Positions 1 to 31,127 of a stretch of DNA of 31,127 nucleotides are shown in pieces. The stretch's first letter is position 1, and the number at the start of each line of letters is the position of its first letter. The translations under genes were made by a program, and so were the position numbers. This stretch comes from a virus, in IMG/VR virus record IMGVR_UViG_3300040808_002645, positions 1-31,127 of that record, one strand, 5' to 3'. Under the pieces are notes generated by a model that saw only the letters and a list, made by a program, of their open reading frames with translations, was not told where the DNA came from and ran no database searches.

Positions 1-127
1 CATAGGGCAGCGTATCCGGCAGGTCATCAGCCGGGATCGAATACGTCGCGACATCGGAGACAACCGAGATCGCGCCCGTCGATACCGTCGCACCGTCAGG
101 GCCTACCAGCGTATACGTGCCCGAGCT
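1..127. repeat. Left copy of 127-base terminal overlap
   Basis: Bases 1-127 are identical to 31001-31127. A gene reads in frame through the joined ends, so the two copies are one sequence seen twice and the true circle is 31,000 bp. An overlap of exactly 127 bases is what a de Bruijn assembler with k=127 leaves on a circular contig. It is more likely an assembly signature than a biological terminal repeat. Confidence 0.95.
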
Positions 128-247
128 CGGAGCCACGAGAGCCCCGCCCAAGCGCGTTTCAATGCTGGTCGTGTACGCCCGCCCGCGAGCCAGCACGACA
201 GCAGCTCGCACGCGGTAGGTGTGCCCGATTTGCGACGGAATCGGCAT
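1..247 (-). CDS. Head-tail adaptor protein, N-terminal part (gene crosses circle join)
   Basis: This is the first 82 codons of a gene that starts with ATG at 247 and continues from base 1 into 31000 and down to 30483. Joined, the protein has 254 residues. The N-terminal third looks like a small beta-rich domain with Gly/Ser/Thr-rich strands (residues about 10-75). The start lies three bases after the TGA of the upstream gene at 251, in tight operon packing. No strong Shine-Dalgarno is visible, so translational coupling is likely. Position between capsid genes and tail genes fits a head-tail connector. The C-terminal part is described in the entry at the other end of the window. Confidence 0.65.
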   Translation of the reverse strand, partial: MPIPSQIGHTYRVRAAVVLARGRAYTTSIETRLGGALVAPSSGTYTLVGPDGATVSTGAISVVSDVATYSIPADDLPDTLPY

Positions 248-250
248 CTA

Positions 251-601
251 TCAGGCCGTCACGAAGGTGGCCGCTTCGACCCAATCGGTTGCGCTGCCCG
301 AGATGAGCACCGCGCGGTTCTGCGCGCAGCTCACCACCGTAGTGCCCGCCGGGCGCTTAACCGTGATCGTCTCGGCGGCGTCGGCCGTGTTGACGATGAG
401 ATAGATCGCGCCGAGCTCGGCGGCCGGCAGGGTCACATCACGAGCAGCGCCGCCAGGGTCGAGGGCGATGATGTTTCCGTAGGACTCATCCAGCGTGAGA
501 TTGCCCGAGAGCGTTTCCATGCTGAAGGCATTGGGGAGCGCGATGCGCTTTCCGCCGCTGATTGCTGCCCACACGTCACTCGCCGTAATGTTACCGGCCA
601 T
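251..601 (-). CDS. Small beta-rich head protein, possible capsid decoration protein
   Basis: The product has 116 residues. An alpha-helical N-terminus (residues 1-25) is followed by a beta-rich body containing ALDPGGAARDVTLPAAE, then IYLIVNTADAAETITV and a C-terminal DWVEAATF. That last pattern, a beta-sandwich closing on an aromatic residue, is common in phage surface and head-fibre proteins, where the body ends in a DG-x-W type turn. The start is ATG at 601 with a good AGGAAG Shine-Dalgarno at 608-613. It sits downstream of the major capsid gene and just upstream of the head-tail adaptor. A capsid decoration or head-fibre role is inferred from length, fold impression and position; I recognise no specific family. 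Confidence 0.5.
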   Translation of the reverse strand: MAGNITASDVWAAISGGKRIALPNAFSMETLSGNLTLDESYGNIIALDPGGAARDVTLPAAELGAIYLIVNTADAAETITVKRPAGTTVVSCAQNRAVLISGSATDWVEAATFVTA

Positions 602-604
602 GGA

Positions 605-748
605 TCACTTCCTTTTCTTGTTGTCCCGACGTGTGAGAACGGCGGCGACTCGTTTGTTTGCTGCTTGCCGGCTAATGCCGGTTGTCTTCCGCAGCGATTC
701 CGCGACCGCTGCACGCACCTGCTGTGGTGACTTCTTGCTGTAGCTCAT
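605..748 (-). CDS. Very small basic protein, 47 aa
   Basis: A 47-residue lysine/arginine-rich protein that starts with ATG at 748, inside the last codon and stop of the upstream gene (ATGA overlap), and ends with TGA at 605. The central part (ESLRKTTGISRQAANKRVAAVL) could form a helix-turn-helix, and the tail is RRDNKKRK. The gene is easy to miss because of its size. Support comes from coupling to both neighbours: its last codons carry the AGGAAG ribosome site of the next gene. A nucleic-acid-binding or capsid-internal role is possible, but nothing here proves it. Confidence 0.6.
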   Translation of the reverse strand: MSYSKKSPQQVRAAVAESLRKTTGISRQAANKRVAAVLTRRDNKKRK

Positions 749-1491
749 GCCGTAGCCCTCGTGCGCTTCGTGGTTTTCGCCTTGGGAGGGGGCATCTTGC
801 CCGGTACGCGGGCGGTCTGCATCGCTGCTAGCCGGTCGGATTGCGTCTGCACGGCCGCCGCTCTGACTTCGGTATTTGCCCGCGTGTCACGAGCTGCGCT
901 GCCGACTTTCCGCCGCTGCTGCTCGATGCGCTCGGCGATCACGTCGTCTGCTGGCGCGGCAATGTGCCCGGCGTCAACCAGGGCGACGCGCCAGCGATTC
1001 CACGCCGCAGCATCCAGCACACGTTTGTGCGGTGCTGTCGGGGTGCGGCCGTTGCTCATCTGCTCGTGTGCGAGATGGTAAAACGGCACGCCGGCCGCGT
1101 GTCCGTCTGGGATCGTGTCCGTCTCGACCTGACGGATGTAAGGCCCGGCCGGAACGCCCGCCGGCAGATGCTCGGCCTCGGTTACCTGCATGGTCGGCGA
1201 CTCGGGCAGATACACCGCCGCGCCCCGCCGCTGCAGGTTTAGGATCGCTTGTTCGTATGCCGCCGCAGCATGCTCGCCGCGCTCGAGGGTACGCACGCCC
1301 CCGCAGCCCGGAACCAGAGCATAGGGCCGCAGGTCAGGAACCCAGGTAGGCCCGTCCAGCCCGTCAGACTCGACAGACCAGCCGCCCGCCTCATGCGGGA
1401 AGTGAATCAAAAAGAACGGTGCATTCGGCTTCGCGCGCAAACGCTCAATGCCAGAGACACCACCTAAGCCAGACGAACTGGGCAACGGCAT
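745..1491 (-). CDS. Unknown head-region protein, 248 aa
   Basis: I do not recognise this protein. It has 248 residues: an N-terminal Pro/Gly-rich part with FFLIHFPHEAGGW, a central globular part with AAYEQAILNLQRRGAAVYLPES, a stretch resembling a processing or contact loop (HLPAGVPAGPYIRQ), and a C-terminal helical, strongly basic tail rich in Lys/Arg/Ala (residues 195-248). It begins at ATG 1491 after a CTAGGGGGT ribosome site and follows the major capsid gene, separated from it by two stable hairpins. It overlaps the next small gene by the tetranucleotide ATGA. Position suggests a structural or assembly role in the head; the basic tail could touch DNA. Function is otherwise open. Confidence 0.7.
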   Translation of the reverse strand: MPLPSSSGLGGVSGIERLRAKPNAPFFLIHFPHEAGGWSVESDGLDGPTWVPDLRPYALVPGCGGVRTLERGEHAAAAYEQAILNLQRRGAAVYLPESPTMQVTEAEHLPAGVPAGPYIRQVETDTIPDGHAAGVPFYHLAHEQMSNGRTPTAPHKRVLDAAAWNRWRVALVDAGHIAAPADDVIAERIEQQRRKVGSAARDTRANTEVRAAAVQTQSDRLAAMQTARVPGKMPPPKAKTTKRTRATA

Positions 1492-1511
1492 ACGAACCCC
1501 CTAGAAATGGC

Positions 1512-1552
1512 GACCCGATACGCTCGGGTCAGGCGTGCCGGGTAACCCCGGC
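1512..1552 (-). terminator. Two adjacent hairpins after the major capsid gene
   Basis: Two perfect stem-loops lie in the 68-base gap between the capsid gene and the next gene. One pairs 1537-1542 with 1547-1552 (GCCGGG/CCCGGC, four-base loop). The other pairs 1512-1518 with 1524-1530 (GACCCGA/TCGGGTC, five-base loop). On the leftward transcript the second stem is followed by only a three-base U run. This suggests a leaky terminator, or an RNA-stabilising 3' structure for the capsid message, more than a full stop. Confidence 0.55.
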
Positions 1553-1559
1553 GTGGTCA

Positions 1560-2525
1560 TCAGGTCGCGTTGGACTGCATCAGGAACTGAGGCGCCACGG
1601 TGCTGCTTGCTGCAGCGACACCGAGCCAAGCGTTCGCGTCAACGCGGTTATACGCTTGCGAGCCGTCCGCGCTCTTCGTGATGAGCAGACCGAACTCAGG
1701 CACACGCACGGCGTCAACGCCGGTCGGAACCATGATGTTGGCGGTGCTCGCCACGACGAAGCCGATACCACCGCGCACGGAAGAGAACCCGAAGTAATCG
1801 CCGCCGCTTAGGCTGACATCAGCCGAGCCGTACACGTCCATATCGAGGAAGCGGAACCGAAGCCCGGTAGCCGACTGGATGCGCTGGTAAGCCTCAAAGG
1901 CGTCGGGCATCTGCAGAGCCGTCTCACTGCGGATAGACGAGCGAAGCTGCGAGATCTGCACCGGGTGAAGCATCACAAACGGGTTGCCATGCACGGAGAT
2001 GTCGTAGCCGGCCGTCTCTTCGTAGCCCGCACGAAGATTGATCAGGTCGTCAACGTCGAGGGTAGCTGCAGCGTCGGCCTTGTTGGTGCTGAAAGCCGCG
2101 CCGACGGTGCACACCTTCGAGCGAAGCAGGCTTGCCCAAGCTTGCGGGATGGACGCCGCGAGAGCGTCAATCGTGATGCCGTCGGACGCGAGGGCATCGC
2201 GTTGGAAGGTGCTCTCGTAAGCAATACCATTCCGCGACACGGTGAAGGCATCGTAGTTGGCCGTAACCGAGCTCGCCGTGATGGCTTGAGTCTCGGAAGA
2301 CATCGCCGTGAAGGAGCCCGCGTAGCCGTAGCCGGTCGCGTTACGGATGCGCAGCGTATCGGAGCCAGAGCCCGCGAGGTCGCCCAAGAAGGTAGCCATG
2401 GGGCCGGTAAGCACATCGAACTGCTCGGTGAGCTGCTGCAGGACAGCGAGCCCGAGGTAATCGAAGGACTGACCAAGAACAGACTCAGAATCGGCATGCC
2501 GAATAGGCGCATTGAGGGTTGCCAT
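1560..2525 (-). CDS. Major capsid protein
   Basis: The product has 321 residues when started at ATG 2525, which is preceded by GGAG nine to ten bases upstream; an in-frame start 11 codons earlier has no comparable site. The sequence shows the mixed alpha/beta pattern of HK97-fold coat proteins: a long N-terminal helix region (residues 10-45), a central part with SSVTANYDAFTVSRNGIAY leading into an E-loop-like segment, a spine-helix-like stretch near DALAASIPQAWASLL, and a C-terminal P-domain-like part with NPFVMLHPVQISQLRSSI and VPEFGLLITKS. It follows the scaffold and portal genes in the standard order. No pro-peptide is obvious. The gene has its own 122-base leader and a strong hairpin pair downstream, as expected for the most abundant virion protein. 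Confidence 0.8.
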   Translation of the reverse strand: MATLNAPIRHADSESVLGQSFDYLGLAVLQQLTEQFDVLTGPMATFLGDLAGSGSDTLRIRNATGYGYAGSFTAMSSETQAITASSVTANYDAFTVSRNGIAYESTFQRDALASDGITIDALAASIPQAWASLLRSKVCTVGAAFSTNKADAAATLDVDDLINLRAGYEETAGYDISVHGNPFVMLHPVQISQLRSSIRSETALQMPDAFEAYQRIQSATGLRFRFLDMDVYGSADVSLSGGDYFGFSSVRGGIGFVVASTANIMVPTGVDAVRVPEFGLLITKSADGSQAYNRVDANAWLGVAAASSTVAPQFLMQSNAT

Positions 2526-2647
2526 CGTGACAATCTCCGTATGTAGGTGGGGTATCAATCATCCCAGCCACATACGACGGATCATCGGCTCCGAGGGGCA
2601 ACGAGTCGGGCTGTTTCTATGGCCTTACCACGCTGCCCGGCTAGACG
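2526..2647 (-). promoter_or_regulatory. Leader of the major capsid gene
   Basis: This 122-base gap is unusually long for this tightly packed operon. It carries the GGAG ribosome site of the capsid gene. I see a TTGATA hexamer but no convincing -10 partner at standard spacing, so a dedicated promoter is possible but not shown. It may also be an untranslated leader that controls capsid mRNA stability. Confidence 0.3.
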
Positions 2648-3070
2648 TCAACCGCGCAGCTCGGCGAGCAGCGCCCGCGCTTCATCAAGCAACCGATCCC
2701 GCTGGTCATCTGTCCGCGCTGCCCGTGCGCGTGCCAGCAGCTCACGATGCCGCCGCCGAGCCCGCCGCACAATGTCACGCGCCCAGACGCGGCCCGGCGT
2801 GCCGCCCCAGAGCGCCCACGCCTGGGCAGCTTTGCTCGTCTGGTCTTGCCGCGCTTCGGCACTGCCCGGTGCTGCACCGTGACGGGCGAAGAACGATACC
2901 ATCCGCACGACCGTGTGAAGCGCCAGCGGCCGCCGATTGGCAATGTCCCGAGCCCGCGCCAGCCCGACGTCAGTACCAGCCCGCCGCGATGCCGGCAGCG
3001 ATGCCCGCAGCTCCAGCACGCGCTGGGCTATGCGCTGCATCTCGACGGTCGGCACATAGACGCGCGGCAT
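2648..3070 (-). CDS. Small arginine-rich protein between scaffold and capsid genes
   Basis: The product has 140 residues. It contains a pattern I associate with a recurring phage protein of unknown role: ARDIANRRPLALHTVVRMVSFFARHG, then a lysine/glutamine-rich linker and AAQAWALWGGTPGRVWARDIV. The rest is highly basic and helical, ending in an Arg/Leu/Ala helix (residues 105-140). It starts at 3070, two bases after the scaffold gene ends, and precedes the major capsid gene. In many phages this position is held by the prohead protease, but no Ser-His-Asp/Glu protease signature is visible here. A DNA-binding or head-assembly function is an inference from position and charge. Confidence 0.6.
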   Translation of the reverse strand: MPRVYVPTVEMQRIAQRVLELRASLPASRRAGTDVGLARARDIANRRPLALHTVVRMVSFFARHGAAPGSAEARQDQTSKAAQAWALWGGTPGRVWARDIVRRARRRHRELLARARAARTDDQRDRLLDEARALLAELRG

Positions 3071-3072
3071 CG

Positions 3073-3750
3073 TCAGCCCCTACGATGCGACGCCAGGAGC
3101 TCCCGCGCCGCTTCGTATGCTTTCGCCTTTTCGCCGGGATCCCGAATCTGCCCAGCCGTCGCAAGCATCTTGCGGTGCTCGGCCTGTAGCTGCTGCATCG
3201 ACATGCGCCGTTGCGGTGCTGGCTCGCGACCGCCCCCAACTCGAGGGGCTACCCGCGCCGAAGCCGACGCCACCGAACCACGATCAGACGCAACGGCATC
3301 GGCCGCCGGGGGTAAATCGCCCGTGCTATCCGGTGACGCCGGCAAAAGATGCCCGATAACGGGATCGGCCCGCTGCGCATCGAGCCAGGCCGCCAGCGTC
3401 GGCCGCTCGTCATCGTCGCCGAGCTCGGCCAAGTCGGCACCGTGAAACCGCATGAGCCGCGCCCGCACTTGCTCGTGCTCGTCGCCGTCGAGCCCCACGG
3501 CCCGGAAGGCTGCGCTCTGCTCGATGCCGCTGCGGTACTGGTCATACTCTGCCCGCAGCGCATCGACTCCAGCTGCCGCCGCCTTGGCCTCTTCGGCGAG
3601 CGTGCGCGCTTCGTCGCGCTGTCGCACGGCTTCGTCGAGCTTAGTTTGTTTCGCCGCCACGCGCTCAAGCATGATGTTTCGCGGGATGTACTCCACGCCA
3701 TCTACGATCAGCTTGTTGCCGCTTCTCTCGATCTTGGGCTCGTCACTCAT
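3073..3750 (-). CDS. Capsid scaffolding protein
   Basis: The product has 225 residues, acidic in the first two thirds and basic at the C-terminus. Residues about 30-75 form a charged Ala/Glu/Arg-rich coiled coil (KLDEAVRQRDEARTLAEEAK). A disordered Pro/Ser/Ala linker (residues 135-175) follows, and a helical basic tail (residues 180-225) resembles the coat-binding helix-turn-helix of scaffold proteins. It lies between portal and major capsid genes, the classic scaffold slot. The start is ATG 3750, overlapping the portal stop by eight bases, with a GGGGGTAACT ribosome site just upstream. Scaffolds direct shell assembly and leave the head before or during DNA packaging. Confidence 0.7.
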   Translation of the reverse strand: MSDEPKIERSGNKLIVDGVEYIPRNIMLERVAAKQTKLDEAVRQRDEARTLAEEAKAAAAGVDALRAEYDQYRSGIEQSAAFRAVGLDGDEHEQVRARLMRFHGADLAELGDDDERPTLAAWLDAQRADPVIGHLLPASPDSTGDLPPAADAVASDRGSVASASARVAPRVGGGREPAPQRRMSMQQLQAEHRKMLATAGQIRDPGEKAKAYEAARELLASHRRG

Positions 3751-5161
3751 CAGTTACCCCCAGGTCTTCGATCTCGCGCCGGATGCGTGCCAGCTCGGCG
3801 CGTGCTTCGTCTCGTGTCAGCGACGGATGCCGCTCTAAATAGGCATCAACCGGCGACTGCAGCCCCGACTCGATGGCCCACGTGGTTGCGTCTCGCCGGT
3901 CTTTCTCTTCGGCCGGGCTCATCGGAATCTCGTAGTAGTCCACGTCATACCCGACCGGCGGCACGGTATCGCCCGCCATCGTCGCCAGCGATGCCACGCG
4001 GGCGAAGAGCTCGAGGTCCGCCGCCCGCATAAGAGGCGCGATCCGGTGCTGCTCTTCTCGGCGGGCAGCATTGGTGAGATGGATTGCAACGCCCGACATC
4101 GGGTTAGCCCCGACGCGCACGGCATCGGTGGGCGTTACGCCCATCTCGACGGCTACGCTCGACGAGTATTGCTGCGCAAACGCGCTCAACGACGTCAGGT
4201 TCGCGCCGGGCTTCAGCTCTTTATACATGGGCTGGCTTGCGCCCGTGCTGCGATAGTGCAGGATGTCGCCCGCCTCGAAGTCGATGCTCACGACGCCCCG
4301 GCCGGAGTTGTCGTATCCGACATTGCCCCCCACGGGCTCTGCGTCCACCATGATCCCGCCCTGACTAACACTGTCTCTTGCCGCCTTCCCGACGTGGCTA
4401 TTGTAAAGCACCGCCATCAGCGAGCCCCGGAACGCGCCCTTGCCACGATGCCACGACCACATCGAAGAGTCATCGTGCGTGCGATACAGCACAACAGGAG
4501 CGAAGGGACGCCCGGCCGCGTCTCGATACGGGTACTCGTCGCCGATAAGAGGGCCACGCCCCGTTACCTCTTCGGTGATGTCGTCGCCGTACTCGCCCCG
4601 CCGATCCGCCTTGACGATGCGAAACACGGGCGACGCCGGATCGGACACGTCCCACACATCCCACGCTAGGCAATCCTCGCCGTATACGTTCCGCACCTGC
4701 AGCCGACGCTGCACAATCGCGACCGTCGGATCGTCTGGATGCTCGTCGAACCAGAGCAAGTGCGACGGGCACACCGCCAGCACGAGCCGCCCCAGGTCTT
4801 CCGACCACGACGGCAGCAGCCCGCAGGTATTCATGCCATACGCGAGATATTCCACCGACTGCATCTTCGATGCCCAGCCCGCAGCCCGCAGCAGCTCTGC
4901 CAGCCCGGCCACGTCGCCGACGATGCGCGGCTCTCGGCCGTAATGCCCCGGCGTGCTCATCGCCCGAGCCACGGTCACGATGGGCACTTTGCTGGTATCG
5001 GGCGGCCCCCAGGTCGATGTGCGGTCGGGCGGCACGTATTGGCCGATCCAATCCTCGACAAGCGCGTCGGCATCCTCTTGCAACAGCTGGTAACGGCATG
5101 CCCCGTCCCTCACTCGAGCTTGCTCGCTGTCGGGAAACACTTCATAAAACGGACCAATCAT
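3743..5161 (-). CDS. Portal protein
   Basis: The product has 472 residues, a usual size for siphovirus portals. The dodecameric portal forms the DNA channel at one head vertex and docks the terminase and then the tail. Supporting features are the order directly downstream of large terminase with an ATGA overlap, and a mixed N-terminal domain. The central part is typical of portals, with SLMAVLYNSHVGKAARDSVSQGGIMVD, a stem-like stretch (FEAGDILHYRSTGASQPMYKEL), and a long helix before the crown (SSVAVEMGVTPTDAVRVGANPMSGVAIHLTNAARREEQ). The C-terminus is helical (AYLERHPSLTRDEARAELARIRREIEDL), as expected for the crown region. No truncation is seen. Confidence 0.85.
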   Translation of the reverse strand: MIGPFYEVFPDSEQARVRDGACRYQLLQEDADALVEDWIGQYVPPDRTSTWGPPDTSKVPIVTVARAMSTPGHYGREPRIVGDVAGLAELLRAAGWASKMQSVEYLAYGMNTCGLLPSWSEDLGRLVLAVCPSHLLWFDEHPDDPTVAIVQRRLQVRNVYGEDCLAWDVWDVSDPASPVFRIVKADRRGEYGDDITEEVTGRGPLIGDEYPYRDAAGRPFAPVVLYRTHDDSSMWSWHRGKGAFRGSLMAVLYNSHVGKAARDSVSQGGIMVDAEPVGGNVGYDNSGRGVVSIDFEAGDILHYRSTGASQPMYKELKPGANLTSLSAFAQQYSSSVAVEMGVTPTDAVRVGANPMSGVAIHLTNAARREEQHRIAPLMRAADLELFARVASLATMAGDTVPPVGYDVDYYEIPMSPAEEKDRRDATTWAIESGLQSPVDAYLERHPSLTRDEARAELARIRREIEDLGVTDE

Positions 5162-6564
5162 GCCGCCCTCACCTTGATTCTTCCGACCTGCACGCCGTCA
5201 ACCACGCGCTCTATCGCATATCTGCCCGCGTCGAGTATATCTTTAACCGGATCATCTTTCGCGCCCCGGAATACCTCGCACGCCTTGATGAACCGCTCTG
5301 CTCTCGGATGCACCACAAGGTCACGCCGAGCCGACAAGACGTTTATCAGCCGCAGCCCCGCCGCCACCGAGCCCGCAAACTTGCGCGGGGTCGTGATCCA
5401 CTTCGTCTGGGCATAGGGCACACCTGACACGGCCGACAGGTAGCGCCGAAGCATGCCGTTGCTCTTCTGCTTGATGATCTTTCCCTCTTTCGCAGCCCTA
5501 TCCCCTACCCACTCGTCAACGTGCTCATACTTCAGCCCGTGCCGCTCAAGCATGTCGATGATTGCCCGTGCGTCTTGCTCGGGCGTCGTGTGCCCGTCGC
5601 TCGTGGTTTCGTCGATGACCCAGGCCTTGCCGTGCTCGCCGCGCAGCGCAGCCACGAGCACCGCTGCCTGTTTGCCCGCCTTCAAGCCGTGATCGATTCC
5701 GACCGCCAGCAGCGCCCCAGGCGGGATGTCGTGCAAATTGAACGGCTGGACGTTGCTTGGCCCGAAGCCCGTCAACCACCGATCCGTGACGATGGGATCC
5801 CAGCTCGCTTCGATGCGCATCGCGCGCTCAATCTCCGGCAGGCTTGCCGCGTACTGCTCGATCTCCGCCGTAGACAAGAACGGCCGCAAGTAGCCCGAGG
5901 GCCACGCGTTCTTCTCCGTCATCGTCGCGTGATGCTCGCGGAACACGCCCGACGTCACGAGCTCGCGCAACCACGCCTGGTCAGGCATGCTCGGCGTCGG
6001 GGTAAATGTGCACGTCATGTTGCCCGAGTGCGCCACGAGCCGCGCCACAACCTCCGAATAAATGCGCTCCGGCATCGGCTCGTCGCAATAGGCGTAATGC
6101 CACGTCGCACCGGCTTGCGACTGCGGCCGCTGCTGGTACGTGCGGATCTGTATGACCGAGCCCGCAGCAGGACCATAGACGAAGGGGATCACGGGATCCT
6201 TGACGCCGCAGATGCCGCGCCCGGCCTCAAAGCGGATACGCGGATCCACCTCGCCGGGCGGAATCATCGACCACAACTTCTCCAGCGGCCCCCCGGCTTG
6301 GCTCATCTGCTGGATGGACTCACCGATAAACCCAGCGTAAACCGGCCCACGATACCGCCGCGCCCGGTAGGGATTGGCCCCACGCAGCTCCATCACGAGA
6401 TCGGCCGTGCTGACCCAGGTCTTGCCGATCTGGTTGGCCGTGCGCGCGACCCTAAACCGCGAGCCGTCTGCGAGAAACTGCTTTTGCCAATCGCTCCAAG
6501 TCAACGCCGCGCACGGGTCCGAAGCATCCAGCGCCAACGCATCGTGCAGCGCATCGAGGATCAC
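5158..6564 (-). CDS. terL: Terminase large subunit
   Basis: The product has 468 residues and both expected domains. The N-terminal ATPase carries a Walker A variant at residues 41-50 (RTANQIGKTW) and a Walker B at 158-162 (YAYCDE, with D161 and E162). The C-terminal RNase H-like nuclease shows an acidic set in the right order: D291 in AVGIDHG, D355 in EWVGDRA and D445 in ILDAGRY. The enzyme cuts concatemeric DNA and pumps it into the prohead through the portal. It overlaps the upstream methyltransferase gene and the downstream portal gene by ATGA each. Full length and intact. I cannot tell cos from headful packaging from the sequence, although the closed circle and absence of an obvious cos region agree with either. 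Confidence 0.93.
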   Translation of the reverse strand: MILDALHDALALDASDPCAALTWSDWQKQFLADGSRFRVARTANQIGKTWVSTADLVMELRGANPYRARRYRGPVYAGFIGESIQQMSQAGGPLEKLWSMIPPGEVDPRIRFEAGRGICGVKDPVIPFVYGPAAGSVIQIRTYQQRPQSQAGATWHYAYCDEPMPERIYSEVVARLVAHSGNMTCTFTPTPSMPDQAWLRELVTSGVFREHHATMTEKNAWPSGYLRPFLSTAEIEQYAASLPEIERAMRIEASWDPIVTDRWLTGFGPSNVQPFNLHDIPPGALLAVGIDHGLKAGKQAAVLVAALRGEHGKAWVIDETTSDGHTTPEQDARAIIDMLERHGLKYEHVDEWVGDRAAKEGKIIKQKSNGMLRRYLSAVSGVPYAQTKWITTPRKFAGSVAAGLRLINVLSARRDLVVHPRAERFIKACEVFRGAKDDPVKDILDAGRYAIERVVDGVQVGRIKVRAA

Positions 6565-7871
6565 AACGACGCCCCAAACATCGCGATCTGCTTCCCGCTC
6601 ACCTCTTCGGCCGGCGACGCTTGCACGCCGTCAGACGCCGCCACGATGTCACGCCGGGCAGCCCACCTCGTGCGTATGTCGTCGATGTGCTCTGCTTCGG
6701 CGCCGTATAGGGTGAAGCCCTCGACATCGGCCGCGATCATGGTCGTGCCCGAGCCCAGGAACGGATCAAGCACGACGCCCCCGGCCGGCGTCACGAGCCG
6801 CACAAGATGCCGCATGAGAGACAGAGGCTTGACCGTCGGGTGACGTGTGCCCGCTCGCTCTCGTGGCGATGCCTTGGCCGTGTAGAAGTAGCGCGCGGCG
6901 GATCCGCCGTTGTCGTCGTGGCCTCGCATAGAGTCAGGGCCGCTTGGTCCCTTCCCGCCACCATAAATCGATCCGTGCAATTCGCCTCGCATAGACGCAC
7001 GCCCCGCCCCCGTCTCAGGCATCCCCGCCACGGCCGCCGCGCTGCCGTCGTGCATAAGGTTGGCGGGCCAACGGCCCAGAGACGTCTGACCTGCACTGAA
7101 CGAGCCGTTGATCCCGCTGCCGAAGGTATTGCACGAGCTATCCGATCTGCTCACTATCAGTTTGCGCCCACTAGCCGCAATCCGACAAGCCCCCACATTG
7201 ATTCCGCCCGTGCCCCAGCGCAGCACATTGCGCGCAATGCTGCTCTCGCTCAGGGGCTTGCGTGCCATCACGATTGGCTCGCACGCGGGCTTGAGGGCCG
7301 TGCCCCAGCCGTCGTATTGCTTCGCAGCGTCAGTGATCGGCTCGTGTTTTGGCTGACTTGCTGGCGATGCGAGATCGCGTCCCTCGAAGTCATCCCCGTG
7401 CCCGTATGCGTGATGTGCTTTGCCCCGGTGCTGCATTGCCCCTGCTTGCTTGTCGAGGGCAATGGCCACGTCATGCGACTTAGGGAAGCCCGAGCCGTAA
7501 ACCCACATCAGGCAATCGCGCACCTCGAAGCCCGCGAGCCGTATCGCCAACGTCCCGACGTCATACGTGCGCGTCCCGAAGAAGGCGAGCAGATGCCCGC
7601 CGGGCTTCAGTACCCGATGGACCTCCGACCACAGCGCCGGCTGCGGCACGAAGGCATCCCAATGCCGGCCCATGAACCCGGCGCCCTTTACCTCGTGATG
7701 CCCCGTCGTCATCCAGTCCCGCAGCATCGCCACGGCATCCGGCTGACGCCCGAGGCCATATGGGGGATCGGTTACCACGGCATCGACACTGCAATCGGGC
7801 AACCCGCGCAGCAGCTCGAGGTTGTCGCCAGCGTGCACAAAGTGCCGCCCGAACTCGTGCCGGGCGTTCAT
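6561..7871 (-). CDS. DNA methyltransferase, DPPY type, inside the terminase operon
   Basis: The product has 436 residues when started at ATG 7871, which overlaps the small terminase stop by ATGA; a longer reading frame upstream is just the terminase gene in another frame. The catalytic motif IV, DPPY, is at residues 35-38, and the S-adenosylmethionine motif with DPFLGSGTT is near residues 369-377, preceded by HPTVKPLSLMRHLVRL. This order (catalysis first, cofactor site last) is that of the beta class, whose DPPY members usually methylate adenine N6. Roughly 220 residues between the two would hold the target-recognition domain, including GSGFPKSHDVAIALDK, a pattern shared by many phage methyltransferases. 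No partner nuclease is present, so protection from host restriction or marking of packaged DNA is likely. Confidence 0.9.
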   Translation of the reverse strand: MNARHEFGRHFVHAGDNLELLRGLPDCSVDAVVTDPPYGLGRQPDAVAMLRDWMTTGHHEVKGAGFMGRHWDAFVPQPALWSEVHRVLKPGGHLLAFFGTRTYDVGTLAIRLAGFEVRDCLMWVYGSGFPKSHDVAIALDKQAGAMQHRGKAHHAYGHGDDFEGRDLASPASQPKHEPITDAAKQYDGWGTALKPACEPIVMARKPLSESSIARNVLRWGTGGINVGACRIAASGRKLIVSRSDSSCNTFGSGINGSFSAGQTSLGRWPANLMHDGSAAAVAGMPETGAGRASMRGELHGSIYGGGKGPSGPDSMRGHDDNGGSAARYFYTAKASPRERAGTRHPTVKPLSLMRHLVRLVTPAGGVVLDPFLGSGTTMIAADVEGFTLYGAEAEHIDDIRTRWAARRDIVAASDGVQASPAEEVSGKQIAMFGASL

Positions 7872-8371
7872 GCCAGCCGCCGCGCCGCGAGCTCCTCGAC
7901 GATGACCGCAGCGTGTCTCGGCGACACTTGCCGCACCATCCGCCTGATGTTGACCTCGACTTCTTCGGCCGTCATCGTCACTGACGATCCCTCTTCGGCC
8001 CGAGCTGCGCGCACGCGCTCGTAAAGGTCGATCTGCAGCTTCCGGCACGCGGGCACGCTGCCCATGCTGCCGAAGTTGCGCGCCTCCGTAATGTCGCGGT
8101 CAATCTGGACGAAGAGCGCCGCCCAAACATCCGACGCCCGAGGGCTGTCGAGCATGGCCACGGGGTTTAGCTCGGTCGTGCCGCTCGAGGGCACCGGCTC
8201 GGGCTCGATGCTGGCGACGTTGCCCGCTTGTGCCTCTTTCCACCACCGCTGCAGCGTCGGCCGACAGATGCCCAGGTCGCGCTTGGCTTGTGACCAGTTA
8301 ATACCGTCGCCGTCGTTGGCTCTCACCAGATAGCGCAGCGCAGATGTGCGCGTCTTGGCGTCGTGCCTCAT
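7868..8371 (-). CDS. terS: Terminase small subunit (HTH)
   Basis: The product has 167 residues. The N-terminus forms a helix-turn-helix (INWSQAKRDLGICRPTLQRWWKE, residues 24-46) of the kind that reads the packaging start site. The middle (residues 75-125) is helical and could build the oligomer ring, and the C-terminus (VEVNIRRMVRQVSPRHAAVIVEELA) may contact the large subunit. It starts at ATG 8371 after a GGGGGTAAACC ribosome site and is followed, with ATGA overlaps, by a methyltransferase and the large subunit. Identification rests on HTH, length and position next to terL; sequence conservation in this family is low. It is the first gene of the long late block. Confidence 0.7.
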   Translation of the reverse strand: MRHDAKTRTSALRYLVRANDGDGINWSQAKRDLGICRPTLQRWWKEAQAGNVASIEPEPVPSSGTTELNPVAMLDSPRASDVWAALFVQIDRDITEARNFGSMGSVPACRKLQIDLYERVRAARAEEGSSVTMTAEEVEVNIRRMVRQVSPRHAAVIVEELAARRLA

Positions 8372-8716
8372 GGTTTACCCCCGTGCGTGTACGTTTTCCG
8401 TCGCCAGCCGCCGCGAAAAACCCGACACGAGAACTCCCCGGGGTATTTTTGCATCGGAGACACGGTTTACCCGTGCACTTGGATCGCAAATTTGCCCCAG
8501 GCTCATCACGTGTCTGCCCCTCTGCAGCTCGCCATATCGCCAGCATAGCACGCCAACCCGCCGAGACGGAAAACGGCCGCCGAGACTACCCCGACGGCCG
8601 CAACCGAGCACCGCCGACAAATGCGAGCGCCGACGGATGCCCGAGCCTACCACGACCACACCAGCAGCACAACGAGCACCACAAGCACCGACAGCGCCGT
8701 GATGGTCACGACGTCA
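8372..8716 (-). promoter_or_regulatory. 345-base leader before the late operon
   Basis: This stretch has no conventional gene. On the leftward strand it has an extended -10 promoter candidate (TGC TATGCT, -10 at 8547-8542) that would give a transcript start near 8535 and a leader of about 160 bases before terS. The leader contains a CCCCGGGG palindrome flanked by A5/T5 tracts (8415-8451) that could fold into an imperfect hairpin in either direction. Overlapping frames look like shadows except for one hydrophobic micro-ORF, listed separately. The -35 is poor, so a phage-encoded activator could be needed. Confidence 0.4.
8647..8709 (-). CDS. Possible 20-residue hydrophobic peptide
   Basis: A GTG-started frame encodes MTITALSVLVVLVVLLVWSW, an almost pure transmembrane helix ended by Trp-Ser-Trp. 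It begins eight bases after the end of the RusA gene. There is no good Shine-Dalgarno, and the DNA is a low-complexity GTG/CTG run, so the frame may be accidental. Listed because single-helix peptides this small are common in phages and always missed. Confidence 0.2.
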   Translation of the reverse strand: MTITALSVLVVLVVLLVWSW

Positions 8717-9181
8717 TCAAGGACCGTCCACATCATCCACCCAATACTGCACGCCAACGATGACGTGCGGGCTCTTGCCGCAGCGTTTACGCGCCGACAG
8801 CTCGACGACCCAGCGGTCATCCTCAAGCCAACGTGCGCCGCTGCTAGGGTGCTTCATCTGCAGCCCGTCGAGCACCGCCTTCACCACGTTGTCCACGTCC
8901 TGCTTCCCCACGTGGTACGCCAGCCCGGCATCCCACATCGGGCGCGGAATGTGCGACGGGCGACGACCAGGGCGACGATACACGATGTCTACCGTGACTC
9001 GGCACATCCCGACGACAGGAGGCGCATCGGCCGGGATAGCCCGCCGCACTCGTGCCTCGTAACGGGTCGTCTTCGCTGGCGTATACATGCGCACGCGCTT
9101 TCCGACGAGCGCAGCCCGAGGTCGCCCCTTGCCCACGGGATCGCCATCAACCAAGAACTGCAGCGGCTCACTCCATGCCAT
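8717..9181 (-). CDS. RusA-family Holliday junction resolvase
   Basis: The product has 154 residues, somewhat longer than the classic 120-residue RusA. It cuts four-way junctions made during recombination and replication. Motifs: GKGRPRAA at residues 17-24, YTPAKTTRYE at 33-42, the catalytic acidic cluster with D95 and D97 in KQDVDN and D105 in AVLDGL, then WLEDDRWVVELSARKR at 118-133, which supplies further acidic and basic residues. All expected active-site positions are present. It is coupled to the upstream gene by a one-base TGATG overlap. It could clean branched DNA before packaging, which fits its place just upstream of the terminase block. Confidence 0.9.
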   Translation of the reverse strand: MAWSEPLQFLVDGDPVGKGRPRAALVGKRVRMYTPAKTTRYEARVRRAIPADAPPVVGMCRVTVDIVYRRPGRRPSHIPRPMWDAGLAYHVGKQDVDNVVKAVLDGLQMKHPSSGARWLEDDRWVVELSARKRCGKSPHVIVGVQYWVDDVDGP

Positions 9182-9570
9182 CAGTCGACCGGCATCGGCC
9201 GCAGCGGCTCGACATCTACCGTCAACGCTGGTCCCGGCGACGGCTTGATGCGCCGAGCTCGCGGGGGGGCATCGGCCACGGCATCCGCAATCGTCTCGGC
9301 TAACCAGATGCCGAAGGTAATGAGGGCATCCCGCACCGGCTCGGGCATCACGACATCGGCCCCAGGTATCGCGTCGTCTAGGTCATCAATCCAAGCCCCG
9401 ACCGCCCGCGCTTGACCCTTTACGCGCCCCTTGCGTCGGATGACCTTGCGCACCATGTCAGGAATCGCCCGCACTGGCTCGGCGAAGGCACGAGCCCGAG
9501 CGTCGGGCATGATTGACAGGGCACTTGCCCCGCCGCTGCAGATAAGGCTGATAATCGCAAGGGGATCCAT
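9181..9570 (-). CDS. Unknown small protein with two hydrophobic helices, 129 aa
   Basis: I do not recognise this protein. The start is ATG 9570, with GGAG five bases upstream; a GTG two codons earlier overlaps that site and is rejected. The N-terminus is hydrophobic (PLAIISLICSGGASALSI), and a second segment at about residues 83-103 (VRDALITFGIWLAETIADAV) is amphipathic to hydrophobic. Between them is a basic stretch with RKVIRRKGRVKGQARAVGAW. The tail is Pro/Arg-rich. It could be membrane-associated. It sits between the cytosine methyltransferase and RusA genes, which gives no clear clue to function. Confidence 0.55.
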   Translation of the reverse strand: MDPLAIISLICSGGASALSIMPDARARAFAEPVRAIPDMVRKVIRRKGRVKGQARAVGAWIDDLDDAIPGADVVMPEPVRDALITFGIWLAETIADAVADAPPRARRIKPSPGPALTVDVEPLRPMPVD

Positions 9571-9616
9571 AGGCACTCCGTGTCTGGCTGCATGCTACGG
9601 ATCTAACGTGGCAGCG

Positions 9617-10489
9617 TCAACCTGCACCGAGCACTGACCTGACGACTACTTCCGCCAGCTTGGGCGGCACGGCGTTACCGACTTGGCGGTATTGCTCGGT
9701 CAGCGTGCCTACGAAGACAGCCGCAGCCGGGAATCCCTGCAGCGTCGCGCACTCGGCCACGGTCAGACGTCGCCGACCGGTTGCGCGATAGAGCTGGTCG
9801 CTCGGTCGGTTGTCGCTCTTGCCTCGCTGCTCTGCGTAGGTGTGACCCTTGCCCTCTGTCGCGGTCACTGCGTGCGCCGGCACGTCAATGATGCGCCCAA
9901 GCCGCAACGCCTCGCCCATCGTCACCCAAGGCAGCCCATCGCCGCCGTGTGTCGTCGCTGGCTCCTCGACTCGATGCAGCCCGCACACAAGGAACACCCG
10001 CCGCCGATGCTGCGGCACGCCATAGTCTGCAGCATCCAGCGTCCAGACCTGCACCGACTCAAAGCGCCGCCGAGCCTCGACAACCACCACACGCTCCCAA
10101 TAGCAGCCTGGGCAGGTCATCGGGTCGCCGCAAGACTTCGTATGCCAGAGCAGCCCGCGCACGTTCTCGCAGATGAGCCACGTCGGCCGATGCTCGGCCC
10201 TATCGAGGGCATCGAAGACCCAGGGCCAGCCGTTGCGCTCGTCTCGCGCCCCGCGTTTAGCACCCGCCGAGCTCCACGCCTGGCACGGTGGCGATGCCCA
10301 CCACAAATCAGCAGCGACCGGCCGCCAGCCCCGCACGTCGCCCCGATGCAGCGGCACGTGCGGCAAGTTGAGCCGGTGAGCAATGCCCGCCAGCCGATCC
10401 AGCTCGACAGCTTGCACCAGCTCGCACCCGGCCGCCTCGATGCCCATCGAAGCGCCGCCAGCACCCGCGAACAGGTCTACCGCCTGCAT
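9617..10489 (-). CDS. C5-cytosine DNA methyltransferase
   Basis: The product has 290 residues from ATG 10489; the longer open frame upstream overlaps another gene and is not used. Motifs are in canonical order: I (DLFAGAGGASMGIEAAG, residues 5-21), IV with the catalytic cysteine (WASPPCQAWS, C69), VI (ENVRG, 108-112), VIII (QHRRRVFLV, 160-168) and X (QVGNAVPPKLA near the C-terminus). It adds a methyl group to cytosine C5 in a specific DNA site. The recognition part is short. A four-cysteine-like insertion (CGDPMTCPGC, residues 120-129, with a nearby His) may bind zinc. No cognate restriction enzyme is nearby. It is coupled to the upstream winged-helix-like gene by a one-base overlap. Confidence 0.93.
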   Translation of the reverse strand: MQAVDLFAGAGGASMGIEAAGCELVQAVELDRLAGIAHRLNLPHVPLHRGDVRGWRPVAADLWWASPPCQAWSSAGAKRGARDERNGWPWVFDALDRAEHRPTWLICENVRGLLWHTKSCGDPMTCPGCYWERVVVVEARRRFESVQVWTLDAADYGVPQHRRRVFLVCGLHRVEEPATTHGGDGLPWVTMGEALRLGRIIDVPAHAVTATEGKGHTYAEQRGKSDNRPSDQLYRATGRRRLTVAECATLQGFPAAAVFVGTLTEQYRQVGNAVPPKLAEVVVRSVLGAG

Positions 10490-10758
10490 CAGACATACCC
10501 AAGCAGCGCCGGCACCTCGAGCGCCCGGTCGGCATCGACAAGGCACGTAGCCCGCGACATCAGGTATCCGGCCTCGGTTGTCACGAGGGCATCCCATTGC
10601 CCATGCCCGAGCTCTACGACGACGAGCGACACGAGCCGCAGCCGCAGCGCTTGCTTGACCGTCCGCTTCGGCAGCCCGTTGACGCACACCGGCCCCCGAG
10701 CATGCTCGATGCGCTCGCATAGGCCGATCAGCTCCCACATCATCTTCTTGTCAGTCAT
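10489..10758 (-). CDS. Small winged-helix-like protein, 89 aa
   Basis: The start is ATG 10758, with an AGGGGTGAGC ribosome site; a further 19 codons upstream are open but reach into the repeat region and lack a site. The fold impression is a winged helix: helices with LPKRTVKQALRLRLVSLV, then beta strands and turn (ELGHGQWDALVTTEAGYLM). This resembles small DNA-binding regulators whose recognition helix is followed by TEAG. It is the first gene downstream of the repeat-rich control region, and so may be the protein that binds there or a gene controlled from there. No enzyme motif is seen. Confidence 0.55.
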   Translation of the reverse strand: MTDKKMMWELIGLCERIEHARGPVCVNGLPKRTVKQALRLRLVSLVVVELGHGQWDALVTTEAGYLMSRATCLVDADRALEVPALLGYV

Positions 10759-11129
10759 GCTCACCCCTGCTCTGTTCACACCGCTGCGAACAGATCGAAC
10801 GATAGAACGCTGCATATCCGCGCGTGTTCACACTGTTCACAAATGTGTGAACAACGATAAGGCAGTATGTAGCGCGTATATCTATAAAAATATTGGTTTT
10901 GTTCACATATTTAAAAAGGGTATACGCACGCGCGAAGCAAATCTCATATATCCGGCCGATATGCGATTTCCGGCCCCAACAACAATACCCCCTGCGCAGT
11001 GCGAACACGCGAACACCGGGCGATAATGACGGGCGAACCTGCGTTCACGTGTTCACACGCCGTGCGAACAGTGCGAACAGCCCCCGCATATTGGGGCTTG
11101 CTCGCCGGGTATCGTTGTTCACACGGGGT
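10759..11129. other. Candidate replication origin or master operator (short-repeat array plus AT-rich core)
   Basis: This 371-base gap has no gene. It holds about a dozen copies of an 8-base word, TGTTCRCA, in both orientations. Exact copies lie at 10773-10780, 10825-10832, 10834-10841, 10900-10907, 11050-11057 and 11116-11123. Complement copies lie at 10785-10792, 10846-10853, 11000-11007, 11063-11070 and 11072-11079. Near copies lie at 11008-11015 and 11042-11049. Between the two main clusters is the only AT-rich patch of the genome (about 10875-10925). Repeats flanking an easily melted core are the layout of iteron origins; a multi-site operator is the alternative. HTH and RHH-like genes flank it. 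Confidence 0.6.
10834..10853. repeat. Perfect 20-base inverted repeat inside the origin/operator region
   Basis: TGTTCACA AATG TGTGAACA is a perfect 8-base inverted repeat with a four-base spacer. It has the geometry of a dimeric DNA-binding protein's operator and is preceded directly by another copy of the same half-site at 10825-10832. Confidence 0.8.
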
Positions 11130-11603
11130 CTAGGGCTGCTCACGTGACGTCATCAGCGACAGCAGCGCCCGACGCACGCCGGCCGGGCTTCCGTGATGCT
11201 CGACGACATCGAGGGGCACACGCAGCACCGCTCGGCCGCGCTGGTCATCCTCGCCGCTGACGGGCTCCATAGGCCCCAGCATGTCACGCACGACGCCGAG
11301 CATGCTCATGCCGGCCCGATGCGCCTCAAGCGCCACAAAGGCGTGCAGACGCTCCGAGACGCGCACGTGTATTGACCGAACCAGCGACACCGGCCGCCCG
11401 GTCTTGACTGGCAGCCCCAGCAGATACCGCAGCCGCACCACAACCTTGCGCAAGTATCGGTCAGACCGCCCCGCATCGAGGTAGCGCAACTGGGCCTCGC
11501 CATAGTCGAGGGCAGACAGCCCCGGCCGTGTCGGGTGAGGCAACGCCGCGAGCTCGGCCCGATGTTCTGCGAGCAGCGCCCGCAGCTTATCGGCCGCTGT
11601 CAT
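11130..11603 (-). CDS. Ribbon-helix-helix-like DNA-binding protein, 157 aa
   Basis: The product has 157 residues from ATG 11603, which overlaps the stop of the upstream HTH gene by ATGA. Residues about 76-110 have the pattern of a ribbon-helix-helix: a short strand with alternating residues (SIHVRVSERL), then two helices (HAFVALEAHRAG and MSMLGVVRDML) joined by a Gly turn. Such proteins bind repeated short operators as dimers. The N-terminal 60 residues are helical and charged. The gene ends seven bases from the last TGTTCACA repeat, so binding to those repeats is a reasonable inference. A role in regulation, replication control or partition cannot be distinguished. Confidence 0.55.
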   Translation of the reverse strand: MTAADKLRALLAEHRAELAALPHPTRPGLSALDYGEAQLRYLDAGRSDRYLRKVVVRLRYLLGLPVKTGRPVSLVRSIHVRVSERLHAFVALEAHRAGMSMLGVVRDMLGPMEPVSGEDDQRGRAVLRVPLDVVEHHGSPAGVRRALLSLMTSREQP

Positions 11604-12550
11604 TCGCCCGCCGCAAACAGCCGCCCGAACAGTCGCCGCCAAGCTCCCGCGCCGTCATAGCGCACGAGTCCCGCTGCGATGGCTTCGCGTTGCTCTCGGC
11701 CGTCGTCGAGCTGCTGCTGTAACGACTGCACGAGCGCCCGCAGCGTCGCCACTTCTTCGGATACCTCGAGGATTCGGGCCTCTTGCGTGCGCACGACTTC
11801 GATGCACTGCGCTAGACGGTCGTCGATGACTTGCGGCTCGGGCACCACTTCGGCCTCGGGCTGCGTGTCGTCGTTTTGCGACAGGTCAACGCGAGCCGTC
11901 GCCGCAGCCTCCGACACGTCAACCAAGCGCACCTGGCGGCCGTCGCGCGACTCTGTGCGCACGTCAACCTTGCCATGTTGTGCCCATCGTCGAACCGTGC
12001 TTGACGCCCTGCCTACCCTCTTCGCGGCTTCGGGCACCGTTACCCAGTCGCTCGATGGTGCTTCGCGCTCATCGTCAGCGACGGCACGCACCCACAGCCA
12101 CGTCTTGTAGATCACATCACGCTCGCACCACTGCGGCCGGGCTGCGATGCGTCGCACGAGCTCGTCAAACTGCTTCGGCAACGTCACGCCACTGCGCAGC
12201 ATCACCCGAAGGTGCTGGGCATAAGACAGGCTCATCGCGCTATCGTGCGCCCCATATTCGATGATGTGATCACGGCACATCGTGTCGTAGGCAGTCTGGG
12301 CGCCCGCTCGCACTGCATCTTGCAGCCACACGCCGCTGACTTTGCTCTTTAGCCGCGCATTGCCCCGCATGAACGCAACGATTGCAGCGGTATTGTAGTA
12401 CCGGCAATGTCTGCCGGGACCGGCGCCGGCCATATAGTCAACCTTTCCGCGTGCAACGAGCTTGCACAGCATCGAGTCACTGATCCCGAGCACCTGCACG
12501 ACATCGGCCATTCGGAGATACAGAGGCGCCGTGTATAGCTTCCCGGTCAT
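11600..12550 (-). CDS. DNA-binding protein with two HTH domains and a coiled coil
   Basis: The product has 316 residues from ATG 12550, with the best ribosome site in the genome (AGGAGGTGA at 12555-12563). It has an N-terminal excisionase/MerR-like HTH (residues 9-63, with LYLRMADVVQVLGISDS), a helical middle (65-160) rich in Trp and Arg, a second HTH (168-215, with WVTVPEAAKRVGRASSTVRRWA), an acidic Pro/Glu linker, a coiled coil (243-292) and a short basic tail. Two DNA-binding domains and an oligomerisation helix suit a protein that bridges repeated sites. It lies two genes from the repeat array, so it is a candidate replication initiator, partition protein or repressor. No family is recognised over its full length. 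Confidence 0.65.
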   Translation of the reverse strand: MTGKLYTAPLYLRMADVVQVLGISDSMLCKLVARGKVDYMAGAGPGRHCRYYNTAAIVAFMRGNARLKSKVSGVWLQDAVRAGAQTAYDTMCRDHIIEYGAHDSAMSLSYAQHLRVMLRSGVTLPKQFDELVRRIAARPQWCERDVIYKTWLWVRAVADDEREAPSSDWVTVPEAAKRVGRASSTVRRWAQHGKVDVRTESRDGRQVRLVDVSEAAATARVDLSQNDDTQPEAEVVPEPQVIDDRLAQCIEVVRTQEARILEVSEEVATLRALVQSLQQQLDDGREQREAIAAGLVRYDGAGAWRRLFGRLFAAGE

Positions 12551-12762
12551 TGCGTCACCTCCTGGCGATACTGACCGCACGGCGACGGCACGACACAACG
12601 CGCCCGACGTCGCGCAGCGCGCACGGCACGCTCGCGAAGCTGGTGGTCGCCATGGGCGCCGGCCATGTCTGCGATGTCTTGCAGGTCGTAGCCTGCGTCT
12701 TCGATGCGCCCCCATGGGATGCGCGCTCGCGTCAGTAGGTTGTCCAGCTCGTCACTTGTCAT
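12547..12762 (-). CDS. Small unknown protein, 71 aa, leading the HTH operon
   Basis: The start is ATG 12762, with a GGGGGTAAC ribosome site. The acidic N-terminal half (TSDELDNLLTRARIPWGRIEDAGYDLQDIADMAGA) looks helical, while the C-terminal half is strongly basic (RERAVRAARRRAR). It overlaps the start of the two-HTH gene by ATGA, and its last codons carry that gene's AGGAGGTGA site, so the two are translationally coupled. It is the first gene after the divergent promoter region. A regulatory role is possible; nothing specific can be seen. Confidence 0.6.
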   Translation of the reverse strand: MTSDELDNLLTRARIPWGRIEDAGYDLQDIADMAGAHGDHQLRERAVRAARRRARCVVPSPCGQYRQEVTQ

Positions 12763-12818
12763 CGTTACCCCCTTGCCCTGTTGGGCTCGCCAGCGATACA
12801 AGCACCGCCGACATCCAA

Positions 12819-12847
12819 CGAGTACACCTCTCCCGATATGCTGTCAA
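12819..12847 (-). promoter_or_regulatory. Candidate leftward promoter
   Basis: A perfect -35 TTGACA (12847-12842) is followed after 17 bases by TACTCG (12824-12819), a weak -10. It would start transcription near 12810, about 50 bases before the gene at 12762. Confidence 0.35.
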
Positions 12848-12891
12848 CAAAAAGGGGATAAACAAGCGCCAGCCGTGCCCAGGTCAGCCCG

Positions 12892-12900
12892 TGATACGAT
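12892..12900 (+). promoter_or_regulatory. Candidate rightward extended -10 promoter
   Basis: TG A TACGAT matches an extended -10 element. The start of transcription would fall near 12907, just before the ribosome site CGGAGG and the ATG at 12921. No -35 is evident. Confidence 0.35.
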
Positions 12901-12920
12901 GCCTCAACCACGGAGGTCGA

Positions 12921-13310
12921 ATGCCTGTTCTCTACGTCACGCCCCTGCTGCCCGCGCTCCCAGCCGACCCGACGCCCGGCGACCTTTACTCTCACCTCAT
13001 TGAGCTGCGCATCATCGCGGACCGCGTATCCTATGAAGGAGCCATCGCCGTCATGCCGCTGTCATCGGCCGTGATGCTTGGGGCTCTATGTGCCATCGCT
13101 GCACCGCTGCCTGACATCCCGATTCCGAGCGTACCTGCTGACGACGTGATGCCGTGGCTTGAGCGTCACGGCTCGACGGGCGACCAGTGGAGCGAGATCG
13201 GCGCATCGGTAGACTGCAGCATCGGGGCCATGGTGCCGACGCTGGCGGGCATGCTTGCGATGCAATGCCCCGACGAGCTCGAGGTCGAGATCAGCGCCCG
13301 CATGGGGTGA
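12921..13310 (+). CDS. Unknown rightward protein, 129 aa
   Basis: I do not recognise this protein. It is one of only four rightward genes. The ATG at 12921 is preceded by CGGAGG, the better fit than upstream in-frame codons that lie in the promoter region. The product is acidic with a proline-rich N-terminus (LLPALPADPTPGDLY), a helical part with IELRIIADRVSYEGAIAVM, a hydrophobic stretch (SSAVMLGALCAIAAPLP) and an acidic end. It stands alone between a divergent promoter region and a strong hairpin, so it is a single-gene transcript facing the replication operon. Such isolated early genes in phages often code for host-directed or regulatory proteins; that is inference. Confidence 0.65.
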   Translation: MPVLYVTPLLPALPADPTPGDLYSHLIELRIIADRVSYEGAIAVMPLSSAVMLGALCAIAAPLPDIPIPSVPADDVMPWLERHGSTGDQWSEIGASVDCSIGAMVPTLAGMLAMQCPDELEVEISARMG

Positions 13311-13352
13311 AAACGCGCCCTACCCAAAAACTGCCAAGCAGGGTAGGGCGCG
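13310..13352 (-). terminator. Strong hairpin terminator between convergent genes
   Basis: A perfect 12-base stem pairs 13314-13325 (CGCGCCCTACCC) with 13341-13352 around a 15-base loop. On the leftward strand it is followed by TTTT (13313-13310), so it fits an intrinsic terminator for the leftward replication operon that ends at 13439. For the rightward gene the same stem has no U run and would act only as a stabilising structure. The 80 bases between it and 13438 show nothing else. Confidence 0.7.
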
Positions 13353-13438
13353 CGAGCACCGCCCCAAAGCTGCAAGACGGGCGGGCTCTAGCGGACGCAT
13401 TCAACCAAGCCGGAGGAACGCACCGCGACCATATCACA

Positions 13439-13642
13439 TCAAAGCTCGTCAGTCTCGCGCAGCATGCCCCGCAGCGTCACGGCTCGAATACGCATCTGCT
13501 GGCGACGCTTGGGGCTCTTGACGTGCGGTAGCTTCGCTTCCAGCCTTGCGAGCCGCCGCTGTGCCCGAGCACGCCAGCCCGGCGTTTGGTGGTCGATCAG
13601 GTCAACTACCGACGTGAAGAGCTGCACGATGTCGCCGATCAT
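13439..13642 (-). CDS. Small helical basic protein, 67 aa
   Basis: The start is ATG 13642, overlapping the stop of the membrane peptide upstream (ATGA); the open frame further upstream is that peptide's gene in another frame. The N-terminus is hydrophobic and helical (IVQLFTSVVDLID); the rest is a long Arg/Lys/Leu helix (RARAQRRLARLEAKLPHVKSPKRRQQMRIRAVTL). No family is recognised. It is the last gene of the leftward replication block, before the strong hairpin. Nucleic acid or membrane association is possible from charge and amphipathicity. Confidence 0.55.
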   Translation of the reverse strand: MIGDIVQLFTSVVDLIDHQTPGWRARAQRRLARLEAKLPHVKSPKRRQQMRIRAVTLRGMLRETDEL

Positions 13643-13743
13643 GCGTAGTCCAGCATGAACGCGCACGCTGCGAACCACGACGCGCACACGGCCACGCCGA
13701 GCATAAGCCGCACGATGCCGTCGATCACCCGGTCATCGTTCAC
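13639..13743 (-). CDS. Single-pass membrane peptide, 34 aa
   Basis: A GTG-started gene of 34 codons. After a charged N-terminus (MNDDRVIDG) comes one hydrophobic helix (IVRLMLGVAVCASWFAACAFM), ending DYA. GTG overlaps the upstream stop (GTGA), and a GGGGGTCAA ribosome site lies at proper spacing, inside the end of the upstream gene. Its stop overlaps the next ATG. Membrane role unknown; superinfection exclusion or a lysis accessory are possibilities only. Confidence 0.6.
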   Translation of the reverse strand: MNDDRVIDGIVRLMLGVAVCASWFAACAFMLDYA

Positions 13744-13898
13744 TTGACCCCCTGCAGCGCCCGCAGCGCATCAAGGTGCTCCTTCAGGTTCTCCAGCATC
13801 TCGACCACATCGGCCTCGCCATTGCGGGCGGCGTCGATGGCGTCCGCTAGCGTGATGTCGATGTCTATCCAGACGTATTCCGTCTCATTGCTCGCCAT
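13740..13898 (-). CDS. Small acidic helical protein, 52 aa
   Basis: A 52-residue protein from ATG 13898, with a clear CAGGGGGTAACC ribosome site, ending at TGA 13740. The sequence is acidic and helical: ETEYVWIDIDITLADAIDAA, then ADVVEMLENLKEHLDALRALQG, with heptad-like leucines that could form a coiled coil. It has a 14-base overlap with the zinc-ribbon-like gene upstream and a 4-base overlap with the peptide downstream. It is short enough to be missed by gene callers. A small adaptor or inhibitor protein is possible; no function can be assigned. Confidence 0.65.
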   Translation of the reverse strand: MASNETEYVWIDIDITLADAIDAARNGEADVVEMLENLKEHLDALRALQGVK

Positions 13899-14070
13899 GG
13901 TTACCCCCTGCTCGGTTTTGCGCCTGGATGATTAGGCGCCCCTCAAACTCTATGCGCCGCTCTTCGGCCACCTCAAGACAAATCAGATCCGCGCACACTT
14001 CCCGGCATCGGTCGTCGGGCCACGGGATCGTCAGATCGACGGCATCGCCGCCGCAGAATGCGCAGATCAT
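13885..14070 (-). CDS. Small Cys-rich protein, possible zinc ribbon, 61 aa
   Basis: The product has 61 residues, from ATG 14070 (ATGA overlap with the helicase gene). Cysteines lie at residues 3, 6, 22, 26 and 31 (CAFCGG, then CREVCADLIC), which could hold a zinc ion in a small ribbon or knuckle. The C-terminal half is helical and polar (EVAEERRIEFEGRLIIQAQN). It follows the helicase and may be a replication accessory or regulator. The metal site is inferred from spacing only. Confidence 0.6.
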   Translation of the reverse strand: MICAFCGGDAVDLTIPWPDDRCREVCADLICLEVAEERRIEFEGRLIIQAQNRAGGNHGEQ

Positions 14071-16106
14071 GCGTACCTCTCGAACATGCTCATGGGTATG
14101 CGGTAGACGCTGGCAGTCTGCCCGGCGATCCTCGTGCGCACTGTCCGGCCGCGTGAGCTCGCCGTTGTCTCGATGTAGCCCGACTCATGCCACCGCTCGA
14201 TGGTGCCTTCATCGAAGCCGCCGCGTCGCAGCCACTCTCGGACCACGTATTCGAGGATGTCCACGCTCTTCTCGTGATTCCAGCGCCCAGCAAATCCGCC
14301 GTGAACAGGCCGATACAGCCGCTCGTCTTCGGCCGGGTCTTGTGCTGCGGGCTTCTCACACCCGGTATGCCAAAACCGCGCCCGCTCCGCTGCGCATCGC
14401 TGCATCACGTATCGCAGCGCCGCAAGGGGCTGGTCTGCGTCTTCGGACCCGTGCCGGCAGCTTGCGAGGGCCGCCGCCCACACGTCGCACTCGGGCTCCG
14501 GCACCCCGACAGCATGCACGAGGTAGGCCGCGACCTTGAGGGCCGCCACAATGCGCCCCAGCCGCTCGGCTACTGCACCGTCAGCCTTTAGGGCACGAGT
14601 CAGCCGCTTGCTCTCGTCGGTGAATCGGGCTTTAAGGTCGCCCCAATCGCCCGCCAGCAGATGACGCACGACACGCCGCCCCAGGTGCCCGTGATGCGTC
14701 TCGGCGCCGAGCTGCACACGCCGGGCAACCTCGCCCGATGCCAGCGGTGAACCGATCAAGCAGAGCACACGAGCCCGAGCCCCTGCATCCTGGGTGAAGC
14801 TCGTCAACCGCTGCTCTCCCGAGCTGTCGCCCGCGCTTGACCACTTCTCCGTCGCCCGCAGCCCGACCGCCCGGCCGTTGCTTCCGGGCTTGCCGCGTAT
14901 CGCCCCGGTGCCGTTGCCGTGCATGTAAACAACGGCCGCCACGTCATCCGGCCGCCGTGCCTCTTTCGAGTCGTCCAACATCAGCGGCAAGTCTCGCAGC
15001 GTAGCGGCTCGGGCCTCGACGCCGGCCTTCGAGGTATTCCAACTCGGCACGGCTCGCGGGTCTTGCCAAACGGCCGCCGCCGCTTTGCCGATGGTGCTCT
15101 TGCCTTGCGATGTGCGTCCGCTGCGGTCGATGAACCACGGCGTGCCCAGGTCCAACGGCCGCACAAGGATGGACGCAATCTGGTTGTACGTAGACAGCCA
15201 GAACGCCTCCGAGCTCGCCGCGGGCTGCACGACTTCTTCGAGGTAGCCCGACCAGGTGCCCGCCGTGCCATATGCCGCCGCCAGCGACTCGACGCCATCG
15301 TCTGACATCAGGTCTACGCCTGGGTCATCCGGCCGCCCGATGTACTCGCGACCGGCTAGGAATCCTCTCGGCTCGCCGTCCCGGTAAATCCACCCGAGCC
15401 GCGATGACACGTCACGCCTGGGTATCCTCGTCTCGTTCTTCGTGGTCGCCTCATCCAGATACCGCACGACATCCGAGGCAGACACGCTCGTGATGCTGGC
15501 GCCGTGCGTCGCGAGCTCCGCCACAAGCTCACGCGATGACGCCGCCACGGCCCGAGGCACAATCCGCCGCACGATGCCGCCGCCGAAGGACCGCCAGCAG
15601 ATGCGCAGCGCATCGCCCGCGCCGTTTACCTCGCTCAAGTATTGGTCAATCCAGATCGGCCGCGACGTGATGCGCACCGCGCCCTGTTCCGTGTCGCGAT
15701 ACAGGCCCGCCGCGCTGCAGATGTAGGGTTTCGGGTCTTGCCATCCTTTCGGCAGGTCCGCCCCCACGTCGCCCCGCTGCACGGCGTCGGGCAGGTCATC
15801 CGGCCGCGCTTTCAGCGCCCGCCGTAGCTCGGCCACACGCTTACTGCCGCCACGCACGTTGCCCAGCGTCGCGAGCCAGTGCGCCACCTCATCGCGATAC
15901 GCTGCGGTCATCTGCCGCAGCCGCCGTATGCGCTCGGGCTCAAGCCACGCCGTGATTCCCTCGAGGTCGCCCGCAGCGACGGCCGCCGCCGTCTCGGTCA
16001 TCTGCTCGCGTGTCGTGCCGGTCTGGTCGTCCATGATGTAAACCCTCGCAATCTCGCCGATGTCGGGCTTGATCGGTTGCTCGTCTGACTTGTCGTCTCG
16101 CATCAT
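14067..16106 (-). CDS. Replicative helicase of the DUF927 type
   Basis: The product has 679 residues. The P-loop (SGRTSQGKST, residues 329-338) lies in a context typical of DUF927 helicases: STYNQIASILVRPLDLGTPWFIDRSG. It is followed by a Walker B-like LPLMLDD (373-379) and a segment with GNGTGAIRGKPG that resembles the Gly-rich loop before the arginine region. Upstream, GWIYRDGEPRGFLAG also fits that family. The C-terminal 200 residues are helical and end in a winged-helix-like part (VVREWLRRGGFDEGTIERWHESGYIETT). Directly downstream of a primase with ATGA overlap, it is best read as the unwinding motor of the phage replisome. Two ATG codons (16106 and 16103) are equally possible starts. Confidence 0.8.
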   Translation of the reverse strand: MMRDDKSDEQPIKPDIGEIARVYIMDDQTGTTREQMTETAAAVAAGDLEGITAWLEPERIRRLRQMTAAYRDEVAHWLATLGNVRGGSKRVAELRRALKARPDDLPDAVQRGDVGADLPKGWQDPKPYICSAAGLYRDTEQGAVRITSRPIWIDQYLSEVNGAGDALRICWRSFGGGIVRRIVPRAVAASSRELVAELATHGASITSVSASDVVRYLDEATTKNETRIPRRDVSSRLGWIYRDGEPRGFLAGREYIGRPDDPGVDLMSDDGVESLAAAYGTAGTWSGYLEEVVQPAASSEAFWLSTYNQIASILVRPLDLGTPWFIDRSGRTSQGKSTIGKAAAAVWQDPRAVPSWNTSKAGVEARAATLRDLPLMLDDSKEARRPDDVAAVVYMHGNGTGAIRGKPGSNGRAVGLRATEKWSSAGDSSGEQRLTSFTQDAGARARVLCLIGSPLASGEVARRVQLGAETHHGHLGRRVVRHLLAGDWGDLKARFTDESKRLTRALKADGAVAERLGRIVAALKVAAYLVHAVGVPEPECDVWAAALASCRHGSEDADQPLAALRYVMQRCAAERARFWHTGCEKPAAQDPAEDERLYRPVHGGFAGRWNHEKSVDILEYVVREWLRRGGFDEGTIERWHESGYIETTASSRGRTVRTRIAGQTASVYRIPMSMFERYA

Positions 16107-16981
16107 CGCCCCGCCAGCGTCAAAAGGTAACGCCCCAGCCCATCACGGTATCCGCAGCTTTTGGCATGGTCGCACATCGCCGGGCCGTCGCTGTCGATAT
16201 ACCACCAGACCGAGCCACGGCCGCAGCTCGGGCACAACGCCCGCCGAGCCCGTGCCCCGTCAGCCGTCAGCTGTCCGCCGCACTGCTCGACTGCTCGCCG
16301 CCGCGCCGCAGAGTCGCACTGCATCACTTCGATGACCGCCCGCGCTTCGTCGGCTATCGTGTCCACCCGTCGCTGCAGGGCTGCGGCTCGTCGCTCGGCC
16401 TCTTCGGCTCGTCGCTTCTCTCGGTCTAGGTGCTGCTCGTGGAGCTCGACTGCTCTCGGCAGCAAATCGAGCAACGGACCCTCAATGCCGATGCGCATGT
16501 GCGGGCCGCCGTTGCCGACGCACGGCACGTAGTACATGCGGCACGGGTCGCTGCACGCCGGGTCTGCTGGAATCCCGAGCCGCTGCATCGTGTCGCGATA
16601 CACCCGCGACCACATGCGACCGGGCACTGGTCGCTCAAGGGGCACCACGACTCGGCAGCGGTGCTCGTCGTCCGTGTGGCTCCAAGTCGTATAGACGATG
16701 TGCGCGTATCGGCTCCATCTCGACGCCGCTGCAGCTACCGTCTCGCCGTTGTCGTGGTCTAGGACCAGGCAACTGACCTCGACGACGTGCGACGCTCGCC
16801 GCGTGCCCTCGATGCGTGCCGGCGACCACAGCGGAGCCGCTTGCAGTCGCTCCTCCTTCGTGCCCGTATGCGGCCGGTACTTCGTAAGCGTGTCGCGGAG
16901 TGCTTCCCACGTGAGATCACGGTGTATCGGCGTCGTCTCGCGCGTATGCGGATACCACGCCGTCGCCCAAGTTTGAGCCAT
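16103..16981 (-). CDS. Primase of the archaeo-eukaryotic (AEP) type with C-terminal zinc ribbon
   Basis: The product has 292 residues from ATG 16981, with a GGGGGAAC ribosome site. The active-site pattern of AEP primases is visible: VLDHDN (D75 and D77), then YTTWSHTDDEHRCRVVVPLERPV (S101, H107 and R108) and DPACSDPCRMYYVPCVG near residue 140. A long charged coiled coil follows (residues 182-215), then a zinc ribbon, LCPSCGRGS with a second pair CDHAKSCGY. It makes RNA or DNA primers for the phage fork. The zinc ribbon is last here, whereas it is first in DnaG-type primases. It is coupled to the helicase gene. Confidence 0.8.
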   Translation of the reverse strand: MAQTWATAWYPHTRETTPIHRDLTWEALRDTLTKYRPHTGTKEERLQAAPLWSPARIEGTRRASHVVEVSCLVLDHDNGETVAAAASRWSRYAHIVYTTWSHTDDEHRCRVVVPLERPVPGRMWSRVYRDTMQRLGIPADPACSDPCRMYYVPCVGNGGPHMRIGIEGPLLDLLPRAVELHEQHLDREKRRAEEAERRAAALQRRVDTIADEARAVIEVMQCDSAARRRAVEQCGGQLTADGARARRALCPSCGRGSVWWYIDSDGPAMCDHAKSCGYRDGLGRYLLTLAGR

Positions 16982-17083
16982 TGTTCCCCCAATATTGCCC
17001 CGGACCCCTGCATCTGCTAGAGTCCGGTCAGGTTAATCAGTTGCGGCGGTCGTCATCCCTCAATGTCGGCCGCCGCTTTTCGT
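16982..17083. promoter_or_regulatory. Hairpin-rich gap between SSB and primase genes
   Basis: The 102-base gap holds two stem-loops. One is CCGGAC/GTCCGG (17000-17005 with 17022-17027). The other is GCGGCGG/CCGCCGC (17043-17049 with 17070-17076), followed on the plus strand by TTTT at 17077-17080. The U run is on the wrong side for the leftward SSB message, so the second hairpin would stop rightward transcription or block read-through. The first may be an operator or RNA leader for the primase operon. Confidence 0.4.
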
Positions 17084-17527
17084 TTAGAACGGAATGTCAT
17101 CGTCGGCCGGCCGCTGGCGATACCCGCCGCCGCCGCCGTTGCCTCGACTGTCGCCCCGGCCGCCGCTGTCACGCCCGCCGCCGCTCGGTCTGCTGCTGTC
17201 GCCCTTACCGCCGATGAACGCGACGCGATCCGCGATGACTTCGGTGCTGTATCGCTTCTCGCCCGTGTCCGTCTCCCACGATGACGTGCGCAGCTTGCCC
17301 TCGATGTAGCACTGCGAGCCCTTGCGAAGAAACCGCCCCACATTGTCGGCCGTGCGACCAAAGCAGACCACGCGGTGCCACTCGGTATGATCGACCCATT
17401 GATCGCCGTCTTTTTGGCGCTCGCTGGTCGCGATGCTTAGGCGGCAAACCTGCGTGCCGCTGCGTGTCGTCTTTACCTCGGGATCCCTGCCCAGGTTGCC
17501 CACGAGTATCACCTTATTGACCGTCAT
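17084..17527 (-). CDS. ssb: Single-stranded DNA-binding protein
   Basis: The product has 147 residues with a classic bacterial-type SSB layout. The OB fold (residues 1-108) carries [15 protein letters not shown], the [17 protein letters not shown] strand and [19 protein letters not shown] Gly/Arg/Ser-rich flexible linker follows, and the acidic tip DDDIPF ends the protein. That tip recruits host replication and repair proteins such as polymerase subunits, RecO or primase. The start is ATG 17527 with GGGGGAACG; it overlaps the upstream gene by 14 bases. SSB coats single strands during replication and during RecT-mediated annealing. It is intact and full length. Confidence 0.95.
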
Positions 17528-17774
17528 CGTTCCCCCTAGTCTGCTGTCGGATGCGATACGCCATCCTGACGAGTGCTTCGTGCAGGTATTCCGGCGTCTG
17601 CTCTACTGTCGCCCGGCCGGCGTCGGTGAGCTCTTCGCCCTCGACGAGCCCGAGCCGCTGCAGCTCGCCACGACAAACACCGGGCCAACCCAGCCCGCAA
17701 GCCAGCGCCCGCAGCGCAATCGCTTGCCGCAGGTCTAGGGCCGGTCCTGTTTTGTCCGCCGTGTCGGCTACCAT
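17514..17774 (-). CDS. Small winged-helix-like protein, 86 aa
   Basis: The start is ATG 17774 with GAGGTGAG; the much longer open frame upstream is an antisense shadow of the exonuclease gene. The product has 86 residues. The core reads as a winged helix: [32 protein letters not shown], then [12 protein letters not shown], with a Lys/Arg-poor recognition helix and a short wing. The C-terminus is helical and basic. It is the first gene of the leftward replication operon and sits opposite the recombination operon, so it may regulate the divergent region. It resembles the winged-helix-like gene at 10489-10758 in size and layout. Confidence 0.6.
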
Positions 17775-17834
17775 CGTCTCACCTCGTACCGGCGAAGCTA
17801 CCCGCCGACCGGTGCACAATGCAAGGGGGTTGAA
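17775..17834. promoter_or_regulatory. Divergent control region of replication and recombination operons
   Basis: Sixty bases separate a leftward and a rightward start. ACCGGCG (17788-17794) and CGCCGACCGGT (17803-17813) form an imperfect inverted repeat that could bind a dimeric regulator. A CACAAT hexamer at 17815-17820 is a weak rightward -10. The rightward ribosome site AAGGGGGTTGAA is at 17823-17834. Confidence 0.35.
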
Positions 17835-18746
17835 GTGGTACAGCAATATCTCACGCACAGCGCATGGCTCGATGCCAGGCGTGCGAACTACGCTATCGGG
17901 GCGTCTGACGTCGCAAAGATTATCGGGGCGTCCGCGTATGGCTCGCCGTGGTCTGTCTGGCTGGCGCATCATCGCCCGTCCGAAGAGGATGGCATCCCCG
18001 AGCACTTCCAGCTTGGGCACGATCTGGAGCCCGTGACGCTGCGGGCTTACGGCCGCCGCGAGGGCATCGAGATCACCCACATGGATCGGGCTATCTACCG
18101 GCATCCGAAGGTCGATTGGCTGCAGATGAGCCCCGATGGCATCACCGGGCCGGTCGATGCCCCGACCGCGCACTATGAGGCCAAAGCATGCATGAACGCT
18201 GCCGTCGCGGGCAAGCTGCCGCCCTCCGAAGAGATGCCCGCCGACGATTGGACCGTGCCCGATTGGCGTTATCAGATGCTCTGGCAGTTTGCCGCGTGCC
18301 CGTCGCTGAAGACGAACACGCTCTGCGTCATGCTGCCGTGGTTTGAAGTCCGCTCCTACACGCTGCGCCGTGAAGACGTCGCTAAAGACATCGGCGATCT
18401 CGTGATGCACGTCGCCCGCTGGCGAGAGACCGTGTTGCAGACCAAGACGCCGCCGCCCGCCGACAGCTCGAAGGAGTGCACGGCCGGCGTGAACTGGTTG
18501 CACCCGGCGCCCGACGATTGGGCCAAAAAGACCGACGACCGGCCGCGCCGTGACGCTACGCCCGAAGAAGCCGATCTCCTGATGCGCTACGCCGATGCGA
18601 AAGACGCAGAAAAAGCCGCCAAGACGGCCGCCGCCGCGCTGCGGAATCAATGCGTGCCCCTGTTTGGCGAGCACTACCAACTCAACCTCGGCGACGGTGC
18701 ACGGGCAACCTGCAACGCCCGCCGCACGATTACGGTGAAACGATGA
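17835..18746 (+). CDS. YqaJ-type (lambda-exonuclease-like) recombination nuclease
   Basis: The product has 303 residues from GTG 17835, with an AAGGGGG ribosome site at good spacing. The PD-(D/E)xK nuclease core is visible: IGASDVAKIIGASAYGSPW (residues 21-39), LGHDLEPVTLRAYGRR (60-75), the catalytic D101 in SPDGI, E115 and K117 in YEAKA, and Q147 in RYQMLWQF. Such enzymes chew 5' ends to give 3' overhangs for annealing by the partner protein encoded next. The C-terminus has a helical tail rich in Ala/Lys. The ATG of the annealing protein overlaps the stop (ATGA). GTG start and coupling are consistent with tightly balanced expression of the pair. Confidence 0.88.
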   Translation: MVQQYLTHSAWLDARRANYAIGASDVAKIIGASAYGSPWSVWLAHHRPSEEDGIPEHFQLGHDLEPVTLRAYGRREGIEITHMDRAIYRHPKVDWLQMSPDGITGPVDAPTAHYEAKACMNAAVAGKLPPSEEMPADDWTVPDWRYQMLWQFAACPSLKTNTLCVMLPWFEVRSYTLRREDVAKDIGDLVMHVARWRETVLQTKTPPPADSSKECTAGVNWLHPAPDDWAKKTDDRPRRDATPEEADLLMRYADAKDAEKAAKTAAAALRNQCVPLFGEHYQLNLGDGARATCNARRTITVKR

Positions 18747-19357
18747 CTACTGCCCTAGAACCTGCGGAGCTCGATGTGCTCGCCCGCGTATGCGGTACGC
18801 TCGCGAAGTCCACACTGATCCCGCGCGACTTTCAGCGCAGCCCCGAAAACTGTCTGGTCGCGCTGCTGATTGCGCGCAAGATGGGCGAGGATCCGATCAC
18901 CCTGATGCAGCACATGTATATCCTGCACGGCCGCGCTTCATTCTCGACCGCCTACATGATCGCCCGGGCCAATGCGTCGGGACGTCTTCGCGGCGTCATC
19001 ATGTGGGACGTCGAAGGGACGGGCGCTGATATGGTCGTGACGGCCTATGCCACGCTCGCCGAGACCGGCGACCGCCTATCGTGCACGGTCAGCATGCAGA
19101 TGGCCAACGCGGAAAAATGGACCAAAAACAGCAAGTACCGCACGATGCCCGAGCTCATGTTGCGGTATCGGGCAGCCTCGCAGCTTATCCGCTTGTATCT
19201 GCCCGATGTGCTGCTCGGGTACAGCACCGACGAGATGCAGACCACGCACGCGCGCGAAGAGCCCCAGGTGGTGCACCTGCAGTCATCGCCTGTCGATGAT
19301 TGGGAGAGCGCCCTAGCTACGCCCGCAATCACGGACACGTCCAGCGCCGCGGATTGA
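18743..19357 (+). CDS. RecT-like single-strand annealing protein
   Basis: The product has 204 residues from ATG 18743, overlapping the exonuclease stop. RecT-type pattern: STLIPRDFQRSPENCLVALL, then ARKMGEDPITLMQHMYILHGRASFS and AYMIARANASGRLRG, followed by strands (MVVTAYATLAETGDRLSCTV) and the conserved-looking WTKNSKYRTMPELMLRYRAASQLIRLYLPDVLLG. These proteins coat 3' overhangs and anneal them to complementary strands, often beside SSB at a fork. It is shorter than the textbook 260-270 residue proteins, mainly at the C-terminus, which is a variable acidic tail. It forms a two-component recombinase with the upstream nuclease. Confidence 0.8.
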   Translation: MTTALEPAELDVLARVCGTLAKSTLIPRDFQRSPENCLVALLIARKMGEDPITLMQHMYILHGRASFSTAYMIARANASGRLRGVIMWDVEGTGADMVVTAYATLAETGDRLSCTVSMQMANAEKWTKNSKYRTMPELMLRYRAASQLIRLYLPDVLLGYSTDEMQTTHAREEPQVVHLQSSPVDDWESALATPAITDTSSAAD

Positions 19358-19424
19358 CGGCCGCCGCTGGCGGTTGTTATCGCTGGCGGGCGCCGCCGTG
19401 TTTTCCATTGGGCACGGCAGTGCA

Positions 19425-19455
19425 CCCGGCCGCCGGGATGGGCTCGGCGGTCGGG
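19425..19455 (+). terminator. GC hairpin between recombination genes and membrane protein gene
   Basis: A ten-base stem (19425-19434 with 19446-19455, one G-U pair) with an 11-base loop lies in the 119-base gap. Only two U residues follow, so it would pause or partly terminate the rightward transcript, lowering expression of the next gene. The rest of the gap shows GC-rich inverted words but nothing firm. Confidence 0.4.
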
Positions 19456-19476
19456 TTCACGTTCTAGGGGGTATCT

Positions 19477-19668
19477 ATGCGTCTCGTCGGTATGTACTGG
19501 GCGGTCTTCACGTTGTCGCTGTTTTCAACGCTTTGCTGCTGGCAACTGCTGGCACCGCTGGCGCACGGTCAGCCCGCGTTGCTCATCGTGGCGATTCTTG
19601 CATGCTTGGGCACTGGTACCCTTGTCATGCTGCCGTTTACCGATGCCATCTGCGACATGCGACCCTAG
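19477..19668 (+). CDS. Small two-pass membrane protein, 63 aa
   Basis: The product has 63 residues from ATG 19477, with a TAGGGGGTATCT ribosome site. Two hydrophobic helices (residues 7-27, YWAVFTLSLFSTLCCWQLLA; and 34-55, ALLIVAILACLGTGTLVML) are joined by a short loop, with short charged ends. It looks like a holin- or exclusion-type membrane protein, but its place after the early recombination genes argues against a plain lysis function. It ends at TAG within a CTAG shared with the opposite-strand gene. Function open. Confidence 0.6.
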   Translation: MRLVGMYWAVFTLSLFSTLCCWQLLAPLAHGQPALLIVAILACLGTGTLVMLPFTDAICDMRP

Positions 19669-19976
19669 CGTGCTTCAAGGATGGTCACCCGTCGCTCGAG
19701 GTCGATAAAGTCTTCCGCGCTTACTGTCCGCGCAGTCTGCACCTGCATCATCGTTGACATCTCGACGACCGACCGAGATAGCTCGTCGATCTGAATCTCG
19801 ATGCGATCAAATCGGGCCTCTATTGCGTCGATGCGCGCCCACATCAGCCCTACAGCAGCGAGCAGCGCCCCAGTCTGGCCCAGGTTGCCCAGCGACGCCA
19901 GCGACGCCACAGGGCCCGGCAACGGCACGAGAGACGAGGGCTTGACGTCGCCCGGTGTCGTCGGTGTATCGGTCAT
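19665..19976 (-). CDS. Membrane/coiled-coil protein beside endolysin, holin candidate
   Basis: The product has 103 residues from ATG 19976, overlapping the endolysin stop by ATGA. A proline-rich N-terminus is followed by a moderately hydrophobic helix (residues 27-46, SLGNLGQTGALLAAVGLMWA) and then a heptad coiled coil (ARIDAIEARFDRIEIQIDEL, then IDLERRVTILEAR). One membrane span plus a coiled coil in the lysis position fits a holin-type or haemolysin XhlA-like accessory, though XhlA has its span at the other end. It is the last gene of the late block and converges on the membrane protein gene, sharing CTAG as stop. Confidence 0.5.
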   Translation of the reverse strand: MTDTPTTPGDVKPSSLVPLPGPVASLASLGNLGQTGALLAAVGLMWARIDAIEARFDRIEIQIDELSRSVVEMSTMMQVQTARTVSAEDFIDLERRVTILEAR

Positions 19977-20449
19977 AGCACCCGCCCGTACTGCGCACGC
20001 CAGGCACCCTCAGCGATCTTGTATAGATACTCGCGTTTAGGCGGTCCCGCTGCGCCGCTGTAGCTGACGTGTACGTGCCCGCCGTGCGTCGGATGGTATT
20101 CCAAGAACTGACGCACCGGAAGCCGCAGCCGCCGCGCCACATCTGCGATCTTGCTTGTCTCATGGTCCTGCACGAGCACGATGTCAGCCGCCCGCCCGAC
20201 TAGGTGCTCGCTTGTCTTACTGCCGCCGATTGCGGTATTGAGCGCATCCGTTCGGTACCCGCTCGTGATGCGTATCGGCCCCAGCGCATCCCGCAGCGGA
20301 TCAAGCACGGCAGCGCATAGGGCGACGATTGCCGCTTGATGCTCGGGCCGCTTCTGCAGCGCAACCGCGATGAGCTCGGGGCTCACGGTGCTGCTCGCGC
20401 AAAACTCCGACCACGTAAACCATCTGCCCGGCCGCTCACAAATCCACAT
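19973..20449 (-). CDS. Endolysin, M15-type peptidase
   Basis: The product has 158 residues. The M15 metallopeptidase signature is complete: ITSGYRTDALNTAIGG (61-76), SEHLVGRAADI (80-90, with H82 and D89 as zinc ligands), and HVHVS (125-129, with H127 as third ligand), with E118 as a possible catalytic base. Such enzymes cut the peptide cross-links of peptidoglycan (often D,D- or L,D-peptides) at the end of infection or, if virion-bound, during entry. No signal peptide is seen, so export would need a holin; the next gene is a candidate. No separate cell-wall-binding domain is present, which is usual when the host has an outer membrane. Confidence 0.85.
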   Translation of the reverse strand: MWICERPGRWFTWSEFCASSTVSPELIAVALQKRPEHQAAIVALCAAVLDPLRDALGPIRITSGYRTDALNTAIGGSKTSEHLVGRAADIVLVQDHETSKIADVARRLRLPVRQFLEYHPTHGGHVHVSYSGAAGPPKREYLYKIAEGAWRAQYGRVL

Positions 20450-20451
20450 GA

Positions 20452-20742
20452 TTACACCGTGATGCTCGTGCGTGCTGCATTTATCATATCACGCTGACTC
20501 ACGATGTCGGAGGCATCGGTGTAGGCATCTGCCCACTCGCCCGACCAGTCGAGCAGCGCCCGACGTGCCGGCCCCGAATAGCCTGCGATCTGCGTTTCTA
20601 TGTCGATGATGACGGCATCCACAAGGCTCGACCAAAGCACGAGCGCCGCTGCGAGCTCGGGCGCATCGTCTGCGAGCCCCGCGATAACCGCGCGCTGGGT
20701 CGTGACGTCCTGCAGTAGTGATGCCGCTATGCTGTATGTCAT
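20452..20742 (-). CDS. Small unknown protein after tail fibre gene, 96 aa
   Basis: The start is ATG 20742, overlapping the fibre stop by ATGA; an in-frame ATG nine codons earlier lies within the fibre gene. The product has 96 residues, helical and acidic, with a hydrophobic helix (ELAAALVLWSSLVDAVIIDIETQIAGY). It has no known family. Position between the tail fibre and the endolysin suggests a fibre-assembly or lysis-accessory role. The helix is amphipathic with charged residues and is not clearly membrane-spanning. Confidence 0.6.
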   Translation of the reverse strand: MTYSIAASLLQDVTTQRAVIAGLADDAPELAAALVLWSSLVDAVIIDIETQIAGYSGPARRALLDWSGEWADAYTDASDIVSQRDMINAARTSITV

Positions 20743-23321
20743 GGGTAGCCCGCTGAAGTCTCGACCCACATCAGGTCATTGATGGTGCCGCTCGTCTGTG
20801 CTGTCCACGTGATGCCGTCAGTACTAGTCAGCACCACGCCGCCGTCGCCGACCACGAGCCACGTCGAGCCGTTCCAGGCCACGCCATTGAGGGCCGTCGC
20901 AACGCCGCTGCTGCGGCTTGCCCAGGTCGCCCCGTCATCTGTCGAGTGCAAGATCGTGCCCGAGGCGCCGACGATGACGACAGCGCCCGACGCATCCGAT
21001 GCGACTGCGAATAGGTGCACGCTCACGCCGCTCGTTGCTGCGGACCACGAGCCCGCGCGGGCATTGGCTGGCGTTGCATACGCGATCTTGCCGCTGCGTC
21101 TGCTGGCGACGATGTGCGTACCTGACCAGGCCATATCCGAGACGCGCTGCGTACCGGCCGGGTCTGCGCTCGTGTAGCTGCCCGTTCCGCTGCTGCTGTA
21201 CCAGACCTTGCCGGAGTTGCCGCCCACGTACCAATAGCCATCATGGTAGAGCGCCGCGTATAGGGCCGTGCTGCCGAAGCTGGATACGGTTGTCCACGTC
21301 GTTGTATCAGTGCTGTAGTCCAGCCGCCCAGACTGCCCGACGACCACCCAAAGCGCCCCGCCCGACTCGCTCGAGGGCCGGTAACCGACGCCTTCACGGT
21401 TCACCGTCCCGCCTATCGTGACGTCCGTCACCGTCGAGCCATCTTGCGAGATGACGCTCGCAGCGCCCGCCTGCCCAGCCGCTAGGAACTGCCCGCCGTC
21501 TTCGTCGTATGCCGTGCCATTCAGCACGCCTTCGGAGGGCAGCCCCGACACGGCCGCCCAGGTTACGCCGGCATCGGTGCTCGTGCGGGCTGCGCTTTGG
21601 GAGCTCCCATTGTCGCCCGCTGCGAGAATATAGATCGTGCTCACCACGACAGGCGGCACCACGTAGTCAGGCACCCTCGACTCAAGCAGCGTCACGCCAA
21701 TGACCAGCCGAGCCGGGCTGCGTGAAACCAGCGTCACCATGCCGAGCCGATCCGTGATGCTGTACCGGTCATCTGTCAGCCGCACGACGTCGCCGATCTG
21801 CAGCTCACTATCTCCGCCGAGCCCGTGCACCTCGGGCGTTGCCAGATATTCCAGCGTCACAAGCTGCCGATGCAGTCGATGCGCAATGTGCCGGGCAATG
21901 TCGCCCGCCGTGGCATCGTCGTAGCACCACGCCGTCTCGACCCGATGTGGCCGATAGCCGTATTCGCTGCGAGAGTCGCCCAGGTAGTCAACGTCCAGCC
22001 CCGTGAGGTGCACATTGCGCCGGTATTGACGGTCGCGCACGTCGTAGCCGTATGCCACGGTCACATCGTTGACGACGCCGCCCGCGCTGCTGACGCTAGG
22101 AGCCCCCAGCCCCGCAAAAAGAGGGCCTTCTACGAGCCGCGCCGTAGCCTCTCTCCAGTCGCGCAGCGTGCCCGTATAGACCGGACGCACGCCCCGCGCC
22201 CCATCAACCAGCGTCACCGGCATGATCGGGAGCAGCGACATAGACAGCAGATCCCACGCGCTCGTCACTTGGTCCACCACGCCATCCACGCGCCACAACG
22301 GCAGCCGCGCCGACATGTCGGCGAACGCCGGAAAGTCAACCAACGCCCCAACCGTGTGCCCCATCAGCACCGCCAGCGCCCCGCCGATATCCGACGGCAG
22401 CCCGTGCGCGGTCTGCGAGTCGTGATAGCTCGCGTACCATTCCTTATCGGCCGAGTCAGGCATGTGCGCGTAGTGCGACAGCGTATCGACATCAACACCC
22501 GTGTAAATCTTGCCGGCCTGGTCAGCGAAGGTCGCCTGTGTGATCTCGCTGTCATAGAGCGCATCGGGATCGCTGTTGCTCGGGCCGAAGAACTGGCATG
22601 TGCCAAGCTGCGCCACGTGCCCCGCAATCATTACCCGCTCTTCGACGTCATCGACCATGGACGCGAGGATCGCCCGAATGCCTGCATTGCACCGGCCGGG
22701 CTTGCCGAAGATCAGCGGATACGTGCGCCCTTCGGTGAGGGCATCGAAGTCTTCAAAGCTCGCCCGCGTGATTGCGTGCTCGAGGCGGGCTTTCGCTTTC
22801 GCCAGCGCGCCCGATTCCGCACGGTCGCCGATGACCCCGTATCTATTGCCCCAGGTGCCCCACATGCCTCGCAGCTCGGCAATGAGTGTCGTCGCCGCGA
22901 TGATCTCGCGTGTGCGGTCGGCCACGCTGCCCCGCAGTTCTTGCGTGCGCTCTACATTGATGCGCGACACGATGAGCTCGCTTGCGGTGCTCGGGATCTG
23001 CGAGCTGCTGTGCACCTTGGCATTGCCGACAACGAAGATCGTCACCTCGCCATCCCGGCCGGGCTGGATGTCTTGCACCGGGTAGCCGCGTATGGTTTGC
23101 CCGTCTTCGTCTTCGATGACGACGCCCGCCTGATTGGGGCGCCAGCCGTCCCGATACATATAGGCTGCGGCATCGTATGGCAGGATCGCCGCAATCTGCA
23201 GCCGTTGCGGGGCGTAGCCGCCCTCTTTAGACGCGAGGTCGATCCGCTCTTCTATCGTGACGTCGATGCCCGACACGCGCACGAGACGGTCGCCCCACTG
23301 GATGAGTGCTGACCAGCTCAT
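20739..23321 (-). CDS. Tail tip/fibre protein with C-terminal beta-propeller
   Basis: The product has 860 residues. Residues 1-550 look like a tail hub or tip protein: an N-terminal beta domain (IQWGDRLVRVSGIDVTIEERIDL), a long mixed central part, and a J/hub-like end (DIARHIAHRLHRQLVTLEYLATPE, then LGGDSELQIGDVVRL). Residues 561-860 are a beta-propeller of short repeats. Each has a STDxxxTW-like turn (581, 670, 793 and 833) resembling sialidase Asp-boxes, alternating with hydrophobic WxVVG-type strands. Propellers of this type bind sugars or proteins, so the C-terminus is the likely receptor-binding part. Host range would then depend on this region. The gene is intact and coupled to both neighbours. 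Confidence 0.75.
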   Translation of the reverse strand: MSWSALIQWGDRLVRVSGIDVTIEERIDLASKEGGYAPQRLQIAAILPYDAAAYMYRDGWRPNQAGVVIEDEDGQTIRGYPVQDIQPGRDGEVTIFVVGNAKVHSSSQIPSTASELIVSRINVERTQELRGSVADRTREIIAATTLIAELRGMWGTWGNRYGVIGDRAESGALAKAKARLEHAITRASFEDFDALTEGRTYPLIFGKPGRCNAGIRAILASMVDDVEERVMIAGHVAQLGTCQFFGPSNSDPDALYDSEITQATFADQAGKIYTGVDVDTLSHYAHMPDSADKEWYASYHDSQTAHGLPSDIGGALAVLMGHTVGALVDFPAFADMSARLPLWRVDGVVDQVTSAWDLLSMSLLPIMPVTLVDGARGVRPVYTGTLRDWREATARLVEGPLFAGLGAPSVSSAGGVVNDVTVAYGYDVRDRQYRRNVHLTGLDVDYLGDSRSEYGYRPHRVETAWCYDDATAGDIARHIAHRLHRQLVTLEYLATPEVHGLGGDSELQIGDVVRLTDDRYSITDRLGMVTLVSRSPARLVIGVTLLESRVPDYVVPPVVVSTIYILAAGDNGSSQSAARTSTDAGVTWAAVSGLPSEGVLNGTAYDEDGGQFLAAGQAGAASVISQDGSTVTDVTIGGTVNREGVGYRPSSESGGALWVVVGQSGRLDYSTDTTTWTTVSSFGSTALYAALYHDGYWYVGGNSGKVWYSSSGTGSYTSADPAGTQRVSDMAWSGTHIVASRRSGKIAYATPANARAGSWSAATSGVSVHLFAVASDASGAVVIVGASGTILHSTDDGATWASRSSGVATALNGVAWNGSTWLVVGDGGVVLTSTDGITWTAQTSGTINDLMWVETSAGYP

Positions 23322-26300
23322 AGGGACTTAATCCGCACGGTTCCGCCCCGGATGACTTCGGTATATTGCTCGTCACCGTGCCCGGCGTGCTGGGTGCGCC
23401 ACTCGCCCTCGATGGTGCCGACGACCGAGCCCATGCACCGATGTCGCAATATGTGTTCGGCCGTGCCCGAGCCGTTGGTATCGCGGTCATACTGCGCCAC
23501 ATACAGCACGGGCGCGCCGCTCGATGCGTGCCGCTCTACCAGAGCCCGCATGGTGCTCATCGTCTCGCCCTCGGCTGCATCTTGGTAAGCGCTGGTACCG
23601 ACGCCAAACCAGTCCGCCGTCGCTGCGTCAATGTACCAGTCGTGCATATTTCGCGGTGCTGCTTCCCAGTGCAGCTCGACTGTCTCTTCGGCCGGCCCTA
23701 GCTTGTGCGTGCGTCGCGTGCCGTCAGCCGCTTCGGCGGTGACTGCTCGAGGTCGATGCACTCTGACGGTATCCTTGCCGTGCTGCCACGGCACCGGCCA
23801 CGCCGGCCCCACGAGGTGCGCTTGCTCAAAATAGCCCTCGGGCGGGGCGTTACCGCCGCCGCTGGTTGTCTGCAGCTTGAGCCGGTAGCCCCGTTTTGCT
23901 GCTTGCGTGTCGGGCAGCAAATGCACCGAGCGCGGGAACACGATCCGCCACGTGCCCGAGGCGCCCTCTGTCCCGTCGATGCCCTCGACTTCGATGCGTG
24001 CGACCGTGCCATTCTGCGCCGTCGGCAGCGTGATAGCCCCGGCCGTATTTGCTACGATCTTCCGCACGTCGCCCGAGCCCATGTCCACATATCCACCGAC
24101 GAGCTCGTCACGGTCTACGTACTGCACGAGCGTCGCTGCGCTGTTGGTGCAGTACACGATCTGTCCTTCACGGACGCCCGCGATCTCAATGTGCCGCGTG
24201 AGCGTGATGTCGCTCTCCCACGCGCTGCCGTCGTGCCACGCAAAAGCGACGCTCGGCGCGTTCCCCTCGATGTAAACGGCCCAAGTTGCCGAGATGCGCG
24301 AGCTGTTCTCGTCGCCGAAGCGATACGCCAGAATCATGCCGTCTGTGGTCGTCGAGCTCCTCCACCGCGTGCGCGGACTCGGGTAGACGGCATCACACGC
24401 AGCTCGGGCGACAGCATAGGGCGACGTCGGCGACACCGACCAGGCATCGCCCAGATGCGCCGGCCCCGCCGAGCCCGCAAGATACACGGCATCTGCGATG
24501 TACTGCGGAAGAGGGCCGACCGGCAAGCCAATGGGCTTTTCGCGCGTCGAGCCGCCGCCCGGCGTGAGCCCGACGCCGAGCGCCGTGTGTGGCTGCGCTG
24601 CAAGGGACTCGTAGACATTGACGCCTAGATACGCAACGCGGGCCGTCGTGCTGCTCTGTAGCTGCATCGAGGCTTGCTGACGGTTGACCACGGCTGTGAC
24701 CTTGGTCGCCGTCGTGCCGGCTAAGCGCGTCCACGCTCGTGCATCGGCATCGCCCGCCGTGCGGTAGTACACCACGAAGTCGCCCGCGACGATGTTCGCC
24801 ACGATCTGCACGTGGTCGGTAACCGCCACATCTGCAACCTTCGTGCCGCTAAGACCGCCGTTCCAGACCTCGAGCGCCGTTGTGTCGTGCTTGATGGTCA
24901 CAAGAGCGTCTTGCGTGTCAATGCTACACCGCAGGTCATAGTAAGCCGTGCCCGCCGTGACTTGTGCCGACACGCCCAGCGCGACCGACGCAGCCGCCAG
25001 CGATACCGCCGCCGTCTTTTCGTACCGATAAATCGCGGTCGAAGGCGTCGTGATAGACGTCGTGCCGTCGTTGTTTCCCGTCTTCGTCGGGCTGCCCGTG
25101 CCGCTCACCAGTGTCTCTGTATAGACGTCGCTCGGGTCGTTGACGCTGACCCATAGATGCGACCACGAGACACGCTCTAGCCGATTCCGACGCTCCCGAC
25201 GGTATGGCATCACGAGATCCGCAAAACCGCCGAGGTAAACCATCAGATACGAGTTGCCGATGCCCGTCACATCGACACGCCGAGCAATGAGCCCGACGCG
25301 CCCGCGATGCCATACTGCGCACCATGGGGCATCGCCGCTCGTCGTCGCGTTCTGACTCTTCAGCGTCGTCGCGTAGACTGTCCGCGCGCCCTGGTCGATG
25401 CCGCTCGCCGTCGTGATGTCTTGCCAGCTATCGCCGCTGCCGCCGTCGCTGCTGTAGTAGGCATAGAGCCAGCGGTCGGTGTGCGCGTTGTGCACGTAAA
25501 GCCAGAGATGCCCGTCGTCGCTCGTGACCATCCTTGTCGGCCCGACCGTGCCGCCGTTCAGCGTCGCCACCTCCACAGCCGTCACATCTGCGAAGCTGTC
25601 CGACGCCGAGCCGATGCGCCTCACCTTGACCGGTGCCGTCGATCCGTCGCCCTCGCCCGTCGAAAGCACAAACGAGCCCTGACACACGATGAGGTCGCTT
25701 GTGCAGTTCTGCACGCCCGTGATGCTGCCAATCAGCGTAAACGTATACCCGCCGTCGTTGCTCGCGTACTGATAGACGGTCGTCTCGTGCTGCACCACAA
25801 GGCACACTTGCCCGGCGTGCTCGGCGACGCTGATTGCAAAAGCATCATCTGCAGCCGTCTCGATGCCGGCCGGCAAACACTCGGTATTTGCCGCTGTCAG
25901 CCCGGCCGGGTCTTCGGTGAAGTCGAGGTCATTCTGTACCGACCGCACGACCGCGACCTGTGCCACGGCTACACCCTGCACCTCTGTATGTGTGACGGTA
26001 TAGAGCAGCACCGTGCCCGCAGCGTCACGCCGCACGAGAGGCGCTGCCGATAGCCCCTCACACCCGGCATACGTCGGCACATCGCCACCGCTGCCGCCGT
26101 AAACTGCCGTCGGTGAGCTCCAGACGCCCGCCGTGCTGCGGACCGCGTAGTAGTAGTTCGGCGGCGTCGAGCCCGTGAAGGCTGGCGCGTATTGAGTCCA
26201 GCTCACGAGGATGCGCTGGTCATCCAGCACAACCGCCCGAGGATTGGCCAGCCGATCCGAGGTTGCCGTGTCGGTCGTGTAGTAGACGCTTTCCACGTGC

Positions 26301-26593
26301 GTCGGGATCGTGGGCTGGTCGTATCCGAATACGTGCGTGTCAGTGCTCTTCTTCCAGCCTACCTCAAAGCGCGTACCAGCGGCCCCAGCGCGTAGCGTCT
26401 GCAGCTCGATTGTATCCGCACCCTCTTGGTCGCCCGACGCCACAAGACGCACGAGAGAGCCTACAGAGGGCACGACACGGCCGGGCACGGTGTCGGCCGT
26501 GTCTGCAGTCGTCTCGGCATCCCAAACAGTCGCCCGCGTGTCATGGGCTACGATGAGCTGCCCGTGCTCGTCGGTGCTGCGTATCTCACTCAT
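23318..26593 (-). CDS. Large tail protein with sialidase-like propeller
   Basis: The longest gene in the genome: 1,091 residues. Residues about 100-470 have repeat strands with YASNDGGYTFTLIGSI and YYSSDGGSGDSWQDIT, matching the Asp-box turn of sialidase-like propellers, with blades reading VRSTAGVWSS and ITWTQY-type strands. The middle (500-720) is beta-rich, and the C-terminal third (about 720-1091) contains further beta domains and a Trp-rich end (NMHDWYIDAATADWFGVG). It directly follows the tape measure gene and precedes the hub/fibre gene, a place usually taken by the distal tail and tail-tip proteins. No catalytic sialidase Arg triad can be confirmed by eye, so binding is more likely than cleavage. 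Confidence 0.65.
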   Translation of the reverse strand: MSEIRSTDEHGQLIVAHDTRATVWDAETTADTADTVPGRVVPSVGSLVRLVASGDQEGADTIELQTLRAGAAGTRFEVGWKKSTDTHVFGYDQPTIPTHVESVYYTTDTATSDRLANPRAVVLDDQRILVSWTQYAPAFTGSTPPNYYYAVRSTAGVWSSPTAVYGGSGGDVPTYAGCEGLSAAPLVRRDAAGTVLLYTVTHTEVQGVAVAQVAVVRSVQNDLDFTEDPAGLTAANTECLPAGIETAADDAFAISVAEHAGQVCLVVQHETTVYQYASNDGGYTFTLIGSITGVQNCTSDLIVCQGSFVLSTGEGDGSTAPVKVRRIGSASDSFADVTAVEVATLNGGTVGPTRMVTSDDGHLWLYVHNAHTDRWLYAYYSSDGGSGDSWQDITTASGIDQGARTVYATTLKSQNATTSGDAPWCAVWHRGRVGLIARRVDVTGIGNSYLMVYLGGFADLVMPYRRERRNRLERVSWSHLWVSVNDPSDVYTETLVSGTGSPTKTGNNDGTTSITTPSTAIYRYEKTAAVSLAAASVALGVSAQVTAGTAYYDLRCSIDTQDALVTIKHDTTALEVWNGGLSGTKVADVAVTDHVQIVANIVAGDFVVYYRTAGDADARAWTRLAGTTATKVTAVVNRQQASMQLQSSTTARVAYLGVNVYESLAAQPHTALGVGLTPGGGSTREKPIGLPVGPLPQYIADAVYLAGSAGPAHLGDAWSVSPTSPYAVARAACDAVYPSPRTRWRSSTTTDGMILAYRFGDENSSRISATWAVYIEGNAPSVAFAWHDGSAWESDITLTRHIEIAGVREGQIVYCTNSAATLVQYVDRDELVGGYVDMGSGDVRKIVANTAGAITLPTAQNGTVARIEVEGIDGTEGASGTWRIVFPRSVHLLPDTQAAKRGYRLKLQTTSGGGNAPPEGYFEQAHLVGPAWPVPWQHGKDTVRVHRPRAVTAEAADGTRRTHKLGPAEETVELHWEAAPRNMHDWYIDAATADWFGVGTSAYQDAAEGETMSTMRALVERHASSGAPVLYVAQYDRDTNGSGTAEHILRHRCMGSVVGTIEGEWRTQHAGHGDEQYTEVIRGGTVRIKSL

Positions 26594-28278
26594 GTGCGCC
26601 CCAAAGGTATACCGATTCGACCGCGCTCACGTGCCCCGAGCGCCCGCGACAATGGTAGCACGATGCGTTCGTCGGTGAGGTCGATCACGGCTTGCACAAT
26701 CATCGGCCGGTCATCCTCGAGCCTAGACCGCACGCCGTCGGCCCCGCCGCTCCGACTCACAAGGTCAGGCGGGATTACCACCTCGGGCGCGACCGTCATC
26801 ACGCCGCCGGTCATCCGCTCGTCCGTCAGCATACCCGACGACGCGCCGAAGCGGCCGGTATGAAACTGCGGCAGGGGCTGCGATACCGTGGCGATGAGCC
26901 CCGCGAACGCCGACGCAACAGCCGCCGCCAGCGCAGCACCGGCCACAGGTCCACCTTGGGCGAAGCTCTGCGAGATGGCTTGTGCCAGGTTGATTCCGAC
27001 TTGGAAGATTGCAAGCGCCCGCTGCGCCGCTGCCATATTCCGCGCGGCTTTTTTGCCCTGCTCTGTCGATGTGTCGAACATCTGCGCCACGCTCGCCAAG
27101 CTGGACTCGATGTCGCCGACGATGCTTACGACCGCTTCGGCCGTCGCCTGCATCACCTGGGCTTGTGCATCTCGCATCGCTTGCTGCTGCGCTTCGTAGG
27201 CCGCCGTGATGTCTTCGATCTGCTTCTTTAGGCGTGCGTTCTGGCGCTCGTTCTCTTCGGCCTGCTTGCGCCGCTCTTCAGCATCGAACGCCGCGATAGC
27301 TGCATCCCGCTGCGTCTGGTACAGCTCGATCAGCTCTTGCGCTTGACCTGCGAGCTGTGGGTGCTGCTCCATCAGGGCGAAGACTTGATCAATCTGCTGC
27401 TGATACTGCAGCGCGATGCGCTCGCGTGCATCGGCCTCTTGGAGCAATGCCCCGTCAATGAGCTGCTGTAGCTGCTTTTGAGCGTCGCCGACGCGATTGA
27501 TCGCCGTGATGCGCCGGTCTGCTCTGGACTCGTGGTTGGCTGTCGCCTGGTCTTCAGCCTCTTCGGTCTGCTCGCGGGCTCGGTCTTGCTCTTGTTTGAT
27601 CTCCCGAGCTCGCCGGTTGAATCGCGCTGCAGCTTGGTGCATGCCCTCGAATCCGCCCGACACGAAGCCCTGCACCGCCACGATGCCCCGAGACAGGTCC
27701 TCGATGACCGGGGCGACGTTGGCCGCGACGATGACCGCGAGCGAACCAAAAGACTCTTTCAGCGTCGCGACCGCTGCCGATGCCTCCCGCAGCCCCTCAA
27801 CCTGCTCGTCGGTAATCGTGCCGTCTTGCTGCAGTTGTGCAATCTGGTCTTCGTAGGCTTCTAGGTTGCCGATGACATCGAGCACCGCGCCCGAGAGCTT
27901 CGCCAGCCCGGCCACGACCGCGACCGCACCGGCCGCCATCGCTACCTGCTTCCCGCTGAATCCCTCGAGGGCTGTTCCGAGGTCATCTGCGCCGCCCGTC
28001 ACGTCGCCGAGTACATCGCCCAGCGGCCCCAGGGCCGCCCGCATGCGCTCTAGCAGCTCGGCCGTTTTGCCGAACTTGGCCACGCCCGATGCCGCTTCGG
28101 CCGCTTTGGTGCTCGCACGCTCGGCCGCCGCCGCTGCCCGCTTCTCTGCGCGTTCAAGCCGTTCCTGTAGCTTGAGGGCCGCTTTCGCTGCGCTCTTGTC
28201 GGTCATGCCCGGAATCTTCGCGAGCTCCGCCTGGTACCGGGCTACGTCGGCGGTCACTTCGATGGTTGCGCGTGCCAT
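26590..28278 (-). CDS. Tape measure protein
   Basis: The product has 562 residues and is almost entirely helical. A coiled coil (28-66) is followed by hydrophobic, Gly-rich segments (about 110-140, AMAAGAVAVVAGLAKLSGAV), a long charged coiled-coil middle (about 215-370, many Gln/Glu/Arg heptads), and a hydrophobic part near the end (ALAIFQVGINLAQAISQSF, then AGAALAAAVASAFAGLIATV) that could insert in the host membrane during DNA injection. Tape measure length sets tail length, so this phage should have a short-to-medium siphovirus tail. It is downstream of the tail assembly chaperone and gp10-like genes. Confidence 0.85.
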   Translation of the reverse strand: MARATIEVTADVARYQAELAKIPGMTDKSAAKAALKLQERLERAEKRAAAAAERASTKAAEAASGVAKFGKTAELLERMRAALGPLGDVLGDVTGGADDLGTALEGFSGKQVAMAAGAVAVVAGLAKLSGAVLDVIGNLEAYEDQIAQLQQDGTITDEQVEGLREASAAVATLKESFGSLAVIVAANVAPVIEDLSRGIVAVQGFVSGGFEGMHQAAARFNRRAREIKQEQDRAREQTEEAEDQATANHESRADRRITAINRVGDAQKQLQQLIDGALLQEADARERIALQYQQQIDQVFALMEQHPQLAGQAQELIELYQTQRDAAIAAFDAEERRKQAEENERQNARLKKQIEDITAAYEAQQQAMRDAQAQVMQATAEAVVSIVGDIESSLASVAQMFDTSTEQGKKAARNMAAAQRALAIFQVGINLAQAISQSFAQGGPVAGAALAAAVASAFAGLIATVSQPLPQFHTGRFGASSGMLTDERMTGGVMTVAPEVVIPPDLVSRSGGADGVRSRLEDDRPMIVQAVIDLTDERIVLPLSRALGARERGRIGIPLGRT

Positions 28279-28922
28279 TACTTCACCTCAAAGCGACGTT
28301 CGATCTCTTCGGCTATCCTATCCGGCGCCCGCGTCATGGGCTTACGAACCAGCGTCAACCAAGCGTATTGTCCGCGCTTTAGACGCCGCTCGTCGGCGGT
28401 CAGCCGTTGCCCCTGGAAAATATAAAAGATGTAGGGCGCATCGTTCTCCATCGCGACCGTCACCGATGACGTGCCGCCCGTAACCGCCACCAAAATCGCG
28501 TCACGACTGCGCCCGGTACGCACCGGCCAGCCGTCAATGGCCCGCTGTGCTATCGGCACCGTCACACTTTCGAGCGCATCCGCGACCGGTTTTGCCGTTG
28601 CCCGTAGCAGCTCAATGACAGCCGCCGACAGGTCAGCCTTGGCCGTGATGAGCTGCCCGCGTGCTTGTCGTCGTGCCTTCGCTTTGCTGACGGCCGCCGC
28701 GCTCGGCTCTTGTGCCTCTGCTGCTTGTAGCTGCTCGCGTGCTTTACGCAGGGCTGCCATCGCCCGCGCTTTGCTCGCTTGCGCTGCCGAAGATCCCATC
28801 GTGTCAATGCGCTGCACCGTCGATAGCTGACGGTCCACCCGCTCCGATGCTGTCTCGCGCTCCCATCCTCGGTTGTACGCGTTCTGCGCCCGCTGCGCTT
28901 GCGTCTGGAAGAAGTCCGGCAT
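28278..28922 (-). CDS. gp10-like tail completion/minor tail protein
   Basis: The product has 214 residues. The first 110 residues are helical and Ala/Arg/Gln-rich; the rest (IDGWPVRTGRSRDAILVAV, then DAPYIFYIFQG and KPMTRAPDRIAEEIERRF) has the look of the HK97 gp10-like family, in which P-x-(R/D)-TG-x-L/R motifs precede a strand and a YA/YI pair. These are head-tail joining or minor tail proteins. Here it lies between the chaperone and the tape measure, not beside the head-tail adaptor, which is unusual for the family. The helical extension is also not typical. The start ATG overlaps the upstream stop by one base. Confidence 0.6.
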   Translation of the reverse strand: MPDFFQTQAQRAQNAYNRGWERETASERVDRQLSTVQRIDTMGSSAAQASKARAMAALRKAREQLQAAEAQEPSAAAVSKAKARRQARGQLITAKADLSAAVIELLRATAKPVADALESVTVPIAQRAIDGWPVRTGRSRDAILVAVTGGTSSVTVAMENDAPYIFYIFQGQRLTADERRLKRGQYAWLTLVRKPMTRAPDRIAEEIERRFEVK

Positions 28923-29122
28923 CAGGCGCCCCGCTTCTTCGCGACGCGCCGAGCGTCGTGCACGAACTTCGCAAGCGGATTTGCGCCCGGCATCGCCTGG
29001 TCGGCCGGTTGCTGCTCAAGTCGATGCAGCCGCCGCACCTCGAGGGCCGCCCGCACGGCCGTGAGCTCGTCGCGTGACAGCCCATGCGCCCAGAACGGAT
29101 CGCGCCCGAGGTCGATGCTCAT
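28922..29122 (-). CDS. gpT-like part of the tail assembly chaperone, likely made by frameshifting
   Basis: A 66-codon frame after ATG 29122 (helical, basic end with VHDARRVAKKRG) has no ribosome site. In the same frame the sequence is open upstream to at least 29239, inside the chaperone gene, and is in the -1 frame relative to it. That is the classic gpG/gpGT arrangement, where a fraction of ribosomes slip back and make a fused protein needed for tape-measure folding. A T4 run (29164-29161) where TTT can re-pair after slipping is the best slip site seen. Confidence 0.6.
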   Translation of the reverse strand: MSIDLGRDPFWAHGLSRDELTAVRAALEVRRLHRLEQQPADQAMPGANPLAKFVHDARRVAKKRGA

Positions 29123-29127
29123 CAGGA

Positions 29128-29529
29128 TTAGCCCGGCATCGACAGCGCCGGGGCCTCGGTAAAATCCACGGTTTCGCGCACCTCGTCTTCGGTGCTCGGC
29201 AGGGCATCCACGGCGGCCGCAAACAGCCCCAGGGCACACTCCATCACGTCGCCAATCTTGACGCCGCGCCCGATGAGCACATCAACCACAGCGTCACCTT
29301 GGGTCACCTGACAGCCGCCGCACTCCCGCAGCGATGGCCACGACGCCCCAGGGCCTACCCAGCACGCCGCAAGATAGGACGCGCAGACAGACAACAGGCC
29401 GGGATCGGCGCCAGTGCCCGAGCCCGTGCCCTGCATCTTCGTAAGCAGCTGACTGTATCGGTATGTCGTGCCGTGAATAATGCGCCATGTGCGCAGGTCT
29501 TCGCCGAGCATGTGCTTGTGCTTTCGCAT
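29128..29529 (-). CDS. Tail assembly chaperone (gpG-like)
   Basis: The product has 133 residues from ATG 29529, after a GGGGGTAAACC ribosome site. It is acidic at the C-terminus (PSTEDEVRETVDFTEAP) and helical, as gpG proteins are. Position is diagnostic: after the major tail protein and before the tape measure, with a downstream overlapping -1 frame. The protein binds the tape measure and recruits major tail protein subunits during tail growth and is absent from the virion. The Cys content (CASYLAACW, and ECGGCQ) is unusual for the family. Confidence 0.65.
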   Translation of the reverse strand: MRKHKHMLGEDLRTWRIIHGTTYRYSQLLTKMQGTGSGTGADPGLLSVCASYLAACWVGPGASWPSLRECGGCQVTQGDAVVDVLIGRGVKIGDVMECALGLFAAAVDALPSTEDEVRETVDFTEAPALSMPG

Positions 29530-29551
29530 GGTTTACCCCCTATGGATTCAA

Positions 29552-30025
29552 TCAGACGAGCGTCGGAGCGCCGTAGCTAGTCCAGCTCACCGATCCGATG
29601 ATGACGTCGCCGCTCTCGTCAATGTCGCAAGACAGCGATGTGCGCGGAAAGGTGATAGAGCCCGTCGCCGTGCCGTCGGTATATTGAACGGTCATCGACC
29701 AGAGCTTTGGAGCATCGACAGTGACGAAGTTTTGATTGGTGCCGCCCGCGAGGTTGCCCGTGCTCAAGATCGCATCAAGCACGCGGTCGGCCGCAGCGTC
29801 GGTAAAGTCTTCGCGCGGCATGCTGAAGCTGAATGAGCCGGTCTGCTCTACCTCGTCGCCGTACTCGACAGACACGATAGCGCCGCGATGACGCACGACA
29901 ACGCGATCCCGGTTGCCCTCGATGATCGGGCTTGCCTTGAAGTCGCCGACGTCATCGAAGGTAAAGGTGGTCGCACCTTGACTGATAACGATTGAACCTT
30001 GCTTCTTTGACCAATACCCGGCCAT
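29552..30025 (-). CDS. Major tail protein
   Basis: The product has 157 residues from ATG 30025, with AGGAG eight bases upstream; the GTG three codons earlier overlaps this site less well. The sequence is beta-rich: ISQGATTFTFDDVGDF, RVVVRHRGAIVSVEYGDEVEQTGSFSFSMP, a helix with DAAADRVLDAILSTG, then VTVDAPKLWSMTVQYTDGTATGSITF and IGSVSWTSYGAPTLV. This order is that of the tail tube fold shared by siphovirus tube proteins. It is followed by the chaperone pair and tape measure. It stacks as hexameric rings around the DNA channel. Confidence 0.78.
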   Translation of the reverse strand: MAGYWSKKQGSIVISQGATTFTFDDVGDFKASPIIEGNRDRVVVRHRGAIVSVEYGDEVEQTGSFSFSMPREDFTDAAADRVLDAILSTGNLAGGTNQNFVTVDAPKLWSMTVQYTDGTATGSITFPRTSLSCDIDESGDVIIGSVSWTSYGAPTLV

Positions 30026-30036
30026 ATCGCACACTC

Positions 30037-30483
30037 CTAGGCGTTAATCGCCTGATTGATCAAGACTTCGATTTGTACGGCAACCATTGAGCCGTCGGGC
30101 AATGTGCCGCGAGGGTCAATGGCTACCGGGTGAACGTCAATGTCCCCGCTCACGCCGTTGCACATCGCCCGCAGCAGCGTCTCTGCGGCATCCAGCGACA
30201 GGTCATAATCCGCGCTCGGCTCGTCAGCGTGTGCCGGCCGCTGGCGGTAATACAGCAAAATGATCGCGCTGGTCGTCGCCCGCGTCAGCCCCGTGCGTCG
30301 CTCTTCGTATGTCGTGCGGCGGATCTCGACGCTGAACATCAAGTGCCGATGCTGCGGCCCGAGCTCGGGCAAACTGTGCGGCATCTCGCGAAAGGTCAGC
30401 CCCGCGAGCCCCTGCTGAAACGGTGTCGCCGTCGCGGCCTCGCACCGCGTAACCAGCAGCCGCCGGGCAGTGCTGATCGCCAT
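30037..30483 (-). CDS. Tail terminator/completion protein
   Basis: The product has 148 residues from ATG 30483, one base overlapping the adaptor stop; an upstream TTG is not needed. A mixed alpha/beta protein: MFSVEIRRTTYEERR, then ATTSAIILLYYRQRP, a helix with DYDLSLDAAETLLRAMC, and strands at the end (SMVAVQIEVLINQ). This alternation and size fit tail terminator proteins, which cap the finished tube and join it to the head. Position between head-tail adaptor and major tail protein agrees. Sequence alone does not separate terminator from other small connectors. Confidence 0.6.
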   Translation of the reverse strand: MAISTARRLLVTRCEAATATPFQQGLAGLTFREMPHSLPELGPQHRHLMFSVEIRRTTYEERRTGLTRATTSAIILLYYRQRPAHADEPSADYDLSLDAAETLLRAMCNGVSGDIDVHPVAIDPRGTLPDGSMVAVQIEVLINQAINA

Positions 30484-31127
30484 CAATACACCCGCTTATG
30501 CTTCGCGCCGTATGTCCAGGGCACACGCGGCGAGCTCCGCCGAAGCAACGGCGTGCCGTGTCGCCGGTCGTCATCTGCGAGCCCGTCTTGGTCAAGGTCA
30601 ACACGGTAACGGATGCGCCCCAGTGCTGCCTCGGCTGACTGCCGATGCCGTGCCGCCATGTCGGCATAATCCGGGCTGGCGGTCGCGAAAGCATCGAAGG
30701 TGTACGCCAGCGCCAGCTCCCGCACGCCGGGCGCCAAGCTGTCTACGTCCACAATCGCGTCGGGCCACTGTCCGCCCATCACCAGCCGCTCCAGCGTGTC
30801 AGCCCACGCCAGATCAATAAAGCCCTGCAGGTTAGTTGTAGACGTCCCGAGCAGCGACGCAAGCCCCGGGATCCGTTGCTCGAGGTCCGCTTGAGTCGTC
30901 GGGCAATAGATCGGCTCTCGTGCCAGATAGCCCGGCCGCTGTCCGACCGTCACGGTACCGTCAGCGAAGGTCAGATCCCACCGCTCGCGATACCCGCCGC
31001 CATAGGGCAGCGTATCCGGCAGGTCATCAGCCGGGATCGAATACGTCGCGACATCGGAGACAACCGAGATCGCGCCCGTCGATACCGTCGCACCGTCAGG
31101 GCCTACCAGCGTATACGTGCCCGAGCT
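30483..31127 (-). CDS. Head-tail adaptor protein, C-terminal part (gene crosses circle join)
   Basis: Continuation of the gene that begins at 247 on the other side of the circle join; the reading frame is open through the 127-base overlap. The full product is 254 residues. The middle carries a motif typical of head-tail connector/adaptor proteins: a short helix with IPGL followed by an amphipathic helix containing AWADTLERL, then a small domain with ALAYTFDAFA and a basic C-terminus. Such proteins dock on the portal ring and form the interface to the tail. The stop TGA overlaps the ATG of the next gene at 30483. Assignment rests on these short patterns and on position, so the family is likely but the exact class (gp6-like or other) is not settled. 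Confidence 0.6.
   Translation of the reverse strand, partial: SSGTYTLVGPDGATVSTGAISVVSDVATYSIPADDLPDTLPYGGGYRERWDLTFADGTVTVGQRPGYLAREPIYCPTTQADLEQRIPGLASLLGTSTTNLQGFIDLAWADTLERLVMGGQWPDAIVDVDSLAPGVRELALAYTFDAFATASPDYADMAARHRQSAEAALGRIRYRVDLDQDGLADDDRRHGTPLLRRSSPRVPWTYGAKHKRVY
31001..31127. repeat. Right copy of 127-base terminal overlap
   Basis: Exact copy of bases 1-127. Counting it once gives a 31,000 bp circular genome. The head-tail adaptor gene on the minus strand stays open through it. Confidence 0.95.

Follow-up and report, generated by a model that had tools for sequence, protein, structure and literature searches.

An array of TGTTCRCA words packed around an AT-rich patch in a phage genome raises the question of what the array does and which protein reads it. 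Hardly any phage that is known only from metagenomes has an assigned replication origin; here an origin can be assigned for a complete environmental phage from its anatomy and from a family-wide comparison. The window, i.e. the whole stretch of 31,127 nucleotides that was analyzed, is a complete genome map, because bases 1-127 recur at its end as bases 31001-31127; this gives a circular map of 31,000 bases. A megablast of the window against phages found no close relative, and single-protein scans of viral contigs with the helicase and with the RHH protein of the window found none either. Most likely this phage starts its replication at the array; its own DUF927 helicase would bind the words with a C-terminal winged helix and melt the AT-rich core.

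The array is composed of the following elements; plus and minus signs give the strand of each word.
10773 to 11123: iteron array, with exact words in both orientations and near copies.
10773 to 10853: left iteron block, with words at 10773 (+), 10785 (-), 10825 (+), 10834 (+) and 10846 (-).
10854 to 10925: AT-rich core and candidate melting region, which falls to 27% GC and contains a single word, at 10900 (+).
11000 to 11123: right iteron block, with words at 11000 (-), 11008 (-, one mismatch), 11050 (+), 11063 (-), 11072 (-) and 11116 (+).

The whole window contains eleven exact TGTTCRCA words (six on the plus and five on the minus strand), and every one of them lies inside the array. The mean in shuffled genomes was 1.86, and a count of eleven was reached in none of 100 shuffles. 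A twelfth word with one mismatch (TGTTCGCG) is located at 11008, and several GTTC half-words occur in the same stretch. The densest cluster of an exact 8-mer per 351 bases is formed by TGTGAACA with seven copies; in 60 genomes simulated with a dinucleotide-Markov model the best cluster of any 8-mer averaged 3.4 copies, with a maximum of 5. Each block contains a tandem pair with a spacing of 9 bases, and the two pairs are in mirror orientation (10825/10834 on the plus strand, 11063/11072 on the minus strand); beside these mirrored pairs, each block also has words of opposite orientation. In addition, a perfect inverted repeat of 15 bases (GTGTGAACAACGATA) pairs 10845-10859 with 11110-11124. The AT-rich core adjoins the left block. 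The GC content over 60 bases has its minimum of 27% at 10857; the only 60-base windows of the genome below 40% GC are all in the array stretch, and elsewhere no such window falls below 43%. No credible gene was found in 10759-11129, which is flanked by an RHH-like gene ending at 11130 and by another gene starting at 10758. These results bear out what an earlier note had read from this DNA, namely eleven exact words in both orientations with near copies, the only AT-rich patch of the genome and a region devoid of genes; the genome-wide count of the word, which the note had suggested as a check, shows the enrichment. The cumulative GC skew, which the same note had proposed as a check, falls steadily through the array with no turning point; it is uninformative because it is dominated by the genes, nearly all of which are on one strand.

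A position in the intergenic gap upstream of the gene at 10489-10758 and of a methyltransferase operon would also suit a multi-site operator, from which a phage regulator controls the genes on both sides and at which no replication starts. However, a search with a simple consensus found no sigma-70-like promoter in 10400-11700, twelve words in 351 bases exceed the need of an ordinary operator and, as described below, such arrays track the helicase gene across phages; we therefore consider an operator very improbable. An operator of the LexA or ParB type, suggested by the GTTC/GAAC core, was dropped as a candidate. LexA operators have the form GTTC-N7-GTTC or GAAC-N4-GTTC, and the tandem spacing of 8-9 bases in the array is unlike these spacings.

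The genes on one side of the array form an early cluster on the minus strand in the order SSB, primase-like protein, helicase, small genes, two-HTH_17 protein and RHH-like protein.
17084 to 17527, minus strand: SSB, a single-strand DNA-binding protein (phrog_44, 1.1e-50).
16103 to 16981, minus strand: primase-like protein of 292 aa with a zinc ribbon (phrog_9765, 1.7e-16); the gene overlaps the helicase gene.
14067 to 16106, minus strand: DUF927 AAA+ (MCM-like) helicase of 679 aa with a C-terminal Cch-type winged helix (HTH_56).
11600 to 12550, minus strand: protein with two HTH_17 domains (2e-8).
11130 to 11603, minus strand: RHH/HicB-like protein (a weak match, 0.0029); the end of the gene is the edge of the array.
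17835 to 19357, plus strand: YqaJ exonuclease and RecT.

The 292-aa protein is probably the primase partner of the helicase. Beyond the RHH-like gene the order continues with the array, DNA methyltransferases, RusA and packaging genes. The phage encodes C5-cytosine and N6/N4 DNA methyltransferases (9617-10492 and 6561-7875) as well as RusA near the putative origin and the packaging genes.

The helicase belongs to a family of known initiators. Pfam detects DUF927 (1.2e-26) and, slightly below the curated cut-off, the Cch helix-turn-helix HTH_56 (1.9e-5); the Walker A motif is intact, with invariant G335 and K336. Whether sequence or fold is compared, SaPIbov1 Rep (8tch) and SCCmec Cch (5dgk) are its only significant relatives in the PDB. 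The match to 8tch reaches 1.7e-19 with a single sequence. In fold comparisons, for which a model with a mean pLDDT of 79 was used, the helicase aligned with 8tch over 467 residues (VIA Z 30.5; Foldseek 1e-24) and with 5dgk over 493 residues (VIA Z 31.5; Foldseek 3e-22). The winged helix occupies about residues 554-679, and this part of the model resembles TcpK, a winged helix that was solved with oriT DNA (Z 12.6, 95 residues, rmsd 2.4).

The system of the staphylococcal pathogenicity island (SaPI) SaPIbov1 is like the window in several respects. It has an MCM-like AAA+ helicase as initiator with a C-terminal DNA-binding winged helix, a primase gene beside the helicase gene and numerous short iterons that surround an AT-rich stretch. 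In SaPIbov1 this AT-rich core is flanked by two iteron sets in opposite orientation; the two blocks of the window have mirrored tandem pairs, but each also contains words of the other orientation. Origins of the SaPI Rep/Cch type follow the initiator gene on its downstream side, as a rule directly, although adjacency is not strict. The window differs from SaPI in that it is a phage and not a satellite, has a high-GC genome, uses the word TGTTCRCA and has blocks of mixed orientation; moreover, its array is not adjacent to the helicase gene but 2.9 kb away from it, downstream in the direction of transcription, with small genes between. The SCCmec Cch/Cch2 system has the same helicase fold; it differs by the only three iterons of 5 bases in its putative origin, by residing in an integrative cassette element and by the partner of Cch2, which is an A-family polymerase primase (PMC7581432). 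The isolated C-terminal domain of Cch2 binds its own origin, where short AAGTG repeats follow the Cch2 gene; SaPI Rep has been reported to read iterons through its C-terminal domain (PMC7581432).

The same combination of a DUF927 helicase and a word array around an AT-rich core occurs in other phages. When viral contigs were scanned with a pattern of three TGTTCRCA words, one of those identified was L004, in which eleven words surround an AT-rich patch and begin 9 bases after the gene for an 877-aa Prim-Pol/DUF927/HTH_56 protein. The earlier note had recognized no phage family with this word as its iteron; L004 now provides the same word beside a helicase gene, and the words of L094, L097 and L104 are one base off. 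Phages in which such helicases are annotated (Faecalibacterium phage FP_Epona, Thermoanaerobacterium phage THSA-485A, phiRg507T2_3, AC844P1 and Jekyll) have an intergenic gap at the equivalent place with other words, for example AGGTGAAAC in FP_Epona and GGTAACCG in THSA-485A. In the modules of FP_Epona, THSA-485A and L004 the array directly follows the helicase gene, unlike in the window, and in several of these modules the primase is fused to the helicase.

A scan with a helicase alignment provided 80 loci, which were analyzed with an automatic cluster finder for 8-mers; an array was defined as at least 5 copies of an 8-mer between -150 and +400 of the helicase stop codon. By this definition 39 of the 52 viral loci that were non-redundant had an array, and in the remaining 602 kb such clusters were found at five loci only. 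Three of these five (L059, L064 and L084) are displaced arrays with words of the family, 2.7-4.5 kb downstream. New non-redundant prophage loci from GTDB gave an array in 25 of 45 cases, and L124 and L162 had displaced ones in addition. Altogether the displaced arrays of these five relatives lie 2.3-4.5 kb from the helicase gene, and the genes between are small accessory genes, which by inspection include DNA methyltransferase-like genes in two loci. The separation of 2.9 kb in the window therefore has a precedent. The iteron origin proposed in the earlier note is also the best fit to these data on homologous helicases with arrays.

The distance between helicase and array leaves room for a different binder: the array could be an origin at which a separate initiator, the two-HTH_17 or the RHH-like protein, binds the words and recruits the helicase. 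The genes for these two proteins lie directly at the array, whereas that of the helicase is 2.9 kb away, and in phiRg507T2_3 (L022, 6440-6616) a small gene with the annotation of a DNA-binding regulatory protein is likewise found between helicase and array, comparable to the RHH-like gene of the window. Yet no relatives of the HTH_17 protein, the RHH-like protein or other small nearby proteins were found at 88 helicase loci, which nevertheless have such arrays; the RHH and HTH_17 proteins also had no phage match. In addition, the word co-varies with the winged helix of the helicase (see below). A separate initiator is on this evidence unlikely. Thus, among the nearby HTH, RHH-like and winged-helix-like proteins that the earlier note had suggested for gel-shift tests, the HTH_17 and RHH-like proteins are less likely as general binders; they may act locally, for example by controlling access to the origin. 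The DUF927/Cch-type helicase is the likelier binder.

The words beside these helicases form a family. The consensus words have AG[GT]NGNAAC(A) in common, and GTG[TC]GAACA of the window falls inside this frame; members include AGGTGAAACA, AGGTGTAACA, AGGAGTAACA, AGTGGTAACA, AGTGGGAACA and AGTGCGAACA. The word profile of the window is nearer to the family than in all 200 column shuffles. The repeat of Cch2, AAGTGGTA (PMC7581432), also fits the frame and agrees with the family word AGTGGTAAC of L092 and L163.

Listing the loci by word class indicated that subtypes of the winged helix track the words. Over 46 loci the distance between words correlated with the distance between winged helices (Mantel r 0.66; 0 of 2000 permutations); since relatedness affects both distances and is removed incompletely by the permutations, this correlation is not a proof. 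The correlation with the distance between ATPase cores was lower (r 0.48, 46 loci). The partial correlation was 0.55 for the winged helix given the core and -0.23 for the core given the winged helix. A co-variation of this kind would be expected if the winged helix read the words directly. We give an even chance to the more general proposal that the DUF927/Cch-type phage helicases share a readable code, in which the iteron word is determined by the winged helix at the C-terminus. The helicase sequence of an uncultivated phage would then suffice to find its origin and to predict the word, even where, as in the window, origin and gene are kilobases apart. In the present case the word is not predictable from the winged helix alone, because the latter is just 15-25% identical to that of any relative.

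TGTTCRCA is not confined to DUF927 helicases. A scan for the word returned 16 contigs with up to 11 words per 400 bases; the control scan with the reversed word returned 5 contigs, in which no stretch of 400 bases had more than 5 words. Dense arrays are present at L003 2571-2762, L016 1722-1893 and L012 7761-7900, beside other phage replicative ATPases of the AAA_25/RepA-like, RecA/AAA_25-like and VapE-like types. The word alone was for this reason rejected as an identifier of the binder. Short words of the GTG-GAAC kind may recur, or may be common to unrelated initiators, given that these arrays adjoin RepA/AAA_25-like and VapE-type ATPases. In L015 (526-791) seven words occur within a small-terminase-like gene and around it, beside the large terminase; this is a possible packaging or origin site. 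Repeated words are indeed also a property of partition and packaging sites, and the array of the window could by analogy serve partition, like a centromere, or packaging. But the families searched included no ParA/ParB-like gene of the window, and the terminase genes of the window are several kilobases away and have no words; this explanation hardly deserves any weight.

Taken together, this high-GC phage most probably has an iteron origin of the SaPI Rep/Cch type in the array, at a distance from the gene of the initiator. The binding, ring assembly, melting and initiation that we infer for the array would proceed as follows. Subunits of the DUF927 helicase would bind the TGTTCRCA words by their C-terminal winged helix, and ring helicases would assemble on both word blocks. 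The rings would then melt the AT-rich core between the blocks and unwind outward, while the primase-like protein and SSB would support priming and stabilize the single strands. The points against this mechanism are the 2.9-kb gap, the low identity of the winged helix, the occurrence of the same word beside other ATPases and the lack of support from the skew. A system of this kind is already known; the part worth following is the set of helicase-word pairs across the family, which offers a candidate recognition code that can be tested. With dozens of such pairs, the choice of an origin by self-loading helicases becomes a direct question of binding.

Two further observations concern the cores of these arrays. 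The AT-rich cores of the window (10929-10942) and of L004 (8993-9006) have CGCGCGAAGCRAAT in common. This sequence is not claimed as a second core motif: by a rough estimate from one pair it is expected by chance in about 1% of cases, it is absent from all other loci and, with respect to the helicase gene, it lies on the other strand. In L056, L085 and L097 the cores between the word blocks contain a dyad like ACACCTACACCTTG...AAAGGTAGGTG, which is possibly a second origin element in one subgroup.
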